64,000 bases of DNA from an uncultured Acetatifactor sp. (GTDB taxonomy: Bacteria; Bacillota; Clostridia; Lachnospirales; Lachnospiraceae). Below are positions 1 to 64,000 of the stretch, one piece after another. Position 1 is the first letter of the stretch. Each line of letters begins with the position of its first letter. The notes beneath the pieces are model-generated. The model was not told the origin of the DNA, made no database searches, and saw nothing but the letters and a program-made list of their open reading frames with translations. Made by a program: the position numbers and the translations under genes. The DNA lies in the NCBI GenBank assembly GCA_947586055.1, contig CANPXL010000002.1, positions 1 to 64,000 on the forward strand, given 5' to 3'.

Positions 1-136
1 AGTGATGAGCCAGACGCCGCCAGCGATTAAGCTGACGGCGCTAATGTTATGACTGGCTACTGTGTGAAAAGTAACAAAAATCCGCCGTATTTTTGCCGTC
101 CTCTGGGCACATTGACGGAACGCGGCCGTTTTTTTC

Positions 137-1459
137 TCAGACTTCCATCCGCAGCAGATCGCCTTTCTGCGCTTCCCCAGACAGCTCCAGCCATATTTTC
201 TGCTTTGAATGGGGACAGCTGTCCACGGCTTCCCCCGTCTCGCTGTACATGGCCGTCACCGCCGCGGCAACGTCCCTTCCGTCCGGCTTCATGATCTCGA
301 TCCTGTCTCCCACGCAGAATTTATTGCGCTGTTCTATGCAGACCAGCGGACGGGCGGCATGCGGCGCGTCTCCGCCGGATGGTCCCGGCGCTCCGCTTCC
401 CTGCCATGGGAGCTCTTCCCTCTCCCAGATTTCCTCCACGGTTCCCAGATACACCGCGTCCTTCACATAAGTACTGCTGTCGTAGATCTGGGCGTCTTTG
501 TCCGGGCGGCCGAAATAAAATCCCGTGGTGTAACGGCGGTTGGTGCATTTCGACACCTCGGCCAGATATCGGTTCAGATTTTTCCGGTAAGACTCTTCCG
601 AAGCCAGACAGTCGTCAATGGCCTGCCGGTAGGCCCGCGCGATGACCGCCACATACAGCGCCGTCTTCATGCGTCCCTCCACCTTCAGGCTGTCGATCCC
701 CGCGTCCAGAAGCTCCGGTATGTGGTCTATCATGCACAGATCCCTGGAATTAAAAAGAAAAGTGCCTCTGTCGTTCTCATATACCGGCAGATATTCTCCC
801 GGCCTGGTCTCTTCCATCACCGCATATTTCCAGCGGCAGGGGTGCGTGCAGGCCCCCCTGTTGGCGTCCCTGCCTGTAAAGTAGTTGCTCAGCAGGCATC
901 TTCCCGAATAGGAAATACACATAGCGCCATGGACAAAGCATTCCGTCTCCAGATCCTCCGGAATATGCTCCCTTATGGACCGCAGCTCCCGAAGCGTCAG
1001 CTCTCTGGCGCAGACCACCCGCTTTGCCCCCATCTGTCTCCAGAAGAGGAAGGTTTCATAATTCGTATTGTTGGCCTGAGTGGAAATATGAATCTCGGCC
1101 TCCGGCCACACCCTCCTTGCGACGGCAAACATTCCGGGGTCGGATATGATCAGCGCGTCGCAGCGCTCCGGCTTCATATCCCTGAGGCTGGCAAAATATT
1201 CCGCCGCCGCCTCAAGATCGTCGTTATGGGCCAGAATGTTGGCGGTGACGTAAACCTTCACGCCTCTGGCATGGGCAAAAGCAATCCCCTGCGCCATTTC
1301 CTCCAGGGAAAAGTTTTTTGCCTTCGCCCGCAGGCCGAACACATCTCCGCCTATGTAAACCGCGTCCGCCCCGAATGTCACGGCGGTCCTCAAGACCTCC
1401 GGACTGCCGGCAGGCATTAAAAGCTCGGGTTTTTTTCTCCCTGTCCGTTCTTCCCTCAT
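137..1459 (-). CDS. Peptidase U32 family protein (collagenase-like / RlhA-like)
   Basis: MPAGSPEVLRTAVTFGADAVYIGG start and the ECFVHGAMCISYSGRCLLSNYFTGRDANRGACTHPCRWKY motif typical of U32. Confidence 0.93.
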   Translation of the reverse strand: MREERTGRKKPELLMPAGSPEVLRTAVTFGADAVYIGGDVFGLRAKAKNFSLEEMAQGIAFAHARGVKVYVTANILAHNDDLEAAAEYFASLRDMKPERCDALIISDPGMFAVARRVWPEAEIHISTQANNTNYETFLFWRQMGAKRVVCARELTLRELRSIREHIPEDLETECFVHGAMCISYSGRCLLSNYFTGRDANRGACTHPCRWKYAVMEETRPGEYLPVYENDRGTFLFNSRDLCMIDHIPELLDAGIDSLKVEGRMKTALYVAVIARAYRQAIDDCLASEESYRKNLNRYLAEVSKCTNRRYTTGFYFGRPDKDAQIYDSSTYVKDAVYLGTVEEIWEREELPWQGSGAPGPSGGDAPHAARPLVCIEQRNKFCVGDRIEIMKPDGRDVAAAVTAMYSETGEAVDSCPHSKQKIWLELSGEAQKGDLLRMEV

Positions 1460-1553
1460 GCTGATCCTCTCCTGCCGCGCATCCCTTGCCGCCCGCGCAT
1501 CCGTTTTTTCGTCCGGGATCCGGATTCCCGGGGGCAGCCTCTGCGCCGCGCCG

Positions 1554-2195
1554 CTACCGCTTTACCGTCAGCGCCGCCCCGTCTCCCACCGGCAAAACCG
1601 CCGTCTCCAGACCGGGCGTGTGCTTCAGTTCATACAGATATTCCCGCATGCGGGCGTGTATGGTCCTGTTTCTGCGCGCCACCGCAAACCGGGATTCCAT
1701 GACGTCCCCGTCCTGCAGCACATTGTCCGAGATCAGAAGACCGCCCGGCGCAAGCAGCCGCAGCGCCTTCGGGAGAAAAAACAGATACTGCCCCTTGGCC
1801 GCGTCCATGAAGATCATATCATAAGGCCCCGTCAAATCTTCCAACACCTGCGCCGCGTCCCCCTCCAAAAGGGTGATGCGGTTCTCCCTGTCGTATTTCC
1901 GGAAATTTTCCCTGGCCTCCAGGATCCTCTTCTCATATTTTTCCACGGTCGTGATATGGCAGTCCGCCGGTCCGTACTCGCTCATCAGCAGCGCGGAAAA
2001 CCCTACGGCGGTGCCCACCTCCAGAATATTCTTCGGCTTTGACAGCGCAAGAAGAAACTTTAAAAGGCTCTGCATGGATTTACGGATCACAGGCACCTGC
2101 GTTTCAACGGCATGCGCTTCGATTTCATTCAGGTACGGCGCGTTTCCCCTGTCGAGAGAATCAATAAAGGTACTTATCCTTTCCTCTGTGATCAT
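1554..2195 (-). CDS. O-methyltransferase (YrrM/TrmR-like)
   Basis: ILEVGTAVGFSALLMSEYGP SAM motif and DMIFMDAAKGQYLFFLPKALRLLAPGGLLISDNVLQDG. Confidence 0.9.
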   Translation of the reverse strand: MITEERISTFIDSLDRGNAPYLNEIEAHAVETQVPVIRKSMQSLLKFLLALSKPKNILEVGTAVGFSALLMSEYGPADCHITTVEKYEKRILEARENFRKYDRENRITLLEGDAAQVLEDLTGPYDMIFMDAAKGQYLFFLPKALRLLAPGGLLISDNVLQDGDVMESRFAVARRNRTIHARMREYLYELKHTPGLETAVLPVGDGAALTVKR

Positions 2196-2245
2196 AAGTT
2201 CTTCCGTCCCTTTCTCCCGGTTCCCGCACCGCCGTGCATCCGGCC

Positions 2246-2671
2246 TTATTCCTCCGGCGTCTCTTCCGTCTCCTCTTCGGGGAGGACCATGGCCGCCATC
2301 ATCTCTTCGGCGGTCATGGCGGTGTTCAACTCAAAGATTCCCGGCCCTACGTCTTTTCGATATTCCGACAGGTAATACTGCAGGGCGAAGAGCCTTGCGT
2401 CCCGCACCAGCCCCTTGCTCTCAAACAGCCTGCCAATGTCCATGGGGGACATTTCCGCCGTCACCGCGACGGTCACCGTCCTTCCCTCCCCGGCGGATAC
2501 GGGCGGTTCCGTAAAAATGCGGTATCCGTAGTCAAAGCAGGTTTCCGCTCCCCGGTAGATCACCACCGCCACCACGATGACCACAACCACTTTCAGAATC
2601 GCGCCCATCACGGCCAGAATTATGTTTTTTGTCTCCATAGGCACTTCCCATCCGTGCGCAGAAACGCACAT
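2246..2671 (-). CDS. Membrane-anchored MltG/YceG N-terminal-like protein lacking a catalytic domain
   Basis: TM segment followed by a LysM-like YceG subdomain (MSPMDIGRLFESKGLVRDARLFALQYYLSEY...); only 141 aa. Confidence 0.6.
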   Translation of the reverse strand: MCVSAHGWEVPMETKNIILAVMGAILKVVVVIVVAVVIYRGAETCFDYGYRIFTEPPVSAGEGRTVTVAVTAEMSPMDIGRLFESKGLVRDARLFALQYYLSEYRKDVGPGIFELNTAMTAEEMMAAMVLPEEETEETPEE

Positions 2672-2991
2672 TACTCAAAATTCAGTTCGGCGACAATACG
2701 GGTGTTGATCCGCTGCATCATTCTGCAAAGGTCCAGCTCCGCCGCAAGAAAATCAGCCACAAGGGGATTGGCTCTGAAATTCTCATACTCCTTTTCAAAA
2801 TGATCCAGCCGGTTAAAGTCAATGTCATGGCTGGACTGAAACTCGTAATTTCGTTTCCGGTATTCGTCGATCTGTTCCTTCAGTCCGGGTTCCCGCTTTA
2901 CCTTTTCCAGTTCCCTGCGATAATTTTTATACACGTCGGTGGCAAGAACGGCGGCGATAAAATCATCTGTTGCGGTATCAATGTACTTCAT
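2671..2991 (-). CDS. YlbF family regulator
   Basis: Short helical protein (ATDVYKNYRRELEKVKREPGLKEQIDEYRKRNYEFQ) typical of YlbF/YmcA. Confidence 0.8.
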   Translation of the reverse strand: MKYIDTATDDFIAAVLATDVYKNYRRELEKVKREPGLKEQIDEYRKRNYEFQSSHDIDFNRLDHFEKEYENFRANPLVADFLAAELDLCRMMQRINTRIVAELNFE

Positions 2992-3018
2992 GTTTTACTC
3001 CATCTGCACCTTTCCGGC

Positions 3019-4692
3019 CTAAACCTCCATGATAATGGGCAGGATCATGGGCCGGCGTTTTGTTTTTTTCCAGACATAGTCTCCAAGAGCGTCCTTGGTG
3101 GCGTTTTTCAGCTTTCCCCAGTCGGTGATGCCCCTGTCGAGACATCTCTGCAGGACGTCGTCCACCGTGTGACGCGCCTCCTCGATCAGTTCATCCGACT
3201 CCTTCACATACACAAATCCCCTTGACACGATATCCGGCCCCGCAACCAGCTGGCCGCTGGCCCTCTCCAGACTCATCACGACGATCATGATGCCGTCCTC
3301 CGCCAGATGCTGGCGGTCTCTGAGCACCACGTTCCCCACATCTCCCACGCCGAGACCGTCTACCAGAATGGCGCCCACCGGCACTTTTCCCGTAACGGCG
3401 GCGCTGTTATCGTCCAGCTCCAGCACTTCCCCGGAGGAAAGGATAAAAATATTTTCCTTCTCCATGCCGAGACTCTGCGCAATCTTTGCCTGCGCCTTCA
3501 GGTGCTTGTATTCGCCGTGGACGGGGATCGCGTATCTGGGCCGGATCAGGGTATAGAGCAGTTTGATTTCCTCCTGACAGGCATGCCCGGAAACATGGGC
3601 GTCCTGAAACACAACGTCCGCCCCCTTGATCAGCAGATCGTTTATGACCTTCGTCACCGATTTTTCATTGCCCGGGATAGGGTTGGAAGAAAAGATCACC
3701 GTATCCCCCGCTCCGATCGTGATCTTGCGGTGCATGCCGCTGGCCATGCGGCTTAAGGCCGCCATGCTCTCTCCCTGACTGCCGGTGGTGATGATGACCT
3801 GCTGTTCGTCCGGATAATTCTTCATCTGATCAATCTCGATCAGCGTATTGTCGGGAATACTGATGCACTCCAGATTCCGGGCCGTCTCGATGATGCTGAC
3901 CATACTGCGGCCTTCCACACACACCTTCCGCCCGAATTTATAGGCGGAATTGATGATCTGCTGGACCCTGTCCACGTTGGAGGCAAAGGTCGCCACAAAA
4001 ATTCTCGTGTTTTTATGTTCCTCGAAGAGCGTGTCAAAGGTCCGCCCCACCGTTCTCTCCGACGGCGTGAAACCGGGCCGTTCGGCGTTGGTGGAATCGC
4101 ACATCAGGGCCAGCACGCCCTTCTTTCCGATCTCCGCAAAGCGCTGGAGATCGATGGCGTCTCCAAACACAGGCGTATAGTCCACCTTGAAATCGCCGGT
4201 ATGCACCACCACGCCCGCAGGGGAATAGATGGCAAGCGCGGCGGCATCCACAATGCTGTGGTTGGTCTTAATAAATTCCACCCGGAACCTGCCAAGGTTG
4301 ATGGACTGGCCGAACTTCACCACCTTGCGTCTGGTGTTCTGCATCAGGTTATGCTCCCGCAGCTTGTTTTCAATGATTCCCATGGTCAGCCTGGTGGCGT
4401 ACACGGGCACATTGATGTCGCGGAGCACATAGGGCAGCGCCCCGATGTGGTCCTCATGGCCGTGGGTGATTACAAAGCCCTTCACCTTGTCGATGTGCTC
4501 CTTCAGATACGTCACGTCGGGAATCACAAGGTCGATCCCCAGCATGTCGTCCGCGGGGAAGGAAAGACCACAGTCCACCACAAGGATACTGTCTTCATAC
4601 TCGAAGGCAGTAATGTTCATGCCGATTTGCTCCAGACCTCCCAGCGGAATGATCTTCAGTCTGGACGCACTGTTATTCTCTTTTTTCTTCAA
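3019..4692 (-). CDS. rnj: Ribonuclease J
   Basis: Metallo-beta-lactamase/beta-CASP RNase J (THGHEDHIGALPY); TTG start at 4692 preceded by GGAGG, overlapping the fur 3' end; the tracked upstream start at 4803 is unlikely. Confidence 0.92.
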   Translation of the reverse strand: MKKKENNSASRLKIIPLGGLEQIGMNITAFEYEDSILVVDCGLSFPADDMLGIDLVIPDVTYLKEHIDKVKGFVITHGHEDHIGALPYVLRDINVPVYATRLTMGIIENKLREHNLMQNTRRKVVKFGQSINLGRFRVEFIKTNHSIVDAAALAIYSPAGVVVHTGDFKVDYTPVFGDAIDLQRFAEIGKKGVLALMCDSTNAERPGFTPSERTVGRTFDTLFEEHKNTRIFVATFASNVDRVQQIINSAYKFGRKVCVEGRSMVSIIETARNLECISIPDNTLIEIDQMKNYPDEQQVIITTGSQGESMAALSRMASGMHRKITIGAGDTVIFSSNPIPGNEKSVTKVINDLLIKGADVVFQDAHVSGHACQEEIKLLYTLIRPRYAIPVHGEYKHLKAQAKIAQSLGMEKENIFILSSGEVLELDDNSAAVTGKVPVGAILVDGLGVGDVGNVVLRDRQHLAEDGIMIVVMSLERASGQLVAGPDIVSRGFVYVKESDELIEEARHTVDDVLQRCLDRGITDWGKLKNATKDALGDYVWKKTKRRPMILPIIMEV

Positions 4693-5188
4693 TGAAATCT
4701 CCTCCACATTCTGCACAGTAGCCGTAGAGCTTGACTTCATGATCCACAACCCGGAATCCGGCAGTGGCGGTGATCTTCTTTTCCAGCTCCTCCAGCAGAT
4801 CATCCCTGAAAGAAATCACCCTGCCGCATTTCATACAGATCAGGTGATGATGATGGTGCTCCTTTTCTCCGTCAGACGCGTTCCCCATCTCATAGCGGAC
4901 AAAACCGTCATCAAAACTGATCCGGTCGATCAGATGCAGCTCATTCAGCAGCTGTATGGTTCTATAAACAGTAGCCAGCCCAATCTCGGGATAGCTTACC
5001 TTTACCAGATCATAAATTTCCTCGGCAGTCAGATGTTCTTCCGGACGGGAAGCGATGGCTTCCAGCACCAGAATCCTCTGGCGGGTAACCTTCAGCCCTT
5101 TTTCCTTCAATAACCGGTTAAACTGTTCTCTGTCCACTGCCATTTCTGCGCTTTCCGTTTCCGTCCCGCGCGGTGCACAGTCCCACAC
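4673..5188 (-). CDS. Fur family metal-responsive transcriptional regulator
   Basis: GLKVTRQRILVLEAI, HHHHHLICMKCGRVISF and CAECGG metal-binding motifs. Confidence 0.92.
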   Translation of the reverse strand: MWDCAPRGTETESAEMAVDREQFNRLLKEKGLKVTRQRILVLEAIASRPEEHLTAEEIYDLVKVSYPEIGLATVYRTIQLLNELHLIDRISFDDGFVRYEMGNASDGEKEHHHHHLICMKCGRVISFRDDLLEELEKKITATAGFRVVDHEVKLYGYCAECGGDFIEEKRE

Positions 5189-5202
5189 CCCCGCGCGCAG
5201 AC

Positions 5203-5478
5203 TCAGACAAACTTCACATCGTCGAGCATATTCTCAAAAACGCCCGCCACGGCGGCAAGTTCCTCGTCGTCGGACACCACCGTAAATACGCTTTCCGCTT
5301 CGCCGTCCTTGGATATATCCTTTAAGATGAGAGCCTCTCCGTCTCCCTCTTCAAAATCCGTCACCAGAATATAATTGATGCCGCCGATCCTTGTCTGCTC
5401 CAGAACAAAAAAATCCACGGGCTCCTCTCCGTGAGGGTTAAACGTAATCTTTTCCAGTTTGCTCATATTTCCTCTCAT
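5203..5478 (-). CDS. DUF1292 family protein
   Basis: [44 protein letters not shown]. Confidence 0.85.
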
Positions 5479-5933
5479 TCCGCCGCTTCCCGCGCATTGC
5501 GCCTTCTGTCAAGATACCCCTGCAGAATCAGGACGGCGGCAATCTTGTCCACATACTCTTTTCTGTTTTCCCTGCGGACGCCGGCCTCCTTCATCGTCCT
5601 GTCCGCCTCGACGGTGGTCAGCCGCTCGTCCCACAGAAAAACCGGAAGCCCCGTTCTGCGCTCCAGTTTCTCCCTGAACTCTTCCGTCAGTTCCACGCGC
5701 ACGCCCTCCGTGCCGTTCAGATGTTTCGGACAGCCCAGCACGATCTCCTCCACCTCATACTCCAGAATCAGTTCTTCAATTCTGGCCATCGTCTGTCTCA
5801 GTTTGTTTTCCCGGCTGCGGCGGATGATCTCAACGCCCTGCGCCGTCAAAAGCAGACTGTCGCTGACCGCCACGCCCACCGTTTTGGAACCGAAATCAAG
5901 ACCCATGATCCGCATGGAATTCCTCCCGTTCAA
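5475..5933 (-). CDS. ruvX: Holliday junction resolvase RuvX (YqgF)
   Basis: [18 protein letters not shown] and [13 protein letters not shown] motifs. Confidence 0.93.
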
Positions 5934-6205
5934 CGCCAGCCTTTGGACGCAATATACTCTGTCAGAAGCTCTTCCACCAGTTCGTCGCGTTCTACCTTCA
6001 TGATCAGGCTTCTTGCATTTTTATGGCTGGTGATATAGGTGGGATCCCCGCTCATGATATATCCCACGATCTGATTCACCGGGTTATACCCTTTTTCGGT
6101 AAGCGCTTCGTATACCGCCGAAAGAACCAGCTTCGCGCCGGTCTCCGGTTCGGTCTCCACTTTAAAATATTGTGTATTCCCCAAGTCCTGCATTGCTATC
6201 CCCAT
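5930..6205 (-). CDS. IreB family regulatory phosphoprotein (DUF965)
   Basis: [38 protein letters not shown] is the IreB signature. Confidence 0.93.
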
Positions 6206-6337
6206 TTTCCCGGCCGGCGCCAGGACGGCCCGGCAGCGTCATCTGTGTTTTTGTTTCCGTTATAACCTATCATAACTCATTTGTCCGCAAAATTCAATCC
6301 GGGAAAATCAATCGGTCCCTTCCGCAGACAGCTTATC

Positions 6338-7738
6338 TCATACCGGCGTCCGGCAGACCTCGTCCCCCAGCAGGATTTCCCCCGTGAGGAATTCCTTCAC
6401 GGACACCGTCTGCAGCCGGCCTCTCTCCGCCGCCTTCGGCCGGGCGCTCAGAGCGATCTTTACATAATCCCCGGTATGGCCCAGAAAATATTCCCGGTTT
6501 CGGATCGTCTTTTTCTCTTCTATCAGGATCTCCGCGCATTTTCCTATGTAACGGCTGCGGAATTTTTCGGACTGCCTTTTTTCCAGCTCCAAAAGGATGT
6601 CGCTTCGTCCGGCCTTTACTTCCTCCGGCACCTGCCCCGGCATGACCGCCGCCGCGGTGCCGTTCCTTCTGGAATACTTAAAAACATGCATCTCGTAAAA
6701 TTCCACCGCTTCCAGAAACTTTTTGGTGGTGAGGAATTCCTCTTCCGTCTCCCCGGGAAAGCCTACAATGACGTCCGTCGTGACGGCGGGATGGTCGAAA
6801 GCTTTCCGCAGCTGCTCCACGCTTTCATAGTATTCCCCGCAAGTGTAATGTCTATTCATCCGTTTCAGGGTGGCGTCGCATCCGCTCTGGAGAGAAAGGT
6901 GGAAATGAGGGCATAGCTTCGGCAGCGCCTTCAGTCTCCGGACCGTTTCCTCCGTGATGATCCTCGGCTCCAGAGATCCCAGCCGGATCCGCTTTAGCCC
7001 CTGTATCTCGTGAATCTGCTCCAGCAGGTCAAACAACGCGCTCCGGGAAGCCTTTCCTCCCTGAAAATCCATGCCGTAGGAGCTGAGATGAATGCCGGTG
7101 AGCACGACCTCCCGGTAACCCTTTTCCGTCAGCCCCCGGATCTCGCGGAGAATATCCTCCGCCCCGCGGCTGCGGACCCGCCCTCTGGCCAAAGGAATCG
7201 CGCAGTAAGAACAGAACTGGTTGCAGCCGTCCTGTATCTTGATATAGGCCCTGGTATGCTCCAGCGTCTGTTTCAGCTGCATTTCCTCATACCGGGATGT
7301 ATGGGCGATGTCCGTCAGCGTGGAGCCACCCAGCGTCTTGTCCGCCTGCCCGCCGCCCTCGGAGCCTGCCGAAGATAAACGGTTTTCCTCCCGCTGCGCC
7401 AGAAATCTCTCCAGGATCTCCGCAATCTCACTTTTTCGGTCGTTTCCTATGATGAGATCCACGCTGTCGTCTTTTTCCATGCTGTCGGCGCCGGTCTGTG
7501 CGTAGCATCCGGCCGCCACCACCACCGCGTCCGGGTTTTTCTGTTTTGCCCGGTGCAGCATCTGCCGGCTTTTTCTGTCCGCAATGTTTGTGACCGTGCA
7601 GGTATTGACAATATAGACGTCCGCCGCCTCGTCAAAGGGTACAATATGATATCCCTTTTCCTGCAGCTTCTGCATCATCACTTCCGTCTCGTAGGAATTG
7701 ACCTTGCACCCGAGAGTATGAAACGCTGCGTTTTTCAT
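6338..7738 (-). CDS. mtaB: tRNA t6A37 methylthiotransferase MtaB
   Basis: HTLGCKVNSYETE and radical-SAM QDGCNQFCSYCAIPLARGRVRSR. Confidence 0.93.
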   Translation of the reverse strand: MKNAAFHTLGCKVNSYETEVMMQKLQEKGYHIVPFDEAADVYIVNTCTVTNIADRKSRQMLHRAKQKNPDAVVVAAGCYAQTGADSMEKDDSVDLIIGNDRKSEIAEILERFLAQREENRLSSAGSEGGGQADKTLGGSTLTDIAHTSRYEEMQLKQTLEHTRAYIKIQDGCNQFCSYCAIPLARGRVRSRGAEDILREIRGLTEKGYREVVLTGIHLSSYGMDFQGGKASRSALFDLLEQIHEIQGLKRIRLGSLEPRIITEETVRRLKALPKLCPHFHLSLQSGCDATLKRMNRHYTCGEYYESVEQLRKAFDHPAVTTDVIVGFPGETEEEFLTTKKFLEAVEFYEMHVFKYSRRNGTAAAVMPGQVPEEVKAGRSDILLELEKRQSEKFRSRYIGKCAEILIEEKKTIRNREYFLGHTGDYVKIALSARPKAAERGRLQTVSVKEFLTGEILLGDEVCRTPV

Positions 7739-7769
7739 GGAACACTCCTGTTTTTGTGTTGTTTTTTCC

Positions 7770-7798
7770 TTGACTTTTACGTCCTGTGCCGTTAATAT
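7770..7798 (+). promoter_or_regulatory. SigA-type promoter of the HPr-like gene
   Basis: TTGACT-N17-TAATAT upstream of AAGGAGGT and ATG at 7837. Confidence 0.65.
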
Positions 7799-7836
7799 GT
7801 ATGGGAAGGTATGAAACTGATAAGGAGGTAACCGCG

Positions 7837-8067
7837 ATGAAAACAGTGCAGATTTCTTTAAATTCCATTGACAAGGTAAAATCTTTTGTCAATGATGTGA
7901 CCAAATTTGATTACGACTTTGATCTGGTATCCGGCAGATATGTGATTGACGCCAAATCCATCATGGGCATTTTCAGTCTGGATCTCTCCAAGCCCATCGA
8001 CCTGAATATTCATGCCGAAGACGGCGCGGACGAAGTGCTGGAGATCCTGAAGCCCTATCTGATCTAG
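7837..8067 (+). CDS. HPr-like protein lacking the phosphorylatable His motif
   Basis: Strong RBS (aaggaggta) and ATG 7837; AKSIMGIFSLDL matches the HPr Ser46 region, but there is no GxHARPA. Confidence 0.82.
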   Translation: MKTVQISLNSIDKVKSFVNDVTKFDYDFDLVSGRYVIDAKSIMGIFSLDLSKPIDLNIHAEDGADEVLEILKPYLI

Positions 8068-8116
8068 GCCGGGACGCGGCGCAGGAAACGTCTTTTTACA
8101 AAACCGAAATCAAAAC

Positions 8117-8157
8117 AAAGAGGAATCCTGAAGGGCACTGTTCCTTTGGGATCCTTT
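8117..8157. terminator. Putative bidirectional terminator between the convergent HPr-like and thiI genes
   Basis: Imperfect GC hairpin (aggaatcctgaagg...tcctttgggatcct) followed by a T run. Confidence 0.55.
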
Positions 8158-8158
8158 T

Positions 8159-9337
8159 TTATTCCACGATCATCCGTTCATCTGTCTCCAAAGCCGTCTT
8201 TATCAGCTCCCCGATCTTTTCGTCAAGCTTCTGTTCATGCCGGCGGATCACATTCCGATTGGGCTTTGTCACGGGATGCTTTGCCACAAAAATCGTACAG
8301 CAGTCCTCGTAAGGCAGAATGGACGTCTCATAAGAACCGATCCTGTTCGCCACGGCCACGATCTCCTGTTTGTCAAAGCCGATCAGAGGTCTGTATACCG
8401 GCAGGGTGCAGACTTCATTTGTGGCCGCCAGGGAATGCAGCGTCTGAGACGCCACCTGCCCGATACTCTCCCCTGTGATCAGGCCGAGACACCCCGTCTC
8501 CTGCGCGATCTGCTCCGCGATCCGCATCATGTAACGGCGCATGATAACGGTCAGTTCCTCGTGGGGACATTTCTCATGGATATAAAGCTGGATATCCGTA
8601 AAGTTGATCACATGAAGACAGATGGGCCCCGTATACGCCGAGACAATCCGGGCCAGATCCACCACCTTCTGCTTTGCGCGCTCGCTGGTATAGGGCGGCG
8701 CGTGAAAGTAAACGGCGTCGATCTTCACGCCCCGTTTTGCGATCATGTATCCCGCCACCGGGGAATCGATCCCGCCGGAAAGAAGCAGCATCGCCTTTCC
8801 GCCGGTGCCTACGGGCATTCCGCCGGGACCCGGTATCTCCATGGAATAAATGTAGATTTTTTCCCGGATCTCCACATTCAGCATGATCTCAGGGTTGTGT
8901 ACGTCCACCTTCATCTCCGGAAAGGCGTTCAGGATCGCTTCCCCCAGATCCGCATTGATCTCCATGGATTCCTTCGGATAATTCTTTCTCGCCCGCCTTG
9001 CATTCACCTTGAACGTCCCGCTGCGGTCAGGATACGTCTCCCCAATATATCCGACAACCGTGTCACATAATTTTTCAAAGCCCTCGTCTTCCACATATAC
9101 CATGGGACAGATCGCAGCGATGCCGAAGACCTGGCGGAGCCTGTCCACGGTCTCGTCATAGTCGAACTCCCCCAAAGCCTCCACATAAATACGGCCCTGA
9201 TTCTTCCGGACCTCGAACGCTCCCTCGCATTTTTCCAGAGCAAACCGGATCTGGCGTACCAGCGCGTCTTCAAAAAGATACCGGTTGCTTCCCTTTACCC
9301 CGATTTCCGCGTATTTGATCAAAAAAGCTGTAAACAT
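8159..9337 (-). CDS. thiI: tRNA 4-thiouridine synthase ThiI
   Basis: MFTAFLIKYAEIGVKGSNRYLFED start, THUMP region and LLLSGGIDSPVAGYMIAKRG. Confidence 0.93.
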   Translation of the reverse strand: MFTAFLIKYAEIGVKGSNRYLFEDALVRQIRFALEKCEGAFEVRKNQGRIYVEALGEFDYDETVDRLRQVFGIAAICPMVYVEDEGFEKLCDTVVGYIGETYPDRSGTFKVNARRARKNYPKESMEINADLGEAILNAFPEMKVDVHNPEIMLNVEIREKIYIYSMEIPGPGGMPVGTGGKAMLLLSGGIDSPVAGYMIAKRGVKIDAVYFHAPPYTSERAKQKVVDLARIVSAYTGPICLHVINFTDIQLYIHEKCPHEELTVIMRRYMMRIAEQIAQETGCLGLITGESIGQVASQTLHSLAATNEVCTLPVYRPLIGFDKQEIVAVANRIGSYETSILPYEDCCTIFVAKHPVTKPNRNVIRRHEQKLDEKIGELIKTALETDERMIVE

Positions 9338-9426
9338 ATCCACCTCGTTCGTCCCGGCCCCGGGTCTGGTCTGTCTGTTCCCGGGCCGGCTCGACATTTC
9401 GGCCCGGGAACCTCTGATGCTGTCTC

Positions 9427-10617
9427 TCATCCGCGCCTTGTATATTTGCGCAGCATAGGAATTTTATCATAAATCGTCTGTAATGTATAGTCTATTTCTT
9501 CCATGGTGGTATATACGGAAAAACTGAAGCGCACAGTGGACTCCAGCATCCAGTTCTCCACGCCCATCGCCCGCAGCGTGGCGGAGGGCTGGGGTTTGCG
9601 GGCGGAGCAGGCGCTTCCGGCGGATACGTAAATTCCCTTTTCTTCCAGAGCGTGGAGCAGCACCTCGCTTCGCACATCCCGGAAGGAAGCGCTGACGATA
9701 TGGGGAGCCGTTCCCTCTCCGTCGGGATGATCCGGCAGAAGGCCGTTGATCCTGACTCCGTCCAGCTCTCTCAGCCCCTCGATGAGACGGCGCTTACACC
9801 GGCGCAGTCTCTCCAGATCCCCGTCGAGATGGGCGTACACCAGTTCCGCCGCCTTTGCCGTTCCGGCCGCTCCCGGCACATTTTCCGTGCCCGACCTCAA
9901 GTTCATCTGCTGGCCTCCGCCGTAAAGAATGGGCTGAATCTTCACCTTGTCTCTGATGTAAAGAATACCGGTTCCCTTGGGCCCGTGAATCTTATGCCCG
10001 CTGGCGGAGAGCAGATCGATCCCCATTTTTTTCGGGAAGATCCTCGCTTTGCCGAATCCCTGAACCGCGTCCACATGAAACAGCGTATCGGGATTCATGC
10101 GCTTGATCAGAGCGCCCGCCTCCGCCACAGGCTGCAGAGAGCCCACCTCGTTGTTGGTGTGCATGATGGATACCAGGATGGTATCCCCCGACATTGCGCG
10201 CTGCAAGTCCTCCAATCGGATCCTGCCTGTGCCGTCCACAGGCAGATACGTCACCCGGAAGCCCACGGACTCCAGATAACGCATGGTCTGTAAAACGGCG
10301 GGATGCTCGATCATGGTCGTGATCAGATGATTTCCCCGTCTCCGATTTGCAAAGGCGCAGCCGATCAGCGCCATATTGTCGGACTCCGTTCCGCCGGAAG
10401 TAAAAAAAATTTCCTTTTCCCCCGCTTTCAGCAGTTCCGCGACGGTCTGTCTGGCATAGCGCAGATACTGTTCCGCCTGCATCCCTCTGGTATGAAGACT
10501 GGAAGGGTTCCCATAGTCCTCGCACATGATTTTTGTCACCAATTCCGCCGCTTCAGGAAGCACCCGGGTTGTGGCGGAATTGTCCAAATATACTTCCATA
10601 ATCTCCTCCATTTCCAA
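9427..10617 (-). CDS. Cysteine desulfurase (NifS/IscS-like)
   Basis: MEVYLDNSATTRVLPEAAE, SGHKIHGPKGTG and SAGSACSARKPQPS. Confidence 0.93.
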   Translation of the reverse strand: MEMEEIMEVYLDNSATTRVLPEAAELVTKIMCEDYGNPSSLHTRGMQAEQYLRYARQTVAELLKAGEKEIFFTSGGTESDNMALIGCAFANRRRGNHLITTMIEHPAVLQTMRYLESVGFRVTYLPVDGTGRIRLEDLQRAMSGDTILVSIMHTNNEVGSLQPVAEAGALIKRMNPDTLFHVDAVQGFGKARIFPKKMGIDLLSASGHKIHGPKGTGILYIRDKVKIQPILYGGGQQMNLRSGTENVPGAAGTAKAAELVYAHLDGDLERLRRCKRRLIEGLRELDGVRINGLLPDHPDGEGTAPHIVSASFRDVRSEVLLHALEEKGIYVSAGSACSARKPQPSATLRAMGVENWMLESTVRFSFSVYTTMEEIDYTLQTIYDKIPMLRKYTRRG

Positions 10618-10727
10618 AGCTGAAAATGCAACAGCATATTTCCTTTGTTTATAGCGTATGCCGGAATTGCTGTCCTTGTCAATGTTTGTCGCCTGATGAC
10701 GCAGAACGCCGCAGCGGACAGGTTTCC

Positions 10728-10807
10728 TTCTGTGCGCGCAAAGATCGGGCCTCCGTCAGACGCTTCCCTTCTGTTCGCAAAAATTGGGCCGCCGTCAGAC
10801 GCTTCCC
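10728..10807. repeat. Imperfect tandem duplication (41 + 39 bp) covering the rsmE 3' end
   Basis: ttctgtgcgcgcaaagatcgggcctccgtcagacgcttccc / ttctgttcgcaaaaattgggccgccgtcagacgcttccc, directly adjacent. Confidence 0.8.
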
Positions 10808-11595
10808 TCCAGCCGGTACATGATCCAGGAGAGCACCGTCATTCCCGCCGTCTCCGTGCGCAGGATCCGTTTTCCCAGCGTGACCGGTTCCATACCGCAC
10901 TGAACCGCTTCCCTGATCTCCGTCTCCTCAAAGCCGCCCTCCGGCCCGATGAATACCGCCACGCTCTGCCCCGGCATAAGACCGTCGATTCTTTGCTTTG
11001 TCCGTTCCATTCCTTCCGCCAGCTCATAGGGAATCAATCTGACATCTATGTCAGACGCCATCTCCACCGCCTGCCGGAAGGTTTGAATTTCCGTAACCTC
11101 CGGGATCACAGCGCGCCGGCTCTGTTTTGCGGCAGCCTGAGCGATTCCCTGCCATCTCGCGGTCTTTGCGGCGGCCTTCTTCCCCTCCGGCTTCGCCACG
11201 CAGCGCTTTGCGGTAAAGGGTATGATCCGGTATACACCCAGCTCCACGGCCTTCTGTATGATCGTCTCCATCTTGTCCGCCTTCGGAAGCGCCTGAAACA
11301 GGTACACCTTCGACGGCAGCTCCACGCCGTCCTCCCTGATAAAACGCAGTTCGCATACGACGCGGTCCGGCTCCAGCGTCAGGATCCCGCACCGGTACTC
11401 CTTCCCGTCCGCGCCGTTGCTCACGGAAATTTCCTCCCCCTGCCTCATGCGAAGCACGTTTTTTATATGGTTGACGTCGGAGCCCGTTATAATGACACGT
11501 TTGTCATTTAAATTGATTTGGGATGGTTCCACAAAAAAACGGTACATCGTCGTTTCCTCTACTTTTCTTCTCTGCGGGCCGTTACGCTGACCCAT
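10795..11595 (-). CDS. rsmE: 16S rRNA m3U1498 methyltransferase RsmE
   Basis: MYRFFVEPSQI... HIKNVLRMRQGEEI and FIGPEGGFEETEI. Confidence 0.92.
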   Translation of the reverse strand: MGQRNGPQRRKVEETTMYRFFVEPSQINLNDKRVIITGSDVNHIKNVLRMRQGEEISVSNGADGKEYRCGILTLEPDRVVCELRFIREDGVELPSKVYLFQALPKADKMETIIQKAVELGVYRIIPFTAKRCVAKPEGKKAAAKTARWQGIAQAAAKQSRRAVIPEVTEIQTFRQAVEMASDIDVRLIPYELAEGMERTKQRIDGLMPGQSVAVFIGPEGGFEETEIREAVQCGMEPVTLGKRILRTETAGMTVLSWIMYRLEGSV

Positions 11596-12551
11596 TCTCC
11601 CTGACGCGTCACCTCCGTCACCGTCAGGCCGGCCGCCTTTATGGCCCCGATCACAGTCTCTTCCTTGTCGTCGATGATGCCGGACGTAATGTAGACGCCG
11701 CCCTTCTTCAGCGCGCCCACGGCCACGGGAGTCAGGGGCACCAATACCTCCGCAAGAATGTTTGCCACCACAATGTCATATTTCTCATGGCCCACCCTGT
11801 CCTGAATCTCTTTCTCCGTGATGACATTGCCGATCAGACATTCAAACTGTTCCGGCGCAATGCCGTTGGCCTGACAATTCTGTGCTACAGCCTCCGCCGC
11901 GCACACGTCGAGGTCCGTTCCCAACGCGTGCTTCGCCCCGAACATCAGCGAAAGGATCGACAGAATTCCGCTTCCCGTGCCCACATCCAGCAGTTCCGTG
12001 TCCGGCGTGACATATTTTTTCAGCTGCCGGATGCAGAGCTGGGTCGTCTCATGCTTCCCCGTGCCGAAAGCGGTTCCGGGATCAATGTGCAGCACCATCT
12101 TTCCTTCATCTTCCGGCTTTACATCCTCCCAGGACGGAATTATAAGGATATCGTCGATATAAAACTGATGAAAATACTGCTTCCAGTTGTTGATCCAGTC
12201 GATATCCTGCGTTTCCTCCACCGCGATGGAGCCGTCGCCGATGTCGCAGAACTGCCGGAGTCCGTCCAGCTCTCTCCCAATGTCGGCGAGCAGGGAATCC
12301 ACATCCGTCTTTCTCCCCTGAACTTCAAGCGTCCCGTCCTCGCCCTTCTCCACGAAAAAGCTCAGAAAGGCGATCCCGTCGTCCTTCGGCCCTTCCGGCA
12401 GAATATCCACAAACATCTGCTCTTTCTCCAGCGCCGTCAGGGGCACGTTATCCTCTATCTGGGCGCCTTTCAGCCCCATGTCGTAAAGCGTGCTGACAAT
12501 AATGTCTTCCGCATCCGTAACCGTCCTGATCTTAAATTTTACCCATTTCAT
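11559..12551 (-). CDS. prmA: Ribosomal protein L11 methyltransferase
   Basis: DPGTAFGTGKHETTQLCIRQL and LLDVGTGSGILSI. Confidence 0.93.
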   Translation of the reverse strand: MKWVKFKIRTVTDAEDIIVSTLYDMGLKGAQIEDNVPLTALEKEQMFVDILPEGPKDDGIAFLSFFVEKGEDGTLEVQGRKTDVDSLLADIGRELDGLRQFCDIGDGSIAVEETQDIDWINNWKQYFHQFYIDDILIIPSWEDVKPEDEGKMVLHIDPGTAFGTGKHETTQLCIRQLKKYVTPDTELLDVGTGSGILSILSLMFGAKHALGTDLDVCAAEAVAQNCQANGIAPEQFECLIGNVITEKEIQDRVGHEKYDIVVANILAEVLVPLTPVAVGALKKGGVYITSGIIDDKEETVIGAIKAAGLTVTEVTRQGEWVSVTARREEK

Positions 12552-12585
12552 ACGATACCTCCCGCCATCCGGCGTTTGTTTTGTT

Positions 12586-14133
12586 TCACGGCGCGACGCT
12601 CCGGTCTTCTCCGCGTTCCGCCTCAGACCGCTCGTTTTCCTGTCTTCTCACGACAGACTCACAGATCCCAAGCAGCAGAAAAAACAACGGCGTACTCATA
12701 ACCTGCTGAAAGCTCACAAGAGAATTTACTCCGTACAGCACAAGACCCAGCATACCCGCCAGAGATCCCCGATACCTGCGAACGGCCGAAAAATAAAGCG
12801 CGGCCGCGCCGCAAAGTCCCGGTATTCCCATGTTGACCAGATGATTCAGGCCCTGATTGTGGGCGTTGACAAAGACCGCGTCCGCAAAATGTCCTTCTAC
12901 CGCGGGCAGCTGCGTTGGGGAAAAGTGGGAATAAACGTACGCCCCGAAACAGTCCGGCCCCGCCCCCAGCAGCTTTTGTTTCAGATCCCCCTGCAGAAAA
13001 CTCCGCCACGCCAGCTTCCAGAGCGCGCCCCGGCCGGTCAGCCAGCCCTCCGTCCCGGTCAGCCGGGCCAGATACAGCGCGCCTGCGGCTGCCCCGGCGG
13101 CGATCCCCGAGATCACAAGTCCCAGCCAAATGCCCTTTCGGATCTTCTCCTTTCGGGATTCCGCCGTTTCCCCCTTCTCAAGCCTGCGGACCGCATCATA
13201 CAGTCCCAGACAGGCCAGACCCAGGATCCACCAGCCATTCCAGAGAAACACTTCGATTCCCGGCCCGTCCGCAGGCAGGGATTTCAGCGCCTTTTCCCCC
13301 AGAAACGCCGCGGCCCGTCCGTAAACCGAAAGCGCAAACGCCGTTCCCGCTGCCAGCAGGAGCGTCCTTCCGATCCCTTCCGGGTTGCCTCGGCTTTTCA
13401 GCAGGCACACGCCAAGGCAGGCCGCCGCCAGCACAAATCCCGTATCGCTTCCCTGAATGCCCAGAAGCGCCAGTCCCAGAACGCTTACAGCAAATAAAAG
13501 GCGGCGCTTTCCCGCTCTTTTCGCCTTCAGATATCCCGCCACAGGCAGGGAAAGCGCCACCGCACAGTACCCGCAGAACCAATTGATGTTTCCCACAGTG
13601 GAGATCAGATGGCTGTACTCCCATGTCTCTGGGCCAAAACCCTTCCGAAGCCCGAGAGGATCCAGCCCCAGACGGCTGCAGAATCCCAGCAGAACCACCA
13701 GAAAAAACCCCGTCTCCCAACAGGAAACGGTCCATCCGCTTCTGCGGCAGGTTCTGGAAACGAAAAAATAAATTCCCACGAATAACAGCTGGGACAGGGC
13801 TCCCATGTACCACTCCGGACTGCCCGTCCACGCCAGAGAACCGTAACTGCTGCATACGGCGGAAACCGCCGCCCATCCTCCGTAACAGAGCATGCACCAG
13901 TCCACAGGGCAAAACGCCGGGGTCTGTCTCCGGATCCCGGTTCTTTTTTTCAACGCCCATTCCACAGCGCCGGCAGCCCCGGCCAGACCGAGACAGAACA
14001 GAGATATGTTCCGGAACAGGGCGTACTTGGAATCGCCCAGCAGCGCATACGTCCCCCGGGTGTACAGCGGCAGCGCCGCAGCCACCGCCACAATGTAAAA
14101 ATCGCAAAGCGTTCCCGTAAAATCTTTTCTCAT
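12586..14133 (-). CDS. O-antigen ligase-like polytopic membrane protein
   Basis: Many TM segments with VNAHNQGLNHLVNMGIPGL, typical of the Wzy_C/O-antigen ligase family; start taken at the internal ATG 14133. Confidence 0.75.
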   Translation of the reverse strand: MRKDFTGTLCDFYIVAVAAALPLYTRGTYALLGDSKYALFRNISLFCLGLAGAAGAVEWALKKRTGIRRQTPAFCPVDWCMLCYGGWAAVSAVCSSYGSLAWTGSPEWYMGALSQLLFVGIYFFVSRTCRRSGWTVSCWETGFFLVVLLGFCSRLGLDPLGLRKGFGPETWEYSHLISTVGNINWFCGYCAVALSLPVAGYLKAKRAGKRRLLFAVSVLGLALLGIQGSDTGFVLAAACLGVCLLKSRGNPEGIGRTLLLAAGTAFALSVYGRAAAFLGEKALKSLPADGPGIEVFLWNGWWILGLACLGLYDAVRRLEKGETAESRKEKIRKGIWLGLVISGIAAGAAAGALYLARLTGTEGWLTGRGALWKLAWRSFLQGDLKQKLLGAGPDCFGAYVYSHFSPTQLPAVEGHFADAVFVNAHNQGLNHLVNMGIPGLCGAAALYFSAVRRYRGSLAGMLGLVLYGVNSLVSFQQVMSTPLFFLLLGICESVVRRQENERSEAERGEDRSVAP

Positions 14134-14157
14134 GAATTTCGTCCGCCAACACGGCAA

Positions 14158-14190
14158 AAGGATTGCTGGGCAAACAGCAATCCCTTTCAC
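14158..14190 (-). terminator. Terminator of the hrcA-grpE-dnaK-dnaJ operon
   Basis: AAAGGGATTGCTGTTTGCCCAGCAATCCTTTT hairpin downstream of dnaJ. Confidence 0.75.
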
Positions 14191-14210
14191 TGAAAATACG
14201 GCTGCGCCTG

Positions 14211-15392
14211 TTATTTCCAGAATTTCTTTTTTCTGTTATCCTTACTGTCCCTGGCGTCTGCGTCGGCGTCAGAAGCAGACGCGTTTTTCGCCGCGTTGAG
14301 CGTGTCTCCCGTGAGTTCGTCGAACTGTCGGAGCAGCTCCTTCGCCTCCGGCCTGATCCTGTCGGGCACCTGCACCACCAGCGTCACATAATGATCGCCC
14401 CTGACGTCTTTGTTTCTCCAGGAGGGAACGCCTTTTCCCCGCAGCCGGACTCTGGTATCCGTCTGGGTTCCGGGACGCACGTCATAAATCACCTTCCCGT
14501 CCACGGTATCGATGAGGATCTCTCCCCCCAGCGCCGCAACCGCAAAAGACACGGGCACCGTGGAATAAATATCGAAATCCTGTCTCTGGAAAATAGGATG
14601 CCGTCCTACGATCACTTCGATCAGCACGTCTCCTCTGGGGCCTCCGTTGACGCCCGGTTCTCCCAGCCCCGGCATACGGGTGGACTGACCGTTGTCAATA
14701 CCGGCCGGAATATCCACGGAATAACGCTTCTTCATGGGAATATATCCCGTCCCGTGGCAATCGGCGCATTTTTCCCGGATAACCTTTCCGGTTCCTTGAC
14801 AGTCGGGACAGACCTGAACGCTGCGCGTGGTTCCGAAAAAGATCTGCTGCGTAATGACGATCTGACCCTTGCCGCCGCACCTGCTGCAGGTCTCCGGCGT
14901 CGTGCCGGGCTTTGCGCCGGAACCGTTACAGGTCTTACAGGTTTCTTTTACATTCAGTTCGATTTCTTTTTTGCAGCCGAAAACCGCTTCCTCAAAGGTA
15001 ATTCTCACGCTGGTGCGCAGATTGGCGCCCTTCATGGGGCCGTTGCTGCGGCCTCTGGAACTGCTGCGGCCGGTTCCGAAAAGATCGCCGAAAATATCGC
15101 CAAAGATATCGCCGAAATCCGCGCCGCTGAAATCAAAGCCGCCCGAACCGCCGAACCCGCCGTCAAAAGCGGAATGACCAAACTGATCGTACTGGCGTCT
15201 CTTCTCCGGATCGCTGAGCACCGCATAAGCTTCGGAAGCTTCCTTGAATTTTTTCTCAGCTTCGGCATCACCCGGATTTACATCCGGATGATACTTCTTC
15301 GCAAGAGCTCTGTATGCTTTTTTGATCGCCGCGTCGTCCGCGTTCTTTTCAACACCCAGGACCTCATAATAGTCCCGCTTTTGCTCTGCCAT
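14211..15392 (-). CDS. dnaJ: Chaperone DnaJ
   Basis: J domain [30 protein letters not shown] and four CxxCxGxG zinc repeats. Confidence 0.97.
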
Positions 15393-15406
15393 AGCTGCAC
15401 CTCAAA

Positions 15407-17278
15407 TTATACTTCACGGAAATCTCCGTCGATCACGTCGTCCTGAGGGGCGGAACCGCTCTCAGCCGCGCCTCCCATATCAGGAGCGGGGCCCGCCGCG
15501 CCCTGCTGCGCCTGCTGCATATTCTCGTACATCCTGGTAAACAGGCTCTGAGCGCTGTTCGTCAGCTTTTCTTTTGCCGCTTTCAGCTCGTCGATATCGC
15601 TGTCGCTCATCTCCTGATCCTTGGTTCTCTCCAGGATCGCCTTTATCGCGTCAAGATCCGCCTGAACCGCAGACTTATCGCTGTCGCTGATCTTGTCGCC
15701 CACTTCCTCCAGGGCCTTTTCGGTCTGGAAGACAAACGCGTCGGCGTCATTTCTTGTCTCGATGGCTTCCTTGCGCTTTCTGTCCTGAGCTTCAAACTCG
15801 GCGGCTTCCTTCACGGCTCTCTCAATGTCTTCATCGGACATATTGGAGCCTGCGGTAATGGTAATATGCTGCTCCTTGCCGGTTCCAAGATCCTTTGCGG
15901 ACACGTTTACGATACCGTTTGCATCGATGTCGAAGGTAACTTCGATCTGAGGCACCCCTCTTCTTGCGGGAGGGATCCCATCCAGACGGAACTGTCCGAG
16001 GGACTTGTTGTCCTTCGCAAACTGTCTTTCACCCTGTACCACGTTGATATCCACAGCCGTCTGGTTGTCTGCGGCGGTGGAGAAGACCTGACTCTTCTTG
16101 GTAGGAATGGTGGTATTTCTCTCGATCAGCCTGGTTGCAACGCCGCCCATGGTCTCGATGGAAAGGGACAGAGGCGTTACATCCAGAAGCAGGATCTCAC
16201 CCGCGCCGGCGTCGCCCGCCAGTTTTCCTCCCTGTACGGAAGCGCCGATGGCAACGCACTCGTCGGGATTCAAAGATTTGCTGGGCTCCTTGCCGGTGAG
16301 CTGTCTTACTTTTTCCTGAACCGCGGGAATACGGGTGGAGCCGCCTACCAGCAGCACCTGTCCCAGATCCGCGTTGGTCAGCCCGGCGTCCTTCATGGCG
16401 TTCTGAACCGGGATCGCGGTCTTATCGACCAGATCTCTGGTCAGCTCGTCGAACTGAGCGCGGCTTAAGTTCATGTCAAAATGCTTGGGGCCGTCCGCGG
16501 TGGCGGTGATAAAAGGCAGGTTAATGTTGGTGGTCATGGCGCTGGAAAGCTCCTTCTTGGCCTTCTCCGCCGCCTCCTTCAGTCTCTGCATCGCCATCTT
16601 GTCGCCGGAGAGGTCTACACCCTCCGTCTTTTTAAACTCGGACAGCATCCACTGGATGATCTTCTCGTCAAAGTCGTCGCCGCCAAGGTGCGTATCGCCG
16701 TTGGTCGCCAGCACGGAGATGACGCCGTCGCCGATCTCGATAATGGAGACGTCGAAGGTACCGCCGCCAAGGTCATATACCATGATGTTCTGCTCTTTTT
16801 CATTGTCCAGGCCGTAAGCCAGCGCAGCCGCGGTGGGCTCGTTGATGATACGCTTTACCTCCAGTCCGGCGATCTTTCCAGCGTCCTTGGTCGCCTGACG
16901 CTGCGCGTCGTTAAAGTATGCGGGAACGGTGATCACCGCATCCGTCACCTTCTCGCCCAGATAGCTTTCCGCGTCCGCCTTCAGCTTCTGCAGAATCATG
17001 GCGGAAATCTGCTGGGGAGAGTATTTCTTGCCGTCGATGGTACGTCCTCTGTCCGTACCCATATCCCTCTTGATCGAAGAGATCGTCTTCTCCGCGTTGG
17101 TGACGGCCTGACGCTTTGCCGGCTCGCCGATCAGTCTCTCGCCGGTCTTTGTAAACGCGACGACGGAAGGTGTGGTCCTTGCGCCCTCGGCGTTTGCGAT
17201 AACGGTGGGCTTGCCGCCCTCCATCACAGCCACGCAGCTGTTTGTTGTTCCAAGGTCGATACCGATAATCTTGCTCAT
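15407..17278 (-). CDS. dnaK: Molecular chaperone DnaK
   Basis: [22 protein letters not shown], full-length Hsp70. Confidence 0.98.
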
Positions 17279-17323
17279 GTTTTATATCCTCCTACTCTTT
17301 TTCTCTATCCTGAAATTTGTTTG

Positions 17324-18043
17324 TTATTCCACTACCGCCACCATACTGTGACGCACCACGCTGTCTCTGTATGTGTAGCCTTTCTGCAGTTCCTGCGCCA
17401 CCACGCCGGATTCGTACTCCTCGCTGGCGACCTGCATCACCGCGTTGTGAAGGCTGGGATCGAACTCCCTGCCCACGGCCTCTATGGGTTTTACGCCGAT
17501 ATTGTCCAGTTCCGTCAGCAGCTGTCTGTAGACGCGGTTCATCCCGTCGACAAAGGGGTCTTCCCTCTGTTCCTCCGGCACCGTTGCAAGTCCTCTCTCA
17601 AAATTATCTACAACCGGAAGGATCTTCTCGATGACGCTCCTGGCGCCCGTCTCAAACATCGCCTGTTTTTCCCGGTCCGTGCGCCTGCGGAAATTTTCAA
17701 ATTCTGCCATCTGGCGCTTTACTCTGTCTTCCAGCTGTGCGATCTGCTCCTTCAGCACATCCGTTTTTTTATCCTGCCTGGCCTGCTTCTTTGCCGCTCT
17801 TTTCTCGGCGCGGTTCCCAGCGTCCCCGGGTTCCCCGCCCTCCGGCGTCTCTTCGGACTGCTCCGTCTCTTCAGCCTCCGCCGCCATCTCGGCCTGCGCC
17901 GTCTCTCCGGGTTCCGCCGCCGTCTCGGCCTGTGCCGTCTCTTCGGTTCCCGGCGTCTCTTCCGCCCGTGCTGTCTCTTCTGCTTCCGCCGTCTCTTCGA
18001 CCCCGGAAATGTGATCTTCCTTTCTCTTTTCCTGTTCCGCCAT
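17324..18043 (-). CDS. grpE: Nucleotide exchange factor GrpE with a long acidic repetitive N-terminus
   Basis: ENFRRRTDREKQ and LPVVDNFERGLA; start at MAEQEKRKEDH (18043). Confidence 0.94.
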   Translation of the reverse strand: MAEQEKRKEDHISGVEETAEAEETARAEETPGTEETAQAETAAEPGETAQAEMAAEAEETEQSEETPEGGEPGDAGNRAEKRAAKKQARQDKKTDVLKEQIAQLEDRVKRQMAEFENFRRRTDREKQAMFETGARSVIEKILPVVDNFERGLATVPEEQREDPFVDGMNRVYRQLLTELDNIGVKPIEAVGREFDPSLHNAVMQVASEEYESGVVAQELQKGYTYRDSVVRHSMVAVVE

Positions 18044-18059
18044 ATACTCTGTCCTTTCT

Positions 18060-19088
18060 CTACCTGTCGTCCTTCCGATACAGCTCGTCAAGCTGTGTCT
18101 GTATGGTCCTGAGCGTTCCCACGACCCTGTCATAATCCATTCTCTTCGGGCCGACGATACCGATGGTGCCCTTCATGCCTCCGCCCAGTTCGTAGGTGGC
18201 CGTGACGACGCTGCAGTCGCGCATGCTCTGTACCTGCGACTCCGCGCCGATATAAACCTGAATGCCGGTGTTTCCGTTCTCCGACCCGGCGTCCTGGAGC
18301 AATTCCCCCAGCAGCTGTTTTTCCTCAAAGGTATTGATCAGCTCGCTGGCCTTTTCCTGATCCGCCAGTTCCGGATAGCGGAAGATATTGTTGGTCCCGC
18401 TTGTATAGATCTCAAGGTCCTCTTCGTTCCTTATCCCTTCCGCCACGGCGTCGATGACGTCGCCCACGATATCGCCGTGGATCCCGGCCTGCTGCTTCAT
18501 CACGGAGATCATCCCAAGACTGATCTCGTCAATGGAAAGACCGTTCAGGTGCGAATTCAGCAGAATATTCAGTTTCAGCAGCGTCTCGTCGTCCAGCTCT
18601 TCCTTCACGGAAAGAATACTGTTCTTGATCACATTGCCTTCAATGACGATCACAGCGAGAATCTGATTCGCTTCCACCTTGGACAGCTGTATAAATTTCA
18701 GCTTGTTCCGCTTGGTCTGGGGCGCGGAGATCATTGTGGCGTACCGGGTATTCTGCGCCAGGACCCTCACGATCTGCTTCAGAAGCGTCTCCATCTTATC
18801 CTGACGCTCTACCAGCATCTCCTTCATCTCAACGACTTCCCGCTCTTTCTCTTCCATCATGGTATCTACATAGAGACGATACCCCTTGTCGGAAGGGATC
18901 CTGCCCGCGGAAGTGTGTGGCTGGAGAATATATCCCATCTCTTCCAGATCCGCCATCTCGTTGCGGATGGTCGCCGAACTCAGGTTCAGATCCGTATATT
19001 TTGAAATAGTCCTGCTGCCCACCGGTTCGCCGGTCTCAAGGTAGTTACGGATAACCGCCTGAAGGATTTTCTTTTTCCGCTCATCCAG
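18060..19088 (-). CDS. hrcA: Heat-inducible transcription repressor HrcA (start codon uncertain)
   Basis: LDERKKKILQAVIRNYLETGEPVGSRTISKYTDLNLSSATIRNEMADLEEMGYI; the tracked start at 19190 is the TTG of the -35 box, so the true start lies downstream. Confidence 0.92.
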   Translation of the reverse strand: MDERKKKILQAVIRNYLETGEPVGSRTISKYTDLNLSSATIRNEMADLEEMGYILQPHTSAGRIPSDKGYRLYVDTMMEEKEREVVEMKEMLVERQDKMETLLKQIVRVLAQNTRYATMISAPQTKRNKLKFIQLSKVEANQILAVIVIEGNVIKNSILSVKEELDDETLLKLNILLNSHLNGLSIDEISLGMISVMKQQAGIHGDIVGDVIDAVAEGIRNEEDLEIYTSGTNNIFRYPELADQEKASELINTFEEKQLLGELLQDAGSENGNTGIQVYIGAESQVQSMRDCSVVTATYELGGGMKGTIGIVGPKRMDYDRVVGTLRTIQTQLDELYRKDDR

Positions 19089-19120
19089 TTCCGTTTCCGC
19101 CGCCTCCCTTCCCGGCTCTG

Positions 19121-19147
19121 TTAGCACTCGTTTAAAGAGAGTGCTAA
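19121..19147. promoter_or_regulatory. CIRCE operator (HrcA binding site)
   Basis: Perfect TTAGCACTC-N9-GAGTGCTAA. Confidence 0.97.
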
Positions 19148-19161
19148 CATTCGCTATCCAT

Positions 19162-19190
19162 AAAATATCACTTACCCTATCTATTGTCAA
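19162..19190 (-). promoter_or_regulatory. SigA promoter of hrcA-grpE-dnaK-dnaJ
   Basis: TTGACA-N17-TATTTT on the minus strand immediately upstream of CIRCE. Confidence 0.82.
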
Positions 19191-19224
19191 CTGATTTATT
19201 TCAATTTATTTCTAAAATAATTAT

Positions 19225-19259
19225 AAAAAGCGGCATGGCCCGCACGCCACGCCGCTTTT
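19225..19259 (-). terminator. Terminator of the DUF6465 gene
   Basis: AAAAGCGGCGTGGCGTGCGGGCCATGCCGCTTTTT. Confidence 0.8.
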
Positions 19260-19283
19260 CGTGTTTTCCGCTATGTAGCTTCC

Positions 19284-19712
19284 TCAGATATTGAAGAAGC
19301 CGGTAAACTCCTGATTCATTACATAATACACCTTGTTTTCCTCAGGCTTTACATAAAGATCGATGGAAGCCAGCTCTCTCACCTTCTGCTTGAGGTCGTA
19401 TTTCCATACGTCCTGCGCTATCTTGATCAGTTCCTCCTGGGAATAGGACTTTCCTGCGAACTGAATGTGGACGGCAGTCTTCTGGTCCGCCTTCTTTACG
19501 GTCTTCCTTGCAGCAGGCTTTTTCGCCGTGCTCTTCCTTGCGGTCTTTTGTGTCTCTTCCTTCTTTACTTCTTTCTTTGCTTCTTTCGCTTCCGTTCCGG
19601 ACGCTTTTACCTCCGCCTTGGGGGCTTCGGTCCTGGAGCCCGCGGTTTCAGCCTTTACAGTGTTCTCTGTAAGTTTGTCTGCGGGTTTTACGGTCTTCTT
19701 CGGTGCTGCCAT
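19284..19712 (-). CDS. DUF6465-like protein with a Lys/Ala-rich histone-H1-like N-terminal tail
   Basis: KKEVKKEETQKTARKSTAKKPAARKTVKKADQ tail plus C-terminal VHIQFAGKSYSQEELIKIAQDVWKYD domain. Confidence 0.75.
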   Translation of the reverse strand: MAAPKKTVKPADKLTENTVKAETAGSRTEAPKAEVKASGTEAKEAKKEVKKEETQKTARKSTAKKPAARKTVKKADQKTAVHIQFAGKSYSQEELIKIAQDVWKYDLKQKVRELASIDLYVKPEENKVYYVMNQEFTGFFNI

Positions 19713-19885
19713 GTCAATCTCTCCCTTCCTGCATGTGCGATCTATGATCCGTTTACCTTACTCCTCAACAAGCCTTCTACCGATTCTTAATATGCCTGCC
19801 AAAAATAAGTTTATTCTATTTCGTAAAAAATGTCAACAATAACGATATTTTTCTTTTTTTCCGCCGCCCCGTCACGGGCATCCGG

Positions 19886-20746
19886 CTATCCCAGACACAG
19901 CAGCACCACGATCCCCAGCGCGATCCTGTACCACCCAAACACCCGGAAATCATGCTTTCTGACATACCCCAAAAGAAATCTGAGGGCGAAGACGGAAACC
20001 GCGAAGGAAACCGCCATTCCCACCGTCAAGAGCAGAAACTCCGTGCCGGTAAAGGCAAACCCGAACTTTAACAGCTTTAACAGGCTCGCCCCGAACATGA
20101 CCGGGATCGCCAAAAAGAACGTATATTCCGCGGCCACCGTTCTGGATACCCCGATCAGCAGCGCGCCCACGATGGTCGCGCCGGAGCGGGACGTGCCGGG
20201 AAACACCGCCGCGATCACCTGAAACACGCCGATCAGCAGCGCGGTCTGATAGGTGATCTGCGAAAGGCCCGTCACCTTCGGGGTCCTGTTCCGATTCCTG
20301 TTTTCAATCACGATAAACGCGATGCCGAAGACGATCAGGGCGGAGGAAACACTGACCGGGTTGTAAAACAGCGCGTCCAGCTCATCGTCAAACAGAATGC
20401 CGATCACCGCCGCGGGCACACAGGACACCAGAATCTTAAACCAGAGGATCCAGATATCCTTCTTCAGGTAAGCGGCTGCTCCCGTCCTGCCCTGTCTCTC
20501 TTTCTTCGTCAGCGCAAAGGGCCAGATCTGTTTCCAGAACAGCAGCACCACCGCCAGAATGGCCCCCAGCTGGATCACCACCTCGAACATTTCAAAAAAA
20601 GCGTCCACATCCGCGATGCCGCCCGCGGAAGCGGTAAAGGGAATCAGCTCGCTCACCAGAATCAGATGACCGGTGCTGCTGACGGGAAGCCATTCCGTGA
20701 TCCCCTCCACAATGCCGTATATGATGGCCTTTATGATTTCAGACAC
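19886..20746 (-). CDS. uppP: Undecaprenyl-diphosphatase UppP (BacA)
   Basis: IIYGIVEGITEWLPVSSTGHLIL and FPGTSRSGATI. Confidence 0.95.
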   Translation of the reverse strand: MSEIIKAIIYGIVEGITEWLPVSSTGHLILVSELIPFTASAGGIADVDAFFEMFEVVIQLGAILAVVLLFWKQIWPFALTKKERQGRTGAAAYLKKDIWILWFKILVSCVPAAVIGILFDDELDALFYNPVSVSSALIVFGIAFIVIENRNRNRTPKVTGLSQITYQTALLIGVFQVIAAVFPGTSRSGATIVGALLIGVSRTVAAEYTFFLAIPVMFGASLLKLLKFGFAFTGTEFLLLTVGMAVSFAVSVFALRFLLGYVRKHDFRVFGWYRIALGIVVLLCLG

Positions 20747-20747
20747 G

Positions 20748-21617
20748 TTACTCCCCCTTTCCCTCGGCCTGCCCTTCCAGGAACCGGATCAATTCCCCGC
20801 CGCATTCCGCCGCATCCTCATATCCCTGCCGGTACAGGGCCTTCAGCTTATCCTTATCCTTCTCGATCCTTCCCACGTTACCCGCTGTCTTCGGGCGGAT
20901 CACAAAAGCCTTTCCTTCCCGGCGCTGGCTTTCAATAAAAGCAAGCTGGCGGTTGTAGCTTATATGCCGTTCGGCCATCAGCTCGTATACCTTTGGATAT
21001 TTCAGATAGCGCGCCCGGATCGGCCCCAGATGGCGGGCAGGCTGCCGCACATAGCCCGTCTCTTTCGTCATGATGACCACGTTTTTCTGATTGCCGCTCA
21101 TCACGGACTGCTGCAGCGGGATGGGATCGCTGATCCCGCCGTCCAGATAAGGTTTCCCGTCGATCATCACGTTTCTGGAGACCATGGGAAGCGAAGCCGA
21201 CGCCCGGATCTTCACGATGTCGGCCTTCATATCCCGGATGCGGAAATATGCGGGCCTTCCCGTGACAATATCGGTGGCCACGCTGTACGCCTTCCCCTGA
21301 TATTCCCGAAAAGCCTCATAGTCGTAAGGATACAGGTATTCCGGGATCAGAGAATAACAGATATCCACATTGAACAGATCGCCTGTGGTCAGAAGGCTCT
21401 CCAGACTGCAGTAACGTCTCGTGTTCAGGTAGTCCGCGCAGACGTCAAAGGCGCGCCCCCTTTGCTTCGACAGATAGCTGCACATGTGACACGCGCCTGC
21501 GGAGACGCCGTACACGCTGGAAAATTCAATTCCCCTGTCAAGGAAATAATCGAGGACGCCGGCCGTATAGATTCCCTTCATCCCGCCGCCCTCCAAGACA
21601 AGTCCGGCCTGATACAA
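20748..21617 (-). CDS. Patatin-like phospholipase family protein
   Basis: LVLEGGGMKGIYTAGVLDYF, GVSAGA nucleophile elbow, LDGGISDPIP. Confidence 0.92.
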   Translation of the reverse strand: MYQAGLVLEGGGMKGIYTAGVLDYFLDRGIEFSSVYGVSAGACHMCSYLSKQRGRAFDVCADYLNTRRYCSLESLLTTGDLFNVDICYSLIPEYLYPYDYEAFREYQGKAYSVATDIVTGRPAYFRIRDMKADIVKIRASASLPMVSRNVMIDGKPYLDGGISDPIPLQQSVMSGNQKNVVIMTKETGYVRQPARHLGPIRARYLKYPKVYELMAERHISYNRQLAFIESQRREGKAFVIRPKTAGNVGRIEKDKDKLKALYRQGYEDAAECGGELIRFLEGQAEGKGE

Positions 21618-21620
21618 AAG

Positions 21621-22823
21621 TCATTCCACCTTTCCTTTTCCGTATTCTTCTTTTACAAACCGCCGCAGGGCCTTCAGAGAACGCTCCACCTTTTCCGTAT
21701 CGATACAGTAAGCCATGCGGAAATAACCGGGCGCGCCGAAGGTATCTCCGGGCACCAGAATCAGATCGTACTTTAAAGCCTTCTGGCAGAACGCCTTCGC
21801 GTCCTCTTCCAGCGCTTTGGGGAAGATGTAAAAGGTTCCGCCCGGCTTTACACAGGTAAACCCAAGCTCCTTAAGCTCCCGGTACAGAATGTTGCGGTTC
21901 GTCTCATAAACGCTTAAATCCGCCGTCTGATCCAGCACTCTGGCGATCAGAAGCTGAAACAGGGACGCGGGACAGTTGTGTCCGATTCCTCTCGAGATCT
22001 GGCCGCACATATTGACCATTGTCTCCGCATCCTTACACCGCGGGCTCACCGCCACATACCCGATGCGCTCTCCCGGCAGGGACAGGGCCTTGGAAAAGGA
22101 ATAGCACATAATCGTGTTATCGTAAAAACGAGAAACACAAGGCGCCGTTTCTCCGTCGAACACGATCTCCCGGTAAGGCTCGTCGGAGATCAGATAAATG
22201 TCATGCCCGTACTGCGCGGATTTTTCCCGCAGGATGTCCGAAAGTTCCTTTAACGTATCCGCGGAATAGACCACCCCGGACGGATTGTTGGGAGTGTTGA
22301 TCAGCACCGCCGCGACTTTTTCCGTTACCATTTCCCGGAATTTCTCCGTGTTGATCTGAAAACGCTCCGTATCGGGCGGTACTACCTTCAAAACCGCCCC
22401 CGTCAGGTCCACATAAGGATGGTACTCGGGAAAAAACGGCGCGAACGTCAGTATCACGTCCCCGGGCTCCGCGACGAGACGGAACGCGTGAGCCAGCGCT
22501 CCCGCGGCGCCGGATGCCATAAATATATGTTCTTTCCGATAGGGCAGTCCGAATCTCTTTTCCAGCGACGCCGCCACCGCCTCCCTGACGCCCGTGATGC
22601 CAAGGCTGGGACTGTATCCGTGGAGCGCCAGCGTATCCTCTGTCTGAAGCATTTCGATCATGGCGTCCGTACAGACCTGCGGAACCGCAACGGAAGGATT
22701 GCCGAGACTGTAATCGAACACATTCTCATATCCGATCTCTTTTCCTCTGGCGGTGGCAAACTCGGAAAGCTGCCTGATCACCGATTTTCCGGACAACATG
22801 TCTTTATATTTCTGAACCAACAC
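21621..22823 (-). CDS. PLP-dependent class I/II aminotransferase
   Basis: INTPNNPSGVVYS, YSFSKALSLPGERIGY. Confidence 0.92.
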   Translation of the reverse strand: MLVQKYKDMLSGKSVIRQLSEFATARGKEIGYENVFDYSLGNPSVAVPQVCTDAMIEMLQTEDTLALHGYSPSLGITGVREAVAASLEKRFGLPYRKEHIFMASGAAGALAHAFRLVAEPGDVILTFAPFFPEYHPYVDLTGAVLKVVPPDTERFQINTEKFREMVTEKVAAVLINTPNNPSGVVYSADTLKELSDILREKSAQYGHDIYLISDEPYREIVFDGETAPCVSRFYDNTIMCYSFSKALSLPGERIGYVAVSPRCKDAETMVNMCGQISRGIGHNCPASLFQLLIARVLDQTADLSVYETNRNILYRELKELGFTCVKPGGTFYIFPKALEEDAKAFCQKALKYDLILVPGDTFGAPGYFRMAYCIDTEKVERSLKALRRFVKEEYGKGKVE

Positions 22824-22894
22824 TGCAACGCGCCTCCTTATCCTGTGAAATTTATTATACTACTTTTCAGCCGCAAAACAAGAAATTTATGGTC

Positions 22895-24391
22895 TCAATC
22901 CGCATCCGCCCAGGCAAGCGCGCATTTCACCGCCTTCTCCCAGCCCTTCAGAAGTCTCCGGCGCGTTTCCCCGTCCATCCCGGGCTGAAAGACTCTCCCG
23001 ATCTGCCAGTTCTCCCGGATCTGTTCCCTGTCTTTCCAATACCCCGTGGCCAGACCGGCAAGATACGCGGCGCCAAGCGCCGTGGTCTCGATACAGCCCG
23101 GTCTGTGAACCGGCGTGTCGATGATATCCGCCTGAAACTGCATGAGAAAGTCGTTTGCGCTGGCCCCTCCGTCCACCTTAAGGCTCTTGAAACGGATCCC
23201 GCTGTCCCGCTCCATGGCCCCGAGCACGTCCGCGGTCTGATAGGCGACGGATTCCAGAACGGCCCGGATAAAATGCGCCTTCGTGCAGCCCCTTGTAATA
23301 CCCACCACGGTTCCTCTCGCGTACTGATTCCAGTATGGCGCGCCCATACCGGCAAAGGCGGGAACGACATAGACCCCCGCCGTATCCTCCACCGACCGGC
23401 TGTAGTCCTGAGTCTGGCCGGCGTTGTCGATCATGCGCATGCTGTCGCGAAGCCACTGAACTCCGGCGCCCGCCACAAACACACTGCCCTCCAGCGCATA
23501 CTGCGGTTTTTCCTCCATGCCCGCCGCAACGGTGGTCAGAAGGCCGGACCTCGACTCGATGGCCCGGTCCCCCGTGTTCATCAGAAGAAAGCAGCCGGTT
23601 CCATAAGTGTTTTTCACTTCCCCCTGTTCAAAGCAGCACTGTCCGAACAGCGCCGCCTGCTGGTCGCCCGCCGCGCCCGCAATGGGAATCTCTCTGCCGA
23701 AAACGGCAGCATCCGTATATCCGAAAATGCTTCCGGAAGGCTTTACCTGGGGCAGAAGGCAGGCAGGGATCCCGAACCGCTCCAGAATCTCGCTGTCCCA
23801 GCAGAGCCTGTGGATGTCGAAGAGCATGGTCCGGGAAGCGTTCGTGTAATCTGTCACATGAACCGCTCCCCTGGTCAGATTCCAGATCAGCCACGTGTCC
23901 ACCGTTCCGAACAGCAGCTCCCCGGCCTCGGCCCGGGCTTTGGCCCCGGGAACGTTCCGCAGGATCCATGCGATCTTGGACGCGCTGAAATAAGCGTCCG
24001 GTATCAGCCCTGTTTTCCTCCGGATCACCTGATCAAATCCGTCCTGTTTCAGCTCTTCGATCATATCCGAGGTCCTTCGGCACTGCCAGACGATGGCGTT
24101 GTACACGGGCTGTCCCGTTTTTCTGTCCCAGAGCACGGTGGTCTCCCGCTGGTTTGTAATGCCGATGGCGCAGATCTGCTCCAGGGACGCCCCCATTCCG
24201 GCCATGCACTCGGCGGCCACCGCCAGCTGAGAGGACCAGATCTCCATGGGATTATGTTCTACCCAGCCCGGTTTCGGGTAAATCTGGGTAAACTCTTTCT
24301 GCGACATGGAACGGACCGTTCCCGATTCGTCAAACAAAATGCAGCGGGAGCTGGTGGTTCCCTGATCCAAAGCCATAATATATTTCTGCAT
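22895..24391 (-). CDS. glpK: Glycerol kinase
   Basis: [33 protein letters not shown]; start at MQKYIM (24391). Confidence 0.94.
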
Positions 24392-24517
24392 CCTCTCTCC
24401 TTTCCGCCTCTGCGCCGGTCTGCGGCGCCGGCACGGCTCTCCTGCCTGTGTCCGTCTCCTGTTCTGTTCCGGCCGTCTTCTTATTTTACCATGCTGCGTC
24501 TGTCTTCCGCAACACGG

Positions 24518-24565
24518 AAAACAAACTGCCCCGGGCGCCCGGAAGGCGCACGAGGCAGTTACCAC
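24518..24565 (-). terminator. Terminator downstream of the Amt-PII gene
   Basis: AACTGCC...GGCAGTTTGTTTT hairpin with a GC-rich inner stem. Confidence 0.7.
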
Positions 24566-24589
24566 TCTTTATATAAGGTTCAGGAAATA

Positions 24590-26356
24590 TTACTCCACAT
24601 CCTGCAGAGCCGCGAAGTTTTCCTCGCCGGTGCGGACCTTCACAACCTTCTCCACGCCGTACACAAAGATCTTGCCGTCTCCGATATGTCCGGTATACAG
24701 CGCCCTCTTTGCCGCTTCGATCACTGTTTCCACAGGAATCTTGCTGACGACCACTTCCACCTTTACTTTAGGCAGCAGCGTTGCGTCCATCTCCACGCCC
24801 CGGTACATCTCCCCGGCGCCCTTCTGAACGCCGCAGCCCATGACCTGCGTCACCGTCATACCGGTCACGCCCAGATCGTTCATGGCCTTCTTCAGCTGAT
24901 CGTACCTTGACAGCTTTGCAATCACCACGACCTTGTAAATACCGGTTGCCGGCAGCGGCGCCCCTGCGACGGGAACCGCCGCATCCCTCTTGGCCTGAGA
25001 GGCCATATCGTACTCGCCGGTGCCAAGATCGGTGTTTTCGTTTACATCCATCGTCATGGTGTTGGACACATCCATGATGGAGAATCCGGAGTATGCGGAA
25101 GCAAGGCCATGCTCGGTAGCATCCAGTCCGACGATCTCTTCTTCCTCGGAAACGCGAAGCCCTACCAGCGCCTTAATCACCAGAAACGTAATCGTAATCG
25201 TAATCGCAGCCCACGCCGCCACGCTGACAAAGCCCAGAAGCTGAAGTCCCAGCAACTCAAAACCGCCGCCGTAAAACAGGCCCACAAGCTTCTTTCCCGC
25301 GCTGTTTGCGATGGAATATCCCGGCGCGGTATCGGTTGCAAAGAGACCGACCGCAATGGTACCCCAAATACCGTTGAGGCAATGCACCGCCACGGCGCCC
25401 ACGGGATCATCGATACGCAGCTTGTAATCCAGAAACCAGACGCCGAAGACTACCAGCAGACCCGCTACGGCGCCGATGACAATGGCTCCGAAGGCATCCG
25501 TCACGTCGCAGGGAGCCGTAATCGCAACAAGTCCGGCCAGAGAAGCGTTCAGGCACATGGACACATCCGGCTTTTTGTATTTGATCCAGGTAAAGATCAT
25601 GCACACCACGGTGGCCACGGAAGGCGCGATGGTCGTGGTCACAAACACGGAACCCAGCTGCTCCACACTGGTGCAGGCCGCTCCGTTGAATCCGTACCAG
25701 CCCAGCCACAGGATGAACACGCCCAGACAGCCGATGGGAAGGTTATGGCCGGGAAAAGCGTTGACCTTCGTTACCTTACCGTTTTTATCCTTCACAAACT
25801 TACCGATACGGGGTCCCAGCAGCTTTGCGCCAACCAGCGCGGAAATGCCGCCCACCATGTGGATCGCGCAGGAGCCCGCGAAATCATGAAAGCCAAGCTG
25901 TGCCAGCCAGCCGCCGCCCCAGATCCAGTGCGCTTCGATCGGGTAGATCAGAGCGGAGATGACACCGGAATAGATACAGTAGGAAAGGAACTTTGTTCTC
26001 TCCGCCATGGCTCCGGAAACGATCGTCGCCGTCGTCGCGCAGAACACCAGATTAAACACAAAGTTGGACCAGTCAAAGCTCTCATAGCTTGTAAAAATGT
26101 CAAACCCGGGCTTTCCGATAAAGCCTGCCAGATCTTCTCCCAAAAACAGGCCGAAACCGATCAGAATGAACATGACCGTGCCGATACAGAAGTCCATCAG
26201 GTTTTTCATCAGAATATTTCCCGCATTTTTCGCTCTGGTAAAACCGGTTTCCACCATGGCGAACCCGGCCTGCATCCAGAACACCAGCGCGGCGCCAATC
26301 AGGAACCAGACGCCGAAGACCTGGCCGCTCACGGCCTCGAAAATCTCATTTGTCAT
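24590..26356 (-). CDS. Ammonium transporter with fused C-terminal P-II domain
   Basis: Amt core (MVGGISALVGAKLLGPRIGK) plus C-terminal GlnB-like domain (DQLKKAMNDLGVTGMTVTQVMGCGVQ...HIGDGKIFVYGVEKVVKVRTGE); start at MTNEIFEAV. Confidence 0.93.
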   Translation of the reverse strand: MTNEIFEAVSGQVFGVWFLIGAALVFWMQAGFAMVETGFTRAKNAGNILMKNLMDFCIGTVMFILIGFGLFLGEDLAGFIGKPGFDIFTSYESFDWSNFVFNLVFCATTATIVSGAMAERTKFLSYCIYSGVISALIYPIEAHWIWGGGWLAQLGFHDFAGSCAIHMVGGISALVGAKLLGPRIGKFVKDKNGKVTKVNAFPGHNLPIGCLGVFILWLGWYGFNGAACTSVEQLGSVFVTTTIAPSVATVVCMIFTWIKYKKPDVSMCLNASLAGLVAITAPCDVTDAFGAIVIGAVAGLLVVFGVWFLDYKLRIDDPVGAVAVHCLNGIWGTIAVGLFATDTAPGYSIANSAGKKLVGLFYGGGFELLGLQLLGFVSVAAWAAITITITFLVIKALVGLRVSEEEEIVGLDATEHGLASAYSGFSIMDVSNTMTMDVNENTDLGTGEYDMASQAKRDAAVPVAGAPLPATGIYKVVVIAKLSRYDQLKKAMNDLGVTGMTVTQVMGCGVQKGAGEMYRGVEMDATLLPKVKVEVVVSKIPVETVIEAAKRALYTGHIGDGKIFVYGVEKVVKVRTGEENFAALQDVE

Positions 26357-26498
26357 AACAGTATCCTCCTCAGAAATAAAAATTGCGATACGGAGAGCCC
26401 CCTCTGAAGCTCCATCGCATCGCATTCCCTTGCAGCCGCCCCGCAAACGCGGCGCGTAACTGCGCAATATGTTCCGGCCACGCGCGTGATACTGCCGG

Positions 26499-26533
26499 AA
26501 AAAAGGCACTGTGGGAGTTACCACAGCGCCTTT
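26499..26533 (-). terminator. Intrinsic terminator/attenuator hairpin between the amt promoter and the amt ORF
   Basis: AAAGGCGCTGTGG-TAACTC-CCACAGTGCCTTTTTT, 13-bp stem (one G-U) plus T run. Confidence 0.75.
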
Positions 26534-26544
26534 GCTTATCTGTG

Positions 26545-26573
26545 AGTATAGCATTCCGGAGAAAAGGTGTCAA
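26545..26573 (-). promoter_or_regulatory. SigA promoter of the Amt-PII gene
   Basis: TTGACA-N17-TATACT on the minus strand. Confidence 0.8.
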
Positions 26574-26593
26574 TTAGGAAAATATAACATATT

Positions 26594-27580
26594 TCAAGAA
26601 AAAAATTCTGATTTTTCGTCATTATTTACAGAAACCGTTTCCGTACGGCAAATCTCATCCGCAAAATATTTCCCACATTTCGCAATCAATTCAAGCGCGT
26701 CCTGTCTCAACGCTTTCGGAAAAGCATCCAGAGCCGGTGCGGTTTCAAAGCTGAGCGTCTGATCAAAATTTATTTTTCTGAGTCCTCTGATAAAACCATC
26801 CCAGTCTGTGGAAGGCGCGTTCTCTCTGGATTTTGTAAAGACAAATGGGATCTGGTGAAGATCGCTGATTCCGTCATTGTCATGTATATGCAGCACTTTC
26901 AGCCGAGAACCCAGAGCGGTCAGGAAGCTTTCCATATCAATTCCCACCAGATTTGCATGTCCCGTATCGAAACAGAAGCCTAAAACCTCCGTCCGATACT
27001 TCTCGTTAATCCGGTCAATCCGTTCCACAGCCTTTCTCACACTACAGCCGGGGCCTTCTGTCAGATGGCCGCCGAAACCGTCATACAGATTCTCCATGCA
27101 GAGAACAATCCCCAGTTCCTTTGCCGTCGGTGCAAGAAAATCAATCAGCTTTTCCGTCTGTTCCCACTCCTTTTCCTCAGACCCAAGGTATCTTACCATC
27201 TTAAACCCGTGAAACACAAGGTATCTGCACTCCAAAAAAGAGCAGATCTGCAGACTTTTGGGCGCAACCTCCTTCCAAAGATAATCGTTCAAAGTCCGGG
27301 TCCCACCGGGAACATAAACAGGATAAGGCATATGCATCTGGTGGATCCTGACGCCCGAAGCCTCAGCCGCCTTTTTATGCGGCGCAAAATATTCCTTTAA
27401 TTCCTCTGCCGATCTGTCAAAAAAAGAATTCCGTTTCTGTCTGTAAAGATCCGTATTCTTGAGATAACAGTTCAGACTGAAATCTACGCAGTTAAAACCC
27501 ATCCCACGAAGTCTGACATACCCTTCCTCCGGGCAGGAATCCTCTATCACATTCTTTGTCTGCACTCCGATCGACAGCAT
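26594..27580 (-). CDS. Xylose isomerase-like TIM-barrel sugar phosphate isomerase/epimerase
   Basis: GIVLCMENLYDG...GFCFDTGHANLVGIDMESFLTALGSRLKVLHIHDNDGISDLHQIPF. Confidence 0.85.
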   Translation of the reverse strand: MLSIGVQTKNVIEDSCPEEGYVRLRGMGFNCVDFSLNCYLKNTDLYRQKRNSFFDRSAEELKEYFAPHKKAAEASGVRIHQMHMPYPVYVPGGTRTLNDYLWKEVAPKSLQICSFLECRYLVFHGFKMVRYLGSEEKEWEQTEKLIDFLAPTAKELGIVLCMENLYDGFGGHLTEGPGCSVRKAVERIDRINEKYRTEVLGFCFDTGHANLVGIDMESFLTALGSRLKVLHIHDNDGISDLHQIPFVFTKSRENAPSTDWDGFIRGLRKINFDQTLSFETAPALDAFPKALRQDALELIAKCGKYFADEICRTETVSVNNDEKSEFFS

Positions 27581-27700
27581 CCTTTTCTCCCTTCACTCCG
27601 AACCCGGCCAATGTCGGCCTATCCGGATCGTTCTCACATATTCCTGCCTTGTATCGATATTCCCCGGCAACTTCAGCGTCTGTCCGGTATCCTCAGAGAC

Positions 27701-28939
27701 CTATCCTTCCCGCTCCAACCTGTCAAAATAGAAAGAAGACATATACTCGTCATTGAAATACTCTATCGGATTCTGAAGGTCCATCTTTCTCAGTTGTTGT
27801 TCAATTTCCCGATAAAAAGTGTTGCAGATCAGAATGACTGTATCCGGTTCCAGCTGTCTGAGCGCTTCCGGCGCTTTTACGGTAAGGCCGCAGAACTCGG
27901 TGTTCCAAAGTCTCTCATCATTATCGCAGGTATAAAGAGGCGGATACTCGTCCCCATAACATTTCATATAATTCCGGCACATGTTCCCTGCACCGAACAA
28001 CACCCGGGAGGGATATTTCTTCAGCATGCTCTCCATGCGGATCTGCCAGCAAAAATAATCCAACACCGACTTTGCGTACTGCAGAAGTCCCGGCTTCAGG
28101 ATCGGAGACGCCACCGACGCCGTGTCTGTAATATTCAGGATCAAATGTCCGTCAAAGCAGATATCCCGGAGCCCGCGGATCAGATTCAGCCAATCTGTCT
28201 GGAGCGCGCCCCCGTTGACCGCGGTAAAAGGAAGAAGCGCGTTATCATGACTGCCGTCATTGTCCCTGAGCACTACAGCCCTGAGCCGATGTCCCAGTGC
28301 GGTAATAAAGTCATACATATTCTGACCGCAAAGGTTACAGATTCCCACATCCATACAAAAACCAAACCGTTCTTCCCCGACTTCCTCATTCAGCCGATCC
28401 ACCCACGCCGACGCTTCTTGTCCGTCGCACCAGACCCCTCGAACCAGATGACCGTTGAAATTCCTGCACTGATTTTTCAAAAGAACGGTAACGTCTTTTT
28501 CCCTTGCCTCTCCCGCAATACGAAGAAAAAATTCCCTGTTTTCATTCCACAGATCATCCCTGGGAATTCCCACAAACAACGGCGAGACGATGAAATTATG
28601 ACAGCCAATCTTTCCGCAGGCTTTTACACCTTCCTGCGCAAGCGTCATCAGAAAACCGTTGAGATCCGCCCCTCCGGTATCCGTGTCCGGCACAGGCATC
28701 TCCACAACAGGAAAGGACAGTCCAATCTCTTTTCCTTTTTCCAACACAGGTCTGAAACATTCATACAGCCTCTCCGGCTTCCAGTATTCGAGCGGCCATG
28801 TATGCTGCGGCTTTCGGGTTTCAAAAAGCATGGACAGGTCGCAGACCAGTTTTTCAAATCCCGCTTTCCCAATGTCCATAAGTCCCTGTCCCGGGCGTTT
28901 TTTGTCCACGATCCCGCAGGGCGATAATACCAATTCCAT
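27701..28939 (-). CDS. TIM-barrel isomerase-like protein with C-terminal Rossmann-like module
   Basis: N-terminal barrel (VLLKNQCRNFNGH...CMDVGICNLCGQNMYDFITALGHRLRAVVLRDNDG) and C-terminal RVLFGAGNMCRNY...TCDNDERLW...GLTVKAPEAL. Confidence 0.75.
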   Translation of the reverse strand: MELVLSPCGIVDKKRPGQGLMDIGKAGFEKLVCDLSMLFETRKPQHTWPLEYWKPERLYECFRPVLEKGKEIGLSFPVVEMPVPDTDTGGADLNGFLMTLAQEGVKACGKIGCHNFIVSPLFVGIPRDDLWNENREFFLRIAGEAREKDVTVLLKNQCRNFNGHLVRGVWCDGQEASAWVDRLNEEVGEERFGFCMDVGICNLCGQNMYDFITALGHRLRAVVLRDNDGSHDNALLPFTAVNGGALQTDWLNLIRGLRDICFDGHLILNITDTASVASPILKPGLLQYAKSVLDYFCWQIRMESMLKKYPSRVLFGAGNMCRNYMKCYGDEYPPLYTCDNDERLWNTEFCGLTVKAPEALRQLEPDTVILICNTFYREIEQQLRKMDLQNPIEYFNDEYMSSFYFDRLEREG

Positions 28940-28974
28940 TTTTACTCCGTTTCTGCACCGTTACATCTGTGAAA

Positions 28975-31230
28975 TCAGCGCTCTTTCTCCATTTGCTCCC
29001 TGAGCATTGTTGAACTGACCTTCTCCGTATACGGGAAGAAAACAATATCCGCCCCGTTTTTTTTCAGAAATTCCTGATCAGCAAGCCAGTCTGTATTTTC
29101 CCCGTGATCATCCCCCGAGAACTGTACGTCAAAATGAAATAACCGATAAGCATCCCGTATGGAAGCATAATCCTCAGGCAGCGCCTCCACCTGGTCCGCG
29201 TACCGACAGGCCCGGATCACCTCGACGCGATCCTCACAGGGAATCACAGGATACCTGTCTTTCAGCCGGAATACCGCTTCATCCGGAACCACCCCGACAA
29301 TCAGGTAATCACAGAGTTCTTTCGCCCGGCGCAGCAGATTGACATGGCCCACATGAAACAGATCGAAAACTCCCGCCACATAACCGATGTGGTATTTTTT
29401 CGGGCCAGTATCCTTTTCGGCTGTCCCGCCCCCAACATTCAACGGCACCGTCCGGGATTCCCTGACATATACCTTTCCTGGATCAAAAACACAATAATCC
29501 TTTACCCCCAGCTCTTCCAGCTGCCTGGCCACCGACAGATAATTTTTGATGCAGATCAGGACCTTATACTCCCCCTTCTTTAACGTGGCGAAAATCTCCG
29601 GGGAAACGACCTGCACCCCTTTCAGGGACTGCCCCCATCTGCTCTCATCGTTATCCACAATGGCAAATACCGGATACTCTTTTCCGTACATTCCCAGAAA
29701 CTTCTTTGCAAAATTCCCGGAACCAAACAAAATCAGTTTTCCGGATCCGGCATTTTTAAAAATATCTACGAACAGTCTCTGATACTCGTTCTCGGAATAG
29801 TTCATGCGAAGCCGATTAGTCTGAACCGTATCCGCATTTCTGCGACATTTTTCGTGGTAGACCCTCAGTTTGTCTTCCTTGCGCAAATCCCTCAAAAATT
29901 CCCATTCCATCCTTCTCCAATGCTGCAGATCTTCCGTCAGGCCATACCGGTCAAACAGCTTTTCCATCGGCAGAATTTTCTGACACTCCAGATTTCCCGC
30001 ATAAAACGTGGTGATCATGCGTGTGACGATCGCATTGGCAGGATAGTTCTCCTTACAAAATTCCTGGTCATAAAATACAAACCGGCCGTCTGCATAAAAA
30101 CTGTTTAGCGGCACCAGATCCAGATAGCCCCTCCGCAGAATTGCCCCCCGGCCGTCCCCCCTGTCCGGCTCTACTGTATCCGAAGACTGCAGAATCATAT
30201 CCCGAAATCGATCCATCTCCTGCAGGAACTTTCCCAAATCCGCGAAAAGGAGCCTTTTCAGATAAACCTGTCCCACTTCTCCGTCTATATATGGCATTGT
30301 ATAAACGTCATTCTCCAGGCGGGCTTCCACCATCGGCACACCATGAGCCTGCAGGTCCTGTCCATGCTCCAAAAGACTTCTCAGCCGTTTCCTCCCTTCC
30401 GGATATGCAGCACGCTTTTCTACAATTCCGGAACTTCGTATGATCGTCAGAAGCGCATCGTCCCTGCCCCTCTCCATGGACGCCGTCACATGAAGCACAT
30501 CCGAAAGCTGCCCGTCTACCGTACATTCCGCCAAGTATGCATTTGCCATCTCATGAAACATGCCGTTCTTTATCAATCCGTCATATAAACCTTCTTCTTC
30601 CAGAAAAACAGAGTCCGGGTGGTCATAACATGGAAAAACCCTGTTACTCAGACTCTCATTGGGAAGATAATCCTCCCTGTAAAACAGCATGGGATTGTCC
30701 AGATTAGGCAGCACAGAATAAAACTGCACCTGCGTCCATTCTGTCCTTTCCAACATTTCCCGCATTTCTGCTCTGCTATAGCAATGTCCGCAAAAGACAT
30801 CTTCCTTCTTTGCATAAGCTCTCCGATAACCCTCAACTCCGTCAAAACTCCTCTCCGTATAAGGATCGCGGTCACCACAGAAAAACCGAAGTCCCAATCG
30901 GTTGTTCATACCCAACAGCATAACACCCTGCGGGGCTAACATCTCCCGCAGATTCTGAAGCAAGATTTCCGGCCTCCGGAAACGTTCCCATGCAGCCGCA
31001 CACACGATATAATCAAATGTGCCTGTCTTTGTTTTTTCCTCAGACAGCAATTCCTGTCCCAATCGGTTTTCAGGCAAAAGACACGTCAACTGTCCCGTCC
31101 GTTCCGCCAGAACCTCCGCCAGCGCATCATCCCGACTCCCAAGATATAATATCCGGCTTTCCGGCCGGAAATTGTACCAACAAATCAATCCTTTTTGTAT
31201 GGATCTGATCAGTTCTTCTGTCTGTTCCAA
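28975..31230 (-). CDS. Multidomain: SAM methyltransferase-like + kinase-like + Rossmann module + TagD-like cytidylyltransferase
   Basis: LYLGSRDDALAEVLAE; GYLDLVPLNSFYADGRFVFYDQEF; LILFGSGNFAKKFL...VDNDESRWG; GYVAGVFDLFHVGHVNLLRRAKELCDYLIVGV; TTG start 31230 with AAAGGAG. Confidence 0.75.
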   Translation of the reverse strand: MEQTEELIRSIQKGLICWYNFRPESRILYLGSRDDALAEVLAERTGQLTCLLPENRLGQELLSEEKTKTGTFDYIVCAAAWERFRRPEILLQNLREMLAPQGVMLLGMNNRLGLRFFCGDRDPYTERSFDGVEGYRRAYAKKEDVFCGHCYSRAEMREMLERTEWTQVQFYSVLPNLDNPMLFYREDYLPNESLSNRVFPCYDHPDSVFLEEEGLYDGLIKNGMFHEMANAYLAECTVDGQLSDVLHVTASMERGRDDALLTIIRSSGIVEKRAAYPEGRKRLRSLLEHGQDLQAHGVPMVEARLENDVYTMPYIDGEVGQVYLKRLLFADLGKFLQEMDRFRDMILQSSDTVEPDRGDGRGAILRRGYLDLVPLNSFYADGRFVFYDQEFCKENYPANAIVTRMITTFYAGNLECQKILPMEKLFDRYGLTEDLQHWRRMEWEFLRDLRKEDKLRVYHEKCRRNADTVQTNRLRMNYSENEYQRLFVDIFKNAGSGKLILFGSGNFAKKFLGMYGKEYPVFAIVDNDESRWGQSLKGVQVVSPEIFATLKKGEYKVLICIKNYLSVARQLEELGVKDYCVFDPGKVYVRESRTVPLNVGGGTAEKDTGPKKYHIGYVAGVFDLFHVGHVNLLRRAKELCDYLIVGVVPDEAVFRLKDRYPVIPCEDRVEVIRACRYADQVEALPEDYASIRDAYRLFHFDVQFSGDDHGENTDWLADQEFLKKNGADIVFFPYTEKVSSTMLREQMEKER

Positions 31231-31374
31231 AGGGAGTTCTCCTTTCTGTCTAATAATCGTACATACTATAATATATTGTACATGTGATTTGAGAATATTA
31301 GTTATTTCCTTACATCCGCATTCTTCAAATAAAAGACATATACTATGCGAAATCAAAATACTACACCATTTCAT

Positions 31375-32736
31375 TTATATTTTATCATTCGCATTGTTGC
31401 TACGGCAGTATTTCAAAATCACTGAATCAACTCGATAAATATTTTTAAAACCATATTGTTCAAGATTCATATATAGTTCATATTGATTCTTTTCAGCCAC
31501 AGCCAAAATAACGGCACTACTTTCCGAAAAATCCTGAAGTTCACACAATTCCTGTATGGGAATTCCTCTGTATTCCGTCTCTTCATCAGACCGCATTGTT
31601 ACAGCAAAGCAATAAGGTTTTTTCCCCTTTTTCAAAAAAGTTTTCGCTAAAAGTTTTCCTATTTTCCCTGCTCCATATATTATGACCTGGGGGTATTTCT
31701 CTAATTTTTGGAAAAAAATGTCTATATAAATTATATCATTTTTTATTTTACAAAACTCCAGTCTGACATCCATTGTTTTTTTTGCTGTTTTATCATAAAA
31801 ACTATCTAAATCTGTTATTACTTCCTGCAATTCTTTCCATACAAAATCCGGAAATGCCTCTTTATCAATTTTCCCTCGATGCAAATCCTTTTCAAAAGAG
31901 GACCTCAAACGAAGTAAAAGCGCATATTGATATGCAATGTCAACACGATAGTAATGGTTAAAATAATCCCGATATTTAGATGCCAAAAAATATTTTTCCA
32001 ACTTTGGAAACGAACACCATACATCATGAAAACGTTCTTCGACCCATTCATATTCTTCAAATACACAAAATATTTTTTTTGGATTTTTCAGAGAAGAGTC
32101 AGGATTATCTATCCGATAGTGCAAAACAGGCGTTCCCAAAAAGAATACTTTTTCTGCCAAAAGCCATCCTTGAAGTGCAAAAGAAATATCCTGAAAAGAT
32201 GCTCCTGGAGTTTCATGAAATATAATATGGTTTTTTTCCAAAAAATCTCTACGATATAGTGCGGACCAAATTGTATCTGCAAGGAATAAAATTGACGGAG
32301 TACTATGCACAGAAATTAATTTCCCTTTTTGATATTCTCGCATACGATCTGCAAAATCATCGCGGCCATTTTGATGTCGAAAATATTCACCTTTAACAAT
32401 ATCCGCATCAGAATTAACGGCCGCATTATAAAGCGTTTCCAGCATATTGCGTTCCGCATAATCATCACTTTCTACAATCGCTATGTATTCTCCTCTTGCC
32501 TTCGCAAGTCCCAAATTCATACTATTCCCATATCCTGTATTTGGTTTATTAAAAATTTGTATACGAGAATCTTCTTGACTATATTTCTTCAAAATTTCAC
32601 TTGATGTATCAGTTGATCCATCGTTTATACAAAGAATTTCAATATCCTGCATCGTTTGTGCAATTAAAGACTCAAGACATTTCGCAACATATTTTTCTAC
32701 ATTGTAAACAGGGACTATCACAGATACTTTTAACAT
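31375..32736 (-). CDS. GT2 glycosyltransferase with C-terminal Rossmann-like module
   Basis: VSVIVPVYNVEKYVAKCLESLIAQT...VESDDY; C-terminal VIIYGAGKIGKLLAK. Confidence 0.88.
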   Translation of the reverse strand: MLKVSVIVPVYNVEKYVAKCLESLIAQTMQDIEILCINDGSTDTSSEILKKYSQEDSRIQIFNKPNTGYGNSMNLGLAKARGEYIAIVESDDYAERNMLETLYNAAVNSDADIVKGEYFRHQNGRDDFADRMREYQKGKLISVHSTPSILFLADTIWSALYRRDFLEKNHIIFHETPGASFQDISFALQGWLLAEKVFFLGTPVLHYRIDNPDSSLKNPKKIFCVFEEYEWVEERFHDVWCSFPKLEKYFLASKYRDYFNHYYRVDIAYQYALLLRLRSSFEKDLHRGKIDKEAFPDFVWKELQEVITDLDSFYDKTAKKTMDVRLEFCKIKNDIIYIDIFFQKLEKYPQVIIYGAGKIGKLLAKTFLKKGKKPYCFAVTMRSDEETEYRGIPIQELCELQDFSESSAVILAVAEKNQYELYMNLEQYGFKNIYRVDSVILKYCRSNNANDKI

Positions 32737-32771
32737 GCAGTTTATACCTTTTCTTTCCTCTTTTTCACATT

Positions 32772-33950
32772 TTACAGTTCTAATTTTACGGGCGGTTTCC
32801 ATAAAATTTTCTTTTCTGAAATCCCTTTATCTATTAATTCACCCCGAATTTTATAAGATAATTCCTTTTCTTTTACAGCAATTACTATATAATCATACTC
32901 ACAATTAAAAATGCACTCCGGAGAAACAATTGGTGCCTGGTTCATACTCTTTTTCTTCCATTCCCGATCAACCCATAATACTATATGTAAATTGGTTTGC
33001 CTATAAAGTTGCCTATAATAATCTTTCCCCACCTTTCCAGCACCATATAATACTATTTTCTTATTCCTCTCCATTTCTGTATAGGGAAATAAATTTGTAA
33101 TACTCTGCGTATCCAGAGAAAATCCCATATACCATGTAATATAATGCGTACGAAGTGCAATAAATAATTGCAACTGATGAATAAGACTTTCCTTTTGTGA
33201 ATGTGTTTGAAATGCTTCTTTTAATGTCAGATATAAGCAATTTAAATCTTTCATATATGTGCAATTTTCAGAACGCATAATTGAATCTGCTCTATATTGG
33301 TAATAATAAAAAATCTCATGCGTTATGCAGACAGCTTCTGTATCTAAAATATATCGATATAAAAAATCCCTATCTTCTCCCTGAGAAAGAGAAATTTCAA
33401 TATTTTGAGCAACTTTTTTTGCCAGTTTCGCTTTAAACATTTTATTAACCAAAAAAGGCAGCAGTCCATCTTCAAAGCTATCGTGGAACACGATCATATT
33501 AGAAATAAGATACTCTAATTTATCTCCTTTTGTATAAATTCCCGGTTCAAAAGCATCTGTTCGAATCCTATATTCACCGTTACTATTTTCACAATAACAT
33601 CCAGAAGTAACCATATCGCATTCTCCAATTTGCCCAATTAAAGTTTCCACCATTCTAGTATCAATTTTGTCATCTGCATCCACAAAACATATAAACTCTC
33701 CGTGAGCTTCTTGAATACCCCTTTTTCTTGCAGATGCTGCTCCTAAATTATTTTGATGGATTATTCTAACACGTGTATCCATTTTGGCAATGTTATCGCA
33801 TATTTCAGATGATCCATCTATGGAACCATCATCTATAATAATAACCTCTATGTCTTGATATGTTTGATTCAAAATGCTTACCATGCATCCCAAAAGATAC
33901 TTCTTAACATTGTAAACAGGAATTATAATTGTCACCATTTTTTTACTCAT
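32772..33950 (-). CDS. GT2 glycosyltransferase with C-terminal Rossmann-like module
   Basis: VTIIIPVYNVKKYLLGCMVSILNQTYQDIEVIIIDDGS; C-terminal IVLYGAGKVGKDYYRQ. Confidence 0.9.
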   Translation of the reverse strand: MSKKMVTIIIPVYNVKKYLLGCMVSILNQTYQDIEVIIIDDGSIDGSSEICDNIAKMDTRVRIIHQNNLGAASARKRGIQEAHGEFICFVDADDKIDTRMVETLIGQIGECDMVTSGCYCENSNGEYRIRTDAFEPGIYTKGDKLEYLISNMIVFHDSFEDGLLPFLVNKMFKAKLAKKVAQNIEISLSQGEDRDFLYRYILDTEAVCITHEIFYYYQYRADSIMRSENCTYMKDLNCLYLTLKEAFQTHSQKESLIHQLQLFIALRTHYITWYMGFSLDTQSITNLFPYTEMERNKKIVLYGAGKVGKDYYRQLYRQTNLHIVLWVDREWKKKSMNQAPIVSPECIFNCEYDYIVIAVKEKELSYKIRGELIDKGISEKKILWKPPVKLEL

Positions 33951-35560
33951 TGTTTTTCATCCATTTTAAAAATTTTCTTGCGAATAAATTCTGCCGCTCG
34001 AATACCTGCACGTCCGTCCTCATGAATACCATACTGTTTCAAAAAAATATTAACTGCCCTATCATATTTCTCTTTTTTAAAATTTAAAATACATTTTTCC
34101 AATTCATCGTCGCATTCAGAAATCGGAAACGGAAGTTCATCATATTTTATCAAAAACCCTCTTTCTTTTTCAACATACATGTTTCTATCTGGAGCATATA
34201 AAAAAGTAGGCTTATTAATATATGCGCCTTCAAACATAATACTTGAATAATCCGTAATCAACACATCTGAGGCCGCCACCAATTCCTCACTGTTAAAATA
34301 ATCCCCGGCATCTCTAACATTTGCATGTTCAAATAATGCACCAGTTTCTAAACACAGGCCCGGATGAACTCGCATCATAAAATACCAGTTTCCATTCCAT
34401 TTTTGCTTTAAAACATCAAGCAATTTTTCTATATTTAAAGGAACGAAGGGCTTATAATCATTTTTTAACTGTTGATTTCTATATGTCGGTACATACAAAC
34501 ATAATTTTGCTTTTTTCTCTATTTTGAAATATTTGTACACTTTCTCCTTTACAGAATCATCAAAAAGAATGTCTGAGCGGGGAGAGCCTACTCTGACAGC
34601 CTCTCCTTGAAATCTAAAACCGCTCCTACACGCTTCTTCATCAAATGCGCTCCCGGAAAAAAGATAATCCATTCTAGCTCCGTCACTTTTTATTATCTCT
34701 TGCAATTTTTCAGATTTTTGCACATCATAGTCATCCAAGAAAAATTTTTTTAAAGTGATGCTTGACCAATGCTTTACCTGAATATATGTTTGCCCTTGTT
34801 TCTTTTTAATGTCCTGAGGAACAATATCATCAAATATCCACAATCTAGCTGTTGCCATTTCATAAGTAAACTCTCTTTGATTTCTATGCAAGATCAGTCG
34901 GACGCCTTCTGGTTTTTCTATGTTTAAATCCTCCACAATCCAAACAATGTCGAATTCTTTCCCCCATTTTAGTAACGCTTTTGTAATCTCTATTGCATGT
35001 CCTCCATATATTCCAATTAACATCACAATTTTTTTGGGATCAATTTTCTGCTTCCAACACCATTCCATATATTCAAGCAACACATCTTCCTGTACTTTAT
35101 CACCTAATTGCTTACGCCTATTGTACTCCAGCATCAGCAGAAAATAGTAATGTGTAATTTTCATTTCTTTCAATTGTGCAATTAACGATGTATAACTATT
35201 AATTACAGTTACAAGTATAATAACATCCTGTCCCTGATTTCTCCGTAAAGTATCCGGACTTTGTATATATATTCCAGCATATTCTGTTCGTTCAGCATCT
35301 GGACATATCTCAGCCAACTTCTTATTTTGCTTCTTTACATTATTATCTAACACCCCTTCCAGCTTTATTTCCCCATAGCAATTACGCAGAAGATAACCCA
35401 TACCATTCCCACTTCCAAGAGCATATATCTTCTTTCCTTTAGCATCTTCCTTTAAAATTTCCCATGTCTGTTTTTGTAAATTTATCTCATTACATATATG
35501 CCTGTTCTCTTCTATTGCCCTTGCTATCATATCCATTCTACACATGTCCTCACATTTCAA
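33947..35560 (-). CDS. CDP-glycerol glycerophosphotransferase-like protein with N-terminal Rossmann-like module
   Basis: N-terminal IYALGSGNGMGYLL...VLDNN; TagB/TagF-like MMRVHPGLCLE...LITDYSSIMFEGAYINKPTFLYAPD. Confidence 0.87.
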   Translation of the reverse strand: MKCEDMCRMDMIARAIEENRHICNEINLQKQTWEILKEDAKGKKIYALGSGNGMGYLLRNCYGEIKLEGVLDNNVKKQNKKLAEICPDAERTEYAGIYIQSPDTLRRNQGQDVIILVTVINSYTSLIAQLKEMKITHYYFLLMLEYNRRKQLGDKVQEDVLLEYMEWCWKQKIDPKKIVMLIGIYGGHAIEITKALLKWGKEFDIVWIVEDLNIEKPEGVRLILHRNQREFTYEMATARLWIFDDIVPQDIKKKQGQTYIQVKHWSSITLKKFFLDDYDVQKSEKLQEIIKSDGARMDYLFSGSAFDEEACRSGFRFQGEAVRVGSPRSDILFDDSVKEKVYKYFKIEKKAKLCLYVPTYRNQQLKNDYKPFVPLNIEKLLDVLKQKWNGNWYFMMRVHPGLCLETGALFEHANVRDAGDYFNSEELVAASDVLITDYSSIMFEGAYINKPTFLYAPDRNMYVEKERGFLIKYDELPFPISECDDELEKCILNFKKEKYDRAVNIFLKQYGIHEDGRAGIRAAEFIRKKIFKMDEKQ

Positions 35561-35569
35561 GCAAAAACG

Positions 35570-36790
35570 CTAATATATTATTTCATTAATACCAAAAAGC
35601 TTAATATCTGGCCTCATTTTTTTTACCCTTAACCCTATTATTTCTATATCAAAATAAGGAATTACAATAATGTTCTTTATATTATCCGCCAGCTTATCTA
35701 TTGTAACAATTGGAATGCCTTCATATTCCAGCGCACGAGGTCTGCTTTCAATAATACAGACAGCATTTATCTTATCATTTAATTCTTCAAGCAATAAATT
35801 CAGCAATTCTCCTTTTCCCCAAATGGCAACATCTCCTGTCATCTCTTTAGGAAGAACTATAACATCTCCCTTTTGCTTCATCCGAATCCATCGAATTAAT
35901 AATTCCCGATAAAATTTTGTTTTTTCTCTCGCAGATTTACCGCCAAAAAGAAATAAGAATTCTTCTTCACATTCTTTTGTACACATTATCTCCTGTGGAA
36001 AACAAAACTTTTCTACATGTCCTGCGTTGTAATTTTCAGTTTCCCCTTGCATACATATATTAAATCCGCAATGCAGACCTGAACCATCAAACCCTATATT
36101 ACGAATAAGGGGTCTATATGAACTCAAACAATATCCACCTTTCTTAATAATATTTAAAGTCCAGAAAACATCCCATGCATCACAGTCACCCTGTACATTT
36201 CCTGTCAGCATTGTTTCCAAGTCATTTCCCCATACCCGAAGTCTTTCTTTTGCTGCAGAGTCCTTTTTTATTTCATTCAAAATATTATAATTTTCTTCAT
36301 ATATTGCCCATTTTTTGCGCCATGTACCCCAGCCATAAGAGCAACTTCTACCATTAAAGTACGCGTCATCTGTTTTTCGTGTTGACAAAATAACATCCCA
36401 TTGATATCCACTTACAGAATACACTTTCTCTACATCCTCATATGTTTCCAAAGCAGAAACCATAAAGCGCATAAATTGATAATCCGGAACGCAATCGTCT
36501 TCTATCACAATAACCGCATCGCATTCTTTTAACACATAATTAATCCCTGAAACAATTGATTTTGCACAACCTTTATTGTTTTCTGATACATGTATCTGTG
36601 TTTCACAAAAATCAATATTATTTATTATTTGATTTACCTTATGCCATTCTTCAACATTTGTTTTTTCATTTATTCCATCCTGAAAAATATACAATTGTTC
36701 TGGTAATATATCATTTTTTTTCAGTGCATCAAGTACTCTTTGAGTATGTCCGCTTCTATGCCAAGTAAATAAAATCGTTCCTATTTTCAT
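35570..36790 (-). CDS. Glycosyltransferase (GNT-I/GT2-like) with C-terminal Rossmann-like module
   Basis: ILFTWHRSGHTQRVLDALKKN...VIVIEDDCVPDYQFMRFM; C-terminal VAIWGKGELLNLLL. Confidence 0.75.
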   Translation of the reverse strand: MKIGTILFTWHRSGHTQRVLDALKKNDILPEQLYIFQDGINEKTNVEEWHKVNQIINNIDFCETQIHVSENNKGCAKSIVSGINYVLKECDAVIVIEDDCVPDYQFMRFMVSALETYEDVEKVYSVSGYQWDVILSTRKTDDAYFNGRSCSYGWGTWRKKWAIYEENYNILNEIKKDSAAKERLRVWGNDLETMLTGNVQGDCDAWDVFWTLNIIKKGGYCLSSYRPLIRNIGFDGSGLHCGFNICMQGETENYNAGHVEKFCFPQEIMCTKECEEEFLFLFGGKSAREKTKFYRELLIRWIRMKQKGDVIVLPKEMTGDVAIWGKGELLNLLLEELNDKINAVCIIESRPRALEYEGIPIVTIDKLADNIKNIIVIPYFDIEIIGLRVKKMRPDIKLFGINEIIY

Positions 36791-36848
36791 TCTAACTAAT
36801 CTCCAAAATTTAATTTTATCTTTTATTCCAAAATTTGCCAATTATATA

Positions 36849-38351
36849 TTAAGGAATCAGCAGAACCTGTTGATTTAGTATTAGGCCTTTTTCTTTTAAA
36901 AAATATATTGCTTCTTCTTTTCCATCTAAAAAACTGATACCATAAAAAAAAGAATTGACAAACGGTACATCAGACAATTTAATAATCGGAATTTCCTCTA
37001 AATATCCACTTTTTTCTTCATCAATGAACGCTTTTATTTGTAACATCGGACACATTATCTTCAACAAACGATACGCTATTTTTCCTCTTTTACCTGCGCC
37101 CCAAATATAGATACATCCTTCTTTCAATTTTTCTTTTAAAAAACAATAATAAAACCCATGGCGAGGTATTCCATGCTTTGAACAGTCCAATAACTGCTCT
37201 ATTTCCTGTGCCTGTTTTGCTATACTCCAATAAATCTCCGTTTCCCTACGTTCATTCACTTCTAATATATATTTGTAATACAAATTAATTTGTTCTTTCA
37301 CCCGATCCCTTGCAAAGCATTCTGCCCAAGTACAAGCAGCATTAATATGTATTTTTTTAATTTCTCCGTTCTTATGGTAACGTAAACACTCCTTTACGCT
37401 TTCAGCAATCGCTTCTTTCGAAAAGTTCTCACTGATAAAAGAATTTTTTTTATTCTGAAACACTTCTGGCACTCCTGCCACTGGCGTAGAAATAATAGTC
37501 AAATCATAAGTGACCGCTTCAACAATTGACGAGGGAAAAGATTCGAATGTGCTGGCACATAACAAACAATCCGCATTTTCCAAAAGTTCCGATACATCAC
37601 TTACAAAATCATAAAACTTGACTTTATGGCTGAGACCATGCTCCATTACATACTCTTTACATTTTATCGCATATTGCGACGTAGCATGACCTGCAATTTC
37701 TAGTCGCAACTTACCTTCCCTCAGCAATGGTTCTAACGCTTGAATTGCAATTAACTGGTTTTTCCTGGAGCACACCGTTCCTAACATTAATACATTCAAT
37801 TCTTTTTTTCTGTAAACTTCTTTTTTCTTAATATTCTTCAACTCCGCAACAGGACGTATACATCTGGATTCTATTCCTAATTTACTGCTCCATATATTGG
37901 CATACAAATTTGAATCGCACAGATGATACGCCGGGAAAATATTTTGCCTGCAAATATCCAACTCCTGCTCTTCAATTTGATATATATTCATTAGATGAGG
38001 AATTTGCATTTTCCGTGAAACATACTCCACTGCAAGATTAAGCTGGACACTGTGGAAAAAATCTATACTCTCTTCCCTGGCAAATTTTTCTATTTCTGAA
38101 ACATTTGCCATAGCTCTCGTTATATCAATATCAGAAAAGTTAATCGAAATATTATAACGGATTCCTCGATATTTTATTCCCTGCTTATCACATCGCTTTG
38201 CATATTCGGCATTTGGATTTCCATCTGCATCTGTGGGTATCACCACAATTACACAATACTCTTCTGACATTAAAACCGCCTGTTTCAAAAGCAGGTTTCC
38301 CGCCCCTCCCAGACCATTTGCTGTATCCAAGAAATATGCAATCTTCTTCAT
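36849..38351 (-). CDS. GT4-type glycosyltransferase with C-terminal Rossmann-like module
   Basis: LGTVCSRKNQLIAIQALEPLLREGKLRLEIAG...LLCASTFESFPSSIVEAVTYDL; C-terminal IYIWGAGKRGKIAYRLLK. Confidence 0.88.
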   Translation of the reverse strand: MKKIAYFLDTANGLGGAGNLLLKQAVLMSEEYCVIVVIPTDADGNPNAEYAKRCDKQGIKYRGIRYNISINFSDIDITRAMANVSEIEKFAREESIDFFHSVQLNLAVEYVSRKMQIPHLMNIYQIEEQELDICRQNIFPAYHLCDSNLYANIWSSKLGIESRCIRPVAELKNIKKKEVYRKKELNVLMLGTVCSRKNQLIAIQALEPLLREGKLRLEIAGHATSQYAIKCKEYVMEHGLSHKVKFYDFVSDVSELLENADCLLCASTFESFPSSIVEAVTYDLTIISTPVAGVPEVFQNKKNSFISENFSKEAIAESVKECLRYHKNGEIKKIHINAACTWAECFARDRVKEQINLYYKYILEVNERRETEIYWSIAKQAQEIEQLLDCSKHGIPRHGFYYCFLKEKLKEGCIYIWGAGKRGKIAYRLLKIMCPMLQIKAFIDEEKSGYLEEIPIIKLSDVPFVNSFFYGISFLDGKEEAIYFLKEKGLILNQQVLLIP

Positions 38352-38441
38352 ATATTTCCTTTCATAATATTTAACATTTCTATTCCTTAATGTGGTTTTA
38401 TTAATATAAAATGAAACCTTGCATTTCCATAACAACAAATC

Positions 38442-39530
38442 TTATTTTCTTTCAAATTTACTGTACTGTTCCGCCAACATATTGATTGTAACATAATATT
38501 TAACTCCTGCTCTTTTTAACTGCTCTATAACCTCATCAGTCCCTTTCCTTATGGCAATGAGTACAGGGAAATTAATAATTTTATCCGGGTCAAATGACTT
38601 TATTTCTTTTCCACACAGCATGTCTCTGTTATTTCTGTTGTTATCATAAAAACATATTATATTTAAATTAGTTTTACTCAAAATTTCCCCGTATCGGGCT
38701 CCCCATATCCCTGCTCCGAAAATGACAATATCTTTAACAGCATTATTCCATACAGATTTTATAATATGCTCTAACAGAGACGGTTGCTCAGTTATTGCGT
38801 CATTCAGTTTTGTCAATTTTTCAGTTTCATTCAGCAACATTGCTGTTTTCGTCAAATCTGGACTTTGTCTAAAATACTTCTTGGCAACCTGCAGTGCTTC
38901 CTTTTCAGTCTCTCTATATAGTTTTACTGAAATACCTCCCCATCGAAAATTTGCAATTATTTCATCTATATAGTAAAATTTTACTTTTTTGCTATATAGC
39001 CTTAACATCAGTTCATAGTCTGCAGCAATTTTATAATGTGTATCAAACACTCCAAATTGATCATATATCTTTTTTTTAATGAAAACCGTGGGATGCATTA
39101 TAACCATTCGCTGCCAAAGTTGTTCCACCGGCGCAGGCTTACTAACCCATTTTTCATTTTCTGCTCTAATCATATTGACATTTCCATGTACCAATTCTGT
39201 ATCATATTTTTCAAATACATTTACTATTTTTTTTATTGCATCACATTCATACCAATCATCACTATTAATAATTCCAATTATATCTCCCCGCGCATGCTGG
39301 ATTCCTTTATTCATTGCATCATAAAGTCCCTGATCTGCTTCACTTACATAATAGGCTAGTTGATTTTCATATTGTTTTATTATTTCCTGTGTGCCGTCAG
39401 TTGATAAACCATCAATAATAATGTACTCAATATTTTTATATGTCTGATTCAGTACACTGTTGATTGTTTGTTCTATTGTTTTTTTGGCATTACGAACTAC
39501 AGTAATAATGCTAACTTTCATATTGCGCAC
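38442..39530 (-). CDS. GT2 glycosyltransferase with C-terminal Rossmann-like module
   Basis: MKVSIITVVRNAKKTIEQTINSVLNQTYKNIEYIIIDGLSTDGT; C-terminal IVIFGAGIWGARYGEIL...FYDNN. Confidence 0.9.
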   Translation of the reverse strand: MRNMKVSIITVVRNAKKTIEQTINSVLNQTYKNIEYIIIDGLSTDGTQEIIKQYENQLAYYVSEADQGLYDAMNKGIQHARGDIIGIINSDDWYECDAIKKIVNVFEKYDTELVHGNVNMIRAENEKWVSKPAPVEQLWQRMVIMHPTVFIKKKIYDQFGVFDTHYKIAADYELMLRLYSKKVKFYYIDEIIANFRWGGISVKLYRETEKEALQVAKKYFRQSPDLTKTAMLLNETEKLTKLNDAITEQPSLLEHIIKSVWNNAVKDIVIFGAGIWGARYGEILSKTNLNIICFYDNNRNNRDMLCGKEIKSFDPDKIINFPVLIAIRKGTDEVIEQLKRAGVKYYVTINMLAEQYSKFERK

Positions 39531-39679
39531 ATTATATCCCTTTACAAAATGAAATCCTAAATATTATATGATTTTCGTCTATTCAAACCGTAAAATTCGA
39601 AATTTTATCTATGCTATTTACTTTTTGCGACATAATTTTAATCATGTTTTAATGTATTCTAACACAATGCACTTTATCA

Positions 39680-40756
39680 TCATAAATTCTTTAACATTTC
39701 CTTACATTCTAAATAATTTTGTACATTTTGGGCACTTTCCCAACTTCCCGTTATTCTGTGAATTGAATGTGTATTGGCCGTCAATAGTTCACTCGTACCT
39801 GTCATACCGTTTGGGTTGAAAACTTCCATTGGATACAATACATTTCCATGTATATTTTGTTGTTTATTATTCATAACAAATCCATATTTTCGAAAAATAG
39901 CGGTCTGATAATCCGTACAAGGACGCATATCCATGCTACCATCCTTCTTTATAAAATCCCTATAATTATAATCATCGCGCAACTGAGCCAGAAACTCATT
40001 TCCAGATACAGCTCCAAAACCATGACCAGTATTCACAATACTATAGTTTGCAAAACCCCAAAAAGAATTATCAGCAAGTAAATCATCAAACGATTTTATT
40101 ATTTCGACATCCATATCCAAATATATTCCACCATATTGTCCTACTATATCTAACCGCGCAAAATCAGACACCATACTCCACTTCTGACATTTATATGCTT
40201 GACTAATATATGAATTTTTACAAATATCATAATTTGATTCATCCCATCTTACTATTTCATAATCTGGACAAAATTTCTTCCACGATTCCATACATTGCAA
40301 AAGTTTATCCGGAATTGGATTGTGACCAAACCAACAATAATGAATCATTTTAGGAATTAAAAAATTCCCATGAGTGTATTTAATCTTTTCAGGATCACAC
40401 TGATCCTGCATTAAACTAACACTATAACATGATGTATTATCAAATTCCTTATACGTATTTAACTGTTCAATTATTTGTGCAATAGAATATAAATTTGTTA
40501 TCAAAATTATATACTCTTCATCGGGAAGATTCTTAAGTGCTTTCTGCAGACTCATAATTTCGATCGAAACATTATTAACTATAATTTCATCGTCTTGCTT
40601 ATTAGGGTCATTATCAACAATATATTCGATTTTGTTCTCAAGTGAATACGCAGAAACAAATTGAACACATTTTCTACCTGCACCAAATGCTATAATTTTT
40701 TTGGATATCACATTATTCAAAAAAAATTCCATATTGCATTTTTCTAGTTTAGCCAT
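39680..40756 (-). CDS. GT32-type glycosyltransferase with N-terminal Rossmann-like module
   Basis: N-terminal IIAFGAGRKCVQFV...YIVDNDPNK; PKMIHYCWFGHNPIPDKLLQCMESWKKFCPDYEIVRWDE...ARLDIVGQYGGIYLDMDVE. Confidence 0.9.
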   Translation of the reverse strand: MAKLEKCNMEFFLNNVISKKIIAFGAGRKCVQFVSAYSLENKIEYIVDNDPNKQDDEIIVNNVSIEIMSLQKALKNLPDEEYIILITNLYSIAQIIEQLNTYKEFDNTSCYSVSLMQDQCDPEKIKYTHGNFLIPKMIHYCWFGHNPIPDKLLQCMESWKKFCPDYEIVRWDESNYDICKNSYISQAYKCQKWSMVSDFARLDIVGQYGGIYLDMDVEIIKSFDDLLADNSFWGFANYSIVNTGHGFGAVSGNEFLAQLRDDYNYRDFIKKDGSMDMRPCTDYQTAIFRKYGFVMNNKQQNIHGNVLYPMEVFNPNGMTGTSELLTANTHSIHRITGSWESAQNVQNYLECKEMLKNL

Positions 40757-40841
40757 ATCGAATTCACCTTATACTAAAACTAATATATTAAACTATTATA
40801 AAAAATCAAAGAACGCTACTAGTGAAATCACTTTTAACAAA

Positions 40842-41837
40842 TTATTTTGTAATAACTAATGTACCAATCGCATCGCATAAAGGCACCTTACAAAGTTTTG
40901 TTCTATATTTTTCCTCGAAAGTCTTCACTGCTTTTTTAATACAATCAAAATATCCATAATTGTAATCATGAATAAAAATATATCCACCATGCGCCAATCT
41001 TGGATAGAAATATTCCAACCCTTTCAATGTTGATTCTTCAAAATCCACATCTAAAGAGACAAATGCAAACTTTTCCTCTATTTCTTTCGCTGTTTTAGGA
41101 AAATACCCTTGCCTTATTATTACATTTTTCGGATATAGCATTTTCCCCATAACTTTTTTTACATTTACATTTTTAAAAGCATCAATAAATACCTCATTAC
41201 AACTTCCATTATTTTTTTCAATAAATGCTTCCTGTTTCTCAAATCCATCAAAGGTATCAAATAAATATAACACACGATTAGGGAACTCCGCGTTAATGCA
41301 TCTGGCAAACTCTCCTTTAAAAACACCTAATTCCGCCACTGCACCCGGAACTTTATTCTCTCTGATTTCATCTGCTACTAACGACAACGTTTTTACTCTA
41401 ACATAATCTTCCTGATACATTGGCGTCTCCGTTATCTTATCCGAAAACGGTTTAATGATTTCGTCCTTGGAGATATTTCTCACTAAATGATATCTATTTC
41501 TTATAATGTCAGCATACTCATTTCCTAAAATTTCTTCAACCAAGCAATAATTTTCATTTAAGTCCTGCATGCTAATATTATTGTAAAGAAAGATTATTTT
41601 TTTCATGTCTAGTCCTAATTCAATACACTGTTTGCGAATCTCAATAGTATGGGTACTTGCTACTATGATTGCATCATATCCAACAGCTATTTCATCTGGT
41701 CTAAGCACTTTTTTCCCCATGTAATTTGTTTTAGTTTCGTCATTATCGATAAATGCCGTTATTTTTTCCAATCCAATTCTATATTCCAAAATCCTTGATA
41801 ATATAAGACCTGTTCCCCACACATATACCTTACTCAT
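40842..41837 (-). CDS. TylF/MycF-like methyltransferase with N-terminal Rossmann-like module
   Basis: N-terminal VYVWGTGLILSRIL...FIDNDETK; VAELGVFKGEFARCINAEFPNRVLYLFDTFDGF...FIHDYNYGYFDCIKKAV. Confidence 0.85.
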   Translation of the reverse strand: MSKVYVWGTGLILSRILEYRIGLEKITAFIDNDETKTNYMGKKVLRPDEIAVGYDAIIVASTHTIEIRKQCIELGLDMKKIIFLYNNISMQDLNENYCLVEEILGNEYADIIRNRYHLVRNISKDEIIKPFSDKITETPMYQEDYVRVKTLSLVADEIRENKVPGAVAELGVFKGEFARCINAEFPNRVLYLFDTFDGFEKQEAFIEKNNGSCNEVFIDAFKNVNVKKVMGKMLYPKNVIIRQGYFPKTAKEIEEKFAFVSLDVDFEESTLKGLEYFYPRLAHGGYIFIHDYNYGYFDCIKKAVKTFEEKYRTKLCKVPLCDAIGTLVITK

Positions 41838-41849
41838 TCTCTTATTCCT

Positions 41850-43649
41850 TCAATATAGTGCTGCCTTTAATTCCTTTTCCAATAAATCTTTTTCCAAAAA
41901 TGGATAAAGATTTTCATATTCCGGAGCCACAAAAGTTCCATCTTCACGTGCCACAGATTTTATTCTAGGGCATACTTCCTGATCTGTATCTACCAAAAAT
42001 TCACACACTTCTGCTTGGCATGAACCTAAAGTGCTAATAATTGTTTCTTTTAAGCCTTGGGGATCTGAACAACTGCTGTAATGCAAACCGTATGCTTCTA
42101 CCACTCTTTGGATGTTGGGAATCGGTACGCCCGCTTCCTCATCTGTACCAAACGGCGGCACGATGCCATATGCAGCCTGTGACATTTTCACAAACTGATA
42201 CCCATGATTGCTGATTATATATATTTTAATGGGCAGACCATAGCTTTTTATAGTTGCTAACTCATGAATGTTCATCTGAAGACTTCCGTCTCCCACAAAA
42301 CAAATAACCTGTCCACTCCCCTGATTACCAATTGACAATCCCAGCGCAGTTGCCCAATACCCCATTGCTGACAACCCACCTGATATAAATAGTCTCTGAT
42401 TTTTTTTAATCTGCCATACCTGAGCTACAATGCTGCAACAGGAACCTGTATCTGCCAATATCAGATCATTGTTTCCTGCTTGTTTACTCACTTCTTCTAC
42501 AACCCTGTAAGTGCTGAGTTTTGGGCTGGTGTAATATTCTTCTTGCATGATTGGATATCTTTCTTTCCAACCATTACAGCAGGATATCCATCTATCTCTT
42601 GAAACAGTATCTATCATTGAACCTACATCTTCCCTCTGGTTTAGGCATTGCAAAAATGAAAACAAATCAGCATGTACCGTTTTATTTATTTTCAACTGAT
42701 ATTTGTTTAATTCCTTTTCATCTACTTCAACCAAGATTTTGTATGACTGCTTGGAAAATCTGTTCACGTCATATCCTGTCGTATTCGGAGCAAGTCTACT
42801 TCCCAAAACAAGTAATACATCGCAAGTCTGTATGGCAAAATGAGATGCTCTAGACCCATGATTTCCGGCCCTACCTACGAACAATCTGGAATCTGAAGTA
42901 ATTGTATCTATTCCCATTCTGGAATTTACTACAGGTATTTTATATTTTTCTATAAATATTCTAAATACATCTACTGCACCCGCCAGACGTATTCCCTGAC
43001 CGGCGAGAATAAGTGGTCTTTTTGCAGAAGTCAACTTATTAATTATTTCTTCACTGCAAAGTTTTTCAATTTGGTATTTATTTTGCATTCTTTTAGCAAC
43101 ATTTCGATTTTCTATCTCTTTCTGTATTTCTGCTGATTGAATATTAATGGGAATTTCTATACATACTGGACCTGGTCTGCCAGACAAAGCGAGTTCATAT
43201 GCTTCTTGGAAACATTTTCTGACATCTTCGGCACGTTCCAACAAAAATACCTTCTTTGTAATGGATTGCAAAATCTGGTCTGTTCTTACATCCTGTGTTC
43301 CGTACTGTCGCACTCCACATTCACGCTCATATCTTATACTACTTAAATTGGAATTACCAGTTATCAAAATTACCGGCGAAGAATCTGTCCATGCTTGTGC
43401 AATACCTGTAATTGTGTTTGTCATCCCCGGACCATTGATCGTAAAAACAATTCCAGGTTTTCCTGTCACTCTTGCCCACCCATCTGCAGCCATAGTTGCT
43501 GCTTGTTCATGGTTCGTGAACACCGGTTTAATTTTTCTGCTCTCACTCAAGGCTTTACAAACCCACAAAATGGCGCCACCTACTACACCAAATACCCGAT
43601 CAATACCTTTCAATTCCAAAAAAGAGACTATATATTCTGAAACATTCAT
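41850..43649 (-). CDS. Thiamine pyrophosphate-dependent enzyme (acetolactate synthase-like)
   Basis: EYIVSFLELKGIDRVFGVVGGAILW...NHEQAATMAADGWAR; C-terminal GDGSLQMNIHELATIKSYGLPIKIYIISNHGY. Confidence 0.9.
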   Translation of the reverse strand: MNVSEYIVSFLELKGIDRVFGVVGGAILWVCKALSESRKIKPVFTNHEQAATMAADGWARVTGKPGIVFTINGPGMTNTITGIAQAWTDSSPVILITGNSNLSSIRYERECGVRQYGTQDVRTDQILQSITKKVFLLERAEDVRKCFQEAYELALSGRPGPVCIEIPINIQSAEIQKEIENRNVAKRMQNKYQIEKLCSEEIINKLTSAKRPLILAGQGIRLAGAVDVFRIFIEKYKIPVVNSRMGIDTITSDSRLFVGRAGNHGSRASHFAIQTCDVLLVLGSRLAPNTTGYDVNRFSKQSYKILVEVDEKELNKYQLKINKTVHADLFSFLQCLNQREDVGSMIDTVSRDRWISCCNGWKERYPIMQEEYYTSPKLSTYRVVEEVSKQAGNNDLILADTGSCCSIVAQVWQIKKNQRLFISGGLSAMGYWATALGLSIGNQGSGQVICFVGDGSLQMNIHELATIKSYGLPIKIYIISNHGYQFVKMSQAAYGIVPPFGTDEEAGVPIPNIQRVVEAYGLHYSSCSDPQGLKETIISTLGSCQAEVCEFLVDTDQEVCPRIKSVAREDGTFVAPEYENLYPFLEKDLLEKELKAALY

Positions 43650-43666
43650 ATTCCTTTCTCTCCTTA

Positions 43667-44380
43667 TTATTTTAGCCAACTATACTTTTGAGTCGCCAGC
43701 AATGCTTTGAAAATAATTATATCGTCTGGTGTGGTAATCTTTATATTTAACTCAGATCCTCTGGCAAAATACACTTTTCTCCCCAATTCCAACAATAAAG
43801 TACATGTTGCTACAGAATTCGTGATTCCTTTTTCCAGTGCTTCCTTATGTATCGCCACTGCCTCTCCTAAATAAAGCGTTTGCGGTGTTTGAGCACGAAA
43901 TAAAGCATTCCGCAAAATACTTTCTGTTGCCTCAGTTTCATCCTCTGATTTTAACATAGCTTCCATACAAGGAATAACAGTTATTGCATTTCCATACTTT
44001 TTACATTTCATAATATTATCAGAAATGATGTCTGCCGAAAGCATGGGCCGAATAGCATCATGCACTAAAACCATGTCACCCTCTTTGTATTGTTTTGCAA
44101 TTGCGTATATGCCATTGCGTATAGAATCCTGACCGTTCACGCCCCCGTTGACAACTTTGACCATTTTCGTAATATTAAATTGTTTTGCATATGCTTTCAA
44201 AATATCATGCCAGCCTTTCAAACAAGCCACATATATTGCATCAATATCCGGATGATGCTGAAATACTTCCATCGTGTAAATGATAATCGGCTTATCATTT
44301 ACACTTAAAAACTGTTTTGGAATATCCTGTCTCATTCGGGTACCAGTACCACCTGCAATAATCAAAGCAATATTAGCCAT
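43667..44380 (-). CDS. IspD/TarI-like cytidylyltransferase
   Basis: MANIALIIAGGTGTRMRQDIPKQFLSVNDKPIIIYTMEVF; VLVHDAIRPMLSADIIS. Confidence 0.9.
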   Translation of the reverse strand: MANIALIIAGGTGTRMRQDIPKQFLSVNDKPIIIYTMEVFQHHPDIDAIYVACLKGWHDILKAYAKQFNITKMVKVVNGGVNGQDSIRNGIYAIAKQYKEGDMVLVHDAIRPMLSADIISDNIMKCKKYGNAITVIPCMEAMLKSEDETEATESILRNALFRAQTPQTLYLGEAVAIHKEALEKGITNSVATCTLLLELGRKVYFARGSELNIKITTPDDIIIFKALLATQKYSWLK

Positions 44381-44384
44381 AAAA

Positions 44385-45218
44385 TTACTTCTCTTTCTTG
44401 ATTTCAACATCTATCAATTTAATAGCTGTGACCGGATGCACTTTCCTTTTATCTGCAGGCGGTAATTGCATGTAGTCGCCAAATTCCAGTTTTAACCACC
44501 CATCATAGTCCTTTACCCCCTCAAACATAAAACCTTCAAATGAAATTAGAGCTGTTTCAGCAAACCATTTTCTATAATAACCATGTAACCTTTTAGGAGC
44601 TGGAAAAGTCAATGTTCTTACCATGTTTGACGTATTAGAATCTTTTCTTCTAATTAGACTCTTATACATTTTTTTTGCACTATTCTCAGGTATTAAATAA
44701 AGAAGCCTGCAAAGCAACCTCTCTATTTTTGTTTTACTTGCATACTGTCCAACCGCAGACCACAATATTTTTCTAACTAAAAAACATTCAAAATTATGAA
44801 TTTCTCTTAACAGTACATTGTTAGGTGTCGCATCAATTGGGAAAATATCTACAAACACTCCTTGCTTATACTTCATGTGTTCTTGATTTTCTCTTACAAA
44901 TAGAGTATTCCTACGTCTAAGCTTTGCATACCCCCACCTATATCCTTTTGTAATATCCATATTTTGAAGATAAAATCTTTTAAAGTCTAATTCCCTCTTA
45001 CACACATTACAAAATTTTTCATAGTCAACCCTTAGCATAGCCACATCAGCATCATCATCCCATGGGATAAATCCTCCGTTTCGTACTGCCCCCAACAATG
45101 TGCCACCAATAATTGTATATTTAATTCTATGCTTGCAACAAATTCGATGTATTTCTAAAAGCATCTCTAATTGAATTACATGCAATTTCTGTAACATCGT
45201 ATCATTTAATTTTATCAT
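44385..45218 (-). CDS. LicD family phosphotransferase
   Basis: LLEIHRICCKHRIKYTIIGGTLLGAVRNGGFIPWDDDADVAMLRVDYEKF. Confidence 0.92.
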   Translation of the reverse strand: MIKLNDTMLQKLHVIQLEMLLEIHRICCKHRIKYTIIGGTLLGAVRNGGFIPWDDDADVAMLRVDYEKFCNVCKRELDFKRFYLQNMDITKGYRWGYAKLRRRNTLFVRENQEHMKYKQGVFVDIFPIDATPNNVLLREIHNFECFLVRKILWSAVGQYASKTKIERLLCRLLYLIPENSAKKMYKSLIRRKDSNTSNMVRTLTFPAPKRLHGYYRKWFAETALISFEGFMFEGVKDYDGWLKLEFGDYMQLPPADKRKVHPVTAIKLIDVEIKKEK

Positions 45219-45310
45219 TTCAACGTTCACATTCTTCCTAATGCAAATTTTTAATGACAAAACATGTCATAATTAGTTTATTATATCAATTATCCGATAT
45301 ATAAAATATA

Positions 45311-45346
45311 AACCCCTTTTTGCTGTTTTTTGCAGTAAAAAGGGGT
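45311..45346. terminator. Terminator-like perfect inverted repeat separating the LicD and GDPD transcription units
   Basis: AACCCCTTTTT...AAAAAGGGGTT with inner CTG/CAG. Confidence 0.8.
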
Positions 45347-45558
45347 TCTTTCTTGCTTCCCTGCAATCCGTACAGCTTCCCTGCTGCTATGTTCATTTAA
45401 TATTATATCGGCTGCAGTGTATCATTTGTTTAGTGTCTGCTCATCTGTAAAATATTACTAACTGTACCGCCGCAGCAGCCCCTCGCTGAAGCGTAAAGCA
45501 CACTACAAACTGGTTCTTTTGGCAAGAGCTTTTATCTCGGAATCAGCAATTCAAGATT

Positions 45559-46290
45559 CTATTTTTGTAAATATCTTTCCGGCTCATTTAAAAACACATC
45601 CGTAATTCCCTGTTCTTCCAGCGCTTTCAGGTCCAGTACCGTTCCTGTAGGTTTTTCCGGATACAGATGTCCGGTAAACCATGCTCTGACCGCATATTCC
45701 TTAAGCTGTTCTGCCGGCAGATCCATATCCCGCCAGTGAGGATGAAGCGCAACGGCGCCGCATCCGCCCTTAAGCTTGTACAGACAGTCTGAGACCTTCC
45801 TGTCCAGAATTCCCAACTCCGCCTCTCTGTCCAGGCCCTTCAGCCGCTCCAAAGAAAGCGCGCTGAAAGAGGAATAGACGATGCTTTTCTGTAAACCTTT
45901 TTGATGAACCAGTTCCACTATTTTTTCTTCCATTCCCCGATAAGAAAACACAGAATTTTTTAGTTCTATGTTCAGCTTCAGCCCCTCCTTCAGGCGGGGT
46001 GTAAGTAGTTCCAAGACCTCCTCGATGGTCGGAATCCTTTCGGGTTTTCCTTCCCCGTACCCAATCTGAAGAACGCGCAGCTGCCTGAAAGTATAATCCT
46101 TCACATATCCCGTGCCATCGGTAGTCCGGTCCACCTTTTCGTCATGGATCACGACCATCTCTCCATCCTTTGTCAACTGGATATCCAGTTCGATGCCGAT
46201 AAGTCCCCTGATTTCCGCCGCCTTTTCAAAAGCGGTCAGCGTATTCTCCGGATATCTCTGACTGCAGCCTCTGTGCGCCCATATTTTCAT
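45559..46290 (-). CDS. Glycerophosphodiester phosphodiesterase
   Basis: IWAHRGCSQRYPENTLTAFEKAAEI...GIELDIQLTKDGEMVVIHDEKVDRTTDGTG. Confidence 0.94.
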   Translation of the reverse strand: MKIWAHRGCSQRYPENTLTAFEKAAEIRGLIGIELDIQLTKDGEMVVIHDEKVDRTTDGTGYVKDYTFRQLRVLQIGYGEGKPERIPTIEEVLELLTPRLKEGLKLNIELKNSVFSYRGMEEKIVELVHQKGLQKSIVYSSFSALSLERLKGLDREAELGILDRKVSDCLYKLKGGCGAVALHPHWRDMDLPAEQLKEYAVRAWFTGHLYPEKPTGTVLDLKALEEQGITDVFLNEPERYLQK

Positions 46291-47627
46291 ATCTTTCTAT
46301 TTTCTCCCGCCAAAAATTTTTCCATTATCCCCGCCATGGCAACGGATTCCTCTCGTGTCAGTTTAAAGTCATTTTTCTCACCTGCATCAAGACTGGCCAG
46401 CAGATCGCTGATCTCATAGCGAAGCCCTTCTCCGAGAAAACGCTCCGAATATTTTTCCACTTCTCCGGGATTTTCATAATGTACTTCAAAGTAAGCTGTC
46501 TTCCACCAGGGAGCTTCTGCTACGATATAGCCCCTTGTTCCGGCGATCAGCAGTCTCCCCTCCGATTTCACGCCCAGACCGCACGTTACAGATGCCATAC
46601 CATGCGGATATCGGAAAGATGCTCTTGTAAACAGATCCAAACCGTTAGTTCCTCTGATTGTATCAAAAGAAACCTTCTCATATTTCGTTCCAAACAATTT
46701 CAGAACAGGAAGCGTCACATAACTTCCCAGCTCCGTAAAACTGCCGCCATAGCGCAGATCTGTCAGTTCTCTGGATTCTTTTTTTTCCAGTTTGGTAAAA
46801 CAGGCTTCCACGTTTCGGATGCTGCCGATCGTACCGCTGCAGGCTATTCCGAGCAGCTTACTGAATCCGGGGCAATACGCCGTCTTGACCCCTTCATAGA
46901 GAATCAGACCTTTTTCTTTGGCATATCCATATAGTTCTTCCGCTTCCTGTCTGCACAAAACCATCGGTTTCTCACAAAGTACATGTTTGCCATGTTCCAG
47001 CGCCGCCCTGATATATCCGTAATGTGTCTCATGTGGCGACGCAACGTAAACGATATCAACTGCGTCAAAAAAATCCTCCTTCTTTTCGTAATAATCAATG
47101 CTCCACTTTTCCGCAAAACGTTTCGCGCTGTCCGTATGCGGATTATACACTCCCTGAACATTTATGCCGCTGACCAAAGTAACCTCCGGCACGGCCCGTT
47201 CGGCAATACGGCCCGTACCAATAATGCCGAATCTCTGAATCCTCCTGCTGCGTTCTCTCAGCATGGTGCTGGAAATATTTTTGGTGCGTTCAATATAGAC
47301 GACTTTACAGTAATCCCTCAGGTAATCAAACTGACCCACCCAGTCCGATCCCACGGTGAAAATGTCGATGTGATATTTCTTAATATCGCTGAATTTCTGT
47401 CCCGGCGTTTCCTCGATGATCACCTCATCCGCAAAGCCGGTCTTTTTCACATTTTCAATCCTTGTCACAAGGGAATCTATCACGTTCAGTTTTCCCCTGG
47501 TACGGTCATAGGCCTCTGTTGTTACGCCCACGATCAGATAATCTCCCAGCGCTTTTGCCCGCTGCAGCAGGCGATAATGGCCCTCGTGGAACAGATCGAA
47601 CGTTCCGTATGTGATTACCTTTACCAT
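46287..47627 (-). CDS. Fusion of TagD-like cytidylyltransferase with Gfo/Idh/MocA oxidoreductase
   Basis: VITYGTFDLFHEGHYRLLQRAKALGDYLIVGVTTE...SSTMLRERSRRIQRFGIIGTGRIAERAVPEV...VASPHETHYGYIRAALEHGKHVLCEKPM. Confidence 0.92.
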   Translation of the reverse strand: MVKVITYGTFDLFHEGHYRLLQRAKALGDYLIVGVTTEAYDRTRGKLNVIDSLVTRIENVKKTGFADEVIIEETPGQKFSDIKKYHIDIFTVGSDWVGQFDYLRDYCKVVYIERTKNISSTMLRERSRRIQRFGIIGTGRIAERAVPEVTLVSGINVQGVYNPHTDSAKRFAEKWSIDYYEKKEDFFDAVDIVYVASPHETHYGYIRAALEHGKHVLCEKPMVLCRQEAEELYGYAKEKGLILYEGVKTAYCPGFSKLLGIACSGTIGSIRNVEACFTKLEKKESRELTDLRYGGSFTELGSYVTLPVLKLFGTKYEKVSFDTIRGTNGLDLFTRASFRYPHGMASVTCGLGVKSEGRLLIAGTRGYIVAEAPWWKTAYFEVHYENPGEVEKYSERFLGEGLRYEISDLLASLDAGEKNDFKLTREESVAMAGIMEKFLAGENRKI

Positions 47628-47651
47628 GCGTATTCTCCCCTTTTCCGTATA

Positions 47652-50216
47652 TTATGACAAACTGTTTTTGATATACTGATGAATCTTTTCTCCGCATGTA
47701 CCGTCGATATTTGCCACAATCTCACCGTAGGCTTCCAGCTGTGCCTTCCGGTTAAAAGCGTTCCCCTTCCCGCTGCCGTCCAGAAAGTCTTTCAGTGAAT
47801 ACAGGGCTTTTTCCTCACAGGCATACTGCTGCCACTCCGAACATGAACCGAACCCAGGTTCATGCCGTTCCAGCTCTTTTCGGTCAAAGACAATTGGAAT
47901 CTCGCGCCAGTCTCCTGTGGCCGGATTCACATCATAAAGTCTGCGTCCCTGGTTATCGAACAGCCGCCATGTCCCCTCCCCAAGAGAGTCTGTTCTCCGC
48001 AGAAAGGTTGCTCTGCTCCAGGAAAAAAGATAACCGTTCTTTTCTTCCGTTCCCATCTCGTACGGCGGCTTCCATTCCACCACCCGCCCCGTCTTCGTGT
48101 CCAGACATAAGAACCTGTCTCCCCAGCATGGGGCAAAAATCATTTGATCTCCACTCTCCGCCACCGTAGTGAAAGGTCTTTCCCGGCACGGGTAACCATA
48201 AGGCACATAAAGACATTGAAATTCCGGAATTTTTACCTGAAATTTCTTTTTTTCCCCCGTCTTCGGATCCCAGCGGATCACGGTATTTCCTTCATATGGC
48301 AGAAGCCAGATAAAATCTCCCAACGGAATCAGAGCAAGGCATCCTCCATCCCGCTCTGTTCCCACGCTCACTCTGTTTACTGTTCCCCTGTCGGCGTCCA
48401 GAGACAACACTTCTCCATCCGCAGGGGAGGCAAGAAACAGACGCCGTTCCCAGACACAGTTCCCTCCTATCCTTCGGTTCCCCTGCACCATTTTAACAAA
48501 GACATCATTATATCCTTCTATGTAAGTCACCTGATCTGTCCTTGTATCGATCTTTACCACAGCCGGGTAGTTCACTGGTATCAGAAACAGAAATTCTCCG
48601 ATATTCCACGCGCTACAGAACGCTCCGCCGCGCTCTATCCGCCGTTCCAGAGAAATCCGTTTTACAATTCTGTGATCCGCAACAACCAACACATCCTGCG
48701 CGCTGGCCGGGCACACATATACTTTTCCCCCCATCTCCAATGCCCTTATATAATAACTGTCGGAGATCCTGTCCGAAAGACTGCAGTAAAATTCATAGCG
48801 ATAATCATGATCCGGCGCATAATACAGTTGGTTCCTCTGCGTAACGATCCAGTCGTCATGACCGTCCAGAAAAAAGCCCCTGATCATTTCCCCTCTCCAG
48901 TCGTCTTCTTTCGGCAGAGAATGGATTTTATTGTTCAATAGAAAAATAGGCTTCCCCGCCACGCCAAACAGGGATGTCACGCTGGTTCCGCCGTCACCGA
49001 TGTAGGCATCACAGAATGCAATGGTTTTTTCAATGTCCGGCGTATTGTCATAAATTCCGATCTGTTCCTCCAGAAATTTTTTTCGCAGCCGTTCAAAAAA
49101 AGGTTTGAAATCGGATCGCATGGAATGAAAAGTAGACTCCAGCAACGGATGCGGTCTCCACAGCAGGCAGGCATCCTCCCGACCCTGAAAAGTATTGAAC
49201 ACATACTCCATCTTCTGCAGGAAGTTTGCGGTATCTCCAAGCATTCCGTTGAGACTGGTGTTATAAAAATATACCTTTTTTTTCGTGCCGTCGGCGCGGA
49301 TGACCTTTTTCTTCCATGAGACAGGCGGCTCCGGCGGATTCTGGCACAGACGAATGATCCTGTCAAACTTCGGCGAGCCCAATGCGAGAAGTTTCTCCCG
49401 GGGAATCTGCTGATCAAAAAAATTTTTGTACTTATCCGCCTGTACCACAATATAGTCCGTGTTTGGATAGGCCAGACACATTGCCTGTCCTTCCGCCATC
49501 CCCCCGGACGTGGAGTAGTAAGGTACATACACCAGCTTTTCCGTATAGTTTTTCAGCTGATCCGAATAAAACCTCGGATCAATGCTGGTCACATAATTTC
49601 CGTTATCATAGGGATTATGAATGTATATCACATCAGGCCGGTTTTTCTCAAGAGAATACTCTTCATAGTTCACCACCGGCACATATTCCGGCAAATCGTT
49701 GCCTTCATAATGATAACGGCCAAGGCGGCCATCCGGATTTCGGTCATAATAGGGGATCGGAATCACATAAGCGTCACAGTCCGGATCTGCGTCAGCAGCC
49801 ATCCATATACTCTCCAGCGAGTCCCACATTGCAGCCTTATATGGTAAAAAGACAATTTCCGTTCTTACCCTGATCTCGTTTCTGACACTGTTGGATACCA
49901 ATACCAGCGATTTTCTGAGTTTCCTGTACAGGCTGCCGGAATTGATCTGTCCGTCGGAGCTGATCTCCCCATACACCTGATAAACCGTCTCACAATAATC
50001 CTCCAACAGAGAAATGGCAGGAAACGACTCTCCTTCTCTTGTCTCGATAAGTTCGCCCAGTCTGATGGCGCCCTCCTGACATTGTTCCAACAGTTCTCCC
50101 GCTTTTTCCGTTTTGCCGTTTTCTATGTCTTTTCGGATTTCATCATGAGCCTGCTCCAAGATCCTGATAAATTCTTCCGCCTGTTTTTTTTCCGTCTTTC
50201 TCATATCATTCTCCAT
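47652..50216 (-). CDS. CDP-glycerol glycerophosphotransferase-like protein with a C-terminal propeller-like repeat domain
   Basis: LLWRPHPLLESTF...FCDAYIGDGGTSVTSLFGVAGKPIFLLNN; C-terminal repeats such as GDFIWLLPYEGNTVIRWDPKTGEKKKF and GDRFLCLDTKTGRVVEW. Confidence 0.72.
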   Translation of the reverse strand: MENDMRKTEKKQAEEFIRILEQAHDEIRKDIENGKTEKAGELLEQCQEGAIRLGELIETREGESFPAISLLEDYCETVYQVYGEISSDGQINSGSLYRKLRKSLVLVSNSVRNEIRVRTEIVFLPYKAAMWDSLESIWMAADADPDCDAYVIPIPYYDRNPDGRLGRYHYEGNDLPEYVPVVNYEEYSLEKNRPDVIYIHNPYDNGNYVTSIDPRFYSDQLKNYTEKLVYVPYYSTSGGMAEGQAMCLAYPNTDYIVVQADKYKNFFDQQIPREKLLALGSPKFDRIIRLCQNPPEPPVSWKKKVIRADGTKKKVYFYNTSLNGMLGDTANFLQKMEYVFNTFQGREDACLLWRPHPLLESTFHSMRSDFKPFFERLRKKFLEEQIGIYDNTPDIEKTIAFCDAYIGDGGTSVTSLFGVAGKPIFLLNNKIHSLPKEDDWRGEMIRGFFLDGHDDWIVTQRNQLYYAPDHDYRYEFYCSLSDRISDSYYIRALEMGGKVYVCPASAQDVLVVADHRIVKRISLERRIERGGAFCSAWNIGEFLFLIPVNYPAVVKIDTRTDQVTYIEGYNDVFVKMVQGNRRIGGNCVWERRLFLASPADGEVLSLDADRGTVNRVSVGTERDGGCLALIPLGDFIWLLPYEGNTVIRWDPKTGEKKKFQVKIPEFQCLYVPYGYPCRERPFTTVAESGDQMIFAPCWGDRFLCLDTKTGRVVEWKPPYEMGTEEKNGYLFSWSRATFLRRTDSLGEGTWRLFDNQGRRLYDVNPATGDWREIPIVFDRKELERHEPGFGSCSEWQQYACEEKALYSLKDFLDGSGKGNAFNRKAQLEAYGEIVANIDGTCGEKIHQYIKNSLS

Positions 50217-50279
50217 GTCCGGATTCCGGAGACATAATTTCCAATCTCCGAAGACAGCTGTTTTTTATAACAACAAAAA

Positions 50280-50314
50280 GAACCTTTTATTGCTGCATCC
50301 GCAATAAAAGGTTC
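50280..50314 (-). terminator. Terminator-like hairpin
   Basis: GAACCTTTTATTGC-N7-GCAATAAAAGGTTC perfect stem, then TTTTTGTTGTT on the minus strand. Confidence 0.75.
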
Positions 50315-50393
50315 CCTCCCTGTTTTATCAAACGCAGCTTCCCTTCTGCTCTTATTCTGTTTTACATAATTCTATTTTAACACACAAAAAGAC

Positions 50394-51125
50394 TTAAGAC
50401 AATACTTCCGCAACCAGTCTCACATATTCCTTTCCCTGCAGCACGACTGTTTCCTCCCGCCGGAAGCCGAGTTTCCGGCACAGCTTCAGGGACGCTTCGT
50501 TTCCCGGCTCCACCATGGCCTGCACCTTTTCAAATCCCAGCGCCTCCCAGCCGTATTCCATGATCCGGCGGCAGACTTCTTCCCCATAACCCCTGTGCTG
50601 CCATGGCACGCCGATAATAAACCCAAGCTCCGGCTCCTCATACCCTTCCCGGAAAGCGAAGCCGGCCCGGCCTATGACCTCTCCGCCTTCCCGCTTCACT
50701 ACCGTCCAGACGCCGAACTCATAAAAAGTGTAGACTTTTTCGATATATTCCCTGATATACTCCTTTTCCTGTTCGATCTCGGGATAAAGCCCTTCCATGT
50801 ATTTCGTGATGGCGGGGTCGCTGTAAATCCGGTAAAAAGCCTCCACATCCTCCGGCGTTGTCTCCCGGATCAGGCAGCGCTCCGTCTCCGCGATCCGCCA
50901 GGGAAGTCCTTTCTGGCGCCGGTACACCCTTTCCGCATATTCCGGATCCAGATTTTCCGGATCCTCCACCGCGTACAGAAAACCGGAAAAATCCTGTTCC
51001 CGGTTCCCTTCGTGAAGATAGATCATCACAGCGTCCCCGGCGTCCCTGAATGTCCGGGCGGTTTCCGGATCATCCGTAATGTACAGCGCGCCGTCCCTCA
51101 AAACTGTTTTTTTGATGTAACTCAC
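50394..51125 (-). CDS. GNAT family N-acetyltransferase
   Basis: CLIRETTPEDVEAFYRIYSDPAITKYMEGL...EPELGFIIGVPWQHRGYGEEVCRRIMEYGWEALGFEKVQAMVEPGNEASLKLCRKLGF. Confidence 0.9.
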   Translation of the reverse strand: MSYIKKTVLRDGALYITDDPETARTFRDAGDAVMIYLHEGNREQDFSGFLYAVEDPENLDPEYAERVYRRQKGLPWRIAETERCLIRETTPEDVEAFYRIYSDPAITKYMEGLYPEIEQEKEYIREYIEKVYTFYEFGVWTVVKREGGEVIGRAGFAFREGYEEPELGFIIGVPWQHRGYGEEVCRRIMEYGWEALGFEKVQAMVEPGNEASLKLCRKLGFRREETVVLQGKEYVRLVAEVLS

Positions 51126-51297
51126 TTTCCCTGTTCCCTCTTTACATCATTTCCCTTTTAAGATACAATCATTGTATCACAGACAAATACCCCACAGCAA
51201 GCCGAGGGGAAATTAATTCCGCAGATTGCAGCCGGCGCACGGAATTCTGCATGCTCCGGTCCCTGCCTTGCGGATTTCAGAAAGGAACGAATCAGTC

Positions 51298-51819
51298 ATG
51301 GCGCAAAATCCCATCGTAACCATCAAAATGAAAGGCGGCGACACCATCCGTCTGGAACTGTATCCGGATGTGGCTCCCGTCTCCGTAAACAACTTTATCA
51401 GCCTGATCAACAAAAAGTTCTATGACGGCCTGATCTTCCACCGGGTAATCAAGGGCTTCATGATTCAGGGCGGCTGCCCCGACGGCACCGGCATGGGCGG
51501 CCCCGGCTATCAGATCAGGGGCGAATTTGCCCAAAACGGCTTTGAAAACACGCTGAAACATACAGAAGGCGTGCTCTCCATGGCAAGATCCATGCACCCG
51601 GATTCCGCCGGCTCCCAGTTTTTCATCATGCACAAAAACGCGCCGCATCTGGACGGCGCTTACGCAGCGTTCGGAAAAGTGATCGAGGGAATGGATGTGG
51701 TGAACCGCATCGCCGAGACCCGCACGGACTACAGCGACAGACCGCTGGAGCCCCAGATCATGGAGACCGTAACCGTGGAAACCTTCGGCGTGGAATATCC
51801 GGAACCGGAGAAACTCTAA
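51298..51819 (+). CDS. Peptidyl-prolyl cis-trans isomerase (cyclophilin)
   Basis: FHRVIKGFMIQGGCPDGTGMGGPGYQI; SAGSQFFIMHKNAPHLDGAYAAFGKVIEGMDVV. Confidence 0.95.
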   Translation: MAQNPIVTIKMKGGDTIRLELYPDVAPVSVNNFISLINKKFYDGLIFHRVIKGFMIQGGCPDGTGMGGPGYQIRGEFAQNGFENTLKHTEGVLSMARSMHPDSAGSQFFIMHKNAPHLDGAYAAFGKVIEGMDVVNRIAETRTDYSDRPLEPQIMETVTVETFGVEYPEPEKL

Positions 51820-51965
51820 AGACATTCCGGGATCGCTTCTCGCCGCATCCTCCGCGGAGCAGGCTGTCCTGACCTGTCATCGGTATCCGGCAGTCCCCCG
51901 GTACCGGTCTCAGATCGGGATAAGCCCCTTCCGCCGGATATTCCCCGTCTTATACGTCTTATATC

Positions 51966-52367
51966 TTATATGTCATATTTCTTCATGGTCTCCGCGCCGC
52001 GGTACTCATGCTTCTCGTAATAACCGATCAGCCTGCCATTGTCCCGAAGCGCTACCATATAAACATCCTTATTCTGTTTTTCATTATGAAACGTATACAC
52101 GATGTTATGGTTCCCGTCCGAAGCGAACCAGTCCGTCACCCGCTTTATCTTTTCCGCCGATTCCGGATTGTGGCACGCGAGCAGACTCTTCCCGATCAGC
52201 TTTTCCCCGCCCCGCTTTGCATAGTTTTCCACCGCCGCCGGATTCATGTAAAGGATCTCATGCTCCAGATTACAGATAACCACCGGGCAGCGGTCCTGCT
52301 CTATAATGCTCCTGAAAAAAATTTCGTTCGTTTCTTTTCGTTCCCTTGCGTTCTCTTTTTCTGACAT
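51966..52367 (-). CDS. PAS domain protein
   Basis: EIFFRSIIEQDRCPVVICNLEHEILYMNPAAVENYAKRGGEKLIGKSLLACHNPES. Confidence 0.75.
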   Translation of the reverse strand: MSEKENARERKETNEIFFRSIIEQDRCPVVICNLEHEILYMNPAAVENYAKRGGEKLIGKSLLACHNPESAEKIKRVTDWFASDGNHNIVYTFHNEKQNKDVYMVALRDNGRLIGYYEKHEYRGAETMKKYDI

Positions 52368-52602
52368 AAGCGCCCTCCCGTGCAAAATCCGTCGTAAAAA
52401 ATTCCTTTTGGAAGAATTATATCACAAAAACGCCTGTCATTTCCGTCGTTCATATTTTGTTCACAATTCATTCAATTTTATTTTCCTTTTTCATCATGAT
52501 TTAGACATTTCTGCTGGCTATACTGAAAGCAACTCAATAAATTACAAAAGAGTTACGGCAGCCACAGTTTGCTATTTACTATAAAACTTTTTTTCATAAT
52601 AA

Positions 52603-52629
52603 ATGCCAGAGAACCGGGTTCTCTGGCAT
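52603..52629. terminator. Terminator-like perfect inverted repeat
   Basis: ATGCCAGAGAACC-G-GGTTCTCTGGCAT. Confidence 0.6.
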
Positions 52630-52736
52630 CCTCCCTTTTCTGGGATCTTTTTTCTTTCACATTCCGGGAAATGTTTCTCCCGAAAATGTAACAATTTGGC
52701 CCGGAAGTTGTTTGTTTGTTTCTTTCCAGAATATGC

Positions 52737-52765
52737 TTGCGAAAGGCCATGCTTTAGGGTATAAT
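52737..52765 (+). promoter_or_regulatory. SigA promoter of the aldolase gene
   Basis: TTGCGA-N17-TATAAT. Confidence 0.75.
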
Positions 52766-52824
52766 AAAAGCCGTAATCAATTATCGGCCTGACATCCGGT
52801 CAGAATCCTATAGGAAAGGTGGTA

Positions 52825-53799
52825 ATGACAATGCCATTAGTTACAACAAAAGAAATGTTTGAGAAGGCATACAACGGCGGTTACGCAGTTGGTGCGTTCA
52901 ATGTCAACAACATGGAGATCGTTCAGGGTATCACGGAAGCAGCCGGCGAGCTGAACAGCCCCGTGATCCTTCAGGTATCCAAGGGTGCGAGAGCCTATGC
53001 GAACCATACTTATCTGGTGAAGCTGGTGGAAGCCGCAGTAGAGGAAAACCCCCAGATTCCCATCGCCCTGCATCTGGACCACGGCGATACTTTTGAACTT
53101 TGCAAATCCTGCATCGACGGCGGCTTTACTTCCGTTATGATCGACGCTTCCTCCAAGTCCTTCGAGGAGAACATCGCCCTGACCAAACAGGTCGTTGAAT
53201 ACGCTCATGCCCACGGCGTGGTTGTTGAGGCCGAGCTGGGAACGCTGGCAGGCGTGGAAGACGAGGTTTCCGTTGAATCCGGTCATGAATCTTACACCCG
53301 CCCTGAAGAGGTGGAGGAATTTGTTTCCAGAACCGGGTGCGACTCTCTTGCCATCGCGATCGGCACCTCCCACGGCGCTTACAAGTTTACGGCTGCACAG
53401 TGTACAAGAAACGCCGACGGCATCCTTGTTCCCCCTCCGCTTCGCTTTGACGTGCTGGAAGAGTGCATCAAGCGCCTTCCCGGATTCCCCATCGTTCTGC
53501 ACGGCTCCTCTTCCGTACCTCAGGAGTTTGTCAAGATGGTCAACCAGTACGGCGGAAATATGCCCGACGCAGTAGGCATTCCCGAGGAACAGCTCCGCAG
53601 GGCCGCAGAGCTTGCCGTATGTAAGATCAATATCGATTCCGATATCCGTCTTGCCATGACCGGCAACATCCGCAAGTATTTTGCAGAGCATCCGGATCAC
53701 TTTGATCCCCGCCAGTACCTGAAACCCGCCCGTCAGGCCGTCAAGGATATGGTCGCTCATAAGATCGTAAATGTCCTCGGTTCCAACGGAAAGGCATAA
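52825..53799 (+). CDS. fba: Class II fructose-bisphosphate aldolase
   Basis: MPLVTTKEMFEKAYNGGYAVGAFNVNNMEIVQGI; HLDHGDTFELCKSCIDGGFTSVMIDASS; RBS aggaaagg. Confidence 0.95.
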   Translation: MTMPLVTTKEMFEKAYNGGYAVGAFNVNNMEIVQGITEAAGELNSPVILQVSKGARAYANHTYLVKLVEAAVEENPQIPIALHLDHGDTFELCKSCIDGGFTSVMIDASSKSFEENIALTKQVVEYAHAHGVVVEAELGTLAGVEDEVSVESGHESYTRPEEVEEFVSRTGCDSLAIAIGTSHGAYKFTAAQCTRNADGILVPPPLRFDVLEECIKRLPGFPIVLHGSSSVPQEFVKMVNQYGGNMPDAVGIPEEQLRRAAELAVCKINIDSDIRLAMTGNIRKYFAEHPDHFDPRQYLKPARQAVKDMVAHKIVNVLGSNGKA

Positions 53800-53812
53800 A
53801 TACACGAAACAG

Positions 53813-53862
53813 AAAGAGCCGTTGCTCCGGCAAAATCCTTCAGCCGGGCAGCGGCTCTTTTT
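53813..53862 (+). terminator. fba terminator
   Basis: AAAGAGCCGTTGCTCCGGC...GCCGGGCAGCGGCTCTTTTT. Confidence 0.88.
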
Positions 53863-53907
53863 CATTCTGTTTCCACCCTTATCTCTTCCGCGGGTTCTCC
53901 GAATACG

Positions 53908-55305
53908 TTACCCCTGTTCGTCCAGATACAGCTGCACGCGGTTCTGGATCTTTTCGATCACATCCTCCTTGCTTCTGTCTCCCTCCAGATAATCCGCCGC
54001 TTCCTCATACACAATGTCCAGGATGGCCTCCGTCCGCCTTGGCAGATACCGCGCATCCTCGTAGGCCTCCAATATCTCCTGCTTCGTCTCTTCGTTTAAG
54101 GGCGCATCGATTGCTCCGACTTCACTCAGCTTCGCTGAATACTCCCATGAGGTATTCCAAAGCTCCTTTTGTACCGAATCTCCATAAAAATTCTGTCCGT
54201 CCCGGCTCAAAACAAAGGACAGAAAGGCGTACGCTCCCTCCAGATGCTCCGTGTTCGCATTGATCATCATAACATCTGTCGCTGCAGCCGAACAGGTGTA
54301 ATGAGGGCCGTCGTCAAAGAAACAGCCCACGATGACGTTTCCCGGAAACTGCGACGATATTTGATAAGACGGCGGCCCCTGAATATGCACGTAGTAATCA
54401 TTCACCACCGGATCATACCCCTTTTTCCCGTCCTCCCGGTATCGCTTCGACACGTCCAGAAACTTGGAAAACAGAGGCCCCGTAAAGTCGCAGGTCTTTT
54501 TTTCCCAGTCGATCATCCCCCAGAGATCCTCCGACCCCTCCAGAAAATATGCAAGGATATATCTCCCTCCCAACGTCGGCATAATAAACGAACCGTGTCC
54601 CGGATACTCCAGCAGAAGATCCGCAAAAGACTCTATATCCTGAGGCGGCTGGCTGTCTCCCAGAACTGCCGCATCCACACAGTAGCCGTCAACCGACATC
54701 TCCGGGACAATCGCATAAATCCGGTCTCCGGAAACCGCATAGGCGTATTCGGGAAAGAAGGTCTCCGTCGTCACGCCGCTCTTTTCCAGATAAGGGGAAA
54801 GATCTACCAGCACGCCGCTGTCCATGATCTCCTGAGTGATGGGAAATACTTCACCGGTCAGAATATCCGGTCCTCCCCCGGCTCCCACTTCCACCGACAG
54901 TCTCTCCCGCATGGTCGCCAATTCATCTCCGGCATAACACGTCCGCAGTTCCACACTGTATTTTGTATTTCTCCTATTGAACTCCGCCACTATATCTTCA
55001 ATGGGATTGGTTGCATTTTCACCGGTGGGCATTATCTCGGTTGCAAGGGTGATCACGGTCTTTTCTTCGGGCTCCGTCTCGCTTTCCGCCGCAGAGCTGT
55101 CCTCTTCCGGCGAGATACTTTCCATTTGACCCCATTTGAGGTTAAACTCCCCGTCGTCGGCGTGATAAAAGATCTCGATGTCCTCCGGCTCCTGAGATTC
55201 CTGCGCCGTCTCTTTGGCGCCGCAGCCGGATAAAAGCAGCGCCGCGGAAGCCAAAAGGGCCATCCCTCTCATCGGTCTTTTTCCCTTTGTCTGATTGTTT
55301 ACCAT
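53908..55305 (-). CDS. Extracellular solute-binding lipoprotein, tandem copy 1
   Basis: Signal peptide with lipobox LLLSGCG; solute-binding fold (DIVAEFNRRNTKYSVELRTCYAGDE...GGGPDILTGEVFPITQEIMDSGVLVDLSPYLEKSG). Confidence 0.88.
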   Translation of the reverse strand: MVNNQTKGKRPMRGMALLASAALLLSGCGAKETAQESQEPEDIEIFYHADDGEFNLKWGQMESISPEEDSSAAESETEPEEKTVITLATEIMPTGENATNPIEDIVAEFNRRNTKYSVELRTCYAGDELATMRERLSVEVGAGGGPDILTGEVFPITQEIMDSGVLVDLSPYLEKSGVTTETFFPEYAYAVSGDRIYAIVPEMSVDGYCVDAAVLGDSQPPQDIESFADLLLEYPGHGSFIMPTLGGRYILAYFLEGSEDLWGMIDWEKKTCDFTGPLFSKFLDVSKRYREDGKKGYDPVVNDYYVHIQGPPSYQISSQFPGNVIVGCFFDDGPHYTCSAAATDVMMINANTEHLEGAYAFLSFVLSRDGQNFYGDSVQKELWNTSWEYSAKLSEVGAIDAPLNEETKQEILEAYEDARYLPRRTEAILDIVYEEAADYLEGDRSKEDVIEKIQNRVQLYLDEQG

Positions 55306-55436
55306 GGCGTTTCCCCCTTTCCCGTTGTCCGTTTTCTGTCCGGTCTTACCGGTTTGATCTTATTATAATACCTATTTTACCCCCCCGGAACAGCCTGTCA
55401 AGTCCGCCGTTTCTTCGGGCCGGTTTCTGTTTCTTA

Positions 55437-56828
55437 TCACCCCTGTTCATCCAGATACAACTGCACGCGGTTCTGGATCTTTTCGACCACGTCCTCCAGT
55501 TTTTGATTTCCCTCCAGATATCCCTCCGCTTCCTCATACACAATGTCCAGGATGGCCTCCGTCCGCCTTGGCAGAAACCGCGCATCCTCGTAGGCGTCCA
55601 ATGTCTCCTGCTTCGTCTCTTCGTTTAAAGGCGCTGAAATCACTCCGTACCCGCCCATATCCGAATAATATTCCCATGCGATATCCCAAAGCTCCTTTTG
55701 TACCGGCTCCGAATAACAATCCTGCCCGTCCTTGCTCAAAACATAAGAGAGAAAAGCGTACGCGCCTTCCAGATGCTCCGTATTCGCGTTGATCATCAGC
55801 GTTCCTCCCGCCGTCCGCTCACACTGATAATGGGGACCGTCGTCAAAATAATACCCCACCGGAACGCTCCCCGGACAGAAGAAAGACAGACTGTAAGACG
55901 GCGGATTCTGCATACTGACAGGATAATCATGCACTACCGGCTCATACCCCTTTTTCCCGTCTTCCCGGTATCGCTTCGACACATCCAGAAGCTTGGAGAA
56001 AAGCGGCCCCGTAAAGTCACAGGTCTTTTTTTCCCAATCGATCATCCCCCAGAGATCCTCCGACCCCTCCAGAAAATACGCAAGGATATATCTCCCTCCC
56101 ATCCTCGGACCAAGAAACGAACCGTGTCCCGGATACTCCAGCAGAAGATCCGCAAAAGACTCTATATCCTGAGGCGGCTGACTGTCTCCCAGAACCTCCG
56201 CATCCACACTATAACCTGTATACAGCGCTGACGGGCTGACTCCGTAGATTCCATCCCCCGAGACAGCGGTGGCATACGCCGGGAAAAATGATTCCAGCGT
56301 CACGCCGCTCTGTTCCAGATAGGGAGTCAGATTCACCAGAACCCCGCTGTCCATGATCTCCTGTGTGATGGGAAATACGTCATTTGTCATAAGATCCGGT
56401 CCGTCTCCCGCTCCGACCTCCACGGACAGCCGGTTTCGCATGGTTTCCAGTTCCTCTCCGTATCGGCATGTCTGCAGTTCCACAGAATATCTGTCGCTTT
56501 CCTGATTAAACTTTGCCACGACCTCGCTGAAATTGTCCCCGCCGGATTCGGACACAAGCGCAAACGTGAGCACAATCTTTTCCTTTTCTCCATCCTGTCG
56601 TCCGCTTTCCTCATCGGAACTGTTTTCCACCGGGGGCGTTTCCCAGCCCAGCCCCGTTGTGTGGCTAAACTCCCCGTCGTCGGCGTGATATAAGATCTCG
56701 ATGTCCTCCGGCTCCTGAGATTCCTGCGCCGTCTCTCCGGTGCCGCAGCCGGATAAAAGCAGCGCCGCGGAAACGAAAAGGGCCATTCCCCCCATCGGTC
56801 TTTTTCTCTTTGTCTGATTGTTTACCAT
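55437..56828 (-). CDS. Extracellular solute-binding lipoprotein, tandem copy 2 (diverged)
   Basis: Lipobox LLLSGCG; paralogue of copies 1/3/4, diverged in the middle and near-identical at both ends. Confidence 0.88.
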   Translation of the reverse strand: MVNNQTKRKRPMGGMALFVSAALLLSGCGTGETAQESQEPEDIEILYHADDGEFSHTTGLGWETPPVENSSDEESGRQDGEKEKIVLTFALVSESGGDNFSEVVAKFNQESDRYSVELQTCRYGEELETMRNRLSVEVGAGDGPDLMTNDVFPITQEIMDSGVLVNLTPYLEQSGVTLESFFPAYATAVSGDGIYGVSPSALYTGYSVDAEVLGDSQPPQDIESFADLLLEYPGHGSFLGPRMGGRYILAYFLEGSEDLWGMIDWEKKTCDFTGPLFSKLLDVSKRYREDGKKGYEPVVHDYPVSMQNPPSYSLSFFCPGSVPVGYYFDDGPHYQCERTAGGTLMINANTEHLEGAYAFLSYVLSKDGQDCYSEPVQKELWDIAWEYYSDMGGYGVISAPLNEETKQETLDAYEDARFLPRRTEAILDIVYEEAEGYLEGNQKLEDVVEKIQNRVQLYLDEQG

Positions 56829-56929
56829 GGCGTTTCCCCCTTTCCCGTTGTCCGTCTTCTGTCCGGTCTTACCGGTTTGATCTTGTTATAATACCTATTT
56901 TACCACCGTAACAGTCCGGATTCCATAAC

Positions 56930-56961
56930 AAAAGTGCCGCAAAAACCTGCTGCGACACTTT
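56930..56961 (-). terminator. Terminator hairpin downstream of copy 3
   Basis: AAAAGTGTCGCAGCAGGTTTTTGCGGCACTTTTGTT on the minus strand. Confidence 0.75.
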
Positions 56962-56980
56962 TACTGAAATCCCTTCCTTA

Positions 56981-58378
56981 TTATCCCTGTTCGTCCAGAT
57001 ACAGCTGCACGCGGTTCTGGATCTTTTCGATCACATCCTCCTTACTTCTGTCTCCTTCCAGATAATCCTCCGCTTCCTCATACACAATGTCCAGGATGGC
57101 CTCCGTCCGCCTTGGCAGAAACCGCGCATCCTCGTAGGCGTCCAGCATCTCCTGCTTTGTCTCTTCGTTTAAGGGCGCATCGATTGCTCCGACTTCGCTC
57201 AGCTTCGCTGAATACTCCCATGAGGTATTCCAGAGTTCCTTTTGTACCGATTCCCCATAAAAGTCCTGTCCGTCCCGGCTCAGAACAAAGGACAGAAAGG
57301 CGTACGCTCCCTCCAGATGCTCCGTGTTCGCATTGATCATCATAACGTCTGAAGCTGCAGCCGAAGCGTTGTAATGAGGGCCGTCGTCAAAGAAATAGCC
57401 CACGATGACGTTTCCCGGAAACTGCGACGATATTTGATAGGACGGCGGCCCCTGGATATGCACGAAGTAATCATTCACCACCGAATCATACCCCTTTTTC
57501 CCGTCCTCCCGGTATCGCTTCGACACGTCCAGGAACTTGGAAAAAAGCGGTCCCGTAAAGTCGCAGGTCTTTTTTTCCCAGTCGATCATCCCCCAGAGAT
57601 CCTCCGACCCCTCCAGAAAATACGCAAGGATATATCTCCCTCCCGTCATCGGGCCAAGAAATGAACCGTGTCCCGGATATTCCAGCAGAAGATCCGCAAA
57701 AGACTCTATATCCTGAGGCGGCTGACTATCTCCCAGAACTGCCGCATCCACACAGTAGCCGCGAATCGACATCTCCGGGACAATCCCATAAATCCGGTCT
57801 CCGGAAACCGCATAGGCGTATTCGGGAAAAAAGGTCTCCGGCGTCACGCCGCTCTTTTCCAGATAAGGGGAAAGATCCACCAGCACGCCGCTGTCCATGA
57901 TCTCCTGAGTGATTGGAAATACATCTCCTGTCAGAATATCCGGTCCTCCCCCGGCTCCCACTTCCACCGACAGTCTCTCCCGCATGGTACCCAATTCTTC
58001 TCCGCTATAACACGTCCGCAGTTCCACACTGTATTTTGTATTTCTCCTATTGAACTCCGCCACCACATCTTCAATGAGATTGGTCTCATTTTCACCGGTG
58101 GGCATCACCACGGTCGCAAGAGTGATCACGGTTTTTTCTTCGGGCTCCGTCTCGCTTTCCGACGCAGAACTGCCCTCTTCCGGCGAGATACTTTCCATTT
58201 CACCCCATTTGCGGTTAAATTCCCCGTCGTCGGCGTGATATAAGATCTCGATGTCCTCCGGCTCCTGAGATTCCTGCGCCGTCTCTCCGGCGCCACAGCC
58301 GGATAAAAGCAGCGCCGCGGAAGCCAAAAGGGCCATCCCCCTCATCGGTCTTTTTCTCTTTGTGTGATTGTTTACCAT
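56981..58378 (-). CDS. Extracellular solute-binding lipoprotein, tandem copy 3
   Basis: Near-identical to copy 1; lipobox LLLSGCG. Confidence 0.88.
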   Translation of the reverse strand: MVNNHTKRKRPMRGMALLASAALLLSGCGAGETAQESQEPEDIEILYHADDGEFNRKWGEMESISPEEGSSASESETEPEEKTVITLATVVMPTGENETNLIEDVVAEFNRRNTKYSVELRTCYSGEELGTMRERLSVEVGAGGGPDILTGDVFPITQEIMDSGVLVDLSPYLEKSGVTPETFFPEYAYAVSGDRIYGIVPEMSIRGYCVDAAVLGDSQPPQDIESFADLLLEYPGHGSFLGPMTGGRYILAYFLEGSEDLWGMIDWEKKTCDFTGPLFSKFLDVSKRYREDGKKGYDSVVNDYFVHIQGPPSYQISSQFPGNVIVGYFFDDGPHYNASAAASDVMMINANTEHLEGAYAFLSFVLSRDGQDFYGESVQKELWNTSWEYSAKLSEVGAIDAPLNEETKQEMLDAYEDARFLPRRTEAILDIVYEEAEDYLEGDRSKEDVIEKIQNRVQLYLDEQG

Positions 58379-58616
58379 GGCGTTTCCCCCTTTCCCGTTA
58401 TCCGTTTCCTGTCCAGTCTTACCGGTTTGATCTTATTATAATACCTATTTTACCCCCCCGGGACAGCCTGTCAAGTCCGCCGTTTCTTCGGACCGGTTTC
58501 CGTTTCTTCAGACCGGTTTTCTGTCTCCACAAATTCTGCCTTACCAGAAATGCCATGATTTTTGTTTCCCCATGCTAATTCCCACGCTGCGGTATGTCTT
58601 CATGTTCTTCCATAGC

Positions 58617-58650
58617 AAAAGTGCCGCAAAAACCTGCTGCGACACTTTTA
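58617..58650 (-). terminator. Terminator hairpin downstream of copy 4
   Basis: AAAAGTGTCGCAGCAGGTTTTTGCGGCACTTTTG, same element as at 56930. Confidence 0.75.
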
Positions 58651-58667
58651 TCGAAATCCCTTCCTTA

Positions 58668-60068
58668 TTATCCCTGTTCGTCCAGATACAGCTGCACGCG
58701 GTTCTGGATCTTTTCGATCACATCCTCCTTGCTTCTGTCTCCTTCCAGATAATCCGCCGCTTCCTCATACACAATGTCCAGGATGGCCTCCGTCCGCCTT
58801 GGCAGAAACCGCGCATCCTCGTAGGCGTCTAATATCTCCTGCTTTGTCTCTTCGTTTAACGGCGCATCAATTGTTCCGACTTCGCTCAGCTTCGCTGAAT
58901 ACTCCCACGAGGTATCCCAGAGCTCCTTTTGCATCGGCTCTCCATAAAAATTCTGTCCGTCCCGGCTCAGAACAAAGGACAGAAAGGCGTACGCTCCCTC
59001 CAGATGCTCCGTGTTCGCATTGATCATCATAACGTCTGTAGCTGCAGCCGAAGTGATGTAATGAGGGCCGTCGTCAAAGAAACAGCCCACGAAGACGTTC
59101 CCCGGAAACTGCGACGATATTTGATAGGACGGCGGCCCCTGGATATGCACGTAGTAATCATTCACCACCGGATCATACCCCTTTTTCCCGTCCTCCCGGT
59201 ATCGCTTCGACACGTCCAGAAACTTGGAAAACAGAGGCCCCGTAAAGTCGCAGGTCTTTTTTTCCCAGTCGATCATCCCCCAGAGATCCTCCGACCCCTC
59301 CAGAAAATACGCAAGGATATATCTCCCTCCCATCATCGGGCCAAGAAATGAACCGTGTCCCGGATATTCCAGCAGAAGATCCACAAAAGACTCTATATCC
59401 TGAGGCGGCTGACTGTCTCCCAGAACTTCCGCATCCACACAGTAGCCGCGAACCAACATCTGCGGGACAATTCCATAAATCCGGTCTCCGGAAACCGCAT
59501 AGGCGTATTCGGGAAAGAAGGTCTCCGGCGTCACACCGCTCTTTTCCAGATAAGGGGAAAGGTCCACCAGTACGCCGCTGTCCATGATCTCCTGAGTGAT
59601 GGGAAATACTTCACCGGTCAAAATATCCGGTCCTCCCCCGGCTCCCACTTCCACCGACAGTCTATCCCGCATGGTCGCCAATTCATCTCCGGCATAACAC
59701 GTCCGCAGTTCCACACTGTATTTTGTATTTCTCCTATTAAACTCCGCCACCACATCTTCAATGGTATTGGTCGCATTTTCACCGGTGGGCATCACCTCGG
59801 TTGCAAGAGTGATCACAGTCTTTTCTTCGGGCTCCGTCTCACTTTCCGCCGCAGAACTGACCTCTTCCGACGAAATACTTCCCATTTCACCCCATTTGCG
59901 GTTAAACTCCCCGTCGTCGGCGTGATAAAAGATCTCGATGTCCTCCGGCTCCTGAGATTCCTGCGCCGTCTCTCCGGCGCCGCAGCCGGATGAAAGCAGC
60001 AGCGCGGCGGAAGCCAAAAGGGCCATCCCCCCCATCGGTCCTTTTCTCTTTGTGTGATTGTTTACCAT
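58668..60068 (-). CDS. Extracellular solute-binding lipoprotein, tandem copy 4
   Basis: Near-identical to copy 1; lipobox LLLSSGCG. Confidence 0.88.
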   Translation of the reverse strand: MVNNHTKRKGPMGGMALLASAALLLSSGCGAGETAQESQEPEDIEIFYHADDGEFNRKWGEMGSISSEEVSSAAESETEPEEKTVITLATEVMPTGENATNTIEDVVAEFNRRNTKYSVELRTCYAGDELATMRDRLSVEVGAGGGPDILTGEVFPITQEIMDSGVLVDLSPYLEKSGVTPETFFPEYAYAVSGDRIYGIVPQMLVRGYCVDAEVLGDSQPPQDIESFVDLLLEYPGHGSFLGPMMGGRYILAYFLEGSEDLWGMIDWEKKTCDFTGPLFSKFLDVSKRYREDGKKGYDPVVNDYYVHIQGPPSYQISSQFPGNVFVGCFFDDGPHYITSAAATDVMMINANTEHLEGAYAFLSFVLSRDGQNFYGEPMQKELWDTSWEYSAKLSEVGTIDAPLNEETKQEILDAYEDARFLPRRTEAILDIVYEEAADYLEGDRSKEDVIEKIQNRVQLYLDEQG

Positions 60069-60200
60069 GGCGTTTCCCCTTTCCCGTTGCCCGTCTCCTG
60101 AAAAAGCCCGGGAATCCTGCCGGGATTCGTTACCCGTCCGGATTCCCGGGACAGTTTACAGATCAGTGACACAATTCTTACTATCTCATCTTATTTACGC

Positions 60201-60530
60201 TCAGTGCAAATAATACCCGCAGACACAGTACATTGTACCGGGAACCTGCGTATGGGGCTCTGAGACTCTTACAGTGATTTCTTGCACATTTCCTTTGCAT
60301 ACTCCGCATCTGTAAATTTGCACATATTGTCTCTGATGCCCAGACGGCCCCGCATTGGTGTATACTTCATTTTTAATACCTGCTTCTTCTTGATAAGGAT
60401 GCTTACATTCGTCCTCTGATACCTGCACATTTTTCTCCGCCGCAGACGCCGGGAAAGCAAAAGCCGTCGTTCCCAGAACCGCCAGGGACAGAAGAACCGC
60501 TGATACCGTTTTCTTAACTCCATTTTTCAT
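60201..60530 (-). CDS. Small secreted Cys/His-rich protein
   Basis: Sec signal peptide MKNGVKKTVSAVLLSLAVLGTTAFAFPASAAEKN; C-terminal CGVC and CVC motifs; RBS AAGGAGG. Confidence 0.7.
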   Translation of the reverse strand: MKNGVKKTVSAVLLSLAVLGTTAFAFPASAAEKNVQVSEDECKHPYQEEAGIKNEVYTNAGPSGHQRQYVQIYRCGVCKGNVQEITVRVSEPHTQVPGTMYCVCGYYLH

Positions 60531-60560
60531 AGAAATAATCCTCCTTTTTCCGGCCGGCTT

Positions 60561-60601
60561 ATTTCTGACACTATAATATCACATTTTGTCAGAAATGCCA
60601 A
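60561..60601 (-). promoter_or_regulatory. Promoter overlapped by a perfect 10-bp dyad (putative operator)
   Basis: ATTTCTGACA-N16-TGTCAGAAAT; minus-strand TTGGCA-N17-TATTAT. Confidence 0.6.
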
Positions 60602-60647
60602 TAGTTTTTCGTTACTTTTTTATTGTACAATTCAACTTTACATTATT

Positions 60648-60698
60648 CCATAACAAAAGTGTCACAAAAAAATCTTTTTTGTGACACTTTTGTTATGG
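60648..60698. repeat. 24-bp perfect inverted repeat with 3-nt loop
   Basis: CCATAACAAAAGTGTCACAAAAAA-ATC-TTTTTTGTGACACTTTTGTTATGG. Confidence 0.9.
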
Positions 60699-60767
60699 TC
60701 ATTTATTTCCTCTGTATTATAATATTATATATGGTTTTCTATAAAACAGCAGAAAGGAGCAAATTAT

Positions 60768-60926
60768 ATGAAAAATAAAATTCCCCTTTTAAAACGAATA
60801 ACAGTTCTGCTGTCCCCGCATGCGACCCTCAATACCGTTATCCCTTTTACTATGTGTGATATATCCGGACCGCCCGAAGCGTCTGTTCAATCCGATTACA
60901 TAAAAGATGTCACACATACTTTTTAA
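60768..60926 (+). CDS. 52-aa small ORF convergent with the dual-HTH regulator; candidate signalling peptide precursor
   Basis: gaaaggag RBS, ATG 60768, TAA 60924-60926: MKNKIPLLKRITVLLSPHATLNTVIPFTMCDISGPPEASVQSDYIKDVTHTF; TATAAT-like -10 near 60718. Confidence 0.5.
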   Translation: MKNKIPLLKRITVLLSPHATLNTVIPFTMCDISGPPEASVQSDYIKDVTHTF

Positions 60927-62767
60927 TTATCATAAAACTTCTTCCAATGCTGTTCCAAAAAGATCACTTCATCCGAATCAGAAAATAAATATGCAAGCGA
61001 AAGTGCCGCCTTCATAAAACAACGGCGTTTTTCTTTGTCATCGCCCTCCTGCAGCTGTTCCATATTCCATGTGCGGTCATATAAGGTGAGCCGAAGCACA
61101 TCCGCTTTGCCAGTCACAAGCGCCATCCGGATCGCATTGTCTTCCACCCGAATCGCTTCCGTATATTCCTGCCGGTTTCCCAGCAAATCTCCTAAGTTCC
61201 GCAGCGCTCTTTCATAATTATCCATACCTTTGCGCCTTGCCGGATCCAGCCTATCATAGTACTGTAATAAAAGACGAAGCCACACAATACCTCTGTCCCG
61301 TTGCCCAACCTTTTCACAACCGTAAGAAATCCCATTGACAATAGTCGCTTCTGCTTTTGTAAAGTACCAGGAGCCTAAATGCTCCGGCTCTTTGTCCGGC
61401 ACCGTTATATGTAATGCATCCCATAGTCTTTTCTGCTCTGTTTCTGCATCTATCTTTCCCGCTCCGTACAGCGTCAGCGTCTCCAGGGCCAGCAGATACT
61501 GATCCGCATACCGGCTATGCCCCGTTTCTCTGACCAGCTTTTTTACCAGCGGCAGCGCTTCTTCATTCCGGCCAAAGCGGGTCAGCATATTGATCTCTTC
61601 CACCGTCCTGTGAAGCCCCGCATTCCCTGTCTGGGCGGACATCACGATACTTCCCCCCGGCAGATTCAGTTTTTTCAGAAGTCCTGTCAGGACGCCCTGC
61701 TTCGGAACTACCGCGCCGCGCTCGATTCTGGAAACCGTCACCGGATTGCAGACGCCCTCCGCCAGCGCTTCCTGCGTCATTCCAAGAGCCTGCCGCCTTC
61801 CTTTTATCAGGTCGGCCAGCACATAAGTTTCCTCCACATCATCCGTCAGATACCAGATCCATTCCCCGGGCCTTACATCGTATTCTCCATACAGCCACCG
61901 CAGGGAAGCGCATAGCTGCTCCGCACGGCTTCTCTCCTGATGCGCGCCGTCCGCCGGAAGGTGCCGCAGCCGGTATTCCGTAAGCTCCCGCAGGTAAAAC
62001 AGACTCCCCTGACGCTTGATCTCTTCCATGCACGATGCATATATCCCGGCGCTTTCGTCCGTCTCTCTCCCGCTTTGTTCCAAAAGCACAAGAATCCGAT
62101 AACCGATCTGAACAGAAAATGCGGCTTTTTCCCGCCCCAGGGACTCCCTGCTCAGCTGCCCGAGTATCTTTCGGTACCCGGACAACGCCTCCCCGCTCTT
62201 TCCCGTTTCTTCCAGTATCCGCAGATACAGGCATTTTATGGACAATTCTATATGGCTCATCCGCAGGGGCTGCGTCCCCTCCAGCAGCCGCGCGGGCATC
62301 GTAACGCTCCACGCCTGCCGCAGCTTTTCAGCTATCCGCTCCAAATCCCCGGCCGTTTCCCTCCGCGCTCTGAAATCCCATACGGATTCCGCCAGCATCC
62401 GGAACTGTTCATGCAGTCTGCTCTGACCCTTCGTCAGGCGGATGTATTCTTCCCGGGCCCTCCGATATTCCCTTTCCTGTCCGGAGTCCACCGCCGCGGC
62501 CAGATCTTCTCTGGCGCAAAGCCATTCCTGCTCCCGTGTGTTCAGAAAATACAAAAAGCGCTCCTGCGACACCCCAAGCCGCTGCAGCAGCGCTTCCGAC
62601 ACAATTTTTTCACAGCCCCTCTCCCCTGTTTCGATCCGCGCCAGATAACTGCGCGAGCAGACACCCGCGCAGAGCTGCTGGGCACTGACGCCCGCCCGGA
62701 TGCGCTCCCGGCCGATGATCGTTCCGATCTGACTGTATTCCGTTTCCCTGTTCTCTTCTGTATTCAC
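60923..62767 (-). CDS. Transcriptional regulator with two XRE-type HTH domains and TPR-like helical repeats
   Basis: HTH1 IGTIIGRERIRAGVSAQQLCAGVCSRSYLARIETGER; HTH2 LADLIKGRRQALGMTQEALAEGVCNPVTVSRIERGAVVP; remainder alpha-helical. Confidence 0.82.
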   Translation of the reverse strand: MNTEENRETEYSQIGTIIGRERIRAGVSAQQLCAGVCSRSYLARIETGERGCEKIVSEALLQRLGVSQERFLYFLNTREQEWLCAREDLAAAVDSGQEREYRRAREEYIRLTKGQSRLHEQFRMLAESVWDFRARRETAGDLERIAEKLRQAWSVTMPARLLEGTQPLRMSHIELSIKCLYLRILEETGKSGEALSGYRKILGQLSRESLGREKAAFSVQIGYRILVLLEQSGRETDESAGIYASCMEEIKRQGSLFYLRELTEYRLRHLPADGAHQERSRAEQLCASLRWLYGEYDVRPGEWIWYLTDDVEETYVLADLIKGRRQALGMTQEALAEGVCNPVTVSRIERGAVVPKQGVLTGLLKKLNLPGGSIVMSAQTGNAGLHRTVEEINMLTRFGRNEEALPLVKKLVRETGHSRYADQYLLALETLTLYGAGKIDAETEQKRLWDALHITVPDKEPEHLGSWYFTKAEATIVNGISYGCEKVGQRDRGIVWLRLLLQYYDRLDPARRKGMDNYERALRNLGDLLGNRQEYTEAIRVEDNAIRMALVTGKADVLRLTLYDRTWNMEQLQEGDDKEKRRCFMKAALSLAYLFSDSDEVIFLEQHWKKFYDN

Positions 62768-62777
62768 CGTATCCCGA

Positions 62778-63674
62778 TTACTCCTTCACCCTGATCTCCA
62801 TCCCTTTGTTGATACTCCGGATCCGCACGCTCTTATGGCTCCCGCCGTTCTCTCCGTCAAGGGTCCACGCCACGGGTTCCTCCGCCTCCAGGCTCAGGCT
62901 TGCGGTATGAAAAGTGTACATGAGATTTGTGTCAATATTTCGATTAAGCAGCGAGCGGATGATGTTGTTAAGTTCGATGGGGTTTCTGGGCCGCTTGATC
63001 AGCGTCACTTCAAAGAGTCCGTCGTCAAGCTTTACATCTTTTCCCGTGATGTTTTTAAAGCCGCCCACGGACAGGGAATTTGTGATCATGCCGAAGATAA
63101 ATTCCTCCGAGACGGTCCTGTCCTCCCAGCTTACCCGCATGGGAAACGACTTAATGGAAGGCAGCCGCTTCACTCCCTCCAGCAGATACGCCATGTGTCC
63201 CAGCAGATTTTTCGCATCCTGTCCGGTCTCATAGGATACCTCCGTAAAAATCCCGAAGGCGGCGACATATACAAAGATATCTTCGTTAAACGCGCCGATG
63301 TCGCAGGGAAAATTTTTTCCTTCCACGGCGATCTGCGCCGCCCGGAGCATATCCTTCGGCAGAGACAGGCTTCCTCCGAAATCGTTTGTGCTTCCCGCGG
63401 GAATATAGCCGATGGGAGTCCGGAAACCGCTCTCGATCATGCCGGTCACGGTCTCGTCCAGCGTGCCGTCCCCGCCGCTACACACCACCAGTCCGTAATC
63501 CTCCGAGCGCGTCTCCATAATGTGTCTGGCGTCTCCCTGGGACTGTGTGGGACATACCGTACTTTCATATCCCGCCTTTGCAAAGATATCGAGAATATCC
63601 GCCAGCCTGGTTCTGATCTTTGCCTTGCCCGCCTTGGGATTGTAAATAAAAAGCAGCTTTTTGCCCATAGTCAT
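62778..63674 (-). CDS. Diacylglycerol kinase family lipid kinase (YegS-like)
   Basis: LLFIYNPKAGKAKIRTRLADILDIF; VVCSGGDGTLDETVTGMI; PIGYIPAGSTNDFGGSL. Confidence 0.93.
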   Translation of the reverse strand: MTMGKKLLFIYNPKAGKAKIRTRLADILDIFAKAGYESTVCPTQSQGDARHIMETRSEDYGLVVCSGGDGTLDETVTGMIESGFRTPIGYIPAGSTNDFGGSLSLPKDMLRAAQIAVEGKNFPCDIGAFNEDIFVYVAAFGIFTEVSYETGQDAKNLLGHMAYLLEGVKRLPSIKSFPMRVSWEDRTVSEEFIFGMITNSLSVGGFKNITGKDVKLDDGLFEVTLIKRPRNPIELNNIIRSLLNRNIDTNLMYTFHTASLSLEAEEPVAWTLDGENGGSHKSVRIRSINKGMEIRVKE

Positions 63675-63797
63675 CTCCCGTTTGCCGTCTCCGACGCCGT
63701 AACCGGCGTATCGTATGTTCTGTGTAAAAAAAGGCGAAACCAACAGCAATCCATTGACTCCGCCCTGTTTTTATTTCGTCTTTCCTGCCTTTGACCT

Positions 63798-64000
63798 TTA
63801 TTCGTTCTTACCGCTGAGGAACTGTTCAATCCCCTTCAGCGCTTCCTGCTCGTCGGCGCCCTCTACGGAAACCTTCAGCGCCTCGCCGTTATCCAGACCG
63901 AGACTCATCATTCCCATAATACTCTTCGCGTTTACTCTCTTTTCTCCGGATTCAATGTAGATCCTGCTTTCGTACTTGCTCGCTTCCTGTACCAGAAGTG
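63798..64000 (-). CDS. HPr phosphocarrier, N-terminus truncated by window edge
   Basis: Reverse translation LLVQEASKYESRIYIESGEKRVNAKSIMGMMSLGLDNGEALKVSVEGADEQEALKGIEQFLSGKNE*. Confidence 0.88.
   Translation of the reverse strand, partial: LLVQEASKYESRIYIESGEKRVNAKSIMGMMSLGLDNGEALKVSVEGADEQEALKGIEQFLSGKNE

Follow-up and report, generated by a model that had tools for sequence, protein, structure and literature searches.

The closest described relatives of the locus analysed here are the peptide pheromone systems of the RRNPP class. The best match in both sequence and fold is PlcR–PapR of the Bacillus cereus group, with which the locus shares a receptor composed of HTH and TPR domains and a neighbouring, leader-bearing propeptide of about 50 amino acids. 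The streptococcal Rgg/SHP systems, which include convergent receptor–peptide pairs, are similar in the adjacency of receptor and peptide genes and in a palindrome at the peptide promoter. For clostridia, RRNPP receptors with a small, mostly unannotated leader-bearing ORF downstream are known as Qsr/Qsp in Clostridium acetobutylicum, according to excerpts of the published account (PMC7376267). The program RRNPP_detector takes receptors of 250–500 residues only (PMC10075063). The receptor presented below has reached 614 residues by tandem duplication and falls outside this range, so that a double-receptor branch would have been filtered out; the rule is a survey filter and not a mechanistic criterion. 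We found no mention of Lachnospiraceae or of double-HTH receptors in the RRNPP surveys consulted, and no earlier description of such systems in Lachnospiraceae in open-access full text.

The window, a stretch of 64,000 nucleotides from an uncultured Acetatifactor species of the Lachnospiraceae, contains a locus which is probably a self-contained peptide pheromone circuit of the RRNPP/PlcR–PapR type with a duplicated receptor (Table 1). RRNPP-like peptide sensing had been proposed in a preliminary description, and the gene geometry, the codon selection in relatives, the homology to PlcR and the predicted fold all lend support to it. In such a circuit, the propeptide would be exported and trimmed to a short C-terminal peptide. 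An oligopeptide permease would take this peptide up again, and the TPR domain(s) of the regulator would bind it. The regulator would then act at the palindrome beside the propeptide promoter on the propeptide gene itself, giving positive feedback, and possibly also on the divergent gene for a secreted protein. The genome encodes an OppA-type protein as well as an M50 protease, both of widespread kinds.

Table 1. Features of the receptor–peptide locus (positions in the window).
Feature	Position	Strand	Basis or remark
Secreted CxxC protein, 109 aa	60201–60530	−	Divergent from propeptide across palindrome; candidate output gene
Perfect inverted repeat, 24-bp arms CCATAACAAAAGTGTCACAAAAAA	60648–60698		Probable operator, possibly also terminator of regulator mRNA
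Sigma-70-like promoter TGGTCA-16 nt-TATAAT for propeptide	60696–60723	+	Consensus match only
Ribosome-binding site AAAGGAG	60753–60759	+	8 nt 5' of propeptide ATG; sequence
Candidate propeptide ORF, 52 aa	60768–60926	+	Sequence; positional conservation across family
Duplicated PlcR-like receptor/regulator, 614 aa, GTG start	60923–62767	−	Pfam, AlphaFold2, profile and half alignments
TPR/RNPP_C-like putative peptide-binding domain (residues 391–591)	60995–61597	−	Pfam; PlcR profile match
HTH 2 (residues 317–371)	61655–61819	−	HTH_31, E 2e-16
TPR-like helical repeats 1 (residues 77–295)	61883–62539	−	Predicted secondary structure
HTH 1 (residues 14–63)	62579–62728	−	Predicted secondary structure; alignment to second half

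The two HTHs and TPR-like helices noticed earlier in the regulator could be confirmed. An XRE-type HTH is present in two copies, as revealed by Pfam (HTH_31/HTH_3), structure and half alignment, and the AlphaFold2 model has the order HTH-TPR-HTH-TPR (pLDDT 87, pTM 0.87). The RNPP_C match of the C-terminal domain (E 2.4e-5) lies below the Pfam cut-off, which is exceeded by the relative L020. Compared with PlcR, the C-terminal half of the receptor family profile gave an E-value of 3.7e-21. The top fold matches in the PDB are PlcR with PapR, one of them also with DNA; ComR and Rgg2 are lower in the list, and sequence similarity to Rgg2 is confined to profile positions 305–403.

The N- and C-terminal halves of the receptor are paralogous (hhalign E 2.6e-27). 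Adjacent two-gene versions also exist, for example at L104, L077 and L079. In a quick tree of the halves, which contains several long branches, all C-halves group with the split C-units, while the N-halves and split N-units are found on the other side. Because the N- and C-units separate in this way, a PlcR-like unit was probably duplicated in tandem once, long ago, and this event gave rise to both the fused proteins and the split versions. The same genome also encodes a single-unit receptor paralogue of 320 residues (L121, G000 contig 13:70107–70979), beside which no convergent peptide gene is recognisable.

The preliminary description had assigned a well-placed ribosome-binding site and ATG to a previously unannotated 52-residue ORF, the stop codon of which overlaps that of the convergent regulator gene by 4 nt. 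All of this was found in the sequence. The encoded peptide has a basic N-terminus and a tail ending in FTMCDISGPPEASVQSDYIKDVTHTF; its hydrophobic stretch is modest (hydrophobicity 1.61, among the lowest of the family, for which 2.5–3.3 is typical). A direct homology search of 295 relatives with this ORF returned chance-level matches only. The weak leader and the missing homologues would suit an ORF that is open by chance, or left over from decay, within the 3' part of the regulator gene.

Receptor homologues were gathered from contigs of the genus, the family and GTDB and from additionally fetched loci, which yielded about 100 distinct receptor ORFs. Their 3' flanks were searched mechanically for an ORF of 35–80 residues having an ATG, a Shine–Dalgarno sequence, Lys or Arg within the first 12 residues, a hydrophobic 11-mer scoring at least 1.5, and a stop codon not more than 25 nt from that of the receptor. 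A convergent leader-bearing ORF was detected at 44 of 95 receptors and at none of 327 other genes from the same loci (Fisher's test, 2e-33). Among receptors of at least 560 residues the count was 35 of 59. The ORFs found are 45–76 residues long, preceded by a ribosome-binding site, and start with a basic/hydrophobic leader. The 4-nt overlap of the stop codons as in the window is the modal offset, occurring in 23 of the 44 pairs. Relaxed inspection added at least four more loci (L072, L081, L097 and L105). About 20 genus codes are represented among the loci with the pair. Outside the family, but within the class, receptor locus L160 likewise carries such an ORF. No clear convergent ORF was found at roughly one-third of the dual receptors.

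What is conserved across the pairs is the position, length, leader and ribosome-binding site of the ORF, not its sequence. The expectation that the small ORF recurs beside homologous regulators thus held for its placement and architecture but failed at the sequence level. Such a pattern is expected of fast-evolving pheromones. The loss of the gene in the nearest orthologous locus, L010 (62% identical; L010:1390–1500), where a single arm of the palindrome is kept, again fits a chance or decayed frame. This interpretation is nevertheless improbable in view of the count at other receptors, the identical overlap at 23 loci, and the promoter, ribosome-binding site and intact palindrome in the window. 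Apparently, the L010 receptor is an orphan. The two receptors of locus L099 have a palindrome with CATGACG arms after them but no recognisable propeptide; these are possible further orphans. We regard it as fairly likely that the ORF in the window is a propeptide of the pheromone type, and we are surer of this for the family than for the window's own copy with its weak leader.

Analysis of codon substitutions, suggested earlier as a check, revealed a coding signature in ORFs of relatives. These tests cover the pairs L015/L017 and L013/L014, the window ORF being without a homologue. In L015/L017, pN/pS is 0.10 for leader codons 1–27 (p 2e-5) and 0.59 for the tail. In L013/L014, the C-terminal SDVPHNVRAPYP, a stretch of 12 codons picked after inspection, has eight synonymous and no nonsynonymous substitutions (p 3e-7), the remainder of the ORF having a ratio of 1.08. 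By the evidence of these substitution patterns, the ORFs of relatives are shown to be translated; purifying selection acts on the leaders and, in L013/L014, on the C-terminal 12 residues. The tail is preserved in some lineages and diversified in others, as is the pattern in pheromones. A core of the form hydrophobic-x-x-[CYF]-[SGD], a motif defined post hoc, occurs in 17 of 51 peptide tails compared with 2.2 expected from shuffling, and is a candidate recognition element. The tail of the window peptide fits this core with FTMCD.

The product of the small ORF might instead be an effector that is secreted, or a toxin-like peptide acting on membranes, in either case controlled by the regulator and not its signal. 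From general knowledge, a small ORF with a hydrophobic leader, antisense to the mRNA of its neighbour, would resemble type I toxin arrangements, and small secreted proteins do adjoin some of the receptor loci. We consider this unlikely, as the receptor is homologous to a known peptide receptor, PlcR, and the tails are polar and often acidic. Moreover, leaders are conserved while tails diversify, which is typical of pheromones, and the L013/L014 peptides lack a strong hydrophobic segment, yet retain their C-terminal 12 residues.

A resemblance to AgrD, based on the single Cys followed by a short tail, had also been noticed. It was not upheld, and a cyclic autoinducer peptide of this kind is very improbable. 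The sole AgrB homologue of the genome is encoded on another contig than the receptor (G000 contig 34:1445–1957), the adjacent receptor is PlcR-like and not a histidine kinase, and the peptides of the family bear N-terminal leaders that look cleavable. The genome probably contains a separate Agr-type peptide system.

The secreted CxxC protein did not show any match in Pfam or NCBIfam. Weak similarity (15.8 bits) links it to small secreted proteins encoded next to the receptor pairs at L103 and L064, both from one other genome; with a similarity this low and restricted to these two loci, we rejected it as a common output of the family. Further along the minus strand (53908–60068), four closely similar extracellular solute-binding lipoproteins of about 465 residues are encoded in tandem, with no permease directly adjoining. 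Repeats between these genes resemble one arm of the palindrome. They were considered as extra operators and tentatively rejected, since their constant distance is to the stop codon of the upstream gene and not to the next promoter, for which reason they look like terminators.

The right end of the palindrome overlaps the −35 box of the propeptide promoter. Within the genome of the window, the full motif occurs once for the pattern searched. Palindromes in relatives are typically located 40–90 nt upstream of the propeptide ATG, and a palindrome score of at least 16 was obtained upstream of 23 of 46 propeptides compared with 11 of 293 control genes. Long palindromes with perfect arms occur mostly at receptor loci across the genomes checked. 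A regulon of extra operator sites was ruled against on these grounds, one stray site in G445 lying between convergent genes.

Judged from the sequence, the palindrome is likely a putative operator read by the double-headed receptor. A competing view, to which we give a real but lesser chance, is that it is a bidirectional terminator of the regulator mRNA and not an operator. That mRNA would then run antisense across the entire propeptide gene, and control could be exerted by antisense RNA or transcriptional collision, alongside DNA binding or replacing it. T-rich stretches on the regulator strand of 19 of 31 palindromes agree with this, as do the one-armed relatives just downstream of solute-binding gene stops (56923 and 58610) and a related palindrome which, in another genome (L152), separates two convergent genes. 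Termination alone, however, has no need for the outer CCAT(A/G)AC, which is retained in many palindromes across genera although the cores have diverged. Copies at L063, L073, L089 and L103 have no T-tract, and in the window it is the propeptide −35 box that the right arm adjoins. The terminator question bears on the palindrome and not on the peptide–receptor pair.

Taken as pheromone systems, the double-receptor/peptide pairs are apparently a large, undescribed family of cell-to-cell signalling systems. On balance, we lean slightly towards a large, unrecognised RRNPP branch of the Lachnospiraceae in which PlcR-like receptors, once an ancient tandem pair, became a single polypeptide that binds DNA through two heads and has two pockets for peptides, and the pheromone gene lies tail-to-tail with the receptor gene. 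If so, one double-headed protein might read a single palindromic site of bipartite structure, or integrate two peptides. Members of the Lachnospiraceae rank with the most abundant bacteria of the gut. Dozens of receptor–peptide–palindrome sets are available, some of them in cultured species (Anaerocolumna aminovalerica, Velocimicrobium porci), which makes peptide communication in this family directly testable.

Within the literature searched, a receptor in which DNA-binding and peptide-type domains are each present twice would be mechanistically new for the RRNPP class. The SHPs of streptococci are shorter than the peptides described here and use another export route, and Rgg receptors are single. 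For Qsr/Qsp, the excerpts of the account mention neither a doubled receptor nor a convergent arrangement (PMC7376267). Compared with PlcR–PapR, the receptor of the window is doubled, with two HTH-TPR units in 614 residues against about 285 in PlcR. The propeptide gene is convergent with overlapping stop codons, the host belongs to the Lachnospiraceae, and the palindrome is long, with CCAT(A/G)AC at its outer ends.
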